In this document: positions 1-64,000 of the stretch, one piece after another | Numbering within the stretch: position 1 is the stretch's first letter | Layout of the letters: each line of letters begins with the position of its first letter | Assembly (NCBI RefSeq): GCF_003001815.1 | Contig: NZ_PVMZ01000003.1 | Coordinates: forward strand, 62,001-126,000 | Reading direction: 5' to 3' | Length of the DNA: 64,000 nucleotides | Origin: Actinoplanes italicus | Lineage (GTDB): Bacteria > Actinomycetota > Actinomycetes > Mycobacteriales > Micromonosporaceae | Program-made: the position numbers and the translations under genes | Notes under the pieces: model-generated | The model's database searches: none | Told to the model about the DNA's origin: nothing | Seen by the model: the letters and a program-made list of their open reading frames with translations, nothing else

Positions 1-1
1 C

Positions 2-76
2 ATGGACTACCCCGGCACCATCGCTACCGTTCGTGCAGTGGCACGCTACGTTGGCGACCTGTTGGCACAGAATTGA
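2..76 (+). CDS. hrcA: HrcA heat-shock repressor, C-terminal end (partial)
   Basis: Only the last 24 codons lie in the window, ending at a TGA at 74-76. They read [16 protein letters not shown] and on to LLAQN, which matches the well-conserved end of HrcA, the repressor that binds CIRCE operators upstream of heat-shock genes. The next gene is dnaJ, the usual actinobacterial hrcA-dnaJ pairing, with only 34 bases between them, so the two are probably cotranscribed. The start is outside the window, so the DNA-binding domain cannot be inspected. Confidence 0.85.
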
Positions 77-110
77 CGGATTCGCGCAGACATTGAGGAC
101 TCCAAACCCC

Positions 111-1247
111 GTGGCCAAGGACTATTACGGAATTCTCGGTGTGAGCCGGGAGGCAACCGACGACGAGATCAAGCGCGCCTACCGCAAACTCGCTCGGCAA
201 TACCACCCGGACATCAACCCGGATCCGGAGGCGCACGACAAGTTCAAAGAGATCAACGCGGCGTACGAGGTCCTCTCCGACGACCAGAAGCGGCAGATCG
301 TCGACCTCGGTGGCGACCCGCTCGCGCCGGGTGGCGGCATGCCCGGCGGAGCCGGTGGCGCCGGCCCGTTCGTCGGCTTCCAGGACATCATGGACGCGTT
401 CTTCGGCACGGCCGCGGGCGGAGGCTCCCGTGGGCCGCGACCGCGCACGCGTCCCGGCGCCGACGCGATCCTGCGTCTCGAGCTCGACCTGGTCGAGACA
501 GCCTTCGGGGTCGAGGCCCCGATCACCGTCGACACGGCGGTGCTCTGCACCCAGTGCTCCGGCGCCGGTACCGCGCCCGGCAGCCACCTGGCCACCTGTG
601 AGGTCTGCTCGGGCCGCGGCGAGGTCCAGTCGGTGCAGCGCACCTTCCTCGGCCAGGTCGTCTCGTCCCGCCCCTGCCAGAACTGCCAGGGCCACGGCAC
701 GGTCATCCCGAACCCCTGTCCCACCTGCGCCGGTGACGGCCGGATAAGGACACGCCGCTCGCTCACCGTCAAGATCCCGGCGGGCGTCGAGGACGGCATG
801 CGGATCCGCCTGGCCCAGCAGGGCGAGGTCGGCCCCGGCGGCGGTACTGCGGGCGACCTCTACGTCGAGATCCACGAGCGCCCGCACGACGTCTACTCCC
901 GCAAGGGCGACGACCTGCACTGCCGCGTCACGCTCCCGATGACGGCGGCCGCGCTCGGCACCCGGATGACGATCAAGACCCTCGACGGCGAGGAGAACAT
1001 CGAGGTCAAGCCGGGCACCCAGCCGGCCAGCACGCTGCGCATCCGGGGCAAGGGCGTCCCGCACCTGCGCGGTCAGGGGCGCGGCGAGCTCTTCGTGCAC
1101 CTCGACGTCAAGACGCCGACCAAACTCACCGCCGACCAGGAGCGGATGCTCCGCGACTTCGCCAAGACCCGTGGCGAGGACGTCGCCGAGCTGAGCAAGC
1201 AGGGCGGCTTCTTCAGCCGGATGCGGGACGCGTTCAACGGGCACTGA
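111..1247 (+). CDS. dnaJ: Chaperone protein DnaJ (HrcA-linked, DnaJ2 type)
   Basis: A 378-residue cytosolic Hsp40 cochaperone that stimulates the DnaK ATPase and holds unfolded protein. The order is canonical: a J domain with the HPD triad at residues 32-34, a Gly-rich linker at about 65-110, four CxxCxGxG zinc repeats ([32 protein letters not shown]) at about 145-215, then the two substrate-binding beta domains. I chose the GTG at 111 because the reading [11 protein letters not shown] is the universal DnaJ start; the frame stays open upstream to 33, but that part overlaps hrcA and resembles nothing. Linkage to hrcA suggests heat-shock control. Confidence 0.95.
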
Positions 1248-1267
1248 GTTTGATTGCTGAACTTAAT

Positions 1268-1329
1268 TGCTTCGCCTCCGGCTCGCTGGCGCTGTGTTTG
1301 ACTGCTTCGCCTCCGGCTCGCTGGCGCTG
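1268..1329. repeat. Direct repeat, two 27-bp copies
   Basis: The same 27 bases, beginning TGCTTCGCCTCCGGCTCG, occur at 1268-1294 and 1303-1329 with a period of 35. The sequences just before each copy are also similar. No function is evident. Confidence 0.8.
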
Positions 1330-1339
1330 CGCCTTGTAA

Positions 1340-1403
1340 CCGACGTCGAGACGGCTGAAAACGACCACGCTTCGCTAGCCGTTTTCAGACGTCTCGACGT
1401 CGG
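1340..1403 (+). terminator. Long hairpin, probable dnaJ terminator
   Basis: Positions 1340-1363 and 1380-1403 form a 24-bp stem with a single mismatch around a 16-base loop. It lies about 90 bases after the dnaJ stop. There is no U-tract, as is common for actinobacterial terminators; the right arm runs directly into the tandem repeat, so it may instead be part of a repeat element. Confidence 0.5.
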
Positions 1404-1548
1404 CGGCGCATCGCGTGGTGGTTGCGGTTAGGGCGACTGCCTCTTGGTGGGGGCGGCGCATCGCGTGGTGGTTGCGGTTAGGGCGACTGCCTCTTGGTGG
1501 GCGGCGCATCGCGTGGTGGTTGCGGTTAGGGCGACTGCCTTCTGGCGT
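1403..1548. repeat. Tandem repeat, three copies of a 48-50 bp unit
   Basis: Copies start at 1403, 1453 and 1501. Each opens GCGGCGCATCGCGTGGTGG and continues with GTTGCGGTTAGGGCGACTGC. The first two copies agree almost exactly; the third diverges after about 44 bases. The array sits immediately upstream of rsmE and ends about 50 bases before its start codon. Confidence 0.85.
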
Positions 1549-1599
1549 ACGGGCGGCGCTGCGACCGGTGTTCGTGGGTGGGGCGGTAGCGTCTGGGGA

Positions 1600-2334
1600 A
1601 TGTCGGCGCCGCTGTTTCTGGTTGAGAGCCTGCCTGTCGGGTCGTCGTTCACCCTTGGTGGGGCGGAGGGGCATCACGCCGCCACCGTGCAGCGGCTTCG
1701 GGTGGGTGAGGCGCTGATCCTCGCCGATGGGCGTGGGGGGACAGCTCGTGGTGAGGTGTCCGCTGTGGGGCGGGGCAGCGTCGACGTCAACGTTCTCAGC
1801 GTGGGGGAGGAGCCGGCGGCCGACCCGCGTCTGGTCGTGGTGCAGGGCATCGCCAAGGGCGACCGGGGTGAGCTGGCCGTGCAGGCGATGACCGAGGTCG
1901 GTGTGGACGAGATCCTGCCGTGGGCGGCGTCCCGGTCGGTGACGCAGTGGCGTGGTGACCGCGGGTTCAAGGCGCGTGACAAGTGGGCGGCCACCGCGCG
2001 GGAGGCCGCCAAGCAGGCCCGGCGTCCGTGGCTGCCGGTCGTCGGCGGCGAGCCGGACTGCTCGACGAAGCAGGTGGCGGCTCGTCTGGGTACGGCCGCC
2101 GCGGGGTTCGTGCTGCACGAGGAGGCCACCGAGCGGCTGACCACGGCCGAGCTGCCGGAGTCCGGTGACGTCGTGCTGGTGGTCGGCCCCGAGGGCGGGA
2201 TCAGCGACGCCGAGCTCGACGCCTTCCGGGAGGGCGGCGCGGTTCCGGTGCGCCTGGGGCACGCCGTGCTCCGTACGTCGACCGCCGGTGTTGCCGCTCT
2301 CTCGGTGCTCTCCGCCCGCCTGAACCGCTGGTGA
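1600..2334 (+). CDS. rsmE: 16S rRNA (uracil-1498-N3)-methyltransferase RsmE
   Basis: A 244-residue SPOUT-class methyltransferase that methylates U1498 of 16S rRNA using SAM. An N-terminal PUA-like part (HHAATVQRLRVGEALILADG) is followed by the trefoil-knot domain with the family signatures VGPEGGISDAELDAF and LGHAVLRTSTAGVAAL near the C-terminus. The length is typical. The ATG at 1600 was chosen because MSAPLFLVE is a normal start; the frame stays open back to 1444, but that part only translates the tandem repeat. The neighbourhood dnaJ-rsmE is conserved in actinobacteria. Confidence 0.93.
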   Translation: MSAPLFLVESLPVGSSFTLGGAEGHHAATVQRLRVGEALILADGRGGTARGEVSAVGRGSVDVNVLSVGEEPAADPRLVVVQGIAKGDRGELAVQAMTEVGVDEILPWAASRSVTQWRGDRGFKARDKWAATAREAAKQARRPWLPVVGGEPDCSTKQVAARLGTAAAGFVLHEEATERLTTAELPESGDVVLVVGPEGGISDAELDAFREGGAVPVRLGHAVLRTSTAGVAALSVLSARLNRW

Positions 2335-2344
2335 ATCCCGGGGG

Positions 2345-3130
2345 TCAGACGGGGCGGCGAGCCAGGGCCGCGTAGGTGTGCACGGCGAAGTCGATCGTGC
2401 CGCCGTGAGCATCGAGGACCTCGATCGTCTCGTCGAGGACCGTCTCGCGCTCGGCGTCCTCGAGGATCCGGTACGCCGAGATCGAGCTCAGGTGGGCGCG
2501 GTACCCGGTCGACGAGTAGGCGCGGGTCGAGCGGTAACTCAGCGTGCGCAGGTCGGTGAACAGCTCCTCGATGCCGGTCAGTTCCGGCCATTGCTCGGCG
2601 AACGGCACCGGCCCGGCGGGGATGTCGGCGGGACGCATCGAGTGCGGGGTGTGGTTGCCGGTCAGGCCGTGCCGGGCGTCGACCTCGGCCAGGGCGGAGT
2701 ACAGCTCGTCGTCGGGGAGCAGGAAGACGTTCCAGAACGGGGCGAGCAGGCCGCCGGGGGCGAGGGCCGCGAACGCCAGCTCGTGCCGGCGCGCGGTGTC
2801 GACCCAGTGCCAGGCCTGCGCGCTGATGATCAGGCCGTAGCCGCGGTCGGGCGTCCAGTCCTCGAACGTCGACTCGATCACCGCGACGCCGGGCACGGCA
2901 CGGCGCAGGACGGCCGCCATCCGCGGGTCCGGTTCCAGGCAGGTCAGGTCGATGCCGTGGGCGGCGAACAGCGCCGACGCCTTGCCGGTGCCCGCGCCCA
3001 CCTCGAGCACCGGGCCCGGACCGGCCGACGACAGCAGGTCGCCGGCCAGTCCGGCCGGATATCCGGGACGAACCCGGTGGTACTCCTCGGCCAGTTCGCC
3101 GAAGACCTGACTCCGTTCGCGAGACGTCAT
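2345..3130 (-). CDS. Class I SAM-dependent methyltransferase
   Basis: A 261-residue protein with the Rossmann-type SAM fold: motif I VLEVGAGTGKASALFA, an acidic residue at the end of the next strand (LTCLEPD), and the later SAQAWHWVD segment found in methyltransferases annotated near the trans-aconitate or ubiquinone type. The substrate cannot be told. I chose the ATG at 3130 (MTSRERSQVFGELAEEYHRVRPGYP region, a typical family opening); an upstream in-frame ATG at 3190 would run into the GH3 gene. It starts 25 bases after the GH3 stop on the same strand, so cotranscription is possible, although a TATATT just upstream could give it its own promoter. Confidence 0.8.
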   Translation of the reverse strand: MTSRERSQVFGELAEEYHRVRPGYPAGLAGDLLSSAGPGPVLEVGAGTGKASALFAAHGIDLTCLEPDPRMAAVLRRAVPGVAVIESTFEDWTPDRGYGLIISAQAWHWVDTARRHELAFAALAPGGLLAPFWNVFLLPDDELYSALAEVDARHGLTGNHTPHSMRPADIPAGPVPFAEQWPELTGIEELFTDLRTLSYRSTRAYSSTGYRAHLSSISAYRILEDAERETVLDETIEVLDAHGGTIDFAVHTYAALARRPV

Positions 3131-3155
3131 GCCCGCGAATATAGGCAAGCAGGCG

Positions 3156-5561
3156 TCAGATCGTGATCTCCACGGAGCGGCGGGGGTCATCGAGGGCGTG
3201 GGCGGCGATCACCGTGTAGGCGCCCGGAACCGTCTGCCAGCCGTCGTTCCACACCTGGAAGGCCCGCTCGGCAATGGGGATCGTCACGGTGACGGACTCG
3301 CCCGGCTCGGCATCCACCGTCGCGAACCCGGCCAGCCAGCGCTCGGGCCGTTCGACCGGCGAGCCGCTGTCCGGGGAGACGGAGGTGACCGGCGTGTCGG
3401 CGCCGGGGGACAGGTAGACCTGCACGACCTCGCGACCCGCGCGCCAGCCGGTGTTGGTGACCGTCACACGCACTTCCGATCCCGAGTGCGCCAGATGGTC
3501 GTACGACCAATCGGTGTAACCAAGACCGTGGCCGAACGCGAACAGCGGGTCGGCCGCCTGCCGCAACCACCCGCGGTAGCCGATGAAGACGCCCTCGTCG
3601 TAGGCGAGGGCGCCGTCCGACGGGCGCACCTCGAGGACCGGGCAGTCCTCCTCCCGGCGCGGCCAGGTGGTCGGCAGGCGTCCACCCGGCTCGGCGACCC
3701 CGAGCAGTACGTCGGCGAGCGCCCGGCCGGCCTCCTGACCGGGGAACCAGGTGAGCAGCACGGCCGCCGCCTCCTCGGCCCAGGGCAGCAGCACCGGGGA
3801 GCCGGCGTTGACCACCACGACGGTACGGGGATTGGCTGCCGCGACCCGCGCGACGAGCTCGTCCTGACGGCCGGGCAGGGCCAGTGACGTGCGGTCGAAG
3901 CCCTCCGACTCGACCTGCTCGGTGGTGCCGACCACGACCACGGCGACGTCCGAGCGGGCGGCCAGCTCGACCGCCTCGGCGATCAGCCCCTCGGCGTCCG
4001 GGCCCGGCGGACGGTGACCGAGCGTGGTGGAGACCGAGTGCGCCGCACCCGGCTCGAACGACTGCCGCAGCACCACGGGGACCGTCACGCCGGCCTCCAG
4101 GGCGACGGTGAACCGCTGCTCGCGCGGGTGCAGGAGCAGGTCGGCGCGGCCGGTGCCGGGCGGGTGCAGGGAGCCCTGGTAGAGCTTCTCGCCGCCGACG
4201 GCCAGCTCGAACGCGCCGAACCCGGAGACCGCGAGCACGTGCTCGCCGTCCGACTCGGGCGTGAGCTCGGTGTGCAGTTCCAGGCTGGTGATGCCGGCCA
4301 CGTCCAGGCCGCCGGGCGGGTCGCCGATCCAGCGGATGGTTGCCGTCTCGACCCCGAAGTCGTGCTCGCCGATCCGGAACCGGAACGGTGCCCAGTCGGC
4401 GCCCTGCGCGGGCGGCAGGAACGGGCGGGGGTCGGCGCCGATCGCGTACGCCACGTCGACGCCCGGCAGCACCGCGCGCAGCCCGTCCAGTGGGGAGATC
4501 ACGTGCCGCGGGGTGACCTGGGCACTGCCACCGCCGAGTACCCGGGCGTCGGTGGCGAGCGCACCGATCACCGCGACGCGGGTCAGATCGCCGGCCTCCA
4601 GCGGCAGGGCGCCGTCCACGTTGCGGGCGAGCACGAACGAGCCGGTCGCCACGTCGAGTGCGACGTCGTCGCCGTCCTCGTCGAGGGGGACGTCCTTCAG
4701 GGCGGCGTCCTCGAGGGCGCCGGTACGGGCGGCGAGGAGCAGGACGCGGCGTACCTTCTCGTCGATCACCTCCTCGGGAACCCGGCCGTCCCGGACCGCC
4801 TCGACCAGCGCCGGCCCCCACGGGTTGTCCATGGCCGGCATGGCGATGTCGAGGCCGCCGAGCGCTGACGCCACGGTGTCCCGGGCGGCCCGCCAGTCGG
4901 ACACGACGATGCCGTCGAAGCCCCACTCGCGCTTGAGGATCTCGTCCTGGATCCGGCCGTTCTCGGCCATCGACTGCCCGTTGACCCCGTTGTACGAGCT
5001 CATCACGCCCCAGCCGCCGGACTCGGCGACCCGCTCGAACGGGGCGAGGTACACCTCGCGCAGCGCCCGCTCCGGGATCCGCACGTCCACGGTCATCCGG
5101 TCGGTCTCGAAGTCGTTGCCGACCAGGTGCTTCACCGTGGTGCCGACGTTGTGCTCCTGCACGCCCTCGACGAAGCCGACGGCGATCTCGCCGGTCAGCA
5201 GCGGGTCCTCGGAGTAGCACTCGAAGTGCCGGCCTCCGAGCGGGGTGCGGTGCAGGTTGACGGTGGGGCCGAGCAGCAGGTGAACGCCCTTGCGGCGTGA
5301 CTCCTGGCCGAGCAGGCGGCCGGCCCGGCGGGCCAGGGCCGTGTCCCAGGTGGCGGCGAGGGCGGTGGGGCTGGGCAGGGCGACCGACGGGTCGTCGGGC
5401 GTGTATCCGGTGCCGCGGACGCCGACCGGGCCGTCCGACATGACGAGCGAGCGCAGGCCGATCCGCGGGATCGCCGGTAGTGACCAGAAGTCCTGTCCGG
5501 TCAGCAGTGACACCTTCTCCTCGAGGCTGAGCTGCTGCAGAAGGTCGTCGAGATCGGGCAT
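3156..5561 (-). CDS. Glycoside hydrolase family 3 (beta-glucosidase type)
   Basis: An 801-residue GH3 enzyme expected to release terminal beta-linked sugars from oligosaccharides. The N-terminal TIM barrel carries the nucleophile D222 in GIVVSDWRA and the KHLVGNDFE loop; the alpha/beta sandwich has VESEGFDRTSLALPG, where the acid/base Glu lies; a PA14-like insert sits around residues 390-530; and a fibronectin-III-like domain closes the protein. There is no signal peptide, so it acts inside the cell on imported sugars. The ATG at 5561 (MPDLDDLLQQLSLEEKV) is preferred over a longer reading because an operator and a GGGAG ribosome site lie directly upstream. Confidence 0.92.
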   Translation of the reverse strand: MPDLDDLLQQLSLEEKVSLLTGQDFWSLPAIPRIGLRSLVMSDGPVGVRGTGYTPDDPSVALPSPTALAATWDTALARRAGRLLGQESRRKGVHLLLGPTVNLHRTPLGGRHFECYSEDPLLTGEIAVGFVEGVQEHNVGTTVKHLVGNDFETDRMTVDVRIPERALREVYLAPFERVAESGGWGVMSSYNGVNGQSMAENGRIQDEILKREWGFDGIVVSDWRAARDTVASALGGLDIAMPAMDNPWGPALVEAVRDGRVPEEVIDEKVRRVLLLAARTGALEDAALKDVPLDEDGDDVALDVATGSFVLARNVDGALPLEAGDLTRVAVIGALATDARVLGGGSAQVTPRHVISPLDGLRAVLPGVDVAYAIGADPRPFLPPAQGADWAPFRFRIGEHDFGVETATIRWIGDPPGGLDVAGITSLELHTELTPESDGEHVLAVSGFGAFELAVGGEKLYQGSLHPPGTGRADLLLHPREQRFTVALEAGVTVPVVLRQSFEPGAAHSVSTTLGHRPPGPDAEGLIAEAVELAARSDVAVVVVGTTEQVESEGFDRTSLALPGRQDELVARVAAANPRTVVVVNAGSPVLLPWAEEAAAVLLTWFPGQEAGRALADVLLGVAEPGGRLPTTWPRREEDCPVLEVRPSDGALAYDEGVFIGYRGWLRQAADPLFAFGHGLGYTDWSYDHLAHSGSEVRVTVTNTGWRAGREVVQVYLSPGADTPVTSVSPDSGSPVERPERWLAGFATVDAEPGESVTVTIPIAERAFQVWNDGWQTVPGAYTVIAAHALDDPRRSVEITI

Positions 5562-5574
5562 GAGAGCGCTCCCA
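5561..5574 (-). promoter_or_regulatory. CebR-like (LacI family) operator overlapping the RBS
   Basis: Read on the minus strand the site is TGGGAGCGCTCTCA, one base away from the perfect palindrome TGGGAGCGCTCCCA known for the cellobiose repressor CebR of Streptomyces. It ends on the first base of the GH3 start codon, and its GGGAG is also the only plausible ribosome-binding site, so a bound repressor would cover the translation start. Confidence 0.7.
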
Positions 5575-5622
5575 GGGGTGTGTCGGAGGATCCGACGACC
5601 ATCTAAGCCCACCGCGGGCCCA

Positions 5623-5628
5623 TAAGAT
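5623..5628 (+). promoter_or_regulatory. -10 box, probable leaderless promoter of the HIT gene
   Basis: TAAGAT lies seven bases before the GTG start at 5636 and no Shine-Dalgarno sequence is present, the arrangement of leaderless actinobacterial mRNAs. Confidence 0.5.
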
Positions 5629-5635
5629 CCGTCAG

Positions 5636-5983
5636 GTGGAAAACTCCTGCCTGTTCTGCCGGATCGTGGCCGGCGAGATCCCCGCCACCATCGTGCACCG
5701 AACCGAGACGACCGTCGCGTTCCGGGACATCGACCCCAAGGCGCCCACCCATGTGCTGGTGATCCCGGTCACCCACCACGCCGATGTGGTGGCCCTCGCC
5801 GGTGATCCGGCCGCAGCCGCGGACGTGCTGGCCGCCGCCGCGAAGGTCGCGGAGATCGAGGGGCTCACCGCCGGGTTCCGGGTGATCTTCAACACCGGCC
5901 GGGACGGCGGCCAGGAGGTCTTCCACGTACACGCGCACGTCGTCGGCGGTGCTCCGCTCGGACCGATGCTGGCCCGTTCGTGA
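5636..5983 (+). CDS. HIT family nucleotide-binding hydrolase
   Basis: A 115-residue histidine-triad protein. The family opening CLFCRIVAGEIPA is present and the active-site triad HVHAHV, with the trailing VVGG, sits at about residues 97-104. Members hydrolyse AMP-lysine, phosphoramidates or dinucleoside polyphosphates; the true substrate here is unknown. GTG at 5636 is the only start that gives the conserved N-terminus. Its stop overlaps the GTG of the downstream serine hydrolase (GTGA), so the two are probably translated from one message. Confidence 0.92.
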   Translation: MENSCLFCRIVAGEIPATIVHRTETTVAFRDIDPKAPTHVLVIPVTHHADVVALAGDPAAAADVLAAAAKVAEIEGLTAGFRVIFNTGRDGGQEVFHVHAHVVGGAPLGPMLARS

Positions 5984-7362
5984 GCGTTCCCACCCCTCGA
6001 TACGAACGCGCGGCCCGCCGGGCGCAGGCCGACGGGCGTATCCCGGCCCTGGCCGTGGCGCTGCACCGGGCCGACCGTGAGCCCTGGGTGTTCGCCGTGG
6101 GTGACTCCGGCAACCCGGCGCACCCCCTCGGGCCGGACACCCGGTTCCGGATCGGGTCGGTGACCAAGACCTTCACCGCGGTCCTGGTCATGCAGGCCCG
6201 CGACGAGGGGCTGCTCGACCTCGACCAGCCGGTCTCGGCCCACCTCGACGTGCCGGCACACGGCGACGCCACCATCCGCCGGCTGCTCTCGCACACCGCC
6301 GGATTCCAGCGTGAGCCGTACGGCGACGTCTGGGACACACTGATCACCCCGGACGCCGGCCGGATGCTCGCCGAGCTCGACCGGGCCGAGCGGGTGCTGC
6401 CGAACGCCCGTCGCTACCACTACTCCAACCTCGGCCTCGCAGTCCTCGGGCAGCTCGTCGCGAAACTCCGCGGCGGCACCTGGGAGGAACTCGTCGCCGA
6501 GCTCGTCCTCGGGCCGCTCGGCCTGTATCGCACCACCGTCGCCCGGCCCGACGAGGCCGCCGTGGGCTACCTGGTCGACGCCTACTCCGACGCGGTCCGG
6601 CCGGAGCCGCCGGTCGATCTGGCCGGGGTCGGACCGGCCGCCCAGCTCTGGAGCAGCGCCGGCGACATGGCCAAGTGGGCCGCCTTCCTGGCGAGCCCGG
6701 AGATCATCGACCCGGGCGGGCGGATCCTGGCCGCCGCCACCGTCGACGAGATGCGCTGGCCGCTGACCACCACCGACGAGTCGCTCTGGGCGGCCGGTTT
6801 CGGGCTCGGGCTGATCCTGGTGCCGGAGGGCAAGCGGGTGACGCACGTCGGCCACGACGGTGCGATGCCCGGGTTCCTGGCCGGGGTCTACGGGCGGCGC
6901 GGCGGCGACGGCAACCCCGGTGCGCTCGGGTGTGCGGTACTCGGCTCGTCCGGCACCGCGGGCGAGACCAACGAGCTCGTGCACGACCTGCTGCGGATGG
7001 CCGTCGAGTCGGATCCGGCGGAGATCGCGCCGTGGCGCCCCGCGCCGCCCGCTCCGGCGGCCTACCGGTCGCTCCTCGGGCGCTGGTGGAGCGAGGGGAT
7101 GGAATTCGTCTTCGCCTGGCACGACGGGCGGTTGCAGGCCCGCGCCGCCGAGGCTCCGGCGAGCCGGCCACCCGCGGTCTTCGAGCCGCTGCGTGGCGAG
7201 GCCGACGTGCTGCGGACCGTCTCCGGGCGGGAGGCCGGCGAACTGTTGCGGCTCACCCGTGACGACGCCGGGGCGGTGGTCCGCATGCATTGGGCGACCT
7301 ACCGCTTCACCCGGCTGCAGGAGGGCTTCGACGGCGGCCTCGCGTCGGACGGGCCCGATTAG
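5980..7362 (+). CDS. Serine hydrolase, beta-lactamase class C/PBP-like
   Basis: A 460-residue member of the beta-lactamase/D-aminopeptidase superfamily. The nucleophile motif is S60-V-T-K63 in FRIGSVTKTFTA, the second motif is Y148-S-N150 in HYSNLGLAVLGQ, and HVGHDGAMPG stands in for the KTG box. The remaining roughly 110 residues form a small C-terminal beta domain. No signal peptide is visible, so it is probably a cytoplasmic esterase or peptidase rather than a resistance enzyme. The GTG start overlaps the HIT gene stop. Confidence 0.85.
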   Translation: MSVPTPRYERAARRAQADGRIPALAVALHRADREPWVFAVGDSGNPAHPLGPDTRFRIGSVTKTFTAVLVMQARDEGLLDLDQPVSAHLDVPAHGDATIRRLLSHTAGFQREPYGDVWDTLITPDAGRMLAELDRAERVLPNARRYHYSNLGLAVLGQLVAKLRGGTWEELVAELVLGPLGLYRTTVARPDEAAVGYLVDAYSDAVRPEPPVDLAGVGPAAQLWSSAGDMAKWAAFLASPEIIDPGGRILAAATVDEMRWPLTTTDESLWAAGFGLGLILVPEGKRVTHVGHDGAMPGFLAGVYGRRGGDGNPGALGCAVLGSSGTAGETNELVHDLLRMAVESDPAEIAPWRPAPPAPAAYRSLLGRWWSEGMEFVFAWHDGRLQARAAEAPASRPPAVFEPLRGEADVLRTVSGREAGELLRLTRDDAGAVVRMHWATYRFTRLQEGFDGGLASDGPD

Positions 7363-7493
7363 CGCCACCGGCGATAATGGCATCGGCGCGCGGGGCGGTG
7401 AGCGGATAGGATGGCACGATCCTTGAGCGAGCCGCTCCGACCGGGGTGGCGCAGAGAAAGAGAGCAGGTGGCGGAGGCCCTTCGGGCCACCCT

Positions 7494-8573
<1,080 letters not shown>

Positions 8574-8597
8574 TTCACAAGGGGTAATCGCACCACT

Positions 8598-9068
8598 ATG
8601 TCCATCGAGATCGCCAACGAGTCGGGAGTCGAGGTCGACACCGACGCGATCCTCGCGGTTGCCCGGCACGCCCTGGACGAGATGGGGGTCAACCCGCTCG
8701 CCGAGCTGTCGATCCTGCTCGTCGACATCGACTACATGGCCGAGCTGAATCACCGGTGGATGGGCAGCGACGGCCCCACCGACGTGCTTGCCTTCCCGAT
8801 GGACGAGGGCAGCGTCGACCACGGTCCGGGCGAGTCCGGGGCCGGAGAGCCGGCGCTGCTCGGCGACATCGTGCTCTCGCCGGAGGTGGCCGCCAAGCAG
8901 GCCGCCGTGGCGGGGCACACCGCCGCTGACGAGCTGCACCTGCTGACCGTGCACGGCGCGCTGCACCTGCTCGGCTACGACCACGCCGAGCCGGAGGAGG
9001 AGCGGGAGATGTTCGCTCTGCAGAACAAGCTTCTGCAGAGCTGGCGAGCCGGACGCAAAGCCGGCTGA
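8598..9068 (+). CDS. ybeY: rRNA maturation endoribonuclease YbeY
   Basis: A 156-residue zinc-dependent RNase involved in 16S rRNA 3'-end maturation and ribosome quality control. The signature [11 protein letters not shown] supplies the three zinc ligands H119, H123 and H129. Length and the [19 protein letters not shown] motif fit the family. It lies 24 bases after phoH and 2 bases before the CBS-domain gene, a conserved order. Confidence 0.96.
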
Positions 9069-9070
9069 TC

Positions 9071-10417
9071 ATGGACCCCGCCTCGGTCGGCCTGCCGGAT
9101 CTGCAACTGATCATCTTCGCGGTCCTGCTGGTGCTCCTCGCCGGCCTGGCCTCGATGACCGACGCCGCGCTGGCGACCGTCTCCCAGGCCCGGGCCGCCG
9201 AGCTGGCCCGGGAGGGACGCCGGGGCGCCGGCGCGCTGGCCGCGGTCGCCTCCGACGTGGTCCGCTACGTCAACCTGCTGCTCCTGCTGCGGCTGCTCTG
9301 CGAGCTGACCGCGACCACGCTGGTGGCGCTGGTGGCGGTGGACACGTGGGGGGTCGGCTGGCAGGCGGCGCTGGTCTCGGCGGGCGCCATGACGCTGGTC
9401 AGCTTCGTCGTGGTCGGAGTGGCCCCGCGCACGCTGGGCCGCCAGCACGCCTACGCGGTGGGCCGGGCGACCGCCCCGCTGGTGCGCTGGCTGGGCAAGG
9501 TACTCAACCCGCTCGCCAAGCTGCTGATCCTGATCGGCAACGCGGTCACTCCCGGTAAAGGGTTCCCGGAGGGGCCGTTCGGCAGTCAGGTGGAGCTGCG
9601 CGAGCTGGTCGACCTGGCCGAGCAGCGCGGTGTGGTGGAGCACGGCGAGCGCGACATGATCCACTCGGTATTCACGCTGGGTGACACCATCGCCCGTGAG
9701 GTCATGGTCCCGAGGACCGAGATGGTGTGGATCGAGGGGCCGAAGACACTTCAGCAGGCGCTCTTCCTCTTCCTGCGGTCCGGGTTCTCCCGGATCCCGG
9801 TGATCGGGGAGAGCGTCGACGACGTGCTCGGTGTGCTCTATCTCAAGGACGTGATCCGCCGTACACAGAACGGCGATCCGGACGCGACCGCGCAGGCGGT
9901 GTCCGAGGCGATGCGCCCGGCCAATTTCGTGCCCGAGTCGAAACCGGTCGACGACCTGCTCTCCGAGATGCAGGCGGCCCGCAACCACCTGGTCATCGTG
10001 GTCGACGAGTACGGCGGTACCGCCGGCCTGGTCACCATCGAGGACATCCTGGAAGAGATCGTCGGAGAGATCACCGACGAGTACGACGTCGAGCGACCAC
10101 CGATCGAGCATCTCGACGACGGGGCGGTACGCGTGACCGCGCGCCTGCCGATCGAGGATCTCGGCGAGGTTTTCGGTGTCGAACTGCCCGCCGAGGAGGT
10201 CGAGACGGTCGGCGGCCTGCTCGCCCAGACGCTGGGTCGTGTGCCGATCCCCGGCGCGAAAGCGGAGGTGAGGGGCCTGCACCTGACCGCCGAAGGCACC
10301 ACCGGCCGGCGGAACCGGATCGACTCGGTGCTGGTGCGCCGGATCCGGCCGCAACCGGCCGCGCAGGACCATGAGAACGTTGCCGAGAACGAGGAAAGAC
10401 AACCAGCCGATGCCTGA
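9071..10417 (+). CDS. CNNM/CorC-type CBS-domain membrane transporter
   Basis: A 448-residue hemolysin-C/CorC family protein. An N-terminal DUF21 membrane domain with about four hydrophobic segments (roughly 8-30, 55-80, 95-120, 135-160) is followed by two CBS domains ([22 protein letters not shown] and [29 protein letters not shown]) and the C-terminal CorC/HlyC domain. Relatives take part in Mg or Co ion export or homeostasis; the ion here is not known. The stop overlaps the next gene start by 8 bases. Confidence 0.9.
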
Positions 10418-10802
10418 TCAGACCACTGCCGTCGCTGTTCCGAGCGGCGGCGATGCCGTACTGAGCGCCGAGGACACCAAACTGGTGACCCTCGCGCGCC
10501 ACTCCCGCACCCGCGTCGGTGCGGCCGAGGGAGCGGCGGTCCGCGACCAGGACGGGCGGACCTACGCGGCCGCCTCGGTGAACCTGCCCCACCTGACGTT
10601 GAGCGCGCTGCAGCTCGCGGTGGCTCAGGCCGCCTCGTCCGGCGCCACGAGCATCGAGGCGGCGGCGGTCGTCACCGAGTCCGCTGAACTGGAGGCCGCC
10701 GGCCTCGCTGCCGTGCGTGATCTGGCCGCGGTTGCCCCGGTGCACGTGGCGGGCCCCACGGGATCGCTTGTCGGCACCGTCGTGTCTGGTGCGGTTCTCT
10801 GA
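10410..10802 (+). CDS. Cytidine deaminase-like protein lacking zinc ligands
   Basis: A 130-residue protein that occupies the slot between the CBS protein and era where actinobacteria carry a deaminase-fold protein. The fold pattern is visible ([19 protein letters not shown], then helices), but neither the C/HAE nor the PCxxC zinc motif of cytidine deaminases is present: the protein contains no cysteine. I therefore do not expect deaminase activity. The ATG at 10410 follows GAGGAAAG; a longer ATG start at 10371 would lie deep inside the upstream gene. The last base of its stop is the first base of the era ATG. Confidence 0.75.
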
Positions 10803-12115
10803 TGGCGGAGAAGCCCGAGGAGCGGCGTCTCACCGCCGGTGAGCGTAATGAGTTGCGGCGACAGGAACGCCGGGCGGCCCGGCGGGCCGAGGATCAGGGC
10901 GCGGCTCAGGGCGGGCGCGGATCCGGCGGGGCCGCTGGGGGCAGAACGTCAGGATCCCCGGGTACGGGTGAAGCACGGTCCCGTGGCGGCCGGGGAACCG
11001 GGCCGGCAGCAGGGCGGGGCGACCAGACCGGCCGGGGAGCCAGGCCGTCAGCCGGGCAGGTCGAGCGGGCCGGCCGTGGAGACGGAGCCCAGCGGGAGTC
11101 CCCGGGCCGCGGCGCGACGGGTGGTGCCACCGCGGGACGGGCTGGTGCTCCTGCCGACGGCGACCTCCGTACCGGCAAAGGGTTTCCCCGGAAGAAGCAC
11201 CGGCACAAAGCCGCACGTGTCGAGAAACCGCAAGACGACGTCTACCGTGCGGGTTTCGCCTGTTTCGTGGGTAGACCCAATGCGGGCAAATCGACCCTGA
11301 CCAACGCGATCGTCGGCCAGAAGATCGCGATCACCTCGAACAAGCCGCAGACCACCCGGCACGTCATCCGGGGCATCCTGCACCGGCCGGACGCGCAGCT
11401 CGTGCTGGTCGACACGCCGGGTCTGCACCGGCCCCGGACCCTGCTCGGCCAGCGGCTGAACGACCTGGTCCGCGAGGTGTGGAGCGAGGTCGACGTGATC
11501 GGCGTGTGCTTCCCGGCGGACGAGCCGATCGGGCGTGGTGACCGGTTCATCTCCTCGGAGATGAATGCGCTCAAGGCCACGGTCATCGCCGTGGTGACCA
11601 AGGTGGACCTGGTCGACCCGCAGACGCTGGCGCAGCGGTTGCTCGCCGTTTCCGAGCTGTACGACTTCGCCGAGATCGTGCCGGTCAGCGCGGTCTCCGG
11701 GCATCAGGTGGAGGCCCTGACCGACGTCATGGTCCGCCACATGCCGGAGTCGCCGCAGCTCTATCCGGACGACGTGCTCACCGACGAGCCGGAGCAGGTG
11801 CTGATCGGTGAGCTGATCCGCGAGGCGGCGCTCGAGGGGGTCCGCGACGAGCTGCCCCACTCGATCGCCGTGATGGTCGAGGAGATGCTCGTCGAGGGCA
11901 ACCTCACGAAGATCTACGCGGATCTGTACGTGGAGCGCGACAGCCAGAAGTCGATTGTGATCGGTACGCGCGGGGTACGCCTCAAAGAGGTGGGAACGCG
12001 CGCCCGCACGGAGATCGAGCAGCTGCTCGGCCGACGGGTCTATCTGGATCTTCACGTCCGGGTGGCGAAGGAATGGCAGCGGGATCCCAAACAGCTGCGT
12101 AAGTTGGGTTTTTAG
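10802..12115 (+). CDS. era: GTPase Era with long N-terminal extension
   Basis: A 437-residue version of the ribosome-assembly GTPase, which binds 16S rRNA near its 3' end. G1 is GRPNAGKST at 157-165, the switch reads SNKPQTTRH, G3 is DTPG and G4 is TKVD; the KH RNA-binding domain with LTKIYADLYVERDSQK closes the protein. The catalytic part starts only at about residue 147, after a Gly/Arg/Ala-rich tail of very low complexity, whereas the G1 motif is usually near residue 15. The ATG overlaps the upstream stop (TGATG). No internal start close to the GTPase domain stands out, so the extension is probably translated. Confidence 0.93.
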   Translation: MAEKPEERRLTAGERNELRRQERRAARRAEDQGAAQGGRGSGGAAGGRTSGSPGTGEARSRGGRGTGPAAGRGDQTGRGARPSAGQVERAGRGDGAQRESPGRGATGGATAGRAGAPADGDLRTGKGFPRKKHRHKAARVEKPQDDVYRAGFACFVGRPNAGKSTLTNAIVGQKIAITSNKPQTTRHVIRGILHRPDAQLVLVDTPGLHRPRTLLGQRLNDLVREVWSEVDVIGVCFPADEPIGRGDRFISSEMNALKATVIAVVTKVDLVDPQTLAQRLLAVSELYDFAEIVPVSAVSGHQVEALTDVMVRHMPESPQLYPDDVLTDEPEQVLIGELIREAALEGVRDELPHSIAVMVEEMLVEGNLTKIYADLYVERDSQKSIVIGTRGVRLKEVGTRARTEIEQLLGRRVYLDLHVRVAKEWQRDPKQLRKLGF

Positions 12116-12137
12116 ATCGAAACGTGGACATTCGCTG

Positions 12138-12160
12138 ACTATGGTGTTCTTCACCATAGT
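12138..12160. terminator. 9-bp perfect hairpin after era
   Basis: ACTATGGTG pairs with CACCATAGT around a TTCTT loop, 22 bases after the era stop and about 40 before the acyltransferase start. Its A/T content is high for this genome. It may end the era message or be an operator for the next gene; there is little U-tract. Confidence 0.45.
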
Positions 12161-12198
12161 TTGCACAAGATGGACGCACGCGGGTAACACCTTGTGCC

Positions 12199-13245
12199 AT
12201 GCGAAACCGGTACCTGGACCTGCTCCGTGCCGTCGCGACCGTGCGCGTGGTGATCTACCACATCACCGGATGGGCCGCGTTCACCGTGGTTCTTCCGGCG
12301 ATGTCGGTCATGTTCGCCCTGGCCGGCTCGCTGATGGCCGCCTCGCTGGACCGGGCCGGGGTGTGGGCGGTGGAACGCCGGATCCGCCGCCTGCTGCCGT
12401 CGCTCTGGGCGATCGCCGTCATCGCGGTCGCCACCATGCTCGCCACCGGCAGTTCCACCTGGAACCCGATGCTGCTGCTCTGGGGGTTCCCGATCGACAC
12501 CCCGGAGGCGACCGGGTGGTGGGTCCAGGGGCTCAGCCACACCTGGTACCTGCGGGACTTCCTCTGGATGATGCTGCTGTCGCCGCTCGTGCTGCCGGTC
12601 TACCGCCGCTTTCCGCTGGTGACGATCCTCACGCCGTACGTGGCCCTGGCCGTGATCACCGTGGCCGGGGTGACCGTCCCGCCGGTCGCACAGAGTCTGG
12701 CCCTCTACGGCGGCGCCTGGCTGCTCGGCTTCGCCCACCACGACGGCCACCTGGAGCGCCTGGGCCGTAAGCGGCTGCTGGCCATCGCCGCCGTGCTGGC
12801 CGTGCCGGCGCTCGGCTGGACCGCCGCACACCCCGGCCCGCGCGGTTGGGACCTCAACGACGTCCCGCTCGGCAACGCGCTCTGGTCGGCCGCGTTCATC
12901 CTGATCGTGCTGGGTTGTGTGCGCCCGATGATCAGGGAGAACCGGGTGCTGACCGTCCTCAACGCCCGCGCCCTGACGATCTATCTGTGGCACGTCCCCG
13001 TGGTCGTGGCGGTCACCCAGTGGGGCGAGCGGCACGGCCTGCCGATTGTCGGCTGGGTGGGCATCAGCTGGCGGGTCGTGGCCGTCTCGGTGCTGCTCGC
13101 CGTCCTGATCGCGGCCTTCGGCTGGATCGAGGACGTGGCCGCCGGACGCCGCCCGGTGCTGATCCCCGGACGGCGGATCCCGGTCCCCGTCTCCCCGGCC
13201 CCCACCGGGACGACGAGACCGGAACCCGCCGTCAGCCTGCGATGA
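12199..13245 (+). CDS. Acyltransferase 3 family membrane protein
   Basis: A 348-residue integral membrane protein with about ten hydrophobic segments. The opening [18 protein letters not shown] fits the acyltransferase-3 (OafA/YrhL) family, in which an Arg and a His of the first segment (here R16 and H21) are needed to transfer acyl groups to extracytoplasmic sugars or lipids. The C-terminal tail is basic, Pro-rich and cytoplasmic. It ends in a 14-base convergent overlap with the lipoprotein gene. The substrate is unknown. Confidence 0.8.
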
Positions 13246-14002
13246 CCCGCAGATCCCCGCTGCTGGTCCGCAGGTCGAGAACGTCCTTCGAGGTGGGGTT
13301 GTCGCGGATGCCGACGATTTCCTGGTCGCCGGAGTTCGTCACGGTGCGCAGGCGGTAGTCGCCGGCGGGGACCATGAGGTCGACGTCGCCGTTGCTCACC
13401 GAGGCGGTAACCGAGGTCACCGCGTTCAGCTTGAGGTCGACGTCCCCCGACGAGGCCCGGACGGTCACCGGGCCGGCCACGTCCAGCGCGCTGAGGTTGC
13501 CGGAATGCGCCTCCAGGTTCACCTCGGAGCCACCGACCACGTTGATGTCGCCGGAGGTGGCCCGCACCTTCACCGTGCCGGTGCTGTTCTCCACCATCAC
13601 GTCGCCGGAACTCACCCGCAGGTCGACCGCACCGATGCCGGACAGGCTGACGTCACCGGACCGCAGTTCGCCCTTGACCGCCACCCCCGGTGGAGCCGTG
13701 ACCACGAAGTCGACCCGGCAGTCCGGCCCGCAGACCCCGTTCAGCGTGAGGACGCCGCCGGCCAGCTGGTAGGACGGGCCGGGGTCGGTGCCGCCGTGGA
13801 TCACCCGCCGGATCCGGGTGCCGGTCGCGGTGGCGTCGGTCTCCACCATGACGTCGCTGGCGCCGCCGGACAGCACGACCTCGGTGATCTTGGTGTTCTC
13901 GGTGTCGTCGAAGGTCATCCGAGCACCCACCACGCCGTCACAGCCGGCGAGGGCGCCCGCCGAGACGGCGGCGGCGAGAATCAGGGCAACTCTGCGGGTC
14001 AT
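13232..14002 (-). CDS. DUF4097-family lipoprotein
   Basis: A 256-residue predicted lipoprotein: signal peptide, then lipobox LAGC with the lipidated Cys at residue 21. The rest is a repetitive beta-helix of short units such as [22 protein letters not shown] and [11 protein letters not shown], the SGD-rich pattern of DUF4097. It is probably anchored on the outer face of the membrane; function unknown. The gene starts 22 bases from the next divergent ORF region and overlaps the acyltransferase 3' end. Confidence 0.85.
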
Positions 14003-14108
14003 GCCCTGACGCTATTTCCGCGCTGTGACGGAATCCATCAGTCGCCCCCCGGAGACGACCCTGAGATCCGGGTCAGGGTCTGTCGTAGGCAGGAGGCAGA
14101 ATGGCGGG

Positions 14109-14885
14109 GTGCCCGCCGGATACCGCCGCCAGCTCTACCGCGACGACGCGGTGGTCCTGCGTGTGCAGAAACTCGGCGAGAGCGACCGGATCGTCACCCT
14201 GCTGACCCGGCGGCACGGGCGGCTGCGCGCCGTCGCCCGCGGCGTGCGGCGCACCTCGTCGAGATTCGGTGCCCGGCTCGAGCCGTTCGGCCACATCGAC
14301 CTGCAGCTCGCCGGCTCGCCCGAGGGTCTGGGCAGCTCGCTGCACTCGGTCAGTCAGGTCGAGGCGGTCTCGCTCTACGGCAAGAGTTTCCTCACGGACT
14401 ACCCGCGCTTCACGGCGGCCAGCGCCATCTGCGAGACCGCCGAGCGGCTCACCCCCGTCGAGCGAGAGCCCGCGCTGAGGCTCTTCCAGCTCACCCTGGG
14501 CGCCCTCAAGGCCCTCGCGGCGGGCGAGCACTCCGGCAGTCTGGTCCTCGACGCCTACCTCCTGCGGGCCATGTCGTTCGCGGGCTGGGCACCGGCCATC
14601 ACCGAGTGCGCCGTCTGCGGCACCCCCGGGCAGCACGCGGCGTTCTCGGTGCCGGCCGGTGGGGCGGTCTGCCCCGACTGCCGGCCGCCCGGCTCCGCCC
14701 ACCCCAGCCCGGACACCCTCGGCCTGATGTCCGCCCTCACCTCCGGCGACTGGACGCTTGCGGACGCCTCCGCGCCGTCGGTGCGGCGCGAGTGCAGCGG
14801 ACTGGTCGCCGCCCACCTGCAATGGCACATGGAGCGGGCGCTGCGCTCGCTCCCGCTTGTCGATCGACGGGAGTTGAAACCTTGA
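14109..14885 (+). CDS. recO: DNA repair protein RecO
   Basis: A 258-residue recombination mediator that helps RecR load RecA on SSB-coated DNA. An N-terminal OB-fold ([33 protein letters not shown]) is followed by a helical domain and a four-Cys zinc site (CAVCG and CPDC). The GTG at 14109 was chosen because [18 protein letters not shown] is a normal RecO start and GGAGG lies about 13 bases upstream. The stop overlaps the TTG start of uppS by 3 bases. Confidence 0.93.
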
Positions 14886-15664
14886 GCCCGCGTCCGCCCA
14901 CCCCCCACATCTCCGGTGCCCGGCCACCCAAGCTGCCCGCGGCGGCGCTGCCCAAGCACGTGGCGATCGTCATGGACGGCAACGGCCGCTGGGCGAAGGA
15001 GCGCGGGCTGTCCCGGACCAAGGGGCACGAGCAGGGGGAGCACTCGCTCTTCGACACCATCGAGGGCGCCATCGAGATCGGCATCCCCTACCTGTCGGCG
15101 TACGCGTTCTCCACCGAGAACTGGAAGCGCTCGCCCGAGGAGGTGCGCTTCCTGATGGGCTTCAACCGCGACGTCATCCGCCGCCGCCGCGACCAGCTCG
15201 TCGACCTGGGCGTCCGCGTGGTCTGGTCCGGGCGGGCCGGGCGGCTGTGGAAGAGCGTCATCTCCGAGCTGCAGACCGCCGAGGAGATGAGCAGGAAAAA
15301 CAAGACCCTCACCCTGCAGTTCTGCGTCAACTACGGCGGCCAGGCCGAGATCGCGGACGCGGCGGCGGCCATCGCGCGCGACGTCGCGGCAGGCAAGCTC
15401 AAGGCCGACAAGATCAACGAGAAGACGATCGCCAAGTACCTGTACCACCCGGAGATCCCCGAGGTGGACATGTTCCTGCGGCCGTCCGGCGAGCAACGTA
15501 CTTCGAACTTCCTGCTCTGGCAGTCGGCCTACGCCGAGATGGTCTACCTGGACACGCTCTGGCCCGACTTCGACCGCCGGCATCTGTGGTACGCCTGCGA
15601 GCTCTTCGCCCAGCGTGACCGGCGTTTCGGCGGCGCGCTGCCGAACCCGGTCAGCCCCACGTGA
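14882..15664 (+). CDS. uppS: Isoprenyl transferase (undecaprenyl diphosphate synthase type)
   Basis: A 260-residue cis-prenyltransferase that builds the lipid carrier for cell-wall precursors. The catalytic Asp is in [14 protein letters not shown], followed by the [13 protein letters not shown] and [18 protein letters not shown] signatures of the family. The start is a TTG at 14882 overlapping the recO stop, with GGGAG about 10 bases upstream; the frame is open much further back, but only across recO. Actinobacteria often have two such enzymes, so the exact chain length made is uncertain. Confidence 0.92.
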
Positions 15665-16188
15665 GCGGAGTCCGGCACCTCTGGATCGCCCGGCACGCCG
15701 AGGCGAACAGCGACGAGTCGGGCCTGAGCGCCGCCGGTGAGGAGCAGGCACGGCTTCTCGGCGAACGGTTGAGCGCCGTCCCGTTCGCGGCGATCGGCCA
15801 CAGCCCGCTCCCGCGGGCGGTGCGAACCGCCGCGATCGTCGCGGAGCACCTGCCCGGCGTGCCGGTGCAGGCCGCCGACGAACTCGACGACCGCTTCCCG
15901 GCCGACGACCCGGTCGCGTCCGCCGCGATGATCGCGCGGTTCACCGGGCCCGCCGAGGTGGAACGGCACGAGCTGGTCATCACGCATGCGTTCCAGGTGG
16001 CGTGGTTCGTCCGGGACGCGCTGGAGACACCGGAGTCACGGTGGCGGGACGTCATCCCGGCGAACACCGGGCTCACCGTGATCCGGTATTTCCCGCGTGG
16101 GCGTACCCGCGTGATCGTCTTCAATGATCTCTCGCACCTGCCGCCCGCACTCCGGTGGACCGGCTCGCCACCGGAACTCAGGCTGTAA
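15661..16188 (+). CDS. Histidine phosphatase family protein
   Basis: A 175-residue member of the phosphoglycerate-mutase-like superfamily. The catalytic motif appears as R11-H12-A-E14 rather than RHGE, and the second His is in [11 protein letters not shown]. Arg at [11 protein letters not shown] completes the phosphate pocket. The GTG start overlaps the uppS stop, so it is the last gene of the recO-uppS run. The substrate is unknown; a role in trimming prenyl phosphates is only suggested by position. Confidence 0.85.
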
Positions 16189-16852
16189 GGGCCTTCACCG
16201 AGGCCTCCAGGTCGCTCAGGTCGGGGAGCACCACGTGCGCGCCCGCAGCGGCCAGATCGGCCGCCGGGGTGGCGCCGGTAGCCACCGCGATCGCGACCGC
16301 GCCGTTGGCCAGCGCTGCCGTCACATCGTTCACCGTGTCGCCGATGACGACCGGGCGGAAGTCCTCGGCGTACTTGTCGCGGGCCCGTTCGAGGCTGCGG
16401 CGCACCAGCGTGGCCCGCAAACTGTCGTCGGTGCCGTAACCGCCGACCTCGGCGTCGAACGCCCCGCTCAGGCCGAACGCGGCCACCTTGAACGCGGCCA
16501 CCTCGGGGATGTTGCCGGTCACCAGGGTCTGCACCACCCGCGGATCGTCACCCAGGTGGGCCAGCACCTCACGGACACCCGGCATGAGGTGGCCCTGCAC
16601 CGTGAACTCGTGCTTGATCTCGTCCACCAGCTCGACGTAGCGGGCGAAGAACCGCTCGTGCGTGCAGTCGGTCACCCCGTGTGCGGCGAACACCTCGTTG
16701 CAGATGTCCGTGTCGGTCCGTCCGCCGAAGATCGGTGTGTCCCGCCACGCCACCCCGGTCACCTCGGTGAACGCCGCTCTCCACGCCTTGGCCGCCACCC
16801 CGCCGCCGCGTAGCAGGGTGTAGTCGATGTCCCACATCACCAGCCGTCTCAT
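16178..16852 (-). CDS. HAD family hydrolase
   Basis: A 224-residue haloacid-dehalogenase phosphatase with the nucleophile motif D8-I-D10-Y-T near the N-terminus, Thr in LVTGN as motif II, and [13 protein letters not shown] as motif IV. The alpha-helical cap insert resembles phosphoglycolate-phosphatase-like enzymes. The ATG at 16852 overlaps the stop of the upstream gene by 4 bases (ATGA), so the two are coupled. The 3' ends of this gene and the histidine phosphatase overlap convergently by 11 bases. Confidence 0.85.
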
Positions 16853-17145
16853 GACTCGCCCAGCACCCGCTCGATGTGCTCGACCTTGGCGGTCAGCGCG
16901 CCGGTGACGCCCGGCCGGACATCCGCCTTCAGCGAGAGGCTGACCCGCGGCGAGACCTTCGCGACGGCGTCGACGGCCCGCTTGACCACGGCCATCACCT
17001 CGTCCCACTCGCCCTCGATCGTGGTGAACATGGCATCGGTCCGGTTCGGCAGCCCGGAGGCCCGGACCACCCGGACGGCCTCGGCGACGGCGTCTCCCAC
17101 GGAGTCACCGGCCCCGATCGGCGTGACGGAAAAGGCAACCAGCAT
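16849..17145 (-). CDS. Thiamine-binding-type protein (MTH1187/DUF77 family)
   Basis: A 98-residue ferredoxin-like protein with the family pattern [22 protein letters not shown] and [16 protein letters not shown]. Family members bind thiamine or related molecules as oligomers, though their job is not settled. It is translationally coupled to the HAD phosphatase; a phosphatase working on a thiamine-like phosphate would fit but is inference. The window also carries a TPP-regulated thiamine transporter at 22207-25284. Confidence 0.8.
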
Positions 17146-17225
17146 GTCTCCATCCTCCCAGTCCGCCGCCCCTTGAGTCGATCAATGCAAGCGACTGGGC
17201 TAGGCGGCAGGCCAGTAATCATGAG

Positions 17226-17246
17226 CCTAGTCGGTCAGTGACTAGG
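17226..17246. promoter_or_regulatory. Inverted repeat upstream of vapB remnant
   Basis: CCTAGTC and GACTAGG flank a 7-base centre, about 40 bases before the vapB start. Toxin-antitoxin operons are usually autoregulated through such a palindrome, so it may be the old VapBC operator. Confidence 0.35.
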
Positions 17247-17288
17247 GGCCCAAGCTGATTGGAGAGGGGCTGCCTTGGGGGAGATCTG

Positions 17289-17494
17289 ATGACCGAGAGC
17301 TTGGATGATCTGGACGCGGAGGTGCTGTCCGAGGCTGCCGAGCTGTTCGGCACCACAAGGCAGTGGACACCGTCAATGCGGCTTCACGCGCTGCCGTGGG
17401 CAGGGCTGAGCGGGAGCGGGCGCTCGCCGAGTTGGTGGAGATCGCCGGAACCGGTCAGTTCGACGAACTGCTCGACAAGCGGAACCGCCGATGA
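17289..17494 (+). pseudogene. vapB: VapB-type antitoxin, frameshifted
   Basis: The first frame reads MTESLDDLDAEVLSEAAELFGTT, the ribbon-helix-helix start of a VapB antitoxin. At about 17357 the expected continuation KAVDTVNAASRAAV and then FDELLDKRNRR is found in another frame, consistent with loss of one A in the run after ACC ACA. The stop of the second frame overlaps the vapC ATG, the usual antitoxin-toxin arrangement. Without frameshifting, no complete antitoxin would be made. Confidence 0.8.
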
Positions 17495-17843
17495 CCGGGT
17501 CGCTGTTCCTGGTTGATACCAGCGCGTTGGTTCGCCTTTTGCGCAAGCCTCAGATTCTCGATCGATGGGAGCGTGAGGTCAAGAACGGCAGGAATCGTTG
17601 ATCCGGCGCCTGTTCGGGTGGGCGGTCATGCCGGATCGCGCCTTCGAGAAGGCCTTGCAGTTGCAGGCAGCGTTATCGAGAAAGGGCGCCCACAGGTCGG
17701 CGGGCATCGTCGATCTGCTTACCGCCGTCACGGCTGAAACCCACGGTTACACGTTGCTCCACTACGACCGAGACTTCGTGCGGGTGGCGGAGGTGACCGG
17801 TCAGCCGGTGCGATGGATCGCCGAGCCGGGGACCGTGGATTGA
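17491..17843 (+). pseudogene. vapC: VapC-type PIN-domain toxin, internally deleted
   Basis: The start MTGSLFLVDTSALVRLLRKPQ carries the first PIN-domain Asp, but the frame stops at 17601 after 36 residues. From 17598 another frame continues with RLFGWAVMPDRAFEKALQLQ and the later PIN residues in RSAGIVDLLTAV and LLHYDRDFVRVAEVTGQPVRW. Roughly 30-40 codons that normally hold the conserved Glu are missing between the two parts. A deletion has therefore destroyed the RNase; with the frameshifted vapB beside it, the whole module is decayed. Confidence 0.8.
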
Positions 17844-17928
17844 TGCCCCAGCCTGTCTGAAAAGTATCAGGTCATTCACTTTGTCGGTATCGGGTGAGCG
17901 GGCGAGTGCGATCGTCGCGGCCTCTGCG

Positions 17929-17934
17929 TAGGTT
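17929..17934 (+). promoter_or_regulatory. -10 box, probable leaderless promoter of the AKR gene
   Basis: TAGGTT lies six bases before the GTG at 17941, with no ribosome-binding site in between. Confidence 0.5.
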
Positions 17935-17940
17935 CGCCGG

Positions 17941-18843
17941 GTGACGGTAAAGCGGAATGAGGCGTCGGCGGCGGGGGAGTGGCGGCTCGGGGATCGGGTC
18001 GTCAAGCGGATGGGGTTCGGGTCGATGCGGCTCACGGTCCGGGCCGATCGGGAACGGGCTGTCGCTGTTCTTCGGCGGGCCGTCGAGATGGGTGTCGATC
18101 ACATCGACACCGCGGCTTTCTACTTCTCTCCGGGTGGGATTCTCGACGGCGAGTCGGGAACGGTTCGGTATGCGACCGAGCTGATTCGGGAGGCGCTCAG
18201 GCCGTACGACCAAGGGATTTTCATCGCGACGAAAGTCGGACCGGACCCGCGACCGGATGGCGGGTGGGGTGAAGCGGCCATGCCGGGGCAGTTGCGCCGG
18301 CAGGTCGAGGAGAATCTGCGCCGCCTCGATGTGGAGGCACTCGACCTGGTCAATCTGCGGATCGTCAAGCCGGTGGGGCCGGAGGGGGTCGCCGAGCGAT
18401 TCGGGGCCCTGGCCGAGATGCGTGCCGAAGGGCTGATTCGCCATCTCGGACTCTCCAATGTCCGCGTCGAACATGTTGACGCCGCTGAAAAGGTCGCGCC
18501 GGTGGCCTGCGTGCAGAACGCCTATGCCGTTGATCTGCGGCGGCACGACGAATTGCTGAGGGAATGCGGAAAGCGTGGCATCGCCTTCGTGCCGTTCTTC
18601 ACGATCGCCGGACCGTCGCGTGAGGCCGGGGCCGGTGACGGCGACAGCGGCGCGGAGTGGCGGATCGCGAGGGAACGTGGCGTCACCGGGCATCAGGTGC
18701 GGCTCGCGTGGACGCTGCAGCAGGGCGAGCACGTGCTGGTGATCCCCGGCACCGGCGACATCGCCCACCTGGAGGAGAACGTCGCCGCCGGCGCGTTGCG
18801 GCTCAGTGAGGCCGAAATGGCCGAGATGGATCAGCGGCGGTAG
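17941..18843 (+). CDS. Aldo/keto reductase
   Basis: A 300-residue NADPH-dependent TIM-barrel oxidoreductase. The Asp and Tyr of the catalytic tetrad are in VDHIDTAAFYFSPG and the Lys in IFIATKVGPDP, but the position of the usual catalytic His reads DLVNLRIVKP, with Arg instead. NADPH-binding elements VIPGTGDIAHLEENV lie near the C-terminus. The His to Arg change suggests altered chemistry or substrate. The gene overlaps the convergent MTHFR-like gene by 13 bases. Confidence 0.88.
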   Translation: MTVKRNEASAAGEWRLGDRVVKRMGFGSMRLTVRADRERAVAVLRRAVEMGVDHIDTAAFYFSPGGILDGESGTVRYATELIREALRPYDQGIFIATKVGPDPRPDGGWGEAAMPGQLRRQVEENLRRLDVEALDLVNLRIVKPVGPEGVAERFGALAEMRAEGLIRHLGLSNVRVEHVDAAEKVAPVACVQNAYAVDLRRHDELLRECGKRGIAFVPFFTIAGPSREAGAGDGDSGAEWRIARERGVTGHQVRLAWTLQQGEHVLVIPGTGDIAHLEENVAAGALRLSEAEMAEMDQRR

Positions 18844-19751
18844 CGGAGCATCCCGGCGACCTCGGCGGCGAGTTCGGTGCTGGCCTGGATCTCGGCCTTG
18901 CGGATCGACACGCTCTCGATGTTGAACCCGTACGGCAGGCCCATGTGCTCGCAGAAGTCGATCAGGTCGCGGGCGAGCGCCACACACTGCCGGTAGGACT
19001 CGGCGAGCGGGTCGTCGGCGTGCCGGATCGAGTTCTCCAGCCAGCGCGGCACGTTCACGCCGAGCCACCGGACGAACTCCAGCGTCTTCAGCGATCCGCA
19101 CAGCGACAGGGTGAAGATCACCGTCCGGGGTGCGACACCGCGTGCCCGGCACTCGTAGAAGTAGTCGCTGAGCAGGTTCTTCGTCTCATTCAGGTGATAG
19201 ACGACCTGGCTCACGAAGAACGTCGTGCCCCGCTCCTGTTTGGCCAGCATCCGCAGGTGCTCGTCGGGGCGCTCGCCGATCACCACGGCCCCGAGCGGCA
19301 ACTCGGGGCGCACCTCGGCGCGCAGCTCCTGGGCCCGGCGCAGACTGGTGTGGACACTCTTGCCGCCCGACGACGGGCCCACGAAGACGCCGAGCACCCG
19401 CTCGCCGGCGCCGGACATCCAGTCGCGGAGCTCATGCTCGGAGTACTTCCCGACGCAGCGGTAGATGATTGTCGGCAGGCGCCAGCCGGTCAGATGGTCG
19501 GCGTGGTAACGGGCCGGGTCCATTGTCGGCAGGTAGGGGAACGGCCGGTTCTCCGGGTTGCGGTCCGACTCGTCGTCGATGTCGTAGAGGATCAGGCCGT
19601 CGAGGTCGAGGCCCGACAGGCGATCGAGGGTGACCTCGGCGATCTCCTTGATCCGCTCCTCGGTGGTCGCGCGTTTCGGGGGCGTGATGCTGAACACCAG
19701 CGCGCCGCTCCGCGCCTCGGCCAGAAGCTGTGGCAAGGGAAGACGAGACAT
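18831..19751 (-). CDS. Methylenetetrahydrofolate-reductase-like protein
   Basis: A 306-residue protein with the MTHFR-type TIM-barrel outline: the opening LVFSITPPKRATTEERIKEIA corresponds to the start of MetF, followed by strands and helices of similar spacing. In MetF this opening is SFEFFPPK with a catalytic Glu; here that Glu is missing, and the rest diverges (FVGPSSGGKSVHTSLRRAQEL, TTFFVSQVVYHLNETKNLL). It is probably a FAD- or folate-binding relative with another role. The ATG at 19751 begins MSRLPLPQLLAEARSG; upstream codons in the frame look non-coding. Confidence 0.7.
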   Translation of the reverse strand: MSRLPLPQLLAEARSGALVFSITPPKRATTEERIKEIAEVTLDRLSGLDLDGLILYDIDDESDRNPENRPFPYLPTMDPARYHADHLTGWRLPTIIYRCVGKYSEHELRDWMSGAGERVLGVFVGPSSGGKSVHTSLRRAQELRAEVRPELPLGAVVIGERPDEHLRMLAKQERGTTFFVSQVVYHLNETKNLLSDYFYECRARGVAPRTVIFTLSLCGSLKTLEFVRWLGVNVPRWLENSIRHADDPLAESYRQCVALARDLIDFCEHMGLPYGFNIESVSIRKAEIQASTELAAEVAGMLRYRR

Positions 19752-19836
19752 GCGCCAACGGTAAGGGCCCGGCGATGCGGTCCGGTCACCACGGGTGACC
19801 CGTCCCGCACCCCGGACCGCCGACCGGGTTCGGTGT

Positions 19837-20358
19837 TCAGTGGCTGGCACAGCAGGGGGTTGGGTTGCGGGACTCGAACGGCACCAGCGTTCCGCCCACC
19901 GCGGGTGTCGTGACCAGCACGAGCTCACCGTTGCGGAACTGCGGCCGCACGAAGTCGCCGGTCTCCACCACGGTCGCCGGATCGGCCGGGCCGCCGCCGA
20001 GGACCTCGACCCGGGCGATGGAACTGCGCTGCAGGATCTCGCTGACGGTCAGCGCGCCGGTGAGACGTTCCACACCCGGGAAACGCACCGCCCGCCCCGA
20101 CGTCCCGGCCGCCGCCGTGGTGGCGGCGCCGGCCAGTTCCGGTGCGGTCGCGAACGCCTGCGCGGTGAGCAGGCTGATCGCGACATGCGGGTACGGCTCG
20201 GCGACCAGGTGGGTGCAGGCGAGCACGGGCGCCGGGGTCAGCGAGCGGATCCAGTGGTCGGCCTCGGCGAGCGTGGCATGACCGAGGCTGACCCCGACGA
20301 TCCGGGCGGCGCCGGCCGCGGTGACGGCCGGCGCACGGTGTCCGGAAACCGTGGTCAT
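19837..20358 (-). CDS. Conserved hypothetical protein coupled to PHP protein
   Basis: A 173-residue protein that I do not recognise. It has no signal peptide and no strong membrane segment, is Ala/Val-rich, and ends in the Cys pair PTPCCASH. The ATG at 20358 overlaps the stop of the PHP-domain gene by four bases (ATGA), so the two are translationally coupled and probably work together. The Cys-His tail could bind metal, but that is a guess. Confidence 0.65.
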   Translation of the reverse strand: MTTVSGHRAPAVTAAGAARIVGVSLGHATLAEADHWIRSLTPAPVLACTHLVAEPYPHVAISLLTAQAFATAPELAGAATTAAAGTSGRAVRFPGVERLTGALTVSEILQRSSIARVEVLGGGPADPATVVETGDFVRPQFRNGELVLVTTPAVGGTLVPFESRNPTPCCASH

Positions 20359-22070
20359 CGGGGCAGGACCCAGATGGGGTTGGTGTAGAACCACAGGTCG
20401 CCCCACGGATCGGCGGCACCGACGACGTCGAGCTGGGGGCCGTACGGGTCGACGCCCACACCGAGCAGGCCCGGCTGCGTGCGGCTGCCGTCGGTCCCGC
20501 GTACCCGCAGGTAGAAGGGCTTGTCCAGGCGCCCCAGCGGGTGGCTGAACGTGATCCGCCCGCCGGTCTTCGTGACGTCGAACGACTTGACCACCTTGGT
20601 GTTCGGGGTGGTGTAGGCGTCTTTGTCTGCGACCGGCCCGGTGACCGTGCCGACGATCACGTCGACGCGCTTGAGCGACGGCACGAAACCGGCCCAGTTC
20701 GGCACGTCCTGCAGGTCGATGTCGAGGACCAGCTCGGTGGCGGTGCCGCGCTTGACCTGCAGGACACCGCCGAGCGGGGTGCCGGTCGACGGGCGGCGGT
20801 CGCCCGACACGCGTACCCGCGCATCCAAGCCCTTGATCAACCGGCCGTGGTCGACCCAGACGCGACCGGCGCGCAGGCCGTCGATGACCGCCTTGTACGA
20901 GAACGACGACGCGCCCACGTTGGTCCGGCCGTAGTAGCCGGGCCAGAAGTCACCGGCCTGCGTGTTGATCGAGCCGTTGTAGACCGGATCGTTGTACTTG
21001 CCGTTGGCGTTGAAGTCGCTGCCCGGGCCGCGCTCGGTCTGGTCCAGGTAGTTGACGTGGCTGTCCGAGTTGACGGTGATCCACCACGCCTTGCCCTCGG
21101 CGAGCAGGCTGTCCCAGAGGCCGCCGACCGTGGCGGTCATCCAGTCGAAGCCGCCCCAGGTGCGGTAGCTCTCCAGCGGATAGCCGGGGAACGACGCGGC
21201 CGACGGGTTGTTGTCGTAGTAACCGCGGGCGCCGCCGCGACCGTTCGGAGCGGGGATCCCGGCGGCCTGGTGGCCGGGCGCGCCCTCGAAGCCGACGGCG
21301 ACCGTGGGGTCGGCGTCGCGCCAGTTGCGGATCTCGTGTGGCGAGTCGATGCCGCGCCGGGCCGGGTGGTTGGCGAAGAACAGCGCTCCGTCGATCTTGC
21401 GCTTGCGAACCTGTTCGCCGAGGAACTTGATGCCGGCGATCGCCAGGGCCTCGTTCTGGGCGTTCGTGTTGGTCGAGGGCAGCAGCGAGCCGTCGTAAGC
21501 GTTCTCGAACTGCTTGAGAACCTCGACTTCATGACGACCCGGGTGTACGAAGACGGTGGCGTGCTCGGCGGCCGGGATGTTCCACTCCAGACCCTGGAAG
21601 GTCAGCAGCTCCGGTAGCTCGGCGCGCGTCTTCACGATGTCCGGGTTCACCTTGTCCACGCCGATCTTGGCGTGGGTGGCGCTGCCGTGGTCGGTGATGA
21701 CCAGCCAGTCCAGCCCGTACGCGTGGCCCTTCTGCGCCTGGTCGAGGACCCGGTACTGGGCGTCAGAGCTGTACTGGGTGTGAATGTGGTGGTCGCCGGC
21801 GAGCCAGCGGAACCCGCCCTTGCCGGTGCCCCCGGCGGCGTGGCCGTGGGTGTGCGGCAGACCGGCGGCCTCGGCGGCGCCCGGGTGGGCCAGTACCGAG
21901 GCGGCCGCGCCCGCGCCGAGCAGGCCCGCACCGAGCAGGAAGCGGCGGCGGGACGCGTCGGACGGCGACAGTTCGGAGGCCGGTACGGAGAGGTCGAGAG
22001 CCTCGGGGAGGTCGCCCCCGGCGGCTGTGTCGTGCGAGTGGTCGTGAGAATGATCGTGGCCGTGACCCAT
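20355..22070 (-). CDS. Tat-exported PHP-domain phosphoesterase
   Basis: A 571-residue protein. The N-terminus is His-rich (GHGHDHSHDHSHD), then comes a Tat signal SRRRFLLGAG with a hydrophobic core ending near AEAAG at about residue 68. The mature part starts with PHP motifs WLAGDHHIHTQYSSD and LVITDHGSATH, with further His in FFANHPARRG and VNSDSHVNYL, which together would hold a metal cluster for phosphoester hydrolysis outside the cell. About 200 C-terminal residues form beta-rich domains. I chose the ATG at 22070 because it puts the Tat motif in the usual place; the longer frame reads into a hairpin element. Confidence 0.85.
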   Translation of the reverse strand: MGHGHDHSHDHSHDTAAGGDLPEALDLSVPASELSPSDASRRRFLLGAGLLGAGAAASVLAHPGAAEAAGLPHTHGHAAGGTGKGGFRWLAGDHHIHTQYSSDAQYRVLDQAQKGHAYGLDWLVITDHGSATHAKIGVDKVNPDIVKTRAELPELLTFQGLEWNIPAAEHATVFVHPGRHEVEVLKQFENAYDGSLLPSTNTNAQNEALAIAGIKFLGEQVRKRKIDGALFFANHPARRGIDSPHEIRNWRDADPTVAVGFEGAPGHQAAGIPAPNGRGGARGYYDNNPSAASFPGYPLESYRTWGGFDWMTATVGGLWDSLLAEGKAWWITVNSDSHVNYLDQTERGPGSDFNANGKYNDPVYNGSINTQAGDFWPGYYGRTNVGASSFSYKAVIDGLRAGRVWVDHGRLIKGLDARVRVSGDRRPSTGTPLGGVLQVKRGTATELVLDIDLQDVPNWAGFVPSLKRVDVIVGTVTGPVADKDAYTTPNTKVVKSFDVTKTGGRITFSHPLGRLDKPFYLRVRGTDGSRTQPGLLGVGVDPYGPQLDVVGAADPWGDLWFYTNPIWVLPR

Positions 22071-22146
22071 GGGCGTCACCCTCGTCCGAACAGGACAACA
22101 CCCGTTGTCGATCGAGTGTCCGCCCGGCGAACGATCAAGAACCGAA

Positions 22147-22203
22147 CCGGCTGTGTCATACCGCTGTCTCAACGCTGGTGAGACAGCGGTATGACACAGC
22201 CGG
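22147..22203. terminator. 57-bp hairpin element, copy A (ykoC terminator)
   Basis: A perfect 25-bp stem (22147-22171 with 22179-22203) encloses a 7-base loop. It begins 3 bases after the ykoC stop and separates the transporter operon from the PHP gene. The arm pattern CCGGCTGTG...ACCGCTGTCTC recurs at 26751-26807 and 38609-38665. Confidence 0.8.
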
Positions 22204-22206
22204 GGT

Positions 22207-23010
22207 TCAGCCGGTCACAGGGCGGAACACGTCGAGGGCCACCGAGGTGGCGATGATGGCGATGGCGGTCAGAAGCGCGACGGCGAGCAGGATCGCGTCG
22301 GGCAGGGTGAAGTGCTGGCGGCGGGCGTGGGTCCGGGGAACGTCCGAGTCGAAGCCGCGCGCGTCCATCGCCACGGCCAGGCGCACCCCGCGTCGCAACG
22401 CGCCGACCAGCAGCGCGAACGCCGTCGAGCCGAAGAGCCGCATCTTCGCGACCGGGTTGCGGCCGGCGTCGATGCCACGGGCGCGGCGGGCCAGGCTGAG
22501 AGACCGCCATTCCTCGCCGAGCAGCGGTACCAGGCGGAACGCGGCGAGCGCCCCGATCGCGAACCGGGCCGGCGCCTTCGCGTTCTGCACCAGGGCGTCG
22601 GCCAGGTCGGTGGGGTCGGTGGTGGCGAAGACCACGATGCCGGGCAGCGCCACCGCGAAGACCCGCAGGATCAGCGCGCCCGCCGTCGCCAGCACCCCGG
22701 TCGTCACATCGATCGAGCCGAGGGACACCAGCAGGGCGCCGTCGCGTTCGGCGGCGAACAGCACCATGGTGACCAGGATCCCGGCGGCGGCCGGCATCAG
22801 CGGGGCCGCCCGGCGGGCCAGAACGCCCAGCCGCACACCGAAGAACGGCAGCAGCAGCAGCTCGACCAGCAGCGCCAGGGCGGGGGTCAGCGGGTCGAGC
22901 GTGGAGATCAGCGGCAGCGAGAAGAGCAGCGCCGCACCGACCTTGGCGACCGGGTTACGGCGGGCGAGCGGCGCGGCCGGATCGGCGACGGGCTGCAGGG
23001 CCAGGGTCAC
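22207..23010 (-). CDS. ykoC: ECF transporter transmembrane protein YkoC (EcfT)
   Basis: A 267-residue membrane component with about six hydrophobic segments and the two Ala-Arg-Gly coupling motifs of EcfT proteins (LARRARGID and AMDARGFD) that contact the ATPases. It forms the T subunit of a thiamine/HMP importer with YkoD and YkoE. The GTG at 23010 (VTLALQPVADPAAPLARRN) was chosen because the longer frame would run across two 22-bp repeats into the ATPase gene. An 82-base gap separates it from ykoD. Confidence 0.88.
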   Translation of the reverse strand: MTLALQPVADPAAPLARRNPVAKVGAALLFSLPLISTLDPLTPALALLVELLLLPFFGVRLGVLARRAAPLMPAAAGILVTMVLFAAERDGALLVSLGSIDVTTGVLATAGALILRVFAVALPGIVVFATTDPTDLADALVQNAKAPARFAIGALAAFRLVPLLGEEWRSLSLARRARGIDAGRNPVAKMRLFGSTAFALLVGALRRGVRLAVAMDARGFDSDVPRTHARRQHFTLPDAILLAVALLTAIAIIATSVALDVFRPVTG

Positions 23011-23027
23011 GGCCGCACCCACTGAGC

Positions 23028-23085
23028 GACAGAACGTTCGTTCTCGGGTTGGGGCACCACGTGGACAGAACGTTCGTTCTCGGGT
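23028..23085. repeat. Direct repeat with GAAC-GTTC palindromes between ykoD and ykoC
   Basis: A 22-bp sequence occurs at 23028-23049 and 23064-23085 (period 36). Each contains AGAACGTTCGTTCT, which on the other strand reads GAAC-GAAC-GTTC, the inner pattern of an actinobacterial LexA box, but the flanking TC/GA bases of that box are absent. The role inside this operon is unclear. Confidence 0.7.
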
Positions 23086-23092
23086 CCGGGGT

Positions 23093-24523
23093 TCACGGGC
23101 GCAGCCTCCGGGGCAGGGGGTCCGGTCGCGGTGCGCCGAGGGGGACGGTTCGATCGGCGAGGGTACGCACGAACGCGTCATCATGCGTCACGGCGAGCAC
23201 CCCGTGCCCCTCCGAACGCAGCGCCGCCAGCAGGTCGACCAGCTCGCGCCAGGTACGGCGGTCCTGGCCGAACGTGGGTTCGTCGAGTACCAGCAGCCGC
23301 GGCGCGGTGGCCAGCGCGGTGGCCACACTGAGCCGTCGCGCCTCCCCGCCGGAGAGCGTGTACGGATTGGCCCCCGCGAGCCGGGTCAGCCGGAGCCGTT
23401 CCAGCAGCTCGTCGACCACACGCGTGACCTCGGCGGGGGAGCGGCCCAGCCGGCGCGGCCCGAGCGCGAGCTCGTCGGCGACGCGGGAGGTGACGAACTG
23501 ATGCTCCGGGTTCTGGAACACCGACCCGATCCGGCCGGTGAGGGTGGCGGCCCGCCAGCGGTGCGGCGGCCGCCGGTCCCCGAACGCCTCGACCCGCCCG
23601 GACGTCGGTGCGAGCAGTCCGCCGAGCAGCAGGGCCAGGGTCGACTTGCCGGTGCCGTTCGGCCCGGTCACGGCCAGGACCTCGCCGCCGCCGACCGAGA
23701 TGGTGACGGGGTCGAGGCGTCCGCTCACGGCGGCGCGCTCCGTCCGTACCAGATCAGCTGTCGGTTGTGACGTCGCCTTGAGCGGCGAGGCGTGGAAACC
23801 CGGCACCCAGACGCCCTCGTCAGCGAGTTTGTCGCCGTAGGCAGCGAAGATCACATCGGGGGACCCGTCGGCGCGGACGCCGCCGCCCGGTTCCAGGACG
23901 ACGACGCGGTCGACCAGCGGGAGGGCCTCGGCGACCCGGTGTTCCACGATGATCAGCGTGGTGTCCGGCCCGGTGGCGCGTGCCACCGCCTCCCGGATCA
24001 GCTCGGCGCCCGGCGGGTCCAGGTTCGCCGTCGGCTCGTCGAGCAGCAGCAGCCCGGGACGCAGGGCGAGAACCCCGGCGAGGGCGAGGCGTTGAGCCTC
24101 ACCGCCGGAGAGGGCCGAGGTGGGGCGATTCATCTGGTACGGGAAACCGACGCGATCCAGCACGTCGGAGACCCGTGGCCAGATCTCGGAGGCCGGCACT
24201 CCCCGGTTTTCCAGGCCGAAAGCCACGTCGTCACCGCTGCGGGCCATCACGAGCTGGGTCTGCGGGTCCTGGAACAGGATGCCGACGCGGTCGCGGGCCT
24301 TGCGCGGGTCGAGTCCGTCGATGGCGATCGTGCCCTCGGACTCGCCCGAGTCCTCCGGCAGCAGCCCGGCGATCGCCGCGAGCAGGGTGCTCTTGCCGGC
24401 CCCCGAGGGACCCAGCAGAAGCACCCGTTCGCCGTGCCGAATCTCCAGGTCCAGCCCGCGGACAGCCCAGGCGCGGCGACCGGAGTGCCGCCACCCGAAG
24501 CCGCGGAGCCGAACATCGCTCAT
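23093..24523 (-). CDS. ykoD: ECF transporter double ATP-binding protein YkoD
   Basis: A 476-residue fused pair of ABC ATPases. The first has Walker A GPSGAGKST, signature LSGGEAQRLA and Walker B LLLLDEPTANLD; the second has GPNGTGKST, LSGGEARRLS and LLVLDEPTFGQD. This fusion is typical of the YkoEDC thiamine/hydroxymethylpyrimidine importer, where it powers uptake. ATG at 24523 (MSDVRLRGFGW) lies 2 bases after the ykoE stop. Confidence 0.92.
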   Translation of the reverse strand: MSDVRLRGFGWRHSGRRAWAVRGLDLEIRHGERVLLLGPSGAGKSTLLAAIAGLLPEDSGESEGTIAIDGLDPRKARDRVGILFQDPQTQLVMARSGDDVAFGLENRGVPASEIWPRVSDVLDRVGFPYQMNRPTSALSGGEAQRLALAGVLALRPGLLLLDEPTANLDPPGAELIREAVARATGPDTTLIIVEHRVAEALPLVDRVVVLEPGGGVRADGSPDVIFAAYGDKLADEGVWVPGFHASPLKATSQPTADLVRTERAAVSGRLDPVTISVGGGEVLAVTGPNGTGKSTLALLLGGLLAPTSGRVEAFGDRRPPHRWRAATLTGRIGSVFQNPEHQFVTSRVADELALGPRRLGRSPAEVTRVVDELLERLRLTRLAGANPYTLSGGEARRLSVATALATAPRLLVLDEPTFGQDRRTWRELVDLLAALRSEGHGVLAVTHDDAFVRTLADRTVPLGAPRPDPLPRRLRP

Positions 24524-24525
24524 GT

Positions 24526-25116
24526 CTAGACGGATGCCCGCTCGCGGCCCGCCCCGAACCGGTCGAGCACACCGGTCGGTGCGAGTGCCCGCACCAGTGC
24601 CCACGAGCCGACCCCGGCCACCACGGCACCGCTGACCACGGTGATCGCGGCGTACGGGATCCGGTACGACCACACGTCGGTGCCCGCGTTCCACACGATG
24701 AAGTCGTAGATCGCCGCGCTGACGCCGGTCACCGCGCCGGCCAGCAGCGCGGCCGGCAGCTTGAAGTTGCGGTACAGCAGGATCGCGAAGACCAGCTCCG
24801 CGCCCAGCCCCTGGACCAGGCCCTGCACCACGGTCTGAACACCCCACTGGCTGCCCAGCAGCGCGGAGACGGTGGCCGCGACCGCCTCGGCGTAGAGTGC
24901 CGCTCCCGGCTTGCGGATGATCAGCCCGGCCAGCACGGCCGGGACCAGCCAGACGCCGTAGATCAGCGCCTGTGCCGGGGGGAAGAAAGCGAAGGCGCTC
25001 TCGGTGATCGACCAGACCGTGCCCCAGGCCCAGAAGATGACGCCGAACGCCACGGCGATGACGGAGGCGACGACGATGTCTATCGTCCGCCAGCGATTGA
25101 ACTCGAATACCTTCAT
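24526..25116 (-). CDS. ykoE: ECF transporter substrate-specific protein YkoE
   Basis: A 196-residue membrane protein with five to six hydrophobic helices, opening MKVFEFNRWRTIDIVVASVIAVAFG, the pattern of YkoE S components that bind thiamine or its pyrimidine precursor. GGGAGG lies five bases before the ATG at 25116. Its TPP riboswitch leader and the downstream ykoD-ykoC genes strongly support the substrate. The final residues GRERASV are cytoplasmic. Confidence 0.9.
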   Translation of the reverse strand: MKVFEFNRWRTIDIVVASVIAVAFGVIFWAWGTVWSITESAFAFFPPAQALIYGVWLVPAVLAGLIIRKPGAALYAEAVAATVSALLGSQWGVQTVVQGLVQGLGAELVFAILLYRNFKLPAALLAGAVTGVSAAIYDFIVWNAGTDVWSYRIPYAAITVVSGAVVAGVGSWALVRALAPTGVLDRFGAGRERASV

Positions 25117-25204
25117 GATTGCCTCCCAGTGGGTACCGGGAGGAGACGCACGCCGCGACCCCGGGCGGCGGTGCCCAGGGCACGACGCGGCTGGAGATGA
25201 CCGA

Positions 25205-25284
25205 ACTTCCTGCGCTGGCATTACCCAGATCAGGTACGAGGGTCTGCGGATGGCCCGCACTCTCAGCGCTGTGCGCTCCCCTGT
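25205..25284 (-). promoter_or_regulatory. TPP riboswitch (THI element)
   Basis: Read on the minus strand the segment contains GCTGAGAGTGC, CAGACCCTCG, ACCTGATCTGGGTAATGCC and GCGCAGGAAGT in the order and spacing of the thiamine pyrophosphate aptamer. It ends about 90 bases before the ykoE start, so thiamine pyrophosphate should repress the ykoE-ykoD-ykoC operon. Confidence 0.93.
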
Positions 25285-25380
25285 CGGATCGAAGCTCGCC
25301 CGCTCGCGCGGCCAAGCTTCGTTGGATGTGCTTCGATGACCGTAACACCTGGTAGCGGCGTGGCACAGGGGAGGGATCAC

Positions 25381-26199
25381 GTGATCGAGGTCAAAGCTCG
25401 AGGGCTGGTTTTCGACGTTCACGAGGGCGGTCCGGAGGACGGCGAACCGGTCCTGCTGCTGCATGGATTCCCGCAGGACTCGCGCGAGTTCGACCTGATC
25501 CTGCCCCGGTTGCACGAGGCCGGGCTGCGGACGTACGCGCTGGACCAGCGGGGCTGCTCGCCGGGTGCCCGGCCGTCCGACGTCGCCGCCTACACGATGG
25601 CGTCGGTGACCGCCGACGCGATCGCCGTCCTCGACAGCCTCGGCGTGGAGAAGGCGCACGTGATCGGGCACGACTGGGGCGCGCAGGTGGGCTGGCAGCT
25701 GGCCGCCCGCCACCCGGACCGGGTGCGCACCCTGACCGCGATCTCGGTGCCGCACCCGCGAGCGCTGATGCTCGCCATCCGGGTCCGGCCCAGTCAGCAG
25801 GCCCGGCTCGCCTACTTCAAGGTCTTCCAGACGTCGTTGAGCGAGAAGCTGCTGCTGGCCCAGCACGCCCTTGTGCTGCGGCTGATGCTGCGGCCGCTCG
25901 GCATGCGGGCCGAGCAGTACGTGGCCGCGATGCGCGAACCGGGCCGGCTGACCGCCGGACTGAACTGGTACCGGGCCTACAGCACCGCCCAGGTGGCGAA
26001 AATGGGCCCGGTGACCGTGCCGACCACGTACGTGTGGAGTGACGCCGACGGGGTGGTCGGCCGGACCGCGGCACTGCGCACACGGGACTGGGTGGACGCC
26101 GACTACCGGTTCGTGGTGATGCGCGGTGTCAGCCATTGGGTACCGGAACAGGCCCCCCGTGAGCTGGCCGACGCGGTGCTGGCACGTATCGGGGTTTGA
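25381..26199 (+). CDS. Alpha/beta hydrolase (epoxide-hydrolase-like)
   Basis: A 272-residue alpha/beta hydrolase. The oxyanion motif is LLLHGFPQDSREF, the nucleophile is the Asp in VIGHDWGAQVGWQ (HDWG is typical of epoxide hydrolases and dehalogenases), with the acid in VWSDADGVV and the His in MRGVSHWVPEQAP. The GTG at 25381 follows GGGGAGGGATCAC, a good ribosome site; an earlier ATG at 25336 lacks one. It is transcribed divergently from the thiamine transporter operon. Confidence 0.85.
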   Translation: MIEVKARGLVFDVHEGGPEDGEPVLLLHGFPQDSREFDLILPRLHEAGLRTYALDQRGCSPGARPSDVAAYTMASVTADAIAVLDSLGVEKAHVIGHDWGAQVGWQLAARHPDRVRTLTAISVPHPRALMLAIRVRPSQQARLAYFKVFQTSLSEKLLLAQHALVLRLMLRPLGMRAEQYVAAMREPGRLTAGLNWYRAYSTAQVAKMGPVTVPTTYVWSDADGVVGRTAALRTRDWVDADYRFVVMRGVSHWVPEQAPRELADAVLARIGV

Positions 26200-26230
26200 T
26201 CAAGGGGTGGTACGGGGAACTCGGCCGTCC

Positions 26231-26740
26231 ATGGCGGTCGATACCCATACCCCCCGAGAGACCGAGAAGCAGCGCTGGGACCGGAACTTCGCTGACCTGC
26301 TGCAAGAGCTGCGGGTTGCCCAGACCGGTGTGCAGATCCTTTTCGCGTTCCTGTTGACCCTGCCGTTCAGCAGCGGCTTCCCGAATGTCACCGCGTTCCA
26401 GAAGGACGTCTACATCGTCGCGCTGATCAGTGCGGCGTTCGCCACCGCCATGATCATCTCACCGGTGGCGTTCCACCGGGCGCTGTTCCGGCAGGGCCGC
26501 AAACCCGAGCTGGTCCGGTACGCCCACAAGATGGCCACCGGTGGGCTGGCCTTCATGCTGGTCGCGATGACCAGCAGCGTCCTGCTGATCACCGACTACC
26601 TGCTGGACTGGAAGTGGGCCATCCCGCTGACCGTGATCACCGGCGGCTGGTTCCTCACCTTCTGGGGCATCCTGCCGTTCGCCCACCGCGAGTGGGGCGA
26701 CGACGACGAGGACGAGGACGAGCCGGCGCCCCAGTCCTGA
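26231..26740 (+). CDS. DUF6328-like membrane protein
   Basis: A 169-residue protein with about four transmembrane segments, a charged N-terminus (RETEKQRWDRNFADLLQELR) and an Asp/Glu tail (GDDDEDEDEPAPQS). The segment LRVAQTGVQILFAFLLTLPF is characteristic of a family common in actinobacteria that I recall as DUF6328. Function unknown. The ATG at 26231 gives a normal start; it ends 10 bases before hairpin element B. Confidence 0.7.
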   Translation: MAVDTHTPRETEKQRWDRNFADLLQELRVAQTGVQILFAFLLTLPFSSGFPNVTAFQKDVYIVALISAAFATAMIISPVAFHRALFRQGRKPELVRYAHKMATGGLAFMLVAMTSSVLLITDYLLDWKWAIPLTVITGGWFLTFWGILPFAHREWGDDDEDEDEPAPQS

Positions 26741-26750
26741 CCCGTCACAC

Positions 26751-26807
26751 CCGGCTGGGCACCACCGTCGTCTCACGGCCGCTGAGACAGCGGTGGTGCA
26801 CAGCCGG
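26751..26807. terminator. 57-bp hairpin element, copy B (bidirectional)
   Basis: Arms 26751-26775 and 26783-26807 pair at 22 of 25 positions around a 7-base loop. It fills the gap between two convergent genes, stopping 2 bases before the stop codon of the one on the minus strand. Compared with copy A, CATACCG/CGGTATG is replaced by CACCACCG/CGGTGGTG, a compensatory change. Confidence 0.8.
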
Positions 26808-26809
26808 AA

Positions 26810-27412
26810 CTAACGGCGTTTCAGGCCCAGCTGTTTGAGTTCCAGTTCGGCGAGGGCGGCGACCGCGTCCGAGTCGCCCGCACGCCAGCTCTGCGCGATG
26901 TCCGGGCCGAGCTTGGCCAGCCGGGTCAGCGGCTGGGTGGCCAGGGCCCGCAGCGCCAGCAGGTCCTGCCCGGCCGGGTCGTCGCGGACCGTCGCGGCGA
27001 CCGAGGCCCGGCGGATCCAGCCCAGCCGCCACGGCAACCAGAGAAAGAGGACCAGGGCCAGCGGTACGCCCACGGCGATCGCCGGCAGGATCAGCGCCAG
27101 CTGATGCACGAACTCCTGCTGCTGACGGCCGGCCTCGGCGATCGAGCGGGCGGCGTCCGCGGCGCCGTTGAACGGTTTGGTCAGCTCGTCGCCGACGATC
27201 GGGACCCGGCCGACCTTGCCGCCCGCGTCGGCGAGGTTGTCCGCGATGCCGCTGCCGGCGCCCTCCAGCTTCTGGCCGGGCACGGCGAGCTGCTCCACGA
27301 CGTCATGGATCCAGAGGGCGACCCTTATCCACAGGTACACCCAGATGACCACGAAGATGTCGGTGAGGAGTTGGCGAAGGGCGACCGGGACACGGTCCGC
27401 ATAGAACTTCAC
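26810..27412 (-). CDS. Membrane protein at the end of the zinc operon
   Basis: A 200-residue protein with two hydrophobic segments (about 18-38 and 108-130) separated by a helical region, and a helical C-terminal tail. I do not recognise the family with certainty; similar proteins are common in actinobacteria. It begins 4 bases after the zur stop in the same direction, so it is probably the last gene of the znu-smtB-zur message. There are few His or Cys residues, so it does not look like a zinc permease. Confidence 0.7.
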   Translation of the reverse strand: MKFYADRVPVALRQLLTDIFVVIWVYLWIRVALWIHDVVEQLAVPGQKLEGAGSGIADNLADAGGKVGRVPIVGDELTKPFNGAADAARSIAEAGRQQQEFVHQLALILPAIAVGVPLALVLFLWLPWRLGWIRRASVAATVRDDPAGQDLLALRALATQPLTRLAKLGPDIAQSWRAGDSDAVAALAELELKQLGLKRR

Positions 27413-27416
27413 ACGC

Positions 27417-27830
27417 TCAGCGTGGCAGTTGAGCCTTCGCGGCGCACTCCGGGCATGTCCCGAAGATCTCGAGAGTGTGCGAGACGTCGACGAAGCCGTG
27501 CTGACCGGCCATCTTGTCCGCCCACGACTCGACCGCAGGGCCGAGCACCTCGACGGTCCGCCCGCACGACCGGCACACCAGGTGGTGGTGGTGCCCCTGG
27601 CTGCAGCGCCGGTAGAGGTGCTCCCCGCCGGGCGGCCGCATGACGTCGATCTCGCCGGCGTCCGCGAGCCCCTGCAACGTCCGGTAGACGGTGGTCAGGC
27701 CGACGCGCTCACCCCGGTCACGCAACATGGCGTGCAGGTCCTGAGCACTGTGGAAGCCCTCGGTCTCGGCGAGGACGGCGCTCACCGCGCTGCGCTGCTT
27801 GGTGTTGCGGATCGTGTTCTCGGCGTTCAC
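27417..27830 (-). CDS. zur: Zinc uptake regulator Zur (Fur family)
   Basis: A 137-residue Fur-family repressor. The winged helix reads LTTVYRTLQGLADAGEIDVM, the His-rich metal site is GHHHHLVCRSCG, and structural zinc is held by CRSC and CPEC. Placement directly after smtB and the zinc ABC genes identifies it as Zur rather than iron Fur. The GTG at 27830 overlaps the smtB stop (GTGA), as in the smtB-zur operon of Mycobacterium. Confidence 0.92.
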   Translation of the reverse strand: MNAENTIRNTKQRSAVSAVLAETEGFHSAQDLHAMLRDRGERVGLTTVYRTLQGLADAGEIDVMRPPGGEHLYRRCSQGHHHHLVCRSCGRTVEVLGPAVESWADKMAGQHGFVDVSHTLEIFGTCPECAAKAQLPR

Positions 27831-28129
27831 TGTCGGCTCTCCCTGGCATGACTCACGGCGTCGGCGACGATGTGGGCGACGTGTTCGTCCACCAGGGAGT
27901 ATGCGATCTCCCGGCCCCGTCGCACACCCCGCACCACGCCGGCCCCGCGCAGCACACGCAGGTGCTGGGAGACCAGTGGCTGCGGGGCGCCGAGTTTCTC
28001 CACGAGATCGTGGACACAACGCTCGCCCAGTCCCAGTTCGACCACGATGGCGACACGGATCGGCGCGGACAGGGCACGCAGCAGTGCCCCCGCCGATTCG
28101 TACGCTTCGTAACCGGTGGTCGTCGTCAT
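27827..28129 (-). CDS. smtB: ArsR/SmtB-family metal sensor repressor
   Basis: A 100-residue winged-helix repressor with the ArsR recognition helix APQPLVSQHLRVLRGAGVV. The C-terminal helix DEHVAHIVADAVSHARE carries Asp/His/His residues at the spacing of the alpha5 zinc site in SmtB. It is coupled to zur. In mycobacteria the pair lets the cell sense both low and high zinc. Confidence 0.88.
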   Translation of the reverse strand: MTTTTGYEAYESAGALLRALSAPIRVAIVVELGLGERCVHDLVEKLGAPQPLVSQHLRVLRGAGVVRGVRRGREIAYSLVDEHVAHIVADAVSHARESRQ

Positions 28130-28159
28130 CGTTGCGCCAACGGTACAGGCAGGTGGCGG

Positions 28160-29026
28160 TCAGGCATGCAGCACGACATCCGGGGGCTCCGAGGTGGTCT
28201 GCGGGGTCTGCGGGCGGCGCAGCCGGTGCCGGATCGACGCGGTCACCGCGGTCGCCACGAAGACACCGAGGGCCAGCAGGACGGTGGTCGCGCCGGGTGC
28301 GGTGTCGGCCTCGGCCGAGACAAGGACACCCGCCCCGGCGGCGCCGACCCCGATCAGCATGGCGACCGTCATGGTGCTGACGAAACCGCGGGTGAGCTGC
28401 TGCGCGGCGGCCACCGGCACCACCATCAGGGCCGAGACCAGCAGCAATCCGACGGTACGCATGGCGATCGTCACGGTCACGGCGGTGGTCACCGCGAGCA
28501 GGATGTTGAGGGTCCGCACCGGCAGGCCGCTGACCCGCGCGTACTCCTCGTCGTTGCAGAGCGCGAAGAGCGCCGGCCGGAAGAACAGCATGGCGGCCAG
28601 CACAGTCACGCCCAGACCGCCGATCACCATGAGGTCGGTCGCCGAGGTGGTCAGCGGTGAACCGAAGAGGTATTGCATGAGGCTGCTGTTGCCGCTGCCG
28701 TCGGAGAGGCCGACCAGCAGCACGCCGCCGGCGATCCCGCCGTAGAAGAGCATGGCCAGGGCCAGGTCGCCGGAGGTGCGGCCGCGTTCCCGGACCAGCT
28801 CCACACCGACCGCGCCGATCGTCGCCACCACGATCGCGGAGAGCACCGGTTCGTTGCCGGTGAGCAGGCCGAGGCCGACACCGGTGAGGGCGACGTGGCC
28901 GATGCCGTCGCCGATCAGCGAGAGCCGGCGCTGCACCAGGTAGATGCCGAGCGCCGGGGCGGCCAGCCCGATGATCATGGCGGCGGCCAGGGCGCGCTGC
29001 ATGAACGGCAGCGTGAGCAGTTCCAT
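28160..29026 (-). CDS. znuB: Zinc ABC transporter permease ZnuB
   Basis: A 288-residue permease with about eight membrane segments and the family motifs MELLTLPFMQRALAAA at the start, LIGDGIGHVALTGVGLG and RTVGLLLVSALMVVPVAAA. It forms the zinc channel with the ZnuC ATPase. The ATG at 29026 shares one base with the znuC stop. A 30-base gap follows before smtB. Confidence 0.92.
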   Translation of the reverse strand: MELLTLPFMQRALAAAMIIGLAAPALGIYLVQRRLSLIGDGIGHVALTGVGLGLLTGNEPVLSAIVVATIGAVGVELVRERGRTSGDLALAMLFYGGIAGGVLLVGLSDGSGNSSLMQYLFGSPLTTSATDLMVIGGLGVTVLAAMLFFRPALFALCNDEEYARVSGLPVRTLNILLAVTTAVTVTIAMRTVGLLLVSALMVVPVAAAQQLTRGFVSTMTVAMLIGVGAAGAGVLVSAEADTAPGATTVLLALGVFVATAVTASIRHRLRRPQTPQTTSEPPDVVLHA

Positions 29027-29808
29027 CAGTACGCCTTCGTTCCCTCGGTCGGTGCCCACTCGCAGATGCCGGCCTTGAGTTCCTCGGCGTGCGGGTGCAG
29101 GTGCTCGTGATCGGGCTCGGCGTGGTGCCCGGCCGGCTCGGGAGGAGTCCCCTCGTACGCGATCCGCCCGTCGTGCACCACCACGGCCCGCCCGATCAGC
29201 GGCCGCAGCGGGCCCAGCTCGTGCAGGACCAGCAGGATCGTGCCGCCGTCACCGGCGAACCGGGTCAGCGCCGCGGCGAACGCCTCCTGGCTGGCCGCGT
29301 CCACACCGGCGTTCGGCTCGTCGAGCACCAGGAGGTCGGGCTTGCCGGCCAGCGCACGGGCGATCAGGGTGCGCTGCTGCTGACCGCCGGAGAGCGTCGT
29401 CACCGGGTCGTCGATGCGGTCCAGCAGCCCGACCGCTGTCAGCGCGTCGCGTACCGCGGCCCTGTCATTCGATCCTGGAAAGCGGAACACACCGCGCCGG
29501 GCCAGCCGGCCCGACGCGACGACCTCGCCGACCGTGGCCGGCACCCCGCTGCCGGCGCCCAGCCGCTGCGGCACGTAGCCGATCCGCGCCCACTGCCGGA
29601 ACCGCTTCTGCGGCGTCCCGAACAGTTCGATCGCACCGCCGCGCGACGGGACGAGGCCAAGGATCGTCCGGATCAGGGTGGATTTTCCGGAGCCGTTGGC
29701 GCCGAGGATCGCGACCACGTCGCCGGCCGCCACATCCAGCGACACGTCCCGGAGGATCTCGCGGCCGTCATAGCCGGCCGCGAGGTGACTGACCTCGACG
29801 ACGCTCAT
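29026..29808 (-). CDS. znuC: Zinc ABC transporter ATP-binding protein ZnuC
   Basis: A 260-residue ATPase with Walker A GANGSGKST, signature LSGGQQQRTLIA and Walker B LLVLDEPNAGVD. The C-terminal tail is His-rich (GHHAEPDHEHLHPHAEEL), as in other zinc ATPases, and may sense or buffer zinc. The ATG at 29808 (MSVVEVSHLAAGYDG) follows GGAGGTGAC. Confidence 0.93.
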   Translation of the reverse strand: MSVVEVSHLAAGYDGREILRDVSLDVAAGDVVAILGANGSGKSTLIRTILGLVPSRGGAIELFGTPQKRFRQWARIGYVPQRLGAGSGVPATVGEVVASGRLARRGVFRFPGSNDRAAVRDALTAVGLLDRIDDPVTTLSGGQQQRTLIARALAGKPDLLVLDEPNAGVDAASQEAFAAALTRFAGDGGTILLVLHELGPLRPLIGRAVVVHDGRIAYEGTPPEPAGHHAEPDHEHLHPHAEELKAGICEWAPTEGTKAY

Positions 29809-29881
29809 GCCGTCACCTCCGCTTCGCTCCGGCGCCGGCATGAGTTCGAACCTGAGCCTGATGGTTCACTCGCACGCTCGT

Positions 29882-30784
29882 TCATGAACACTCCAGGCCG
29901 AGTTTGAGCGCGGCCAGATTGGCGCGCATCACCGAGAAATAGTCCGCCGAGCCGTCGGCCAGCCCTTCGACCGGGTCGAGCACCGCGGTCTGCGCGCCGA
30001 CCTCCTTGGCGATCGTCTCAGCGACCTTGGGACTGACCAGCGTCTCGAAGAAGATCGTGGTGGTTCCGTGCTCCTTGGCCTCGGCGGCCACGGCGGCGAG
30101 CCGCTGCGGGGAGGGCTCGGTCTCCGGGTCGATGCCGGTGATGCCGATCTGGGTCAGCTCGTACCGGTCGGCGAGGTAGCCGAACGCGGTGTGGCTGGTG
30201 ACCAGTTCCCGGCGGGCGCAGTTCGCCAGGCCGGTCGTGAACTCGCCGTCCAGAGCGGTCAGCTCGGTGCGCAGCGTGGCGGCGCGGGCCGTGAAGTCGG
30301 CGGCGTGGGCCGGGTCGGCCTTGCCGAGGCGCTCGGCGACCTTGTCGGCGATCCCGGCCAGCCGGGTCGGGTCGAGCCAGACGTGCGGGTCGACGCCGGA
30401 GTGCTCCTCCTCGCCCTCGGCGTGCGCGTCGGCCTCCGTCGCGTTGATCGTCTCGACCGCGGTCGCGGCGTCGAAGGCGCGGTCCCCGCCGTTCTGCTTC
30501 ACCGCGTCGTCCACCGCGGGCTGGAAACCGGCCAGGTAGACGATCAGGCCGGCGTCGGAGACCTCGCCCACCTGGCGGGCGGTCAGCTCGACGTCGTGCG
30601 GCTCGGCACCCGGCTTGGTGAGGGTGGAGACGTCGACCGCGTCGCCGCCGACCCGCTCACTGACGAACTGGAGCGGATAGAACGCCGTGACGACCGGGAG
30701 CTTGCCGTCGGCGCCCGCGGGCTCGTCCCCGCAACCGGTGAGGGCGGTCAGCAGGAGCATGGCGGGAAGCAGGCGGCGCATCAT
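29882..30784 (-). CDS. znuA: Zinc ABC transporter substrate-binding lipoprotein ZnuA
   Basis: A 300-residue cluster A-I solute-binding protein. Lipobox LTGC puts the lipidated Cys at residue 18; metal-binding His residues lie in GAEPHDVEL, GVDPHVWLDP and VTSHTAFGYLA, with a short His/Glu loop DAHAEGEEEHSG and a closing Asp in the VLDPVEG region. There are two adjacent ATG codons at 30784 and 30781; I use the first. A Zur-type palindrome lies 22 bases upstream, so it should be induced when zinc is scarce. Confidence 0.93.
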   Translation of the reverse strand: MMRRLLPAMLLLTALTGCGDEPAGADGKLPVVTAFYPLQFVSERVGGDAVDVSTLTKPGAEPHDVELTARQVGEVSDAGLIVYLAGFQPAVDDAVKQNGGDRAFDAATAVETINATEADAHAEGEEEHSGVDPHVWLDPTRLAGIADKVAERLGKADPAHAADFTARAATLRTELTALDGEFTTGLANCARRELVTSHTAFGYLADRYELTQIGITGIDPETEPSPQRLAAVAAEAKEHGTTTIFFETLVSPKVAETIAKEVGAQTAVLDPVEGLADGSADYFSVMRANLAALKLGLECS

Positions 30785-30805
30785 GCCAGCAACTGTCGTC
30801 GATAA

Positions 30806-30820
30806 TGACAATGATTGTCA
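30806..30820 (-). promoter_or_regulatory. Zur-type operator
   Basis: TGACAATGATTGTCA is a perfect 7-1-7 palindrome resembling known actinobacterial Zur boxes (TGANAATNATTNTCA pattern), 22 bases upstream of znuA. Its minus-strand TTGACA may also be the promoter -35 box. Confidence 0.85.
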
Positions 30821-30833
30821 AAGCCGCATGGAT

Positions 30834-31082
30834 TCACAGCGTCTTCGACACCGCGGCTACGACCAGGAGAGTGATCAGGACCACCCGGACCACCCGCGTG
30901 ACCGGCGGCTGCACGGGCCACGTGGTGAACGTGAGCGTGCCCAGACCGGCGGCCAGCAGGCCGAGCAGCAGCGCGCCGACGATGCCCGGCAGGAAGAGCC
31001 CGGCCAGCAGTAAGGCCAGCGCCGCGACGAACGCGGTGGTCGGATTCACCCGGGCCAGCCGGTGCAGGAATGTGCGCGTCAT
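30834..31082 (-). CDS. Small two-segment membrane protein (DUF6703-like)
   Basis: An 82-residue protein: a basic start MTRTFLHRLARVNPTT followed by two or three hydrophobic segments separated by TWPVQPPVTRVVR. I recall an actinobacterial family called DUF6703 with this layout, but the match is from memory. Function unknown. It ends only 14 bases before the Zur box, so the znuA promoter region overlaps its 3' end. Confidence 0.65.
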   Translation of the reverse strand: MTRTFLHRLARVNPTTAFVAALALLLAGLFLPGIVGALLLGLLAAGLGTLTFTTWPVQPPVTRVVRVVLITLLVVAAVSKTL

Positions 31083-31100
31083 GACGCTCCCGTGTGTGCG

Positions 31101-31106
31101 TACCCT
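31101..31106 (+). promoter_or_regulatory. -10 box, probable leaderless promoter
   Basis: TACCCT lies six bases before the ATG at 31113 of the monooxygenase-domain gene; no ribosome-binding site is seen. Confidence 0.45.
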
Positions 31107-31112
31107 CATCAC

Positions 31113-31454
31113 ATGCTGGTGCTCAACCGCTTCTCCGTCCCCGCGGAAACGCAGGACGACTTCCAGGACCGCGCGCATGCCGCGCTCGGCGCCCTGTCCC
31201 GCACCCCCGGTTACCTCGCCGGCCGGCTCACCCGGGCCCTGGAGGACCCGACCGGCTGGACCCTGGTCACCGAATGGGAATCGGTCGGAGCCTACCGGCG
31301 CGCGCTCGGTGCCTTCGATGTGAAGGTGCACGCCACGCCGCTGCTCGCGCTCTCCCTCGACGAGCCGTCGGCGTTCGAGACGCTCGCCGCGGCCGAGCCG
31401 GGCGGGGACGTGGTGGTCACCGCGAGCGACCGGGCGGCCGAACCCTGGCGCTGA
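31113..31454 (+). CDS. Antibiotic-biosynthesis-monooxygenase (ABM) domain protein
   Basis: A 113-residue ferredoxin-like protein. MLVLNRFSVPAETQDDFQDRAHAALGALSRTPGYLAGRLTR has the spacing of ABM/heme-degrading monooxygenase-like proteins, and WTLVTEWESVGAYRRAL completes the domain. It is a single small domain, probably dimeric. Nothing in the sequence fixes the substrate; a heme- or quinone-related oxidation is typical. The ATG at 31113 agrees with a leaderless promoter. Confidence 0.75.
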   Translation: MLVLNRFSVPAETQDDFQDRAHAALGALSRTPGYLAGRLTRALEDPTGWTLVTEWESVGAYRRALGAFDVKVHATPLLALSLDEPSAFETLAAAEPGGDVVVTASDRAAEPWR

Positions 31455-31458
31455 ACAC

Positions 31459-31464
31459 TAAGCT
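31459..31464 (+). promoter_or_regulatory. -10 box, probable leaderless promoter
   Basis: TAAGCT lies six bases before the ATG at 31471. The same hexamer occurs before the lipoprotein gene at 33919. Confidence 0.5.
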
Positions 31465-31470
31465 CACAAC

Positions 31471-31965
31471 ATGAGTCTTCCTCCGCCCCCGCCGCCGGCC
31501 GGCCCGGGTGTGCACCCGCCGTTCCCGGCTCCTCCGGTCGAGGGACGTGGCAAGCGGGTCGGTACGAGTCTCGGCATCGCCGCCGGCATCGTCGTGCTGG
31601 TCTGCGGTGTCGGCTCGATCGCCGGGTTCGGGTTCCTGACCGCCTTCAACCGGGCGCTCGACGAGCAGGCCGACAGCGTCGTCTCGCGGTACCTGGACGA
31701 TCTTCAGGACCGCGACTTCGACGGGGCCTACCAGCAGCTGTGCCAGGACGCCAAGGACTCCGAGACCCTGGCCGACTACACCGAGCGGATGTCCGGGACC
31801 GAGCCGTTCGACTCGTACACGGTCGGTGATCTGTCGACGCTGGGTATGCGGCTCACGGTGCCGGTCGAGCTGACCTATCCCGACGGCGACCAGGTCAGCA
31901 TGGAAGCCGACCTCACGCAGAACCAGTCGACGGGCAAGTTCGAGGTGTGCGACCTCGGAGAGTAA
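31471..31965 (+). CDS. Membrane-anchored protein with Pro-rich N-terminus
   Basis: A 164-residue protein: a Pro-rich cytoplasmic tail (MSLPPPPPPAGPGVHPPFP), one transmembrane segment at about 35-57, then an extracellular NTF2/DUF4878-like domain (VSRYLDDLQDRDFDGAYQQLC) with two Cys residues that could form a disulfide. Function unknown. The domain assignment is by pattern only. Confidence 0.7.
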   Translation: MSLPPPPPPAGPGVHPPFPAPPVEGRGKRVGTSLGIAAGIVVLVCGVGSIAGFGFLTAFNRALDEQADSVVSRYLDDLQDRDFDGAYQQLCQDAKDSETLADYTERMSGTEPFDSYTVGDLSTLGMRLTVPVELTYPDGDQVSMEADLTQNQSTGKFEVCDLGE

Positions 31966-32033
31966 TCTCGCTCTTCGTCCTGTAACTCTTGATTTCCCCG
32001 CCGACACCCAGCCGGCGTAGGAGGAAACCGCAC

Positions 32034-33413
<1,380 letters not shown>

Positions 33414-33428
33414 CGGTTTTCGATTTCC

Positions 33429-33464
33429 CGAACCGGGGCATGGTCACGGTCATGCCCCGGTTCG
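33429..33464 (+). terminator. glyS terminator overlapping the next gene start
   Basis: CGAACCGGGGCATG (33429-33442) pairs perfectly over 14 bp with 33451-33464 around an 8-base loop, 15 bases after the glyS stop. Both candidate ATG codons of the following gene (33440 and 33452) lie inside the stem. Confidence 0.75.
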
Positions 33465-33883
33465 ATCGGCCGAGCAAGCCGTACGCCGTCTTCGTCGCGA
33501 TCTTCGGCCTGGCCCTGCTGGTCTTCGGAGTCGTTCAGGTGACCCGGCAGGACGGGTTCCACTGGTTCCTCGTGGTCTGGGTGCTGGTCGGCCTCGGCAT
33601 GATCGGTTACGTGCTGGCTCAGGGCTTCGGCCGCCGTCGGGACGCCCCCGTGGAGGACTCCGAACCCTTGGGCGTGCGACTCGCACGCAACCGGCCGCTC
33701 GCCGTGACCAGCGCGCTCGTCGGGCTCGGCGCCATCGTCTACGTCTCGATCCGGATGTCGGACGGCAAACCGCTCGGCTCCTGGCTCTTCTTCGCCCTCT
33801 TCGGCCTGGCCGCGATCGGCTTCAACCTGTGGTCCGCGTTCAGCCGGCGCGGATCCACCGGCACCGTCACCCGCCGGGACTGA
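33440..33883 (+). CDS. Hypothetical membrane protein
   Basis: A 147-residue protein with four predicted membrane segments (about 18-38, 45-65, 90-110, 118-138) and a basic C-terminus. No family recognised. The start is uncertain: ATG codons at 33440 and 33452 both sit in the glyS terminator hairpin, and neither has a ribosome-binding site. Translation may need melting of that hairpin, or a downstream non-ATG start. Confidence 0.65.
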   Translation: MVTVMPRFDRPSKPYAVFVAIFGLALLVFGVVQVTRQDGFHWFLVVWVLVGLGMIGYVLAQGFGRRRDAPVEDSEPLGVRLARNRPLAVTSALVGLGAIVYVSIRMSDGKPLGSWLFFALFGLAAIGFNLWSAFSRRGSTGTVTRRD

Positions 33884-33904
33884 GCCGCCGTTTCGAGGAG
33901 GACC

Positions 33905-33910
33905 TAAGCT
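33905..33910 (+). promoter_or_regulatory. -10 box, probable leaderless promoter
   Basis: TAAGCT lies eight bases before the ATG at 33919 of the lipoprotein gene. Confidence 0.45.
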
Positions 33911-33918
33911 TCCCGGTC

Positions 33919-34572
33919 ATGGCACCACGGGGAGCTTGGCTAATGGCAGTGCTGACGACGGTCGCGCTCGGTGGCTGCGCCGCCGAGGAACCGCCGCGGA
34001 TTCCACTGGGCGCGGCCCGGCCCGCGACGCCGATCACGCCGGCCGGGGAGCCGGACGGCACCGGGCTGCTCCCGATCGCGGACTGGCCCGCGGCGTGCGA
34101 CCTGCTTCCCGAGCCGGCGATCCGGGAGATCCTGCCTGCGGCGACCGTGGTGGAGATGAAGCGGGCCAGGCCGGTGTCCACCGGTTCCGTCCTCCCCGAT
34201 GACGCGGCGTGCCACATCGGCATCGACTTCTCCGGGGTCAAGCGGCCCGAGTCGGGCGCCTACCCCGCGTACATCCACGTCACGATCCGGGCGGCCGGGA
34301 CGCCCGAGGCGGCCCGTCGCGGCTATCGGGGCGGCGGAGAGGGCTGCTCGCCGGAGCTGCTTCAGGTGACAGGGCTGGACGACTGCGGCCGGGACGACGC
34401 CGGGTGGACGTTCCTCAAGGGCGGTATCGCCGGGGAACTCAGCGACGTCGCACCGGTCCTGAACAGCAACGTCCGCTTCGAGGGCCAGGAGGCGACGATG
34501 CCGGCCGAGCGGTTCTGGCGCGACACCGTCGAGACCGAGGTGCTGAAGGCCGTCGCCGCCCGTCTTCCCTGA
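33919..34572 (+). CDS. Hypothetical lipoprotein
   Basis: A 217-residue predicted lipoprotein with signal peptide and lipobox LGGC (Cys 20). The mature part resembles the DUF3558-type layout of actinobacterial lipoproteins: DWPAACDLLPEPAIREILPAA near the start, Cys residues in AACHIG, GCSPEL and DDCGRD, and a Thr/Glu-rich end. Function unknown; attached outside the membrane. The ATG at 33919 places the signal peptide correctly, whereas the frame is open further upstream only by overlap with the previous gene. Confidence 0.75.
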   Translation: MAPRGAWLMAVLTTVALGGCAAEEPPRIPLGAARPATPITPAGEPDGTGLLPIADWPAACDLLPEPAIREILPAATVVEMKRARPVSTGSVLPDDAACHIGIDFSGVKRPESGAYPAYIHVTIRAAGTPEAARRGYRGGGEGCSPELLQVTGLDDCGRDDAGWTFLKGGIAGELSDVAPVLNSNVRFEGQEATMPAERFWRDTVETEVLKAVAARLP

Positions 34573-34645
34573 CGGGCAGTCCTCCCTTCCGGGCTGCCTT
34601 CCCTGGCGGGCCGCTTTTCCTTGCGGGCCGCCTTCCCTGGCGGGC
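34565..34645. repeat. Imperfect short tandem repeats between convergent genes
   Basis: Three to four copies of a roughly 16-17 bp unit containing TTCCCTGGCGGGC fill the gap between the lipoprotein gene and the convergent XdhC-like gene. They could act as a GC-rich terminator, but no single clean hairpin dominates. Confidence 0.5.
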
Positions 34646-34646
34646 G

Positions 34647-35129
34647 TCAGAACTCGAAACCGCCGGGGCGGTGGTTGCGGTCGGCGATCAGTCCGGCGAG
34701 CACTGCCACGGCGATCTCCGGTGGGGTACGGCTACCGATGTTCAGCCCGACCGGCCGGTGCACCCGGCCGATCTCCTCCTCGGGCAGCCCCAGCTCGCGC
34801 AGCGCCGCCACGTGCGGGCCCTCGTGGCGCGGGTTGCCCACGATGCCGATCCATCGCGACTTCCCGGCCAGCGCCTCCTGGAGCAGCGTGCCGATCTCCG
34901 GCCGGTGGTGGTCGGTCAGCAGGATGTCGGTGTGCTCGTCGGGGTGGGCGGCCCACAGGTCGCTCACGTAGGTGTCGCCGTGCGGGCGGGGCGTCCCGCC
35001 GAGCCGTGACGGGTCCGGCTCCACCAGGACGGTCTGGAAGCCCAGCTCCACCCCGAACCGGGCCAGCATCTCCGCCGCCGGTGACTCGAAGACGGCGATC
35101 AGCCGCCGCGGGCTCAGCTCGTCGCTCAT
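34647..35129 (-). CDS. XdhC-like Rossmann-domain protein
   Basis: A 160-residue protein matching only the C-terminal Rossmann domain of XdhC/CoxI proteins, which insert the sulfurated molybdenum cofactor into xanthine-dehydrogenase-type enzymes. Seen are LIAVFESPAAEMLARFGVELGFQTVLVEPD, ILLTDHHRPEIGTLLQEAL, WIGIVGNPRH and the family ending LNIGSRTPPEIAVAVLAGLIA. The N-terminal XdhC part and any molybdo-enzyme are absent nearby. ATG at 35129. Confidence 0.8.
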   Translation of the reverse strand: MSDELSPRRLIAVFESPAAEMLARFGVELGFQTVLVEPDPSRLGGTPRPHGDTYVSDLWAAHPDEHTDILLTDHHRPEIGTLLQEALAGKSRWIGIVGNPRHEGPHVAALRELGLPEEEIGRVHRPVGLNIGSRTPPEIAVAVLAGLIADRNHRPGGFEF

Positions 35130-35200
35130 TCCGCCGACTGTGCCAGAACTCCGCCGGAAAAGCACTCGAACAGGTGTCACGGTTCACCTTGTCAAACCGC

Positions 35201-35206
35201 TATAGT
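35201..35206 (+). promoter_or_regulatory. -10 box upstream of the coiled-coil gene
   Basis: TATAGT lies about 65 bases before the TTG start at 35272, leaving a leader with a GGAGG site. No convincing -35 box is seen. Confidence 0.4.
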
Positions 35207-35271
35207 TCAGGCGCTAGCAAAGCTCAACGCCGGCGTCCCTGACCGGCTACCCTTCACCCCTGGAGGCACCG

Positions 35272-35643
35272 TTGCCCACTCTCGAAGAGCGCGTCACCCG
35301 ACTGGAGGCGGACATGGAGGAGCAGAAGAGGCTGCGCGCCGGCCAGGACGGCGACCTGTCCGACATCTCCCAGAAACTGCGAGCACAGGACCAGCTCTTG
35401 AAGGCCCCCGCGCAGACCCAGTCCGAGCACACCGCGACTCTGGCCCAGCACACCGCGACTCTGGCCCAGCACACCGCGACTCTGGCCCAGCACACCGCGA
35501 CTCTGGCCCAGCACACCGCGATCCTGGAGGATCACACGCAACGGTTCGAGCGTCTGGAAGGCAAGGTTGACGGTCTGAAAGACGGCATGGAACAGATCGT
35601 CGGGATGCTGGACACGTTGATCGAGCGCGAGAACGGCCGATAG
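35272..35643 (+). CDS. Coiled-coil protein with in-frame 21-bp tandem repeats
   Basis: A 123-residue, almost entirely helical protein. The start is a TTG at 35272, five bases after GGAGG. Heptad-like patterns run from LEERVTRLEADMEEQKRL to LEGKVDGLKDGMEQIVGMLDTLI. In the middle the heptad HTATLAQ is repeated four times exactly and once with changes (HTAILED), encoded by identical 21-bp units. No signal or membrane segment. It is probably an oligomerising or scaffold protein; function unknown. Confidence 0.75.
   Translation: MPTLEERVTRLEADMEEQKRLRAGQDGDLSDISQKLRAQDQLLKAPAQTQSEHTATLAQHTATLAQHTATLAQHTATLAQHTAILEDHTQRFERLEGKVDGLKDGMEQIVGMLDTLIERENGR
35428..35532 (+). repeat. 21-bp tandem repeat inside the coiled-coil gene
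   Basis: Units start at 35428, 35449, 35470 and 35491 and are identical; a fifth at 35512 diverges after 10 bases. Each unit is one coiled-coil heptad, so copy-number change would alter rod length without breaking the frame. Confidence 0.9.
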
Positions 35644-35693
35644 CCGAGCGGGCGATTCGGGGTCGCCGGGCCGGGCGTGTCACCCTAGAGCGC

Positions 35694-36827
35694 GTGACTG
35701 CACCGCTCATGCTCGGCGACCATGCCGTTAATCCGCCCGTCGTCCTCGCGCCGATGGCCGGGATCACCAACGTGGCGTTCCGGCGGCTCTGCCGCGAGCA
35801 GGGCGGTGGCGTCTACGTCTGCGAGATGATCACGACGCGAGCGCTGGTGGAGCGGATCCCCAAGACGCTCAAGATGATCGCTTTCGCGGAGGACGAGGGT
35901 TTCCGCAGCCTGCAGCTCTACGGGGTGGACCCGGACGTGACGGCGGCGGCCGTCCGGATGGTCGGCGAGGACAACCTCGCCGACCACATCGACCTGAACT
36001 TCGGCTGCCCGGTGCCCAAGGTCACCCGGCGCGGTGGTGGCTCCGCTCTGCCGTGGCGGCGACGGCTCTTCGGCCGGATCGTGACGCAGGCGGTCGAGGC
36101 GGCCAAGCCGTTCGGCATCCCGGTGACGATCAAGATGCGCAAGGGCATCGACGACGACCATCTGACGTACGTCGAAGCCGGTCTCGCCGCCCAGGACGCC
36201 GGTGTGGCGGCCGTCGCCCTGCACGCCCGCACCGCCGAGCAGCGCTACTCGGGCAAGGCCGACTGGGACGCGATCGCCACCCTGAAGCAGGCCCTGGACG
36301 TGCCGGTGCTCGGCAACGGCGACATCTGGGAGGGCTCCGACGCGCTGCGCATGGTCGAGCACACCGGCTGCGACGGCGTCGTGGTCGGCCGGGGCTGCCT
36401 GGGCCGTCCCTGGCTCTTCGCCGACCTGGAGGCGGCGTTCACCCAGGGCACCGGCTACCGGCCGGTGCTGCCGGCCCTCGGCGAGGTCGCGAAGATCATC
36501 GCCCGGCACGCGCAGCTGCTGGTCGAGGCTCTGGAGGACGAGCGGCACGGCTGCGCCGACTTCCGCAAGCACGTCGCGTGGTACCTGAAGGGCTTCCCGG
36601 TCGGCGGAGACCTGCGCCGCAGCCTGGCGATGATCTCGTCCCTGGCCGAGCTCGACGACCTGCTCGCCAAGCTCGACCCGGCCGTCCCGTTCCCGGCCGA
36701 GGCGCTCGGCCAGCCGCGCGGCCGCGTCAACGCCCCCGGCAAGGTGTCGCTCCCGCACGGCTGGCTGGACAGCCGCGACGACGACTCGGTCCCCGAGGGC
36801 GCCGAAACCGACGAGTCCGGCGGCTGA
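35694..36827 (+). CDS. dusB: tRNA-dihydrouridine synthase (Dus/DusB type)
   Basis: A 377-residue FMN enzyme that reduces uridines in tRNA. The TIM barrel opens with PVVLAPMAGITNVAFRRLC; the catalytic Cys is C105 in LNFGCPVPKVTRRGGGSAL; the FMN-phosphate site is seen in VPVLGNGDIWEG and VVVGRGCLGRPWLF; a helical tRNA-binding domain follows. The GTG at 35694 gives the expected N-terminus. The last 45 residues are acidic and poorly conserved. Confidence 0.93.
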   Translation: MTAPLMLGDHAVNPPVVLAPMAGITNVAFRRLCREQGGGVYVCEMITTRALVERIPKTLKMIAFAEDEGFRSLQLYGVDPDVTAAAVRMVGEDNLADHIDLNFGCPVPKVTRRGGGSALPWRRRLFGRIVTQAVEAAKPFGIPVTIKMRKGIDDDHLTYVEAGLAAQDAGVAAVALHARTAEQRYSGKADWDAIATLKQALDVPVLGNGDIWEGSDALRMVEHTGCDGVVVGRGCLGRPWLFADLEAAFTQGTGYRPVLPALGEVAKIIARHAQLLVEALEDERHGCADFRKHVAWYLKGFPVGGDLRRSLAMISSLAELDDLLAKLDPAVPFPAEALGQPRGRVNAPGKVSLPHGWLDSRDDDSVPEGAETDESGG

Positions 36828-36915
36828 CCGACGCCCGAACCTGCCGGTCGGGGCCGGCGATGCGGGACGGCGGCGCACGAAGGCGGTCCGGCGGGGGAGC
36901 GGGCAGGATGCGTGG

Positions 36916-37435
36916 ATGGATCCGCGTTCGATCGAGCCCTTTCCGTCCGCCTGGACTGACGACGGTCCGTCTGTCGACGGTCCCCGGGAGCGGCTCGCCG
37001 CGACCTCCTCGGAAAAGCAGCTGACCAGGCTCGTTGGGCACCGTGCGGGCCCTGACCGAGGGCGGCCGCTGGGCCGACGCCGAGGAACTGATGCGGGCTT
37101 AAGTCGGCGACATGATGGCTGCCACGCCGCTCGCCCTGATGCTCCAGGCGCTCGGCCGGACCGCCGAGGGTGAGCAACTCCTGCGCGGGCATCCGGCGGC
37201 GGGGCATCTCCGCATGCGGTACGCGTTGTTCACGCTGCTGGAGCGGGACGGCCGGCACGACGAGGCGGCCGCCGTGGTGCCGGCCGAGGGCTGGCCGCAC
37301 CAGATGCGACAGGAAGCCGAGAGGAGGGCGGCCGGGACCGACCCGTACGCGCTTGCACGGGTGCCGCCGGACGACCACCCGCACTGGGCGATCTGGTCGG
37401 TGAGCGATTTCCTGGGCCGGGCGTTCGCCGTCTGA
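36916..37435 (+). pseudogene. TPR-like protein remnant, frameshifted with in-frame stop
   Basis: An ATG at 36916 opens MDPRSIEPFPSAWTDDGP, but around 37035 the coherent reading moves to another frame (TVRALTEGGRWADAEELM), reaches a TAA at 37100, and continues in that frame as PLALMLQALGRTAEGEQLL up to 37435. The last part resembles PPLVALMRAQGRLYEAENLL and following residues in the next gene, so this is a decayed paralogue. Whether the piece from 37112 is still expressed as a 107-residue protein is open. Confidence 0.6.
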
Positions 37436-37492
37436 AGTCCGAGGACGGGGAGGGGGCTGCGGGAGATCGCCGGACCGGGCACGATCGGGCCC

Positions 37493-38605
37493 ATGCGGGG
37501 CAGTGTGGCGGGGATCCGGGTGTGGACCAGTGTGCTGCTGGTCTGGTTCATGTGGGCGGCCGTCACGGCCGGTGCGTTCGCCCTGGCGGCGGGACTGGTT
37601 CTGCGGTTCGCCGGTTCGTGGGGCTGGGCGGTGCCGGCCGGGCTGGTGGCCGCGGCCGTGGTCTGCGGGATGATCGAGGACGCCGAGTTGATCCCGCGGC
37701 GGGAGACCGGGCTGGCCTACCGGTACGCACTGGCCAGGAAGTCCGCCGACTGGTATCGGCACGCGCGGGCCGCCGAGCTGCTCGGCCGCCGCCGTCCCCG
37801 GGTCGCCGAGCGGGCTCTGCGGCAAGGGCTGGCCGAGGGCAGCGCCGAGGCGTACGTGCCGCTGGCCAGGTTGCTGGAGAAGCAGGACCGTGGTGACGAG
37901 CTCGCCGCGATCCGGGCCGAGGTGGCCGTCGCCGCCGGCGTACAGCAGCTTCAAGCTCTTGTCCTGCAGTGTGACCGGCGGATCCCGCGGGACTACCGGG
38001 CCGCCGCCGACTTCCAGGCCGCTCTTGTCGAGCGCGACTCCGGCAACGCGCGGCTGCGGGACTACCTGGGAATGCTTCTGGCCGAGTCCGGTGACTTCGA
38101 CGGTGCGCTCGCCGCCCACACCGAGGTCGGGGCGATCGAGTTCCGGATCCGGACGGCCCATCTGCTGCGCAACGCGTTCCGGGCGGAGGAGGCGGAGGCG
38201 CTGCTCCGGGCCTCGACGGCGGACACCCGGGCCATTCCGCCGCTGGTGGCGCTGATGCGGGCGCAGGGCCGGCTCTACGAGGCGGAGAACCTGTTGCGGG
38301 AGCATCCGGAGCCCGACCACTACGTGCTGGTCACGCTCTGGACCCTGCTGCGGGAGTCGGGCCGTGAGCAGGAGGCCCAGGAGGTGAAGGTCCCGCCGAA
38401 ACCGATCCCGCCGCAGCGGAGCCGGTACGGCGGTGGCTCGGACTTCACCAGCGCCGACGACCTCGGTGGCAGCTCGCCGACCTATTCGAGCGTGTCGTCG
38501 GGCGGCTACGGCGGCGGCGCCCACTATGGCGGCGGCGATTCCGGCGGCGGCGATTCGGGTGGTGGCGGCGGTGATTCAGGCGGCGGTGGCGGCGGCGACT
38601 GGTGA
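37493..38605 (+). CDS. Membrane protein with TPR-like repeats and Gly-rich tail
   Basis: A 370-residue protein with two membrane segments at about 10-38 and 42-62, followed by helical TPR-like repeats (about 80-300) and a C-terminal tail of Tyr, Ser, Asp and very many Gly residues ending GGGGGGDW. No catalytic motif is seen; TPR proteins mediate protein contacts. The preceding pseudogene is related to its C-terminal repeats. It stops 3 bases before hairpin element C. Gene function unknown. Confidence 0.75.
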   Translation: MRGSVAGIRVWTSVLLVWFMWAAVTAGAFALAAGLVLRFAGSWGWAVPAGLVAAAVVCGMIEDAELIPRRETGLAYRYALARKSADWYRHARAAELLGRRRPRVAERALRQGLAEGSAEAYVPLARLLEKQDRGDELAAIRAEVAVAAGVQQLQALVLQCDRRIPRDYRAAADFQAALVERDSGNARLRDYLGMLLAESGDFDGALAAHTEVGAIEFRIRTAHLLRNAFRAEEAEALLRASTADTRAIPPLVALMRAQGRLYEAENLLREHPEPDHYVLVTLWTLLRESGREQEAQEVKVPPKPIPPQRSRYGGGSDFTSADDLGGSSPTYSSVSSGGYGGGAHYGGGDSGGGDSGGGGGDSGGGGGGDW

Positions 38606-38608
38606 GAT

Positions 38609-38665
38609 CCGGCTGTGCCGTACCGCTGCCTCAGCGAGCGGGAGGCAGCGGTACGACACAGCTGG
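38609..38665. terminator. 57-bp hairpin element, copy C (bidirectional)
   Basis: Arms 38609-38633 and 38641-38665 pair at all but two or three of 25 positions around a 7-base loop. The element sits between two convergent genes, 3 bases from one stop and 11 from the other. CTGCCTC/GAGGCAG replaces CTGTCTC/GAGACAG of copy A, another compensatory change. Confidence 0.8.
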
Positions 38666-38676
38666 AGGTCCGGGTT

Positions 38677-40170
38677 CTACGGGGCTATCTTCCACTGCTG
38701 GCAGGTGTTGCCCAGGGAGGCCCACTGCCGGACCGCGACGCCGTCGGCCGTGCCGCAGCCGGCGACGTCGAGGACCAGGCCGTTGCCGCGGTTCGCGATC
38801 AGGTGACCGCCGTTGATCGGGGTGACACTCCACTCCTGGCAGGCGTTGCCCAGCGAGGACCACAGGTTCAGCGCGGTGCCGTTGGCGGTGCCGCAGCCGA
38901 CCGAGTCGAGGACCGTGCCGCTGTTGACGTTGGTGATCCGGTAGTAGTTGCCGGTCGTCTTCGTGAACGTCCACTTCTGGCAGGCGTTGCCGAGCGACGT
39001 CCACTGCTGGATGGCCGTGCCGTTGGCGGTGGCGCATTGCCGAGCGTCCAGGACCTTGCCGGTTGCCGTGTTGGTGAGCCGGTACGAAGTACCCGCCGCC
39101 GGGAACGTGACCGTGCCGCCCGGGTCGCCCGAGGGGGCCGTCAGCGTGGTCGTGAGCTTGTCCGGCGTACCCAGATCGGGTGTTCCGTCGCCGTTGAAGT
39201 TGACCTTCTTGAGCCGTGTCGTCCGGGTCGCGCCGCAGCCCTGCGCCGTCGTCTCGTTGGCGTGGTAGGCCATCCACGTCTCCGTGCCGTCCGGCGACGT
39301 GAAGAACGAGTGGTGACCGGGCCCGTAGACGCCGTTGGTGTCGGAGCGCTGGAAGATCGGCGTGCTCTTCTTCGTCCACGACGACGCCGCCAGCGGGTTG
39401 GATCCGGTCAGCGTCAACATCCCGATCTTGTAGTCGGGGGTGTTGCACGAGCTGGCCGAGTAGGTCAGGAAGGTCTTCCCGCCGCGTTGCAGGATGTAGG
39501 GCGCCTCGTTGACCTTGGTGCCGACCTGCTCCCAGGAATGGGTGGGATAGGCGATCCGGGTGCCCAGGGCGCTGACCGTCCACGGGTTGCTCATCGGGGC
39601 GATGAACAGGCTCTGCAGGTCACCGACCCACGACGAGTAGAGGAAGAAGTTCTTCCCGCCGATCGTCGCCACGCTGCCGTCGATCGCCCAGCCGTTGTTC
39701 GCCTGCACGTTCAGCTGGCCCTTGAACGTGTACGGGCCCATCGGATCGCTTCCGGACGACTCGAGCACGAACGAGCGCTGCCCGTCGCAGCACGCGGTGG
39801 TCCCGGCGGAGTAGTACAGGTACCAGCGGGTGCCGTTCGGGCCGGACAGCTTGTGCAGTTCCGGCGCCCAGACGTTGCAGCAGCTCGCGGAGGCCGTGCC
39901 GGTGTGCACGACGGTCTCGGTGGCGCCGGGCAGGGCCGCCACCGACTTGGCCTTCTTGATCACGACCTGGTTGTTCCAGGTCGTCGCGGCCAGGTAGTAG
40001 TTGCCGTTGTCGTAACCGACCCATGGGTCGGCGGCGTAGGGAGCGGCCGCGACCGGGTTGGTGAACCCGACGGCCGCGTCGCTGCTCAGCGGGTTGAAGG
40101 CGACGGTCACGTAGGCCGGAGCGGTCATCAGCAGGGTGATGAGCGCGGCTCTGAGGGGACGGATACGCAT
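38677..40170 (-). CDS. Secreted GH43 arabinofuranosidase-like enzyme with ricin-lectin domain
   Basis: A 497-residue secreted enzyme. A signal peptide covers about residues 1-33; the five-bladed propeller of GH43 has its base D48 in AADPWVG, D164 in AIDGSV and acid E222 in NEAPYI. A CBM13 (ricin B) domain from about 355 contains three repeats of the type LDARQCATANGTAIQQW, LDSVGCGTANGTALNLW and LDVAGCGTADGVAVRQW. It probably removes arabinose from arabinan or arabinoxylan. It is coupled to the endo-arabinanase gene with only 1 base between them. Confidence 0.88.
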   Translation of the reverse strand: MRIRPLRAALITLLMTAPAYVTVAFNPLSSDAAVGFTNPVAAAPYAADPWVGYDNGNYYLAATTWNNQVVIKKAKSVAALPGATETVVHTGTASASCCNVWAPELHKLSGPNGTRWYLYYSAGTTACCDGQRSFVLESSGSDPMGPYTFKGQLNVQANNGWAIDGSVATIGGKNFFLYSSWVGDLQSLFIAPMSNPWTVSALGTRIAYPTHSWEQVGTKVNEAPYILQRGGKTFLTYSASSCNTPDYKIGMLTLTGSNPLAASSWTKKSTPIFQRSDTNGVYGPGHHSFFTSPDGTETWMAYHANETTAQGCGATRTTRLKKVNFNGDGTPDLGTPDKLTTTLTAPSGDPGGTVTFPAAGTSYRLTNTATGKVLDARQCATANGTAIQQWTSLGNACQKWTFTKTTGNYYRITNVNSGTVLDSVGCGTANGTALNLWSSLGNACQEWSVTPINGGHLIANRGNGLVLDVAGCGTADGVAVRQWASLGNTCQQWKIAP

Positions 40171-40171
40171 C

Positions 40172-41155
40172 TCAGTACACCGTCGGCCAGCCGGAGGAGC
40201 TCCAGCTCAGCAGGTTGATGCCGAGCCGGGCGTCGCCCGAGGCGGTGTAGTAGTGGTACACCAGCACGTCCTGCGTCCCGTCGGAGAACACCGCCGGGTG
40301 GCCGGGGCCGTACACGGCGTCGTGCGAGGCCAGGATCTCGGTGCCGCCGCCCGCGGTCATCAGCGTGCCGGCCCGGTCCTTGTACGGCCCGGTGATCGTC
40401 TTCGAACGGCCGACCATGGTCCGGTACGTGCTGGACGCGCCTTTGCAGCAGAGGTCGAACGCCACGAACAGGTAGTAGTAGCCGTTGCGGTAGTAGATGT
40501 GCGGCGCCTCGACCGACTTGCTGTTCACGAACCGCTCGGCGATGCCGCGGATGGTGCTGTCGGCCCGCTTGCCGGTCGACGGGTTCAACTTGACGATCTT
40601 GATGCCGCTCCAGAACGAGCCGAAGCTGAGCCACCACTCGCCCGACGGCGTGACCGTGAGGTTCGGGTCGATCGCGTTGTATCCGCTGCTCGTGGTGCTC
40701 TCGATGACCCTGCCCTGGTTGGTCCAGCTGCCGGCCGCGCCGGTGCTGCTGGTGGCCAGGAAGATCGCCGACCGGCTGGAGCCGAACGTCGAGGCGGAGT
40801 AGTACATCAGGTACTTTCCGCCCTGGTAGGAGATGTCGGGCGCCCACAGGTTGGTGTCACCGTTGGTGTAGGTGTCGGCCCACGGCGTGCCGTTGGGGAA
40901 GGCCTTGCCCGCGTCGGTGAACCTCGTGCGGTCGGTGGACGTCTTCAGCCCGATGCCGGGGGCGGTGTAGGCGAGGAGGTACCCGCCCGCCGGCTTCTTC
41001 ACGATCGTCGGGTCGTGCGCGAACGTCGAGCCGGTGACCACCCCCGGATTCGGGTAGGTGGCGGCGTCGGCCCTGGTCAGGCCGTATGCGCTGGCCGTCA
41101 CGGCCAGCAGGCCGGTCACACCGGCCAGCAGCAGCTTGCGGAGGCGGGGTCGCAT
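40172..41155 (-). CDS. Secreted GH43 arabinan endo-1,5-alpha-L-arabinosidase
   Basis: A 327-residue secreted GH43 enzyme that should cut the arabinan main chain. A Tat-like or Sec signal (RPRLRKLLLAGVTGLLAVTASA) is followed by the catalytic residues D48 (AHDPTI), D163 (AIDPN) and E216 (VEAPHI). YYRNGYYYLFVAFDLCCKG is typical of endo-arabinanases. It is the first gene of a two-gene operon; a palindromic operator lies 68-81 bases upstream of its ATG. Confidence 0.92.
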   Translation of the reverse strand: MRPRLRKLLLAGVTGLLAVTASAYGLTRADAATYPNPGVVTGSTFAHDPTIVKKPAGGYLLAYTAPGIGLKTSTDRTRFTDAGKAFPNGTPWADTYTNGDTNLWAPDISYQGGKYLMYYSASTFGSSRSAIFLATSSTGAAGSWTNQGRVIESTTSSGYNAIDPNLTVTPSGEWWLSFGSFWSGIKIVKLNPSTGKRADSTIRGIAERFVNSKSVEAPHIYYRNGYYYLFVAFDLCCKGASSTYRTMVGRSKTITGPYKDRAGTLMTAGGGTEILASHDAVYGPGHPAVFSDGTQDVLVYHYYTASGDARLGINLLSWSSSGWPTVY

Positions 41156-41222
41156 GGGGGATGCGTCCTTTCGATGGGGATCCTTCGCCCGTAGGTGTGC
41201 CGCTGTGCCGGAAAGGTTGCTC

Positions 41223-41236
41223 TTTCAGCGCTGCAA
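41223..41236. promoter_or_regulatory. LacI-type operator upstream of the GH43 operon
   Basis: TTTCAGCGCTGCAA differs by one base from the perfect palindrome TTGCAGCGCTGCAA found upstream of the GH43 gene at 43561-45183. It overlaps the last codons of the MFS transporter gene. Confidence 0.65.
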
Positions 41237-42349
41237 GGACAGAAGAGCGGTCATGATCAGCGGTACGGCCATCGCCGCGCACAACAGCGGCAGCGACAGC
41301 GGCAGGGCGAACGCCGCGTAGAGGACGACCGCGAACACCTCCGCGCCGAACCCGGCGACCGACAGGGCGGTGGCCCGCGCCGGGCCGGTGATCGCGTCCT
41401 GCAGCCGCGTCTCGGCGTGGATCATCGCGAACTGGAGCAGCCCGAAAGCGGCACCCACCCCGAGCATCCCGGCCACGTGCGGAACCAGCGAACCGGCCGC
41501 CAGCAGCACCCCGGCCAGCGCCAGGGCCCCGGCCAGCGGACGCGACGTCAGCGGTGGGAAACGCCCGGCCAGCGCGCTTCCGGCGGCCATCGCGAGCGCG
41601 GCAGGAGCGAACAGCAGCGGTACGACCGAAGTCGGCGCCCCCATCTCCCGGCCGAGCAGCGGCAGATACTCGTCGAGGGCGCTGAACCCGGGCACGGCCG
41701 CGGCGACGGCCAGGATCCGGAGCACGCGGGCGTTCCCGGTCACGGCCCGCAGACCGGTCCGCAGCATGGTGAGGTATCCGCCGGACTCCTCGTCGTCCTC
41801 GGCCGGTGCTTCGGACGTACCGCCGGAAGGGTTTCCGGGAGGTTCGCCGGGAAGGAAAAGCGCGAGCAGACCACCCGCGGTGACCGTCACGACGCTGATC
41901 AGGCCGACCAGGAGGTAACCGCCGGTCAGATAGGCGGGAGTGGCCAGCAGGGTGGCCACGAGCATCGCGAGCAGGGCGACCGTGCGGGCGCGGCCCATGA
42001 TGCGGGCGTACGCCGTGCCGTCGCCCAGCCGGTCGTAGACCAGGGCCTCCAGCGTGCCGGAGACGAACGCGCCGCCGATCCCCCAGAGGACGAAACCCGC
42101 CGCGAAGCCGGGGTACGAAGGCCAGATCAGCCAGACGCCGTAACCGGCCGCCGTGATGAGCTCGCCGAGCGCGTAGAGCCGCTTACGTGACCAGGTGTCG
42201 GCCAGAGCTCCCGCGGGGATCTCGCACGCGAACGAGACCACCGACCAGATCGCGAACAGCGAGGAGATCTCGCCGGTGGTGAGCCCGGCGTCCGCGAAGA
42301 GCAGCGCGTAGACCGGGTAGAGCAGCACGCTCGCCTGGAGCGCCTGCAC
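41225..42349 (-). CDS. MFS transporter
   Basis: A 374-residue permease with about eleven to twelve hydrophobic segments and the MFS loop EIPAGALADTWSRKRLYALGE between helices 2 and 3. A hydrophilic loop in the middle (GNPSGGTSEAPAEDDEESGG) separates the halves. The GTG at 42349 is the first start after an in-frame TGA, so the first helix may be short by a few residues, or the true N-terminus lies in another frame. Substrate unknown; sugar export or uptake is possible from the context. Confidence 0.8.
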   Translation of the reverse strand: MQALQASVLLYPVYALLFADAGLTTGEISSLFAIWSVVSFACEIPAGALADTWSRKRLYALGELITAAGYGVWLIWPSYPGFAAGFVLWGIGGAFVSGTLEALVYDRLGDGTAYARIMGRARTVALLAMLVATLLATPAYLTGGYLLVGLISVVTVTAGGLLALFLPGEPPGNPSGGTSEAPAEDDEESGGYLTMLRTGLRAVTGNARVLRILAVAAAVPGFSALDEYLPLLGREMGAPTSVVPLLFAPAALAMAAGSALAGRFPPLTSRPLAGALALAGVLLAAGSLVPHVAGMLGVGAAFGLLQFAMIHAETRLQDAITGPARATALSVAGFGAEVFAVVLYAAFALPLSLPLLCAAMAVPLIMTALLSLQR

Positions 42350-42403
42350 CGCATACAGGTGTCAGCGTCAAATCGGGTGCATGCCTTCATCCTGCCCCGG
42401 CTG

Positions 42404-43480
42404 TCAACGCAATTCGGCCTCGTCGGCGGCGGCCCGCCCGGACTCCCAGCCCTCCAGGCTGTCCACCCGGCGCCCGCGGGCCCGGACCGTGCGCGGGAAC
42501 GCCCGCTCCATCGTCTCGTGCACCTTGACCTCGCGGTTGCGCAGCACCGGCAGCAGATGGTCGTGCCCGGTCAGCTCGCGCTCGACGGTCTCCCGCAGCC
42601 GCTCGCCCACCCGCACCCCGTAGGAGACGAGGAACGACCTGCGGAATGCCTTCAACCGGGCTTTGCGTACGTTCTTCTCGTCGCGGACCATCGCGCGGTT
42701 GGCCTGGACCAGCAGAGACGTGTACATCAGCTCGACCGCGTCGATGTCGGTGTCGAACCCGAAGATCGTGCTGAACCCGAGCTCCGGCGACCAGACCGTG
42801 CGACACGTGTTGGCCCGCGCCACCGCGTCCAGCAGACCGGCCTTCTCACTCTCGTAGGGGTGGTCGACCCCGATCCGCCGGGCGAACGGCACGACATCCG
42901 TCTCCGGAGCGGCGACCATCTCGATCCGGTACCGGGTGATCAGCTCCTGCGCCTTGGCGCTGTACGTCTCCGCCTCGGCCGGGAAGTCGGTGGACTCCGC
43001 CTTGGCGAGCAGTGCGCGCACCCGATCGAGAATGCGCTGGTCACCGTGATGCGGCACGGCTTTGAGCGGGGTGCCCGGCGGCGGGATCAGGATCTCGATG
43101 CGGGGCAGGCGCCGCAACTCGGCCACCAGATCGAGGGAGGCGTCCAGCACGGCGATCCGGTCCGGCTTACGGCCCTCGGAGATACGCAGAGCGTCCGCCT
43201 GTGCCCGCCAGCGCTCGTCGACCGGCTGGCGGTCGTGCAGGAAGTCACGGGCCGCGTCGGCGACCAGCCGCGCCTGGATGGGATTGCCCCGCCGGGCCAC
43301 CGCCCGATGCAGCTCGGCCGGCTGCCAGCCGTTGCCGAAGAGGCGGTCGAACTCAGCCCTCAGCGCCGCGGCGAGGGCCGCGTCGACCTCGGCGGCGGCC
43401 ACACCGGTCAGGACGTCGAGCGCCTCCTCGTGGCCGAGGTCGCCGGAGCGCACCCTGTCGATGATGTCCCGGGCGCCCAT
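42404..43480 (-). CDS. DUF2786-domain protein
   Basis: A 358-residue protein. The DUF2786 helical motif RILDRVRALLAKAESTDFPAEAETYSAKAQELITRYRIE, at about residues 145-183, is clear; the rest is a helical N-terminal region and a C-terminal part with basic helices. Relatives include phage-like and conjugative-element proteins, but there are no phage genes nearby. Function unknown. The ATG at 43480 gives MGARDIIDRVRSGDLG. Confidence 0.8.
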   Translation of the reverse strand: MGARDIIDRVRSGDLGHEEALDVLTGVAAAEVDAALAAALRAEFDRLFGNGWQPAELHRAVARRGNPIQARLVADAARDFLHDRQPVDERWRAQADALRISEGRKPDRIAVLDASLDLVAELRRLPRIEILIPPPGTPLKAVPHHGDQRILDRVRALLAKAESTDFPAEAETYSAKAQELITRYRIEMVAAPETDVVPFARRIGVDHPYESEKAGLLDAVARANTCRTVWSPELGFSTIFGFDTDIDAVELMYTSLLVQANRAMVRDEKNVRKARLKAFRRSFLVSYGVRVGERLRETVERELTGHDHLLPVLRNREVKVHETMERAFPRTVRARGRRVDSLEGWESGRAAADEAELR

Positions 43481-43560
43481 GGGACGGAATGGTAGATGCC
43501 GGGGTACTGGTTCCCGGCCAGGACCCCGGCGACCGTGACCTGCCGTACTCCGCCGGCGGG

Positions 43561-45183
43561 TCATGGTGTCAGCAGCTGGACCTCCCGGTTCTGCCCGTCC
43601 CTGCCCACCAGGCGGTACCCGCCGGTGGCCGGTGCCTCGATCCGCCACGACGTGCCGCCGAGCGACCGTCGCGACCCGGGCTCGGAGATCCGGTACCAGC
43701 CGTCGGACACGTGCGTGAACCGCCATCGGCTTCCGATCAGCCGGGTGTTCGCCGGGTCGGTGAGAAGCACGTCACCGACCGGCTGAACCCGGAAGTACTG
43801 GCATTCGCCGGTCGTGAAGGTCTGCACCGCGGCACCGGCCCCGCCGCACGCGGCCGGCTGCAGGGCCCGGCCGGCCAGCGGGTTCACGATCCGCGACCAG
43901 CCCTCGACGCCGGCGACCAGCCGGAACCGCTGGCAGTCGTTGGCCAGCCAGCCCCACTGCGCCACCCGGGCGCCGTCGGCGTCGACGCAGGCCGCCACCT
44001 CGGCGACCTTGTTGCTCTGCCGGTTGGTCAGGCTCACGAAGCCGTTGCCGCGGTCGTACAGCCGCCACTGCCGGCACTCGTCGGCCGTGTCGGCGGCCGC
44101 CAGGGTGATGTCCGCCCCCTCGTGACCGCAGCCGGCGTTGGCCAGGACGGCCCCGCTGTCGCGGTGTACCAGCTGGACGGGCGCCGGGCCGTGCCCGTGG
44201 CCGCGGTTGCCGCTGAGCGGGTCGGACAGCTTCGGCCAGCCGTTCACCCACCGAATCCGGCGGATCGAGCCCTTCGGGGCGCCGTCGTCCGCGGCGTCGT
44301 AGTAGTGGTGGGCGAAAAGGTCGCCGTAGACGTCACCGTGGCCCGGCCCGGTGAAGCCGTTGTAGCCGGCCAGGATCTCCGTGCCGCCGCCCTCGGTGAG
44401 CAGCCGGCCGCCGGCGTCCGTGTACGGACCGGTGATGCTCCGGGAGCGGCCCACCATGGTGCGGTAGTCGCTGTTCACGCCGCGGCAGCAGAAGTCGAAG
44501 CTGACGAACAGGTAGTACCAGCCGCCGTGGAAGGTGATCGACGGTCCCTCGATCGCCATGCCGCCCCGCGAGGCGATCCGATGCTCGGTGGTGTCCGTGG
44601 TGGACAGCAGCCCGGTCCGCACGTCGAGCCGGCGCATCCGCAGGCCGTCCCAGAACGACCCGTACGACAGGTAGGCGTTGCCGGCCCGGTCGAAGCTGAC
44701 GTCCGGGTCGATGGCGTTGACGTCCTCGACGCCGCTGGTGGTGCGCAGGACCATGCCGCGGTCCACCCACTGCGGGTTCGTCAGGGACTTCGTGGTGGCC
44801 AGGCCGATCACCGAGTTGTTGGTGCCGAACGACGAGGCCGCGTAGTACAGGTGGTACTCGCCGTCGAACCAGTTGACGTCGGGCGCCCAGAAGTCGGCCG
44901 GGGTGACGCCGAGCTCCTCGACGACCCAGGCGGGCGGGGTGTCGAAGACGGTGCCGGCGTAGGTCCAGTGCACGAGGTCGGTGGACCGGCGGATGGGCAG
45001 GTAGGTGCTGGTGCCGCTGTCCCCGGTGATGATCTGGTAGTACCAGCGGCCCTGCTTGATCAGGGTGGGGTCGTGGGCCACCGGGTCGGGGCCGGTCGTC
45101 GCCGGCGCGGCCGTGGCGTACGCGGGCGTGGCCGGTGACGTGATCAGGAGTAAGGCGGCGAGCAGCGCGCCGAGAATTTTCAC
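43561..45183 (-). CDS. Secreted GH43 arabinan-degrading enzyme with ricin-lectin domain
   Basis: A 540-residue secreted GH43 enzyme. Signal peptide 1-24; catalytic D38 (AHDPTLI), D159 (AIDPD) and E212 (IEGPSI), the endo-arabinanase pattern; the blade FDFCCRGVNSDYRTMVGRSRSI closely matches the arabinanase at 40172. A CBM13-like domain follows from about residue 330, with a further beta domain at the end. It should bind and cut arabinan outside the cell. A perfect operator palindrome lies about 47 bases upstream. Confidence 0.88.
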   Translation of the reverse strand: MKILGALLAALLLITSPATPAYATAAPATTGPDPVAHDPTLIKQGRWYYQIITGDSGTSTYLPIRRSTDLVHWTYAGTVFDTPPAWVVEELGVTPADFWAPDVNWFDGEYHLYYAASSFGTNNSVIGLATTKSLTNPQWVDRGMVLRTTSGVEDVNAIDPDVSFDRAGNAYLSYGSFWDGLRMRRLDVRTGLLSTTDTTEHRIASRGGMAIEGPSITFHGGWYYLFVSFDFCCRGVNSDYRTMVGRSRSITGPYTDAGGRLLTEGGGTEILAGYNGFTGPGHGDVYGDLFAHHYYDAADDGAPKGSIRRIRWVNGWPKLSDPLSGNRGHGHGPAPVQLVHRDSGAVLANAGCGHEGADITLAAADTADECRQWRLYDRGNGFVSLTNRQSNKVAEVAACVDADGARVAQWGWLANDCQRFRLVAGVEGWSRIVNPLAGRALQPAACGGAGAAVQTFTTGECQYFRVQPVGDVLLTDPANTRLIGSRWRFTHVSDGWYRISEPGSRRSLGGTSWRIEAPATGGYRLVGRDGQNREVQLLTP

Positions 45184-45229
45184 GGGTCCTCACAGACGGA
45201 TGCGTGACGCGCGGGTGCTGGCACACCCA

Positions 45230-45243
45230 TTGCAGCGCTGCAA
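45230..45243. promoter_or_regulatory. LacI-type operator upstream of the second GH43 gene
   Basis: TTGCAGCGCTGCAA is a perfect 14-bp palindrome 47 bases before the GH43 ATG. The same motif with one change lies before the GH43 operon at 41155, which points to a shared LacI-family repressor encoded elsewhere. Confidence 0.75.
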
Positions 45244-45307
45244 AACAGCATGCATGCGCGTCGATCCGACGGCAAGGGGGTAACGCCGGGGCTTCGGATC
45301 TGCCGAG

Positions 45308-45338
45308 GGCGGGGAGGGCGGTGCGGGCCCTCCCCGCC
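45308..45338 (-). terminator. Terminator of the roadblock operon
   Basis: GGCGGGGAGGGC pairs perfectly with GCCCTCCCCGCC around a 7-base loop, 28 bases after the last roadblock gene. There is no U-tract. Confidence 0.65.
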
Positions 45339-45365
45339 GGGGGGTGGCGGTCACGCCCGGCGACC

Positions 45366-45737
45366 TCAGACGTCGAGGTCGTTCTCGATGCGGCGCAGCT
45401 GGTGCCGGGACATGGCGAGATTCGCCCGGTCCCGGCGCAGTGCCACGTACAGGAACAGGCCCTTGCCGGACCGGCTCGTGAGCGGCCGGATCATGTGGTA
45501 CTGCGTGTCCAGCGTGATGAGGATGTCCTCGATCTTCTCGGAGAGGTTGAGCATCTCCATCGCCCGCAGCTTCGCGCGGACCACGTCGGTGTTGCCGGCG
45601 GCGGCGACCGTCAGGTCGAGATCCTTGCCGCCGCCCAGGGTGCCCAGGGCCATGCCGCTGGTGTGGTCCACGAGCGCGACGCCGATGCAGCCGTCGATCT
45701 CCATGATTTCCTTCAGTGCGGTGTCCATGTCGGGCAT
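45366..45737 (-). CDS. Roadblock/LC7 domain protein
   Basis: A 123-residue roadblock/LC7 protein. The domain reads ALKEIMEIDGCIGVALVDHTSGMALGTL and then LFLYVALRRDRANLAMSRHQLRRIENDL. Such proteins (MglB-like) bind Ras-type GTPases as dimers and act as GAPs or scaffolds. The end of the domain closely resembles that of the roadblock protein at 47326-47706, so the two are paralogues. GGAGG precedes the ATG at 45737 by nine bases. Confidence 0.82.
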   Translation of the reverse strand: MPDMDTALKEIMEIDGCIGVALVDHTSGMALGTLGGGKDLDLTVAAAGNTDVVRAKLRAMEMLNLSEKIEDILITLDTQYHMIRPLTSRSGKGLFLYVALRRDRANLAMSRHQLRRIENDLDV

Positions 45738-45789
45738 GGGATTGTTCCTCCGTTGTGGTGGGATCGATCTTCGTTCGAACTTCTGCCGG

Positions 45790-46278
45790 TCAGCCCGTCG
45801 CCTGTCGGCGGCGGACGACGTTCGGCAGCGTGGCCATCGGGGTCCGCCGGGCCAGCGGAGCGGATGGGCCGGTCTGCAGGGGGATGTCCGGGCGCAACTG
45901 AGGCGCGGTCTCCAGTGCGAGGATCCGGACGATCCGGCGTACGCACCGGCGTGCTTCCAGATGGACCATGGCGAGGTTCGCGTCGCCCGAGGTGACCACG
46001 GTGAGCAGCGCGTTCGGGCCGGCGGTGTACGAGGTGATGTAGCCGCCGTCGCACTCGACCACGGATTCGCGCAGTTCCCCGTGGTTGACGGCGTGCGCGA
46101 ACCGCCGGGCCAGGGCCAGGTGGGCCGCGGCCAGAGCGGCCAGCGTGTCCGGCTCGATGCCGTGCGAGTCATGTGCCACGACCAGCCCGTCGGCGGTGGC
46201 CAGCACACTTCCGGACAGCTCCGGCACCCGGCTGCGCAGACGCGCGAGCTCCTCGAGTACCGCCGGGTCCACCGTCAT
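45790..46278 (-). CDS. Roadblock/LC7 domain protein
   Basis: A 162-residue protein with the roadblock fold: LEELARLRSRVPELSGSVLATADGLVVAHD, then TAGPNALLTVVTSGDANLAMVHLEARRCVRRI. It resembles the CvnB-type more than its two neighbours. The C-terminal 35 residues are Pro/Arg-rich and probably disordered. ATG at 46278. It is the third gene of a four-gene run on this strand. Confidence 0.8.
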   Translation of the reverse strand: MTVDPAVLEELARLRSRVPELSGSVLATADGLVVAHDSHGIEPDTLAALAAAHLALARRFAHAVNHGELRESVVECDGGYITSYTAGPNALLTVVTSGDANLAMVHLEARRCVRRIVRILALETAPQLRPDIPLQTGPSAPLARRTPMATLPNVVRRRQATG

Positions 46279-46317
46279 CGACTTCTCGCTCCTTCTCACT
46301 CGTCGGGGGTGCGCGCG

Positions 46318-47298
46318 TCACCGCAGTGCCCTGAGTGCGGTGCGTATGCGTTTGAGCAGGACCTCGTCGGTGCCCTGGTGGACCGGTGGGCTCTCGCCCG
46401 CGAACTCCTTGGGCAGCTTCGCCCCGGGTTTCCGGCGGGCCAGCCGTGGCAGCCGGTTCTGGCCGGCGTTGTTCTCGCCGGGCGGCGGGTCCGCCGGCGG
46501 CGGGTGCCGGGCCACCGGCTCGGGGCCGGCGACGACCGGTACCGCCTCCCGGGCGATCGGCACCGCCACTCCCCGTGGATGCGGGAGCCGGACGAACTCC
46601 GGTGACTCCTTCTTGCGCTGCTCGGGCAGTTCGATCAGCCCGGCCGCGGCCATCCGGCGCAGTTCCTGGATGATCGCGTAACCCGCCCGCCCGAGCAGTT
46701 GAGCCAGGTCGGCCGGGGTGCGCTGACCGTCCGCCTGCACCAGCAGCTCCCACTGCGGCGCGGTGAGCGTGACCCGTTCCCGGGGCGGCCGGGTCACCGG
46801 GATCACCGGCGACACGTCGATCAGCGGGTTCGGGCAGATCTCGTCGAGCAGCCCGATCCGGCGGCGTACCTCCCGATCGACGGCGATCGCGTCGATGTGT
46901 ACGACCGGCCCGAGCCAGTGCGTGGCACCGGGCACGAACTCGGTCGGCGCGGACCGATCGGCGAGTACGAAGTACGCCGCGTCGTAGGTCGCGCCGAGCA
47001 CGCACAACTCCAGCTCACCCTGGGTGAGGTGGCCCTGCTCGACCAGCAGGCGGCCGACCCGTGCGGTCGAGGTGCCCAGATCGAGCGCGTTCTGCCAGGT
47101 CCGCCCGGCGAGCCGCCCGGACGAGGTGAGCAGCTCGCCGACCCCCGGCGCGGCCGACGACTCGGCGTAGATGACCCGGCCCTCGAGGACGTAGACCGTG
47201 CCGCCCGGATGGCCGCCGACCATCAGCGCTCCGGTCTGCCGCGCGCCGGCCACCTGCGTGAGCAGGTCCCCGGGCGCTGCGGTCCTCGTGGGGGCCAC
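46318..47298 (-). CDS. DUF4388/PATAN-like domain protein
   Basis: A 326-residue protein. The N-terminus GDLLTQVAGARQTGALMVGGHPGGTVYVLEGRVIYAES has the DUF4388 (PATAN) pattern found in gliding and two-component systems; a winged-helix-like part follows (TLTAPQWELLVQADGQRTPADLAQLLGRAGYAIIQELRRMAAAGLIELP), then a Pro/Arg-rich tail. It sits between roadblock genes, so it probably serves the same signalling complex. No GTPase or kinase motif is present. Confidence 0.65.
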   Translation of the reverse strand: MAPTRTAAPGDLLTQVAGARQTGALMVGGHPGGTVYVLEGRVIYAESSAAPGVGELLTSSGRLAGRTWQNALDLGTSTARVGRLLVEQGHLTQGELELCVLGATYDAAYFVLADRSAPTEFVPGATHWLGPVVHIDAIAVDREVRRRIGLLDEICPNPLIDVSPVIPVTRPPRERVTLTAPQWELLVQADGQRTPADLAQLLGRAGYAIIQELRRMAAAGLIELPEQRKKESPEFVRLPHPRGVAVPIAREAVPVVAGPEPVARHPPPADPPPGENNAGQNRLPRLARRKPGAKLPKEFAGESPPVHQGTDEVLLKRIRTALRALR

Positions 47299-47325
47299 CC
47301 TTCGCTCCTTCGTGGTCGGTACGGG

Positions 47326-47706
47326 TCATCGCGTGACCAGCTCGTCGGCGAGACGTTGCATCATGCGGCGGGCCACGGCGAGGTTGCCGCGGACCCGGTC
47401 CAGCCACACGTAGAGCACCAGGCGGCTGTCGAACTCGGTCTGGACCATCCGCAGGAGGTGATAGCCCCCAGCGGTAGTGATGATCAGGTCTTCCAGCAGG
47501 TCGTGCGGTATCGCTGAGACGAACAGCGAGCGGCTGTTCGCGGCCTGGACCACCTCGGCCGTGCCGGCGGCCGCGGCCTCGTGGTCGGAGTTGGGCGCCG
47601 CCCCGGTGGTGGCGACGGGAAAGCCCGTGGTGTAGTCGACGATGCTGGCGCCGACGGCGCCGGGGATCGTCATTGCCTCCTGTAGACAGTGGTCGACGCC
47701 GGGCAC
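47326..47706 (-). CDS. Roadblock/LC7 domain protein
   Basis: A 126-residue roadblock/LC7 protein, first of the four-gene run. GASIVDYTTGFPVATTG and LVLYVWLDRVRGNLAVARRMMQRLADEL are the domain ends, parallel to the paralogue at 45366. I prefer the GTG at 47706 because GAGGAG lies five bases upstream and the length then matches the paralogue; an ATG at 47835 in the same frame would add an unmatched 43-residue segment. Confidence 0.75.
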   Translation of the reverse strand: MPGVDHCLQEAMTIPGAVGASIVDYTTGFPVATTGAAPNSDHEAAAAGTAEVVQAANSRSLFVSAIPHDLLEDLIITTAGGYHLLRMVQTEFDSRLVLYVWLDRVRGNLAVARRMMQRLADELVTR

Positions 47707-47910
47707 TTCACTCCTCAGCGCTTCGGTCGGCGGCCGGACGCTTCCCGACCGCCACAGTGGGCCATCCTCCGGTGACCCTGCGGCTACAAGTCGCACGTAG
47801 TGTGCGTCCCGGCGCAGCCGCTGACGGCTCGTCATCCTGGGGTCACCGAGGACCCTCGCCGTCGCACTCCAGGTGCGGTGTTTCGTCCCGGTTCACCCGC
47901 TCGAGTCGCG

Positions 47911-47916
47911 TAACAT
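47911..47916 (+). promoter_or_regulatory. -10 box of the VOC gene
   Basis: TAACAT lies about 31 bases upstream of the GTG at 47948, which has its own GGGGAGGG ribosome site. Confidence 0.4.
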
Positions 47917-47947
47917 GATCGTCACATGTCGATCCCGGGGAGGGTTC

Positions 47948-48301
47948 GTGCCCAGTCGGTGGGAGCAGGTCGTGGTGGACGCGCAGGATCCGGCGAGGCT
48001 CGCCCGCTGGTGGGCCGAGGCGCTCGGCTACCTGATCGTGAACGAGGCTCCCGACGAGGTGGAGATCCGGCGCACCCCCGATGAGATGCCGGGGCTGCTG
48101 TTCACCCCGGTGCGCGACGTCAAGCGGGCGAAGAACCGGCTGCACATCGACCTGCGCCCGGACGATCAGGCGGTCGAGGTGGAACGCCTCGTCGGGATGG
48201 GTGCGCGGCCGGTCGACATCGGTCAGGGCGACGACGTGCCCTGGGTGGTCCTGGCCGACCCGGAGGGCAACGAGTTCTGCGTGCTGAGTTCCCGGCGCTG
48301 A
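47948..48301 (+). CDS. VOC family (glyoxalase-like) protein
   Basis: A 117-residue vicinal-oxygen-chelate protein of the type with a single glyoxalase-like domain: EQVVVDAQDPARLARWWAEALGY at the start and VLADPEGNEFCVLSS at the end, with KNRLHIDLRPDD in the middle. Glu in GNEFCVL and His in RLHIDL are likely metal ligands. The substrate is unknown; many small relatives lie in resistance or uncharacterised contexts. GTG at 47948. Confidence 0.85.
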   Translation: MPSRWEQVVVDAQDPARLARWWAEALGYLIVNEAPDEVEIRRTPDEMPGLLFTPVRDVKRAKNRLHIDLRPDDQAVEVERLVGMGARPVDIGQGDDVPWVVLADPEGNEFCVLSSRR

Positions 48302-48304
48302 GCT

Positions 48305-49870
48305 CTAGTACCTGAACTGGCTGATCAGGGAACGGATGTCGTCGGCGGCGCTGCTCACCAGGCCCGCCGACTGCCGGGTCGTGTTCGCCCCCTCCGCCGT
48401 GAACGCGCTCGACGACGTGATGTGCGAGACCGTCCCGCTGATCTCCGACGCCGCCGACGACACGGCGTTGACGTTGCGGGACAGCAGGTCGGTGGTGGTC
48501 GACTGCTCCTCGACGGCGGCGGCGATCATGCGCTGGCCCTCGTCGATCCGGGTGATGATCTCCGCGATCGCCTCGATGGCCTCCGCCGTGCTCGTGGTCA
48601 TCTCCTGGATCGCGTGGATCTTGGCGGTGATCTCGCCGGTCGCCTGCGCGGTCTCCTGCGCCAGGTCCTTGACCTCGGTCGCCACCACCGCGAAGCCCTT
48701 GCCCGCCTGCCCGGCCCGGGCCGCCTCGATGCTCGCGTTCAACGCCAGCAGGTTCGTCTGCTCCGCGATGTTCGTGATCATCTGGACGATGTCGCCGACC
48801 TCCCGGCTCGCCTCGCTCAGCCGGCCCACCGCCTCGGCGGTTGTGTTCGCGCTCGCCGTCGCCTCGTTCGTCGTCGACGCCGCCGTCGCGGTCTGCTTGG
48901 CGATCTCCCTGATCGACGCCGACAGCTGATCGGTGGCGGACATCATGTCGGCCATCGAGCCGGACACGTTCACCGCCGAGGCGTCCGCGTTACGCGCCTC
49001 GGCCGACGTCCGCTCCGCCGAACCGTCCAGCTCGCCGGCCAGCTTCTGCAGGTCGACGCTGGCGGAGGTGAGGCTGCCCACCCGATTCGCGGTCGCCGAC
49101 ACGGTGTCCTGCAGCGAGGCCAGCGCCTCGTTCAGAGCCCGCGCCATCTCGCCGAACTCGTCCCGGTTCAGGATCGGCGCCCGGACCGTGAGGTCGCGCT
49201 GCGCCACCGTACGCAGCGTCTCCCGCATCCCCCTCAGCGGCCGGCGGATCGCCCGCACCGTCAGGACGCAGACGATCACCGTCAGCAGGTTCGCGATGCC
49301 GGCCGCCCACTGGATGAACGTCGTGCTGGTGGTGCCCGCCTCGCGGCCGTTTGCGCTGGCCGCGTCCACCGCCGCGAGCATCGCGTCGTCGAGCGCACCC
49401 AGGCTCTCCTCGAGCTGCCCGTAGGTGGTCAGGAAGCCGCCCAGCAGCCGCCGGGCCTCCGCGCGATCGGTCGCCGCGGCCGCCACCGTCGCCGCTGCGG
49501 CCTCGGCGTACTCCGCCACCTTCGCCCGGGCCGCCGCGTAGTCCGGCTTCAGGGCCTCCGGAGCCAGGCCGGCCGCCGCGTCGAACTTCTCCAGCATCGT
49601 GGCGCCGTGCTCGGTCACCGCGTCGACCTCGTACTCCTCGCGCTGCTCGCTCGTCGTCGCGACCAGCGCGGACATCACGTCGGCCTTCAGCGCGTCGTGC
49701 ATCATGTCCGCGTTCCACTGGTTGCTCATCGCCGCGCTGATCGTGGCGATCTCCTCGTTCGCGGCACTCTGGTCGTCCGAGTTGCGCACCGCGAACCCCG
49801 TCACCAGCGCGACGGAGAAAAGTCCCGCGCAGCCCAGTACCACCAGGCGGCCGACGATGGATATCACCAC
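48305..49870 (-). CDS. Methyl-accepting chemotaxis protein
   Basis: A 521-residue chemoreceptor. TM1 at 3-28 and TM2 at 187-206 flank a four-helix-bundle sensor domain; HAMP spans about 207-260; the signalling tip [31 protein letters not shown] near 380 is the conserved CheA/CheW contact. No chemotaxis kinase genes lie in the window. GTG at 49870 or 49867 are both possible starts. Dimeric, membrane-embedded; the ligand is unknown. Confidence 0.9.
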
Positions 49871-49902
49871 GGTTGACCCATCGGCAACCCGGACATCCGG
49901 CT

Positions 49903-49908
49903 TAGTCT
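49903..49908 (+). promoter_or_regulatory. -10 box, probable leaderless promoter of dgt
   Basis: TAGTCT lies seven bases before the ATG at 49916. Confidence 0.5.
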
Positions 49909-49915
49909 GGGGATC

Positions 49916-51130
49916 ATGACGGCCGCCGAGGCCCAGAGATGGGCAGCAGAGCCCGCCAAGGACAGCGGGTACGGACGTACCCCTTACCAGCGCGATCGTG
50001 CGCGGGTGCTGCACTCGGCCGGATTCCGGCGTCTCGCCGCGAAGACCCAGGTGCACACCGCGGGATCGGACGACTTCCTGCGGACCCGGCTCACCCACTC
50101 CCTCGAGGTCGCCCAGATCTCCCGCGAGATGGGCGCGCGCCTCGGCTGCGACCCCGACGTCGTCGACGTGGCCGGGCTCGCCCACGACCTCGGCCACCCG
50201 CCGTTCGGCCACAACGGCGAATCCGCCCTCGACCTGGTCTCCGGACCGTGCGGCGGGTTCGAGGGCAACGCGCAGACCCTCCGGGTGATCACCCGCCTGG
50301 AGGCCAAGGTGCCCGGCGCCGGCCTCAACCTCACCCGCGCCACCCTCGACGCCTGCTCCAAATACCCCTGGTTCCGCAAACCCGGATACCGCAAATTCGG
50401 GGTGTACGACGACGACCGTCCCGTCTTCGAGTGGCTGCGCGACGGCCGCGACGACGAGCGCCGCTGCCTGGAGGCCCAGGTCATGGACTGGGCCGACGAC
50501 GTCGCCTACTCGGTGCACGACGTCGAGGACGGCGTGCACGGCGGCTACATCAGGCTCCGCGAGCTGATCGACGACCCGGACGAGCGGGTCGAACTCTGCG
50601 GCGACGTGGCCGCCACCTACTCCACCGAGAGCCGCGACGAACTGGGCGCGGCCCTTGACCTGCTGCTGTCCGACCCGGCCGTCATCGCGGTCGCCGGTTA
50701 CGACGGCGGCTACGACTCCCTGGTCGCACTCAAACGGATGACCAGCGTGCTGACCGGCCGCTTCGTCGCGTCCGCGGTCGGCGCCACGCAGAGCCGATAC
50801 GGCACCGAGCCGCTGCGCCGGTACGCCGCCGACCTGATCGTCCCGCGGACCGTCCGCAACCACTGCGCGCTGCTCAAGGGCATGGCGCTGCGCTATGTGA
50901 TGCGCTCCCGGGCCGCCGAGACGTGGTACGAGCAGCAGCGGACCATCCTCGTGGACCTGGTGGAGGCGCTCACCCGTACGCCGGAGAGATTGGATCCTCT
51001 CTTCCGCCCGTTGCACGCCGCCGCCGCCGACGACGCGGCCGCGCTCCGGGTGGTGATCGACCAGGTCGCGTCGCTGACCGATCACGCGGCGGTGGCGTGG
51101 CATCAGGCGGTGGTCGGGACACGACGGTGA
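49916..51130 (+). CDS. dgt: Deoxyguanosinetriphosphate triphosphohydrolase-like protein
   Basis: A 404-residue HD-domain dNTPase, converting dGTP or other dNTPs to nucleoside and triphosphate. H61 in [10 protein letters not shown] and H90-D91 in [16 protein letters not shown] are metal ligands, with the later Asp in [13 protein letters not shown]. The opening [26 protein letters not shown] is typical. It precedes dnaG with a 51-base gap, the usual actinobacterial order. Confidence 0.93.
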
Positions 51131-51181
51131 CAAGCCGGACCCTGCTGGCGGGTGACCGATCGCGCGAGGCAGGATGTAGCG

Positions 51182-53035
51182 GTGGCGGGCAGGGTCAAGG
51201 ACGAGGACATCGCACTGGTCCGTGACCGGACCTCGATCGTCGACGTGATCAGCGAGACGGTCACGCTGCGGTCGGCGGGCGGCGGGAACCTGAAGGGGCT
51301 GTGCCCCTTCCACGACGAGAAAACGCCGTCGTTCAACGTCTCACCTGCCCGAAATGTCTATTTCTGTCACGGGTGCGGCCAGGGTGGCGATGCCATCAAG
51401 TTCCTGATGGACGCGGAGCATCTGTCGTTCATCGAGTCGCTGGAGCGGCTGGCCGGCAAGGCCGGGCTCCAGTTGCGCTACGACACCGAGACCGGCGCCC
51501 CGGCCACCCCGCGCCCACAGGTGGGTCAGAAACAGCGGCTCATCGCGGCGCACGCGGCCGCCGTCGAGTTCTACCGGGACCAGCTCGGCTCGCCGGGCGC
51601 GCGCAAGGCCCGTGAGTTCCTGGCCGAGCGCGGGTTCGGCCGCGACGCCGCCGAGAAGTACGGATGCGGCTTCGCCCCGGACAGCTGGGACGCCCTCGCC
51701 AAGCACCTGCGGCTGAAGGGCTTCACCGCCGAGGAACTGACCACCGCGGGCCTGTGCAAGCCGGCGCGCTCCGGGTCGCTGATCGACCGGTTCCGGCGGC
51801 GGCTGCTCTGGCCGATCCGCGATCTGAGCGGTGACGTGATCGGGTTCGGCGCGCGGAAGCTGTTCGACGACGACGACGGCCCGAAATACCTGAACACGCC
51901 GGAGACGCCGATCTACAAGAAGTCGCACGTGCTCTACGGCATCGACCACGCGAAACGGGAGATCGCCAAGCGCGGGCGGGCGGTGATCGTCGAGGGGTAC
52001 ACCGACGTGATGGCCTGCCACGAGGCGGGCGAGCCGACCGCGGTGGCCACCTGCGGCACGGCGTTCGGCGTGGATCACATCCAGGTGCTGCGGCGCCTGC
52101 TGATGGACAGCGACAGCTTCACCGGCGAGATCATCTACACCTTCGACGGGGACGCGGCCGGGCAGAAGGCGGCGCTGCGGGCGTTCGAGGAGGACCAGCG
52201 CTTCGTCGGGCGTACCTTCATCGCCGTCTCGCCGGACAACATGGACCCCTGCGAGCTGCGGCTGGCCCGCGGCGACCTGGCCGTCCGGGACATGATCGCG
52301 GGACGGGAGCCGCTCGTCGACTTCGCGCTGCGCCAGACCATCTCCCGCTTCGACCTGGACACGGTGGAGGGCCGGGTGGAGGCCATGCGGCGTGCGGCGC
52401 CGCTGGTCGCCAAGATCAAGGACAGGGAGAAACGCCCGGAGTACGCCCGGAAGCTCGCCGGAGATCTCGGCATGGACCTGGACCCCGTGCAGCGGGCGGT
52501 GAACAACGCGCTGCGCGGTGAGGCCGCCGAGCAGCGCGCGCCACAGGCGCGGACGGCTCCCGACTCGCCGCAGCGGCTGGTCGAGCGCGAGGCGCTGAAA
52601 CTAGCCCTGCAGGAGCCGGTGCTGGCCGGGCCGATGTTCGACGCGGTCGGCTCCGAGAACTACGGCGATCCGCTGCTCCAGTCGGTGCGGGACTCGATCG
52701 CGCACGCGGGCGGGGTGTCCTCGTCGACCGGTGGCGTCGTGTGGATCGAGAAGGTCCGTGACTGCTGCCCCGACATGGGTGGTCAGATGCTGGTCGGCGA
52801 GCTGGCGGTGGAGCCGCTCTACGTCGACGGACAGGTCGATCCGCGGTACGTGCAGGTCACGCTGGCCCGGTTGCAGGGCGGGGCGCTGGCCACCCGGATC
52901 CGCGATCTCAAGTCCAAGGTCCAGCGACTCAACCCGGTGGCGAACAAGGACCAGTACCTCGCTCTCGCCGGGGAACTCTTCTCACTCGAACAGCAGGCAC
53001 GTGCCCTGCGCGAGCAGGCGGCAGGTGAACTGTGA
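51182..53035 (+). CDS. dnaG: DNA primase DnaG
   Basis: A 617-residue primase that makes RNA primers for replication. The CHC2 zinc finger has C41, H44, C62 and C65 in [10 protein letters not shown] and FCHGC; Toprim residues appear in [12 protein letters not shown] and TFDGDAAGQ; the helical DnaB-binding domain follows from about 460. The GTG at 51182 ([22 protein letters not shown]) is the conserved start. It overlaps the next gene by 4 bases. Confidence 0.96.
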
Positions 53036-53562
53036 AGCTCTTCCGGCGACGTCCCTCCCTTCCGGCGGCGCTCCGGCCCCCACTGGGTCCGGAGGAGCGG
53101 GTGGTGGCCTGGTGCACGGTCGCGGAGTCGGCGGACGACGTGGTGGTCGCGACCAATCACGGGATCTGGCTGCCGTCCGCGGTCGAGCGGCTGGGCTGGC
53201 ACGAGATCCACAAGGCGGCCTGGTCCGGGCGTGAGCTGCGGATCACACCGGCCGAGGTGGCCGAGGAGCGCGACGGCTACACCGTGCTGGTGGACGGCCC
53301 GGTGGTGTCGTTCCTGCTGCTGGAGCCGGGGGAGCTGCCGGATCAGGTACGCGCCCGCGTGACCCGGTCGGTGGCGTACACGACCCACCACCCGCTGCCG
53401 GAGGGCGCCGTGCGGGTGGTCGGCCGGCGAGTGAGCGGCCGGAACGGGCTGAGCTGGGCGGTGCGGTACGACTCGGGCACGCCGGTCGAGCAGGACGAGG
53501 TGACCGAGGTGACCGACGAGCTGGTCGGGGCGGCTCGGTCGGCGACCGAGACCGTGGACTGA
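53032..53562 (+). CDS. Conserved hypothetical protein downstream of dnaG
   Basis: A 176-residue protein with no clear catalytic motif. LGPEERVVAWCTVAESADDVVVATNHGIWLP and ELPDQVRARVTRSVAYTTHHPLPEGAVRVVGRR give a mixed alpha/beta pattern, found in an actinobacterial family that commonly follows dnaG. The GTG at 53032 overlaps the dnaG stop (GTGA), suggesting translational coupling. Function unknown. Confidence 0.8.
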   Translation: MKLFRRRPSLPAALRPPLGPEERVVAWCTVAESADDVVVATNHGIWLPSAVERLGWHEIHKAAWSGRELRITPAEVAEERDGYTVLVDGPVVSFLLLEPGELPDQVRARVTRSVAYTTHHPLPEGAVRVVGRRVSGRNGLSWAVRYDSGTPVEQDEVTEVTDELVGAARSATETVD

Positions 53563-53584
53563 CGAAACTGTCGTACCCCGCCCG

Positions 53585-53590
53585 TAGGGT
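53585..53590 (+). promoter_or_regulatory. -10 box, probable leaderless promoter of the ABC operon
   Basis: TAGGGT lies seven bases before the GTG at 53598. Confidence 0.45.
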
Positions 53591-53597
53591 CGCAGGG

Positions 53598-54520
<923 letters not shown>

Positions 54521-54521
<1 letters not shown>

Positions 54522-55279
54522 TGACCCCCTCGGCCTATGTTCTGGAATACCACCTGGTCAACTATCGGCGGACGTGGCGTGCCAGCGTGTTCTCGTCGCT
54601 GGTGCTGCCGCTGCTCACGATGCTGGGCTTCGGCCTCGGCGTGGGCGGGTTGGTGACCGGCGACGTCCAGGGCGTCTCCTACCTGCAGTGGATGGTGCCG
54701 GGCCTGATCGCCAGCACCGCCCTGCAGACGGCGGTCGCCGAGTCGACCTGGCCGGTGATGAGCTGCTTCACCTGGGTCAAGATCTACTTCGCGCAGGCGG
54801 CGGCGCCGCTGCGGATCGCCGACATCCTCGGCGGGCACCTGGCCTTCATGCTGTTCCGGGTGCTGGCCACCACGACCGCGTTCCTGCTGGTGGCGTTCCT
54901 TTTCGGCGCGCTGCGGTCACCGTGGGCGGTGCTCGTGCCGCTGATCGCGCTGCTCATCGGTGCGGCGGTCGCGGCGCCGGTGGCGGCCTACACGGCGTCG
55001 GTGTCCAGCGACAGCTACCTGGCGATCCTGATCCGGTTCGCGGTGCTGCCGATGTCGCTGTTCTCCGGGGTGTTCTTCCCGATCGAGTCGCTGCCGGAGG
55101 TGCTGCGATGGGTGGCGTGGGTGCTGCCGCTCTGGCACGGCGTCGACCTGAGCCGGGCCGCCACGCTGGGGCTCGATCCGGGTCCGGGCGCCGTCTGGCA
55201 GGTCCTCTACCTGCTGCTCTGGTGTGTCGCCGGGTGGTTCCTGGCGACCTGGCGCTATCGGCGACGGCTGGTGATCTGA
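54521..55279 (+). CDS. ABC-2 type permease
   Basis: A 252-residue membrane protein with six hydrophobic segments of the ABC-2 (NodJ/DrrB) layout, including PGLIASTALQTAVAESTWPV and FSGVFFPIESLPEVLRWVAWVLPLWHGVDLSRA at the end. ATG at 54521 overlaps the ATPase stop (TGATG). With the following gene it probably forms a heterodimeric channel. Confidence 0.88.
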
Positions 55280-55280
55280 C

Positions 55281-56093
55281 GTGCTGACCCTGACGATCCC
55301 CCGGCGGCTGATGGCCGTCCAGGCGATGGGCCGCCGCTCGGCGGCGGTCGCCGAGCGCAACGTGGCCGCGCTCAAGACCGCCTACGCGCTGGTCATGGTG
55401 GGTGGCCTGCTGGAGCCGGTCCTCTACCTGTTCTCGATCGGCGTCGGCGTCGGCGCCCTGGTCGGTGACATCCCGCTGCCCGGCGGCCGGGTGGTGGGCT
55501 ACGCCGAGTTCGTGGCACCGGCCATGCTCGCGTCGTCGGCGATGAGCGGTGCGCTGTCGGAGACCACCTTCAACTTCTTCGGCAAGATGAAATTCATGCG
55601 GTTGTACGAGGGGATGCTCGCCACCCCGGTGCGGCCGATCGAGATCGCCCTGGGCGAACTGTCGTGGGCGATGGCCCGGGGCAGTCTCTACTCGGGCGCC
55701 TTCCTGGCCATCATGGTCGCGATGGACCTGACCACGCCGGCGCGGGCGCTCGTGGCATTCCCGGCGAGCATGCTGGTGGGCTTCGCCTTCGGCGCGCTCG
55801 GGATGACCATCTCCACGTTGATGCGGGGCTGGCAGGACTTCGACATGATCGGCGCGGGGATGTTCGTGCTGTTCCTGTTCTCCGGCACGTTCGTCCCGGC
55901 GACGGCCTATCCCGACGTGCTGCGCTGGCTGGTCGAGATCACCCCGCTCTACCGCGCGGTCGACCTGATCCGGGGTCTCAGCCTCGGCACGGCCGGTCTC
56001 GTCCAGTTGCTCGATGTCCTCTATCTGCTCGCGATGCTGATCGTGGGCCTGATGGTCGCTGGCCGCCGGATGGAGCGCCTGCTCTGCAAGTAG
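55281..56093 (+). CDS. ABC-2 type permease
   Basis: A 270-residue partner of the previous permease: PAMLASSAMSGALSETTFNFFGKMKF and FSGTFVPATAYPDVLRWLVEITPLYRAVDLIRG are the equivalent motifs. The N-terminal 25 residues are basic and cytoplasmic. GTG at 55281 lies 1 base after the previous stop. Together with the ATPase it makes a complete exporter of three genes. Confidence 0.88.
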   Translation: MLTLTIPRRLMAVQAMGRRSAAVAERNVAALKTAYALVMVGGLLEPVLYLFSIGVGVGALVGDIPLPGGRVVGYAEFVAPAMLASSAMSGALSETTFNFFGKMKFMRLYEGMLATPVRPIEIALGELSWAMARGSLYSGAFLAIMVAMDLTTPARALVAFPASMLVGFAFGALGMTISTLMRGWQDFDMIGAGMFVLFLFSGTFVPATAYPDVLRWLVEITPLYRAVDLIRGLSLGTAGLVQLLDVLYLLAMLIVGLMVAGRRMERLLCK

Positions 56094-56224
56094 GCCTTCG
56101 AGTGAGGTTAGGGAACGCGTCCGGCGGGCAACCAAAATCGCAGGTCGTCCGTGTGCAACGTGGCTGAGGGCACGGTGGGCGGATCGGCCGGGAGCCGTTG
56201 CTCACGCCCGGAGGGAACCCCGCC

Positions 56225-57349
56225 ATGAAACTTCGCCACAAGGCTGACGAACAGCCACCACGGGCCACCGGCACGGAGGACCGTGACACCACCGAGGCCC
56301 GCCGCCGCGGCGGTTCCGACTACGACGTGGAGTCCGCCGCCACCGCCCGGACCGGTGAGGACCGCGATGTCGACCTGAACGCGCCGTCGCCGGACGCCGG
56401 TCCGGACAAGCCGTCCCAGTTGAAGGGCAAGGGCATCTTCGCCGCGCTCAAGCGCACCTTCAAGCAGTTCTCCGAGGACAACATCTCGGACTGGGCGGCG
56501 GCGCTCACCTACTACGGCGTTCTGTCGATCTTCCCGGCCGCGGTGGTGCTGGTGTCGCTGCTGGGCCTGCTCGGCAACGACGGCAAGACCACGGTCACCG
56601 ACGCGCTCAACGACCTCACGCCGAACGCGCAGCTGCGGAGCCTCGTCGACACGGTGCTCACCCAGGTGGGTGACTCGGGCGCGGCCGGGTTCGCCGCGAT
56701 CATCGGTCTGGTCGTCGCGTTCTGGTCGGCGTCCGGTTACGTGGCCGCCTTCATGCGCGCGTCCAACGCCGTCTACGACGTCCCCGAGGGCCGGCCGGTG
56801 TGGAAGACGCTGCCGATCCGGGTGGGCGTGACGGCGGTCATCGGCCTGATGCTGATCGCCTCTGCGGCCATCGTCATCTTCACCGGCGAGCTGTCGCAGG
56901 TGGTCGGTGAACGGCTCGGCTTCGGCGGTGCCGCCGTCACGGCGTGGAACATCGCCAAGTGGCCGGTCCTCGTCGTTCTGGTCAGCCTGATGTTCGCGCT
57001 GCTGTACTGGGCGTCACCGAACGCCAAGACCGGCGGCTTCCGGTGGATCACGCCGGGGGGCATGTTCGCGGTGGTGCTCTGGGTGGTGGCGTCTGGTGGG
57101 TTCGCCTTCTACCTGGCCAACTTCGCCAGCTATGACAAGACGTACGGCACGCTGGCCGGCGTCATCGCGTTCCTGGTCTGGCTGTGGATCTCGAACATGG
57201 CGATCCTGCTCGGTGCGGAGCTCGACGCGGAGCTGGAGCGGGGCCGGGCCATCGCGGCCGGGCACCCGGCCGACGACGAGCCGTTCCTGGAGCTGCGCGA
57301 CACCCGCAAGATCAAGAAGGGCAGTGAGCACGGCCTGAGCCAGAACTGA
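56225..57349 (+). CDS. YihY/BrkB family membrane protein
   Basis: A 374-residue protein with six membrane segments of the YihY/BrkB family: FSEDNISDWAAALTYYGVLSIFPAAVVLVSLLGLLG, ASGYVAAFMRASNAVYDVPEGRPVWKTLP and VIAFLVWLWISNMAILLGAELDAELERGR. About 80 N-terminal residues are hydrophilic and low in complexity. Function is debated (once called RNase BN). ATG at 56225 follows GGAGGG by nine bases; an in-frame ATG at 56198 has none. Confidence 0.9.
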   Translation: MKLRHKADEQPPRATGTEDRDTTEARRRGGSDYDVESAATARTGEDRDVDLNAPSPDAGPDKPSQLKGKGIFAALKRTFKQFSEDNISDWAAALTYYGVLSIFPAAVVLVSLLGLLGNDGKTTVTDALNDLTPNAQLRSLVDTVLTQVGDSGAAGFAAIIGLVVAFWSASGYVAAFMRASNAVYDVPEGRPVWKTLPIRVGVTAVIGLMLIASAAIVIFTGELSQVVGERLGFGGAAVTAWNIAKWPVLVVLVSLMFALLYWASPNAKTGGFRWITPGGMFAVVLWVVASGGFAFYLANFASYDKTYGTLAGVIAFLVWLWISNMAILLGAELDAELERGRAIAAGHPADDEPFLELRDTRKIKKGSEHGLSQN

Positions 57350-57821
57350 TCAAGACACTCCGCTGTCGCTTTTCACGGTGCGGATGCACGGGCTGCTTTC
57401 CCGTGCATCCGCACCGTGGTGCTTCGGCACGTGCAAGGCGCACGCGCAGCCGAACTTTGCATGTCCGTATACGCAGAATATGAATATCCGGGCTGTCCGA
57501 CTATGCCTCTCCGTGACCGTCCGCCGAACGCTACTCGCTGGTCACCCCTGGCGAACGTATCTGCATGCTTCAATGGATCAGGCTGCTTTCGATCATGTTC
57601 ACGCTGGTCGCCACGTCGCACGGTGGGTGCGCCGGTGATCCGCTGTGCGGCACAGGCTCGTATCCGAGGGCAGACATTCCACGGATGGAGGCGCCGATGG
57701 CACCCCGGAAGCGCGAGATCGGACGATCGGGAACCCGCTCCGGCATGGTCCATACTGGAAGCCAAAGCCCGTGCGAATGCACGTGCACCTGCACGGGTGG
57801 CCTCGTCCGGGGAGGACTTTG
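57350..57821. other. Intergenic region upstream of the EboE-like gene
   Basis: About 470 bases without a convincing gene. It holds the hairpin at 57374-57418; the stretch at about 57440-57600 is lower in GC than its neighbours. Open frames here on both strands lack ribosome sites and family patterns. Near the end, GTGCACGTGCAC-like inverted sequences lie around 57770-57800, just before the ribosome site of the next gene. Confidence 0.6.
57374..57418 (+). terminator. 19-bp perfect hairpin after the BrkB-family gene
   Basis: Arms 57374-57392 and 57400-57418 pair without mismatch around CTGCTTT, 25 bases after the stop. Confidence 0.8.
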
Positions 57822-58715
57822 ATGCGGCTTCGACATCCGTCCGGCCGAATCGTGCACCTCAGCTGTGGCATAAGCCTAGACCACGCCGAAGGAGTGTCCG
57901 CCGCCGTCGAACGCCTCGACGCCACCAACACGGCGCTGCGCGGACACTTCGGCACCGGCACCCTCAATGTGGCGCTGCGGTTGTCGTACCGGCTGGCCAG
58001 CGCCCTCGCCGACGGCTCCCGCGCCCGTACCCGGCTGCGCACCGAACTCGACGCCCGCGGCCTCGAGGTCGTCACACTCAGCGGCGCACCCTGCCCAGAC
58101 GGGGACGACCCCGCCGACTGGAGCGATCCCGCCCGCGTCCGGCACACCCTCGACCTCGCCCGCATCCTCGTCGACCTGCTCCCGTTCGAGGAGGTCCGCG
58201 GCGCGATAGCGACCTGCGGACTCGGTCGTGCCGACGACTGGGACGACGAGCACCGCAAGGCCGGCGCCCGTCACCTGTCCCGGCTCTCCGGCGGCCTCGC
58301 CGACCTGGCCTGGCGGGTCGGACGCGCGGTCCGCGCAGGGTTCCAGCCCGCCCCCGGCAAGGTCCTGGACAGCCCGGAGCAGACCGTCGCGGCGCTCACC
58401 CGGATCGACAAGGACCGGCTCGGCGTCTGTCTCGACCTGGCCACCGTGCTCCGCGACTGGCCCGGCCCGGAAGCCGGCATCGACCGGATCACCGACGCGG
58501 GGCTCTCGGTCATCACCGCCCGCATCACCGACCCGGCCGTCGCCTGGCAGCCGCTCCTGCGGCACCTGCTCGCCGCCGACACGGCGCGCACCGAGTACGT
58601 GGACGTCGACGTGCCCGGCACCGACGAGCAACGGGGGACGGCGCTCGCGTACGTCCTGGACGAATTGACCGCCCTCGGCCTCGTCCCCGAACAACAGCCG
58701 TGCACCGCACCCTGA
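57822..58715 (+). CDS. EboE-like TIM-barrel protein, solitary
   Basis: A 297-residue protein. RLRHPSGRIVHLSCGISLDHAEG and RTRLRTELDARGLEVVTLSGAP resemble EboE, a sugar-isomerase-like protein of eustigmatophyte/bacterial ebo clusters thought to take part in moving metabolites. It is shorter than the roughly 390-residue family members, and no other ebo gene is in the window. GGGGAGGACTTTG gives a good ribosome site for the ATG at 57822; an upstream ATG at 57645 adds unmatched sequence. Assignment is moderate. Confidence 0.55.
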   Translation: MRLRHPSGRIVHLSCGISLDHAEGVSAAVERLDATNTALRGHFGTGTLNVALRLSYRLASALADGSRARTRLRTELDARGLEVVTLSGAPCPDGDDPADWSDPARVRHTLDLARILVDLLPFEEVRGAIATCGLGRADDWDDEHRKAGARHLSRLSGGLADLAWRVGRAVRAGFQPAPGKVLDSPEQTVAALTRIDKDRLGVCLDLATVLRDWPGPEAGIDRITDAGLSVITARITDPAVAWQPLLRHLLAADTARTEYVDVDVPGTDEQRGTALAYVLDELTALGLVPEQQPCTAP

Positions 58716-58742
58716 ACGCGCTGCTGTATCGGGCAGCCCGAT

Positions 58743-58757
58743 CAGCCGTACCGGCTG
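58743..58757 (-). terminator. Small hairpin downstream of the CAU tRNA
   Basis: CAGCCG and CGGCTG flank TAC, eight bases beyond the tRNA 3' end. Weak stem, no clear U-tract. Confidence 0.3.
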
Positions 58758-58764
58758 GTAAGAG

Positions 58765-58838
58765 TGGGGCGGACGGGACTCGAACCCGTGACCGATCGAT
58801 TATGAGTCGACTGCTCTAACCCACTGAGCTACCGCCCC
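58765..58838 (-). tRNA. tRNA with anticodon CAU (Ile2 or elongator Met)
   Basis: A 74-base cloverleaf is complete: acceptor GGGGCGG/CCGCCCC, D-arm GCTCAGTGGGTTAGAGC, anticodon loop CTCATAA, T-arm with GGTTCGAGTCC. The anticodon is CAU. The GGGGCGG acceptor and anticodon stem resemble actinobacterial tRNA-Ile2, whose C34 is converted to lysidine, more than the elongator Met tRNA, but the two cannot be separated with certainty here. No CCA is encoded. Confidence 0.9.
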
Positions 58839-58888
58839 GTACCGGCGGCGATCCTATCCCGTGCCCTGCTCCCAAGCCTAGCGATCTA

Positions 58889-59059
58889 TCACCGCACCAG
58901 GGATTTCGGCAGAAGGATGATCTGCAGCCGGGGATCCTCCACCATGTCCGGTGGTTGGAGATCCTCCACCCGGGTCGTCTCCTCGTCACAGCAGCTGGGA
59001 CATTCCGGGCCGTCCTGGGTGGTGAATTCAGCGTAGTTCTCCGGGTTGATGTCGCTCAT
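58889..59059 (-). CDS. Small 56-residue Cys-containing protein
   Basis: A short gene read directly from the sequence: ATG at 59059, five bases after GGGGG, and TGA at 58889-58891. It encodes 56 residues, acidic in the first half with a Cys cluster ECPSCCDEE at 19-27 and a hydrophobic, basic end QIILLPKSLVR. It starts 21 bases after the stop of the FAD oxidoreductase gene on the same strand. No family recognised. The Cys cluster could bind a metal, or the product could be a modified peptide; both are guesses. Confidence 0.6.
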   Translation of the reverse strand: MSDINPENYAEFTTQDGPECPSCCDEETTRVEDLQPPDMVEDPRLQIILLPKSLVR

Positions 59060-59080
59060 TGAAACCCCCTGAAACGGGCA

Positions 59081-60346
59081 TTAAACCCCGACCCGGGCGC
59101 CGAGTGACGCCAGGACTGCTCCGGCGGTGCGCCAGCCGCTGGCCATCGCGCCCTGTGTCGACGGGCTGTCGCGGTGGTCGCCGGCCACGAACAGGCCGTC
59201 GCCCAGGTTGACGGGGCTGCGCAGCCGGGCCTGGGGTGGGCGGGCCGCGGGGAGGGCCTGCGGCACGGTGACCACGTTGAGAAGTTCCCAGTCGTCGGTC
59301 GGCACGCCGTACATCCTGGACAATTCGACCCGAATGACGGTCTCCGAGGCACCGGAGGGCGCCGAGACGCCGACCACGGTGGCCGCGATGAGACTCCGGC
59401 CACTCGGCGCGTACTCGGGGGCGGCGTTACTCATCACCACGGTGTTGGCGATGATCTCGCGCCGGTCGCCGTCGAGCAGGAGGATCGGCTCGGCGATGGG
59501 CGCCCGGTCGGCGCCGAAGTAGAACGTGGTGAGCCCGTGCACGTCGGGCCGCGGCAGGCGGTCGGGCAGCAGGGTGGCCGCGGTGACCGGATCGGTGGCG
59601 ACGATCACGGCCCGGCAGCGGATCTCGCCGCCCTCGGTGACGACCATGCCGGAGCCGAGGGCGAGGGCACGGGCGCCGATGAGCAGTTGCGGGAACGGCA
59701 GCGGCCCGGCGATCGCGGCCGGCAGCGCGGCCATCCCGGCGGCCGGCACCCCGATCCGGCCGCGGGTGAAGGAGCGCAGCACCATGGCGGCGACGTGGCT
59801 GGACGTCTCGAGCGACCGGTCGGCGAACACGCCGGAGAAGAACGGCCGCAGCGCCTCCTCGATGATCCGGTGGGACAGCCCGGCGCCGCGCAGCATCTCC
59901 TGGGTGGTGGTCTCCGGCATGTCGAGCAGGCGCTGGACGGGCAGGGTGGCACAGCGGGTGGCGAGCGCGGCGAACTTGAGCCGGTCGGCGAGGGTTCCGA
60001 TACCGGAGATCAGGGTCTGCGGCGTGGCGAGCGGCTCGCGAAGCGGGTTCTCCAGCCGATGCAGTTCGCCGCCGCGGCGTACCAGCACGCCCGAAGTGAA
60101 GTAGCGCATGTCGAGCGCGTCGACGTCGACGAGCGCGGGCAGGCGTGGATAGGCGGTGTTGATCGTCTGGAATCCGCGGTCCATCCGCCAGCCGTCGATC
60201 ACGTCGGTGGCGACCCTCCCGCCGACCCGGTCCGAGGCCTCGACGAGGAGCCATTCGACGCCGGCGCGGTCGAGCCGTCGGGCAGCGGACAGCCCGGCGA
60301 GCCCGCCGCCGATGATGACGACGTCCACCTCTACCGGCTGCGACAT
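59081..60346 (-). CDS. FAD-dependent amine-oxidase/protoporphyrinogen-oxidase-like protein
   Basis: A 421-residue flavoprotein. The dinucleotide motif is VVIIGGGLAGLSAARRLDRAGVEWLLVEASDRVGGRV at about 9-45, and the C-terminal FAD motif is LFVAGDHRDSPSTQGAMASGWRTA. No signal peptide is found, so it is cytosolic. Relatives oxidise amines or carotenoid and porphyrin precursors; the substrate is unknown. GAGGT precedes the ATG at 60346; the open frame further upstream has no family match. Confidence 0.85.
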   Translation of the reverse strand: MSQPVEVDVVIIGGGLAGLSAARRLDRAGVEWLLVEASDRVGGRVATDVIDGWRMDRGFQTINTAYPRLPALVDVDALDMRYFTSGVLVRRGGELHRLENPLREPLATPQTLISGIGTLADRLKFAALATRCATLPVQRLLDMPETTTQEMLRGAGLSHRIIEEALRPFFSGVFADRSLETSSHVAAMVLRSFTRGRIGVPAAGMAALPAAIAGPLPFPQLLIGARALALGSGMVVTEGGEIRCRAVIVATDPVTAATLLPDRLPRPDVHGLTTFYFGADRAPIAEPILLLDGDRREIIANTVVMSNAAPEYAPSGRSLIAATVVGVSAPSGASETVIRVELSRMYGVPTDDWELLNVVTVPQALPAARPPQARLRSPVNLGDGLFVAGDHRDSPSTQGAMASGWRTAGAVLASLGARVGV

Positions 60347-60640
60347 GTACACCTCACAGGCTGCAATCAACGCGATGCTCAGCGTAACTGGGCAACTGCC
60401 GCGCCGGAGGCGAAAGAGCCAGGCCACCAAAGGCTCGAAGATCAAGACCATCCGGCGGTACGCTCTCCGCCCACCCGATACAGGCGGATCTCCGCTCGTC
60501 AGCCCCGAAACCTCAGGCGAAGCACCCACCCCGCCCCGCCAACCCCGCCGTACCGCTGCCTCAAGCGCCGAGACGGCGGTGTGTCAGGCCCTTCCGATCG
60601 AGGACCGCGGGTTGGTAGACAGGAGGTGCACAACAGAAAA
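60347..60640. other. Intergenic region upstream of the FAD oxidoreductase gene
   Basis: About 290 bases with no credible gene. It should hold the promoter of the oxidoreductase, which I cannot place. It contains one degenerate copy of the 57-bp hairpin family at about 60548-60585 and the terminator of tRNA-Asn at its right end. Confidence 0.5.
60548..60585. repeat. Degenerate copy D of the 57-bp hairpin family
   Basis: CCGTACCGCTGCCTCA matches the left arm of copy C over 16 bases; the opposite arm (CGAGACGGCGGTGTGT) pairs at only 10 of 16 positions plus G-U pairs, with a shorter loop. Confidence 0.55.
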
Positions 60641-60662
60641 CCCCAGGCCTAGTGGCCTGGGG
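60636..60662 (-). terminator. Terminator of tRNA-Asn
   Basis: CCCCAGGCC and GGCCTGGGG form a perfect 9-bp stem with a 4-base loop, followed on the minus strand by TTTTC, 11 bases after the tRNA 3' end. Confidence 0.85.
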
Positions 60663-60673
60663 TCGAAGGTCTG

Positions 60674-60746
60674 CTCCCCGAATTGGACTCGAACCAATAA
60701 CCTGCCGGTTAACAGCCGGCTGCTCTGCCAATTGAGCTATCGGGGA
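60674..60746 (-). tRNA. tRNA-Asn (anticodon GUU)
   Basis: A complete 73-base cloverleaf: acceptor TCCCCGA/TCGGGGA, D-arm GCTCAATTGGCAGAGC, anticodon arm GCCGGCTGTTAACCGGC with GTT, T-arm GGTTCGAGTCC. No CCA is encoded; discriminator base G. Confidence 0.97.
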
Positions 60747-60950
60747 TCGTCTCACCGCTTCGTCGCCCGGTCTCCCTGGCGACGGACAACAGACTACATG
60801 ACCGCAGGGACGCCCCGCGAACGGGATCCCCCCGTTCGCGCGGTGGCCCGACAGCGGGGTGAAACCCGGATGCGGGGAGTATCGCCCCGGCAGGATGGGT
60901 ATGCACCCCAACAGACGCACGCGCGTCGAACTACGGAAGGAGCCGCCACC

Positions 60951-61271
60951 ATGCGCGGAAAGCTGATGTTCATCACCGGTCTCGCGGCGGGCTTCGTCCT
61001 GGGCAGCCGTGCCGGCCGGGAGAAGTACGAAGAGATCCGGGCGAACGCTCAGAAGGTCTGGCAGCACCCGACCGTCCAGGAGGCGGCCGGTGTGGCCCAG
61101 GCGCAGGCCAACAAGCTGTACACCGAGGGCAAGGACAAGCTCCAGTCGTCCAAGCTCGGCGAGAAGCTGAATACGACCAGCAGCACGGACAGCACCGACG
61201 AGCTGATCGCCCCGAGCGACACGCTCACCAGCTCCAAGAGCACCAGCACGACCACCGGTACCACGTACTGA
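60951..61271 (+). CDS. YtxH-like small membrane-associated protein
   Basis: A 106-residue protein. The N-terminal MRGKLMFITGLAAGFVLGSRAGREKYEEIR has one membrane segment with the Gly-x-x-x-Gly pattern of YtxH proteins, followed by a helical region and a Ser/Thr-rich tail. Family members are associated with stress response; exact role unknown. AAGGAG lies nine bases before the ATG. A hairpin follows at 61280-61320. Confidence 0.8.
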   Translation: MRGKLMFITGLAAGFVLGSRAGREKYEEIRANAQKVWQHPTVQEAAGVAQAQANKLYTEGKDKLQSSKLGEKLNTTSSTDSTDELIAPSDTLTSSKSTSTTTGTTY

Positions 61272-61279
61272 CGCCGGTT

Positions 61280-61320
61280 CGCGTCGGCGCCGTTCCCCAC
61301 CGGGGAGCGGCGCCGACGCG
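61280..61320 (+). terminator. 13-bp hairpin after the YtxH-like gene
   Basis: CGCGTCGGCGCCG (61280-61292) pairs with 61308-61320; an inner CCCC/GGGG pairing extends it. It begins 8 bases after the stop. Confidence 0.75.
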
Positions 61321-61334
61321 CGTCCGGCAGTGAA

Positions 61335-61359
61335 CCGGCTGTGCCTCACCGCTGTCTCA
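61335..61359. repeat. Half copy E of the 57-bp hairpin family
   Basis: CCGGCTGTGCCTCACCGCTG and the following TCTCA match the 25-base left arm; the right arm is absent. Confidence 0.65.
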
Positions 61360-61459
61360 AGGACCCCGGAGTCGTCGTCCTGCTCGCGGAAGCCGGGGTA
61401 TCGGGCCAGGCGGTGGCGGTCAGCCGTACGCGGGTGTGCGAGCGGTCACACGCGGGCCG

Positions 61460-61939
61460 CTACTCGGGTACGGCGAGCAGAGTGCTCAGGTCCTTGGCCA
61501 GGTGGTAGATGTCGTGCGGGGCGAATCCCAGCGTCACATGCAGGTTCGCCGGAGGGAGCCCGGTCTGTTCCCGGAGCGCCTGGATCTCGGGGGAATCGGC
61601 GACAATGTAGTAGGTGACCGCCGGTCCGTCCCGCACCGAGCCGATGCCCAGCAGGTGTACGGTCAGCGGCCCGCCGTGCCGGATGATGTCCGTCCAGGCG
61701 CGGTCGACCTCTCCGTGGAACAGCGGGGGAGGGACGGCGGTCAGATGGAAACTGTCCGCGCCGTCACGCCGGGCCTTGCATGCGGCCAGTTCTGCGGCCG
61801 CATCCGCTCCGACATGCCGGGCCAGCGCCGCCAGAAAGGGTTCGGCCACCGTGGGCGGGATCGGCGCACCGGCATAGCGCAGTCCGTCCAGGTCGTGCAG
61901 TTCGGTCAGCCGGACCTCGATCGTCGTCTCGCGTTTCAT
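61460..61939 (-). CDS. 2H phosphoesterase family protein
   Basis: A 159-residue protein with the two His-x-Thr motifs that define 2H phosphoesterases: H65-L-T67 in DSFHLTAVPPP and H134-V-T136 in LHVTLGFAPHD. Members open or form 2',3'-cyclic or 2',5' phosphodiester bonds in RNA or small nucleotides. It is coupled to the hydrolase upstream: its ATG overlaps that stop by 4 bases (ATGA). The frame is open further upstream, but only across that gene. The biological substrate is unknown. Confidence 0.8.
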   Translation of the reverse strand: MKRETTIEVRLTELHDLDGLRYAGAPIPPTVAEPFLAALARHVGADAAAELAACKARRDGADSFHLTAVPPPLFHGEVDRAWTDIIRHGGPLTVHLLGIGSVRDGPAVTYYIVADSPEIQALREQTGLPPANLHVTLGFAPHDIYHLAKDLSTLLAVPE

Positions 61940-63282
61940 GCTTCGAATACCCAGTAGGGCGATGCCGGGCCTCGCCGCAGTCCGGGTCGTTTCTCGGGTG
62001 GGTGGCCCAGCCGTACCAATGATTCGATGTCGTCGAGGAAGCGCTGGTTCTGAGCGAACGTCGAGTGGTTGAGCAGATCGCCGGGAATGTTGCTGGCGTC
62101 GATGGTGTCGACGGTGGCGGCCGGTGTCGCCTGCGGCGTGGTCTGGCCGGCACGCAGGTTGCCGGACAGCCACTCCGACAGTTGCAAGGCTCGGTCGCGA
62201 GCCGAGGCATAGACCGTGCACCGGGCGGCGAGCGCGGCGAACACGGCCGCGCGTCGCTTGAACATCTGCTCGGAAACGTCGGGCGCCACCATGACCACAT
62301 GCCCGAGTCGTGGATTCTGGGTCCGGCCGAGCAGCTGGAGCGCCTCCACCAGCACGTGATTGCCCATGCTGTGGGCGATCACGTGGATGCGGCGCGGGCC
62401 GAGCCGGGCGATGACCGACTCGAGGAACGTGACCAGGTGGTCGACGCTTGCGTAGGCGTTCTCCCGGTCCGCGACGTAGCCCGGGGTCATTCCCTTGGAC
62501 GGCCAGCTGTAGAGCATCGGTATGCCGAGGAAGTTGATGTCGTAGGCGAGTTGAGCAGCGCGGCGGACGGCGTCGGTGAATGTCACGTTGTAGCCGTGCA
62601 CGAAGAGCAGGACGTCGCGCTGGTCCGCCACGTCGGCGGGCCCGGGGGGCCCGGCATCCGGCAGTGCCAGCCGGGGATCCGCGAAGAAGGCGGTCTCGTC
62701 CAGAGGGTCGCCGCCGATCACCTCGACGAATCGTCGCGGGTTGAAGCCGAGGTGCCACAACCGGGGCTTCGGCAGCCGTCCCCGGCGCCGGCGGTCCGGG
62801 ATACTCACCCTCAGCACGCCGAATGACAGCTCGTCCGCGGCCTCGCCGGTGTAGTAGCCGCCGCCGTCGCGATCGCCGGCCACCGGAGCGGGCCGCCGGT
62901 CGGTGGCGTAGAACACCGGCACCTCGAGGTACCGATGATTGCGGACACTGCCGGCAGGCCCGGTGGTCTCGGTGCCGCGGGTGTCGCGGGTGTCGGTCAG
63001 CGCCTCCGTCCACAGCCGGTTCAGTCGTCGAGCCGCTTCCGGGTACGGCTTGAACACCTTCGGCAGGTCGCGGACGGCATCGTCGAGGTCGGCCTGAGCG
63101 AGGTCGGCCGCTTCGTCGTCGACGGCGTCAGCCAGGTCGGCCTCGGCTGCCGAGATCCGGCGCAGCCCATCCAGGACCGCGCTCTCGAAGGCCTCCCAGT
63201 CGCCGGTCACCAGTGCCGGGAGTTCGGGCCAGAGCCGCGCGACCGCGGTCGTCAGCGTTTGTTCCTTCTCGGGATCGGACAC
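61936..63282 (-). CDS. Alpha/beta hydrolase of the DUF900 type
   Basis: A 448-residue protein. The catalytic half from about 118 has the DUF900 signatures VPVFYATDRR, LLFVHGYNVTF, PMLYSWPSKG and the nucleophile S305 in VIAHSMGNHV, with DASNIPGDLLNHS near the C-terminus as the likely acid/His region. The first 115 residues are a helical, acidic domain with no match. No signal peptide. It is the first gene of a coupled pair with the 2H phosphoesterase, and is transcribed away from the partial gene at 63399. Confidence 0.82.
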   Translation of the reverse strand: MSDPEKEQTLTTAVARLWPELPALVTGDWEAFESAVLDGLRRISAAEADLADAVDDEAADLAQADLDDAVRDLPKVFKPYPEAARRLNRLWTEALTDTRDTRGTETTGPAGSVRNHRYLEVPVFYATDRRPAPVAGDRDGGGYYTGEAADELSFGVLRVSIPDRRRRGRLPKPRLWHLGFNPRRFVEVIGGDPLDETAFFADPRLALPDAGPPGPADVADQRDVLLFVHGYNVTFTDAVRRAAQLAYDINFLGIPMLYSWPSKGMTPGYVADRENAYASVDHLVTFLESVIARLGPRRIHVIAHSMGNHVLVEALQLLGRTQNPRLGHVVMVAPDVSEQMFKRRAAVFAALAARCTVYASARDRALQLSEWLSGNLRAGQTTPQATPAATVDTIDASNIPGDLLNHSTFAQNQRFLDDIESLVRLGHPPEKRPGLRRGPASPYWVFEA

Positions 63283-63398
63283 GGTGAACCTCTCGCCGGG
63301 GCTCCCGATTCTGGCATGTCAGCACTGTGGACAGCACGTGGAACGCCTCCACCGTTCGAACGATCGAATTGTTCGGGGACGCGAAAGACAATCGTCCG

Positions 63399-64000
63399 AT
63401 GGGCGCTTCCGGGAAGTGGGAACCGACGCCTGAGGTGCGACGGGTCCTTGCGCGTGACGATCTTCTGCTTCTTGCCCGCGAGGTGGAGACCGCGGTGGGT
63501 GTGGTGAATGCCAGCAAGGCGAGAGAGAAACCGGTCTATCGTGACGAGTCCGCTCTGTTCTCCGCCGCCCTGGGTATGCATCTGGACAGCGCGTCCGCCA
63601 CCGATGATCTTTCTATCAAGATTGATTCCCTGGGTGCTGCCTGTGTCATCGCACTTTTCTCGCGATTGACCGAAATCGACCTGGAGTGGTCAACGGAATC
63701 CGACTCCACGGCGCGGTTCGGGCCGGCACTGCTGCGGGAGCTGGCCGATGTCCGCGAGACCCGGGCGGGCGAGGAGATCGACGGCGACGTCTATACCGCC
63801 GTCATCGCGCGGCGGCGGGCCATCCGCGAGATCCGGTGCGACGGCGACCTCACGACGGCGGCAGACGAGGCCGACCGCGACGACCGGGAGTTCGCCGGCG
63901 TCGGGGCTGATCACCACCGGGCGGAGTACCAGGTCGAGTTGATGTTCGCCCTCCTGCTCGACGGCCGGGCCGGGGATGCCCGCGAACGTCTCGCCGGGTC
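63399..64000 (+). CDS. Unknown protein, partial at the window end
   Basis: An open frame runs from the ATG at 63399 to the window end (200 codons). MGASGKWEPTPEVRRVLARDDLLLLAREVE begins a largely helical, acidic protein; no family is recognised. Codon choice and third-position GC fit a real gene, although GC is slightly lower than average in the first 250 bases. The C-terminal part in view (VELMFALLLDGRAGDARERLAG) looks like the start of a TPR or helical repeat. It is divergent from the DUF900 hydrolase, with about 115 bases between them. Confidence 0.65.
   Translation, partial: MGASGKWEPTPEVRRVLARDDLLLLAREVETAVGVVNASKAREKPVYRDESALFSAALGMHLDSASATDDLSIKIDSLGAACVIALFSRLTEIDLEWSTESDSTARFGPALLRELADVRETRAGEEIDGDVYTAVIARRRAIREIRCDGDLTTAADEADRDDREFAGVGADHHRAEYQVELMFALLLDGRAGDARERLAG

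Follow-up and report, generated by a model that had tools for sequence, protein, structure and literature searches.

A palindromic repeat family of Actinoplanes, found at gene ends and in protein linkers

Three hairpins of exactly 57 bp, with closely similar arms and different loops, lie behind genes in a 64-kb stretch of DNA (hereafter the window) from the soil bacterium Actinoplanes italicus. Are they ordinary transcription terminators, or are they copies of a repeat that has spread through the genome and been taken into use at the 3′ ends of genes? The hairpins were followed from the window to the whole genome and across the genus, and their positions, pairing, loops and possible origins were compared with those of known repeat systems.

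The hairpins of the window and their relatives

Each of the three window copies consists of two 25-bp arms and a 7-nt loop, and none is assigned to a strand. Copy 1 (22147–22203, 81.1 bits), with arms at 22147–22171 and 22179–22203 and the loop at 22172–22178, lies between two minus-strand genes, 3 bp past the stop of the CbiQ-like one. Copies 2 and 3 each separate a pair of convergent genes. Copy 2 (26751–26807, 71.2 bits) fills its gap, leaving 10 bp on one side and 2 bp on the other; copy 3 (38609–38665, 71.6 bits) lies 3 bp and 11 bp from the two gene ends and adjoins a GH43/ricin-lectin gene. The first-pass annotation, made from the sequence alone, had described three exact 57-bp hairpins in these contexts, and both its coordinates and its gene neighbourhoods were right: copies 2 and 3 lie 2–11 bp from both stops, and copy 1 stands behind a gene stop. 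The fold energies of copies 1, 2 and 3 are −55.2, −45.9 and −50.7 kcal/mol (z −9.7, −6.7 and −7.3); none of 200 shuffles folded as well, and the copies out-folded the shuffles by far on both strands. The two minor copies that had also been annotated fared differently. The one at 61335–61359 (plus strand) is the exact, intact arm of a decayed copy whose second arm is eroded and stretched, with the model match extending to 61427 (31.9 bits for 61335–61427), and the degenerate, shortened copy at 60547–60585, without an assigned strand, proved marginal (20.9 bits on the plus and 24.9 bits on the minus strand, E 0.035, fold z −1.0). An Rfam scan of the 64-kb window matched two tRNAs and one TPP riboswitch and nothing else, leaving the hairpins without a known RNA family. 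The tRNAs are tRNA-Met (CAT) at 58764–58838 and tRNA-Asn (GTT) at 60673–60746, both on the minus strand; the riboswitch (RF00059, 65.3 bits) is located at 25189–25292 on the minus strand, upstream of the minus-strand gene 24526–25116.

The family is far larger than the three copies. A covariance model built from 17 copies detected at least 149 significant matches in the 11.15-Mb genome of A. italicus, both strands counted. An exact two-block search yielded 27 matches genome-wide and none for the reversed control, and an arm search allowing up to 3 mismatches gave 219 matches among those listed, roughly 110 units, versus a single match in the reversed control, so that chance is excluded. A motif-free palindrome scan of 1.55 Mb of A. 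italicus sequence, picked for element sites, revealed 145 long hairpins, versus 3 in 1.37 Mb of shuffled control pooled from the species read. Locus-level counts cover 1.4–1.55 Mb of the genome; in 1.4 Mb, 98 units were resolved in 84 loci, including 71 single, 12 double, and one triple locus. Tandem units usually follow each other with a period of 63 bp, separated by a 6-bp spacer that in A. italicus often reads GAAGAT or ATCTTC, and the same GAAGAT/ATCTTC recurs as a neighbour in the flanks of some copies. The spacers of A. xinjiangensis are array-specific, and its arrays reach up to five units. Single arms are rare and are mostly decayed remnants of copies; the 11 additional arm sites inspected all proved to be complete or eroded copies. 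The A. xinjiangensis copy orthologous to window copy 1 (L155:4559–4720) is followed by two more right-arm-like copies (GGTTGACGGTGAGYTCAGGCRGCGGTGRGAGSCAGCCGG), which indicates that right arms alone can repeat in tandem. At another locus of the same species (L163:517–600), an array of roughly 46-bp repeats (GGTCACCCCATGACYCCGGCCGGCCCGCC...) lies beside a hairpin and reiterates the gene's 3′ end, stop included.

Model matches were found in the genomes of 24 of the 68 Actinoplanes species, and Actinoplanes was the only one of the 44 genera sampled from its bacterial family in which the repeat was detected. The exact core was found in none of the 60 relatives tested. A GTDB scan returned, among the matches listed, A. 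xinjiangensis, one place in A. utahensis, and one stray place in Halobacillus. In the genomes sampled, the palindromic repeat is genus-specific; no account of such a palindrome or REP family in Actinoplanes was found among the open-access papers searched. The genome and genus searches bear out what had been surmised from the window: a REP-like family of dispersed hairpins, specific to a lineage and with decayed copies among its members. The named carriers compared were A. xinjiangensis DSM 45184 and A. utahensis NBRC 13244 (genome G090). Each species has its own arm dialect within the same 25-7-25 frame. The arm ACCGCTGTCTC is common to A. italicus and A. xinjiangensis, whose outer arms differ, A. 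utahensis carries the dialect ACGGCTGTCTC, and two further Actinoplanes genomes carry ACGGGTGTCTC (G010) and ATTGCTGTCAC (G086).

The repeat occupies particular sites in some species and not in others. The site of window copy 2 is occupied in A. xinjiangensis by a hairpin whose arms differ, and in five other species the hairpin is absent and the convergent genes lie close together. The site of copy 1 holds a hairpin in A. xinjiangensis and none in three other genomes (G087, G014, and G010). At six sites common to A. italicus and A. xinjiangensis, the orthologous copies differ by 12–17 arm mismatches and are no closer than random cross-species pairs, which differ by 11–14, and they mostly resemble the copies of their own species more closely. 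Such species-typical arms at orthologous sites imply repeated insertion, replacement, or homogenisation, and point to the spread or homogenisation of whole palindromes.

Positions behind stop codons and inside proteins

With genes called by our own codon-usage caller, whose calls are heuristic, the 84 loci were divided into 32 convergent, 34 co-directional, and 8 divergent gaps, and 10 loci overlapped a called ORF. Compared with gaps of at least 60 bp, convergent gaps are enriched and divergent gaps depleted (p = 2e-9). The element lies within 15 bp of a stop codon at 53 of the 65 loci that have an adjacent gene end (median 5 bp), and both stops are this close at 20 of 31 convergent loci; among the co-directional loci, the distance to the upstream stop is shorter than that to the following gene in 28 of 34 (p = 0.0002). 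The tendency toward stop codons is also seen, more loosely, in A. xinjiangensis, where the loci were chosen for holding elements. In element-free genes of A. italicus, RNA folding stability peaks at +10 after the stop, indicating that the element occupies the normal terminator slot. At one locus of A. xinjiangensis (L171:11638), an element with a TTTTT tail lies behind a gene, and the same place in A. italicus and four other genomes (G021, G090, G087, and G015) is taken by five differing ordinary GC hairpins. Here the element occupies the position of an ordinary terminator, and the T tract is retained.

Most likely, an element behind stop codons ends transcription, or caps the 3′ end of the mRNA, from either side, and the hairpins would probably act as bidirectional 3′-end hairpins or terminators by co-option. 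The terminator role assumed in the first-pass annotation is consistent with the position at stop codons and with the terminator-replacing locus of A. xinjiangensis. Like intrinsic (Rho-independent) terminators, the element is a stable, GC-rich stem-loop a few bases past the stop, at one locus followed by a T tract. Unlike them, it shows elsewhere a weak enrichment of T that does not differ between the two sides (the first 10 flanking bases have about 0.25 T per position, versus a background of 0.146), and it keeps a constant length and conserved arms between unrelated genes. Given so weak and symmetrical a T tract, termination would be mainly hairpin-driven or protein-assisted. A simple scan for terminators returned none of the elements. 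A point against the terminator role is that a hairpin of this function should be harmful in coding sequence, yet the coding copies stay well paired.

The family is not confined to extragenic positions; some of its copies are in-frame protein insertions. Three genes were checked with their orthologues, encoding a ChsH2-like OB-fold protein, an FAD oxidoreductase, and an uncharacterised protein, and in each the element is read in frame. In A. italicus and A. xinjiangensis it contributes the peptide PLSQ...DSG (or PLSP...DSG), and the linkers are different and mostly shorter in the orthologues of G090, G010, G014, and G086, as well as of G087 and G015 where these matched. The insertion in the FAD gene is defined by the Actinoplanes orthologues, the PDB alignment being too distant. 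Two more loci are located in giant synthases, one in an AMP-binding/carrier linker and one in a condensation/AMP-binding linker. The consensus motif TGAGAC is present in 106 of the 192 strand-readings of all units, and its TGA is altered in the five genes read in that frame. Beside one in-frame element (L124:5300–5350), a second, partly decayed arm (CCCGGCTGTGTCACACCGG) is found in the same coding linker.

The coding copies also bear on how the pairing of the arms is to be read. Over 18 species, standard pairs occupy 97.1% of the pair cells, and both-side changes occur at 22 of the 25 pairs, which no shuffle reaches, although the units had been collected with a model that itself favours pairing. 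Within the A. italicus genome, outside variable positions, paired changes exceed the expectation under independence about threefold (30 versus 10). The matched arm differences noted among the three window copies are real, but one-sided arm changes are commoner than paired ones in this genome (250 versus 97). As proof of selection for termination the matched changes do not hold, because coding copies are paired nearly as well as the others (18–24 of 25 pairs) and pairing alone is no evidence for termination.

Known systems and possible origins

Palindromic repeats of such a kind are best known from RAYT-dependent REP/REPIN systems. The Actinoplanes hairpins are quite probably a genus-specific, REPIN-like, non-autonomous palindromic repeat that has been co-opted at 3′ ends, with some protein insertions resembling Rickettsia palindromic elements (RPEs). 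The species dialects, the presence and absence between lineages, and the mostly decayed state of single arms argue for REPIN-like behaviour. Against this reading, neither a mobilising enzyme nor a target duplication was found. The repeat, which occupies certain sites in some species and leaves them empty in others, would spread as a non-autonomous element with the help of some mobilising factor; copies behind stop codons would be retained for their ability to end transcription in either direction or to cap the mRNA, and some copies are tolerated in protein linkers. REPINs possess inverted, conserved ends and a less conserved middle, form a hairpin, and have defunct single ends (PMC3116915, PMC2817692). 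They are the closest known system in anatomy, sharing with the Actinoplanes element the hairpin-forming inverted ends, the species-specific types, the dispersed copies, and the tandem clusters. The Actinoplanes element differs from them in lacking a Y1/RAYT gene in its own genome and in several carriers, in showing, by eye, no head tag, and in its stems, nearly perfect over 25 bp, its 7-nt loop, and its strong tie to stop codons. RPEs also occur in frame in unrelated protein genes with a preferred reading frame (PMC10969869); they are set apart by description, being about 150 bp long and often coding, whereas the element here is 57 bp long, lies mostly at gene ends, and belongs to another phylum, probably with other sequences. 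The pneumococcal SPRITE, a small dispersed repeat that is rho-independent-terminator-like (PMC10969869), also comes from another phylum and is likened by description only.

A possible, though distinctly less likely, origin is a MITE, that is, a deletion derivative of some insertion sequence whose terminal inverted repeats would be the arms. The perfect inverted ends, the moderate copy number, and the dispersed sites fit this origin, and in-frame insertions are known for some MITEs (PMC10969869). A parent transposon should then be in evidence, but none of the 11 extra arm sites borders one, all of them being complete or eroded copies, and no target duplication was seen at the empty sites, which are too diverged to define or to exclude one.

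It is rather unlikely that the hairpins are non-mobile, ordinary terminators that look alike since one protein or polymerase favours their sequence, with convergence and purifying selection acting on the arms and leaving the loops free. The strict position behind stops, the unrelated loops beside conserved arms, and the orthologous sites with diverged arms would agree with such an account. It is opposed by the in-frame copies within genes, the decayed partial copies, the tandem arrays of 2–5 units, the identity of 50 of 50 arm bases among dispersed copies, and the species without any hairpin at orthologous sites.

That a RAYT (Y1) transposase moves the repeat, making it a true REP/REPIN family, is more doubtful still. 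With REPINs the repeat shares its conserved inverted ends and variable middle, its tandem clusters, and its defunct single ends (PMC3116915), and a Y1 protein is encoded by 11 of the 24 carrier species versus 10 of the 44 non-carriers (p = 0.06). However, no Y1/RAYT transposase was found in the A. italicus genome, in agreement with the absence of a transposase noted for the window, and no Y1 protein in the carriers G090, G086, G076, and G036. The single Y1 gene of A. xinjiangensis has no such hairpin within 1.5 kb, and no GTAG/CGTC head tag was seen by eye in the listed flanks of the A. italicus copies.

Uptake-sequence dyads, known from Neisseria and Pasteurellaceae, where a short self-spreading uptake motif pairs up to form terminators, are very improbable here. 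They resemble the element in being inverted pairs of a conserved motif that form hairpins with unrelated loops and are enriched between convergent genes (PMC1852404), and the species-specific arm types would also suit them. Yet uptake motifs (USS/DUS) are 9–11 nt long, generally exceed 1,000 per genome, and lie mostly outside terminators, with singles outnumbering pairs (PMC1852404), whereas the arms here are 25 nt long, number about 219, and are nearly always paired or parts of eroded pairs, so that the rarity of single arms already contradicts this origin. Scarcely credible are attC-like recombination sites of an integron-type system, which would share the position behind stop codons, the length of about 57 bp, and the AAC/GTT-like flanks of several copies, but are already contradicted by the lack of any integron integrase match above the TIGR02249 cut-off in the A. 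italicus genome (sub-threshold recombinase matches are weak, as in all control genomes), by the dispersal of copies, often between convergent genes and not in a cassette array, and by nearly perfect stems without conserved extrahelical bases.

The Actinoplanes family combines several features: in A. italicus it occurs without a RAYT, it is tied to stop codons, it is common to terminator-like and protein-linker positions, and it varies in dialect over many sequenced relatives. It makes the spread of a short hairpin, the preservation of arms but not loops, and the replacement of ordinary terminators testable. It also accounts for the odd linker peptides that annotators and natural-product workers meet in Actinoplanes synthases, and the elements could supply strong bidirectional terminators for engineering.

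Loops and the mode of spread

The loops are nearly unrelated between copies, even between those with identical arms. Six dispersed copies of A. xinjiangensis agree in 50 of 50 arm bases and carry five different loops, two of the six having the same loop in opposite orientation. Plain copy-and-paste fits such identical arms with unrelated loops poorly. Either the loops drift beside arms that are strongly constrained or homogenised, or a new loop is made whenever a copy disperses. Hypermutation of the loops is disfavoured as the cause, because tandem copies at similar arm divergence keep their loops (1.7 versus 3.5 mismatches of 7; 0 of 5000 matched resamples). Tentatively, the spread may copy the arms exactly and remake the 7-nt loop, or take it up, each time, and may also target and replace existing terminator hairpins. 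A recombinase or a fold-back process that takes the central 7 bp from the target would be an example of such loop renewal, and the targeting and replacement of hairpins would account for the species-specific dialects at orthologous sites. Across 143 units from A. italicus and A. xinjiangensis, the loops have a G+C content of about 85%; T is the first loop base in none of the 143 and A the last loop base in one. Either base in that position would create an ATG beside the stem.

Follow-up and report, generated by a model that had tools for sequence, protein, structure and literature searches.

The window, a 64,000-nucleotide stretch of the 11.15-Mb genome of Actinoplanes italicus (G000:C3:62001-126000), ends inside a group of genes whose remainder lies in the source contig. 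On the minus strand, the gene for a 159-residue 2H phosphoesterase (61460–61939) follows that of a 448-residue alpha/beta hydrolase (61936–63282). The two overlap in an ATGA, so the translational coupling proposed in the preliminary description is present in the sequence. The 2H protein matches the 2H-SAK family of Pfam (PF22547, E 4e-13, 50.1 bits, cut-off 27) and contains two H-x-T motifs, H65-L-T and H134-V-T, the 2H superfamily being defined by two H-x-S/T motifs. A sequence search against solved structures returned no match for it. A tRNA-Asn gene (60673–60746) is located less than 1 kb to the left of the 2H gene, with its 3′ end facing away from the module.

The hydrolase belongs to the DUF900 family (PF05990, E 2e-46, 158.6 bits, cut-off 20.5, residues 220–414). 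Its nucleophile motif, AHSMG at residues 303–307, aligns with 11 homologues, as do the columns of the D and H motifs. The solved-structure search gave three weak alpha/beta-hydrolase matches (E 0.02–0.09), and a search of viral contigs yielded nothing useful. The N-terminal part of the protein (residues 1–114; 62941–63282, minus strand), originally described as an unmatched domain of 115 residues, has no Pfam match even at E 10. It is common to a hydrolase of Streptomyces canus, whose counterpart shows only three Pfam matches, all below the cut-off (E 0.05–0.13). A profile built from these two sequences found no convincing third member in 79 DNA sequences (next best E 1.1).

A divergent intergenic region of 116 bases (63283–63398; 115 in the earlier count), which contains an imperfect palindrome at 63341–63374, separates the hydrolase gene from a gene on the plus strand. 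As had been noted, the window end cuts this side of the locus: the divergent gene occupies 63399–64000 and runs on to a stop at window-equivalent position 65699. In the source contig (L003:2328-4700) it encodes 790 residues from an in-frame GTG at 63327, or 766 from the ATG at 63399, near which two homologues in the same genome also start. Its product had been described as an unrecognised helical protein. This description fits the N-terminal part only; with the sequence beyond the window included, the whole product is a CHAT protease (PF12770 at the C-terminus, E 7e-11, 42.5 bits, cut-off 24), and the notion of an orphan helical protein was rejected. The catalytic-type His–Cys pair of the CHAT domain, His645 and Cys681 in the 766-residue product, is kept in all 11 aligned family members. 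The N-terminal region has no TPR match in Pfam at E 0.1. In a structure model of the homologue from locus L053, N-terminal helical repeats are well modeled, while the C-terminal half is poor (mean 51.9). A Foldseek search with this model returned only matches weaker than E 0.001, Rap, LGN, and Sec17 among them, and the solved-structure sequence search gave two chance-level matches (E 0.3–0.7).

Wholly beyond the window, a convergent gene (window-equivalent 65701–67073, minus strand) has a stop abutting that of the CHAT gene. It encodes a protein of 457 residues from the preferred start, or 490 from the first start codon, with no NCBIfam match, no accepted Pfam match (one below the cut-off, E 0.06), and no match in the solved-structure sequence search. 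We describe it as helical from a predicted model of its L052 homologue (mean pLDDT 65.8); the structure models are weak, resting on four sequences. With the helical model, Foldseek found only helical-repeat proteins, none at E 0.001 or better, and VIA reached a best Z of 9.8, within the usual range for helical repeats. Many other chains matched too, among them some from the Csx29 complex 8gu6 (Z 7.3) and the separase complex 9hn0 (Z 6.7); we do not take this likeness as evidence.

Further to the right, the contig encodes a protein with an MgtE_N domain (L003:6316-7131), unmatched at E 1e-20 in the 10 other genomes searched, 6 of them of the same genus, and an Hsp70-like protein (L003:7299-9299) which by eye has an apparent transmembrane segment and a C-terminal extension. 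No MoxR, vWA, VMAP, or CATRA gene was recognized beside the window copy, either in the eight frames scanned against Pfam up to about 15 kb to the right of the CHAT start or in the frame list read to the left. No PADLOC model fits any of the four core proteins.

Conservation of the CHAT gene and its partner

The preliminary description raised the possibility of a three-gene system and proposed that the co-occurrence of the three families be checked. A conserved three-gene system is not borne out. At E 1e-6, the 2H protein occurs in 1 of 298 genomes of the order and the hydrolase likewise in 1, and the Pfam families 2H-SAK and DUF900 each occur in 1 of 366 genomes of the phylum; in every case the genome is that of A. 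italicus itself, which has no second copy of either gene. Since no other genome in these searches yielded the 2H gene, its co-occurrence with the others could not be demonstrated. As neither protein is found in other genomes of the order at that threshold, the 2H–hydrolase pair was rejected as a conserved core.

The CHAT gene has its conserved partner instead in the helical protein gene outside the window, and by sequence comparison these two form the conserved core. Profiles of the full-length CHAT protein and of the helical protein match an identical set of 5 genomes among the 298 of the order, and each of the seven full-length CHAT matches adjoins a helical gene. With the query genome left out (4 of 297), the chance of identical sets is about 3e-9, relatedness being ignored. 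Ten further order genomes have partial matches to the CHAT domain only (E 8e-11 to 2e-18). Among 35 other genomes of the same genus there is no full-length CHAT protein, and 2 have weak partial matches (E 4e-6 and 6e-6). Because the order searches score only 3 to 12 candidates per genome, these counts of absence are approximate. The A. italicus genome itself holds two further full-length CHAT homologues (on C8 and C2), which removes the concern that the divergent gene might be an unrelated single-copy protein, and four further helical copies (one on C2, two on C8, and one on C22). A scan of contigs from 84,980 species with two peptide patterns, which gives a lower bound, added at least four CHAT loci (L051–L054), all with a helical protein. 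Plasmids searched for the CHAT and helical proteins gave no match.

We compared the neighborhoods of 11 CHAT loci (the window, C8, C2, G061, G299, G302 (L057), G206 (L059), and L051–L054), with genes called by a simple composition rule and selected frames scanned against Pfam. A MoxR-like AAA gene together with a gene in the vWA position is present at five of them (C8, C2, L051, L052, and L054); VWA_CoxE was recognized in all four whose frame was scanned (C8, C2, L051, and L052), and at L054 the position is taken by a frame of 430 codons. Both C8 and C2 combine MoxR-like AAA, VWA_CoxE, CHAT, and helical genes with a caspase C14 gene; at C2 (L021:12476-16988), a caspase gene is followed by a 276-residue frame with no Pfam match and then by a second gene with a caspase domain. 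CATRA genes (CASPASE and TPR Repeat-Associated; PF20269, PF20270, and PF20271) are found at four loci (G299, L052, L053, and L054), three of which (L052, L053, and L054) also encode CATASP, and at L052 and L054 the CATRA and CATASP genes lie between the CHAT and helical genes. G061 showed nothing recognizable beyond a CHAT gene and two helical genes, the second of which has an in-frame TGA within its match.

Alpha/beta hydrolases recur at four of the 11 loci: DUF900 in the window and LCAT/PGAP1-like enzymes at L051, G302, and G206. At L051 and G302 the hydrolase gene lies upstream of, and overlaps, a long helical frame, and at G206 an LCAT-like hydrolase and the helical domain are parts of a single protein of 961 residues. 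The helical domain also occurs apart from CHAT: on C22, where no CHAT gene lies beside it, it forms the C-terminus of a 1597-residue protein encoded next to an AAA gene and a trypsin–VMAP-C gene. Pfam gives no match at E 0.01 for the rest of this protein, which may, from its position, be the vWA component.

The CHAT gene lies tail-to-tail with another gene of the module at 10 of the 11 loci, the partner being the helical gene in eight and CATRA in two. The stops abut, overlap by 8–24 bases, or lie 31 bases apart (L003:4700/4701; L020:8821-8844; L051:12314-12334; L052:12316/12317; L053:12306-12313; L054:12316-12328; L055:9312-9335; L056:10035-10042; L057:11091-11123; L059:4131-4138). It is unusual for a convergent overlap to be conserved in this way. 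The modules of L051, L053, L056, and L057, from several species in two families, lie by eye within a few kilobases of a similar murB-like gene, which suggests a common site of insertion or inheritance from long ago.

This distribution bears on whether the module could be developmental, that is, a protease-based switch that governs differentiation in a filamentous actinomycete rather than an anti-phage device. Kaur et al. 2020 (PMC7159879) place systems of this kind mainly in multicellular bacteria, which would suit such a role. One would expect a gene for development to be widely conserved, and the patchy spread of full-length CHAT described above (5 of 298 order genomes, none of the 35 other genomes of the genus) therefore counts against it; we regard this explanation as very improbable.

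DUF900 hydrolases beside CHAT proteases

DUF900 is also linked to CHAT independently of the window locus, by both neighborhood and fusion as judged from gene order and domain content. Among the 20 plasmid relatives of the hydrolase listed out of 440 records, the top-ranked one is encoded on a Streptomyces canus plasmid. It is 37–40% identical to the window hydrolase (37% over almost the whole length), with an alignment that begins at residue 5 and includes the N-terminal part. A TPR-S/CHAT gene diverges from the S. canus gene at a distance of 141 bases and is the only one annotated as CHAT among the 107 features of the plasmid, whose gene table is incomplete. The S. canus CHAT protein has no significant match to that of the window and is of a different CHAT type. 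A protein of 646 residues from Nostoc sp. HK-01 contains both CHAT (E 5e-9) and DUF900 (E 2e-43), and its gene is followed by VMAP-M14/VMAP-C and AAA genes. Two Sulfitobacter plasmids carry caspase and CHAT genes near DUF900. The original interpretation is partly supported: a hydrolase and a nucleotide-acting enzyme with a divergent partner do lie in a defense-like setting, and of the families in the proposed co-occurrence check, DUF900 and CHAT recur together. A literature search on the CHAT domain with DUF900 found no paper in the collection searched.

The wider family is more varied. The DUF900 relatives on plasmids are mostly proteobacterial, and share the catalytic core and motif columns with the window hydrolase. 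Of the 440 records, which are mostly from Rhizobium and Sinorhizobium, we read 11 plasmid loci (the ten top-ranked and the thirteenth of the 20 listed). CHAT or caspase genes lie within 4–6 kb at four of the 11 and are absent from seven, raw counts from incomplete gene tables. Because of these seven, the DUF900 family as such is not tied to CHAT. Several relatives look exported or like lipoproteins by eye, whereas the N-terminal part of the window hydrolase, shared with the CHAT-linked Streptomyces protein, has no visible leader. A division into cytoplasmic CHAT-linked and exported unlinked proteins (5 of 5 versus 0 of 7, Fisher) was considered and dropped because both CHAT-linked Sulfitobacter proteins, which belong to a different setting, begin with apparent signal peptides by eye.

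These data can be weighed against the view that CHAT and the helical protein are a real conflict module, while the 2H–DUF900 operon is an unrelated two-gene cassette, acquired separately and possibly involved in lipid or RNA-end metabolism. The two families look acquired, since each is confined to 1 of 366 phylum genomes. Among the genes called and scanned at the remaining 10 core loci, none was recognized as DUF900 or 2H, and the seven plasmid loci lacking CHAT or caspase point the same way. This view fits poorly with the S. canus relative, which shares both the N-terminal part and the divergent layout with a CHAT gene, with the existence of a DUF900–CHAT fusion, and with the presence of another alpha/beta hydrolase at 3 of the 10 other core loci. 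We consider separate acquisition somewhat unlikely, and hold with moderate confidence that CHAT and the hydrolase act together.

Translational coupling suggests that the 2H gene also belongs to the module, a weaker link than that between CHAT and the hydrolase. Plasmid relatives of the 2H protein are found in 11 Vibrio records (31–33% identity). The one neighborhood read, on a V. campbellii plasmid, lacks CHAT; there the relative (L063:4986-5438) lies among hypothetical genes about 5 kb from a site-specific integrase. Weak, unannotated relatives occur in three records of uncultured large phages of more than 600 kb (24–31% identity, best E 4e-9). A literature search on 2H-SAK or Swiss Army Knife with 2H phosphoesterase found no paper in the collection searched. 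Iyer et al. 2017 (PMC5512222) give 2′,3′-cyclic and 2′-5′ phosphate bonds as the targets of 2H enzymes, and propose these enzymes as counters to nucleotide-signal immunity. On that basis the 2H enzyme could be an off-switch or antidote that degrades an activating nucleotide signal, with the hydrolase and CHAT as the effector arm, and co-translation with an effector would suit a regulator. This reading is improbable in our estimation: neither a cyclase nor a sensor of nucleotides was recognized in the frames scanned around the locus, nor a 2H gene at the other core loci.

A putative protease-gated hydrolase and its relation to known systems

With the divergent gene identified as the start of a CHAT protease, the locus can be read as a variant of self-defense that couples a protease to a lipid-cutting enzyme. 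We give about an even chance to the proposal that it is a satellite variant of the MoxR–vWA/CATRA-type conflict systems found in multicellular bacteria, in which the CHAT protease controls a lipase-like effector and a 2H enzyme has been added. The CHAT protease, with its N-terminal helical-repeat (TPR-like) region, would act as sensor and switch. Once triggered, it might cleave, or be released from, its partner, which could be the convergent helical-repeat protein, the linker of the hydrolase, or both. The freed DUF900 hydrolase would then attack membrane lipids or acyl esters, so that the infected cell would stop growing or die. The 2H phosphoesterase, translated together with the hydrolase, may take part in the same response by destroying a nucleotide signal or by opening 2′,3′-cyclic or 2′-5′ phosphate bonds in RNA.

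A more detailed version, which we consider unlikely, envisages a caspase-to-lipase death pathway. Here the helical-repeat CHAT protein would cleave a helical gate protein of a new family and thereby release a DUF900 phospholipase, with the 2H enzyme as a second, nucleotide-directed effector or as a signal eraser. The helical domain would then partner CHAT proteases in general and be exchanged among free-standing forms and forms fused to a hydrolase or to VMAP. The analysis thus offers a functional hypothesis for two unnamed protein parts, the helical CHAT partner of about 457 residues and the N-terminal part of the DUF900 protein, and ties DUF900 hydrolases to CHAT proteases by neighborhood and fusion. 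If the favored proposal is correct, a small gene set would constitute a protease-gated lipase branch of bacterial programmed death, parallel to the control of other effectors by CHAT.

Csx30 is the substrate of the Craspase TPR-CHAT, and the helical CHAT partner at the window locus invites comparison with it. In Craspase, the type III-E CRISPR complex of gRAMP (Cas7-11) with TPR-CHAT, the protease serves an immune complex as an output that can be switched (PMC9729208). The window locus differs in that no CRISPR genes were noticed among its annotated neighbors and that the profile of its CHAT family has no convincing match to any solved chain.

Likeness to CATRA systems lies in the four sister CHAT–helical loci that carry CATRA, three of them with CATASP, and in a CHAT protein with a helical-repeat N-terminus. 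These systems were reportedly defined in a 2020 paper by Burroughs and Aravind. The window locus differs from them: no CATASP gene was recognized there, and Pfam revealed no CATRA-N/CATRA-C protein adjoining the protease among its neighbors.

Another close comparison is with the MoxR–vWA and VMAP systems. Kaur et al. 2020 (PMC7159879) state that a VMAP system with a caspase-superfamily domain always has a neighboring alpha/beta-hydrolase gene, and suggest that caspase and hydrolase act together; CHAT, CATRA, DUF900, and 2H phosphoesterase are absent as terms from the main text of that article. A caspase-superfamily protease is likewise paired with an alpha/beta hydrolase at the window locus, homologues of its CHAT protein elsewhere in the genome are accompanied by MoxR-like AAA, vWA, and caspase, and a VMAP locus encodes a protein to which the helical domain is fused. 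Differences are that MoxR AAA and vWA in cis, as in the MoxR–vWA ternary system, were not recognized in the eight right-hand frames and the frame lists, nor was VMAP, that the protease is a CHAT protein, and that a 2H gene has been added. The pairing of caspase and hydrolase is thus already published, and the locus is a further variant of it. It fits the pattern of Kaur et al. with CHAT as the protease and DUF900 as the hydrolase, with a helical partner and a 2H gene besides, and with no MoxR–vWA found in cis.
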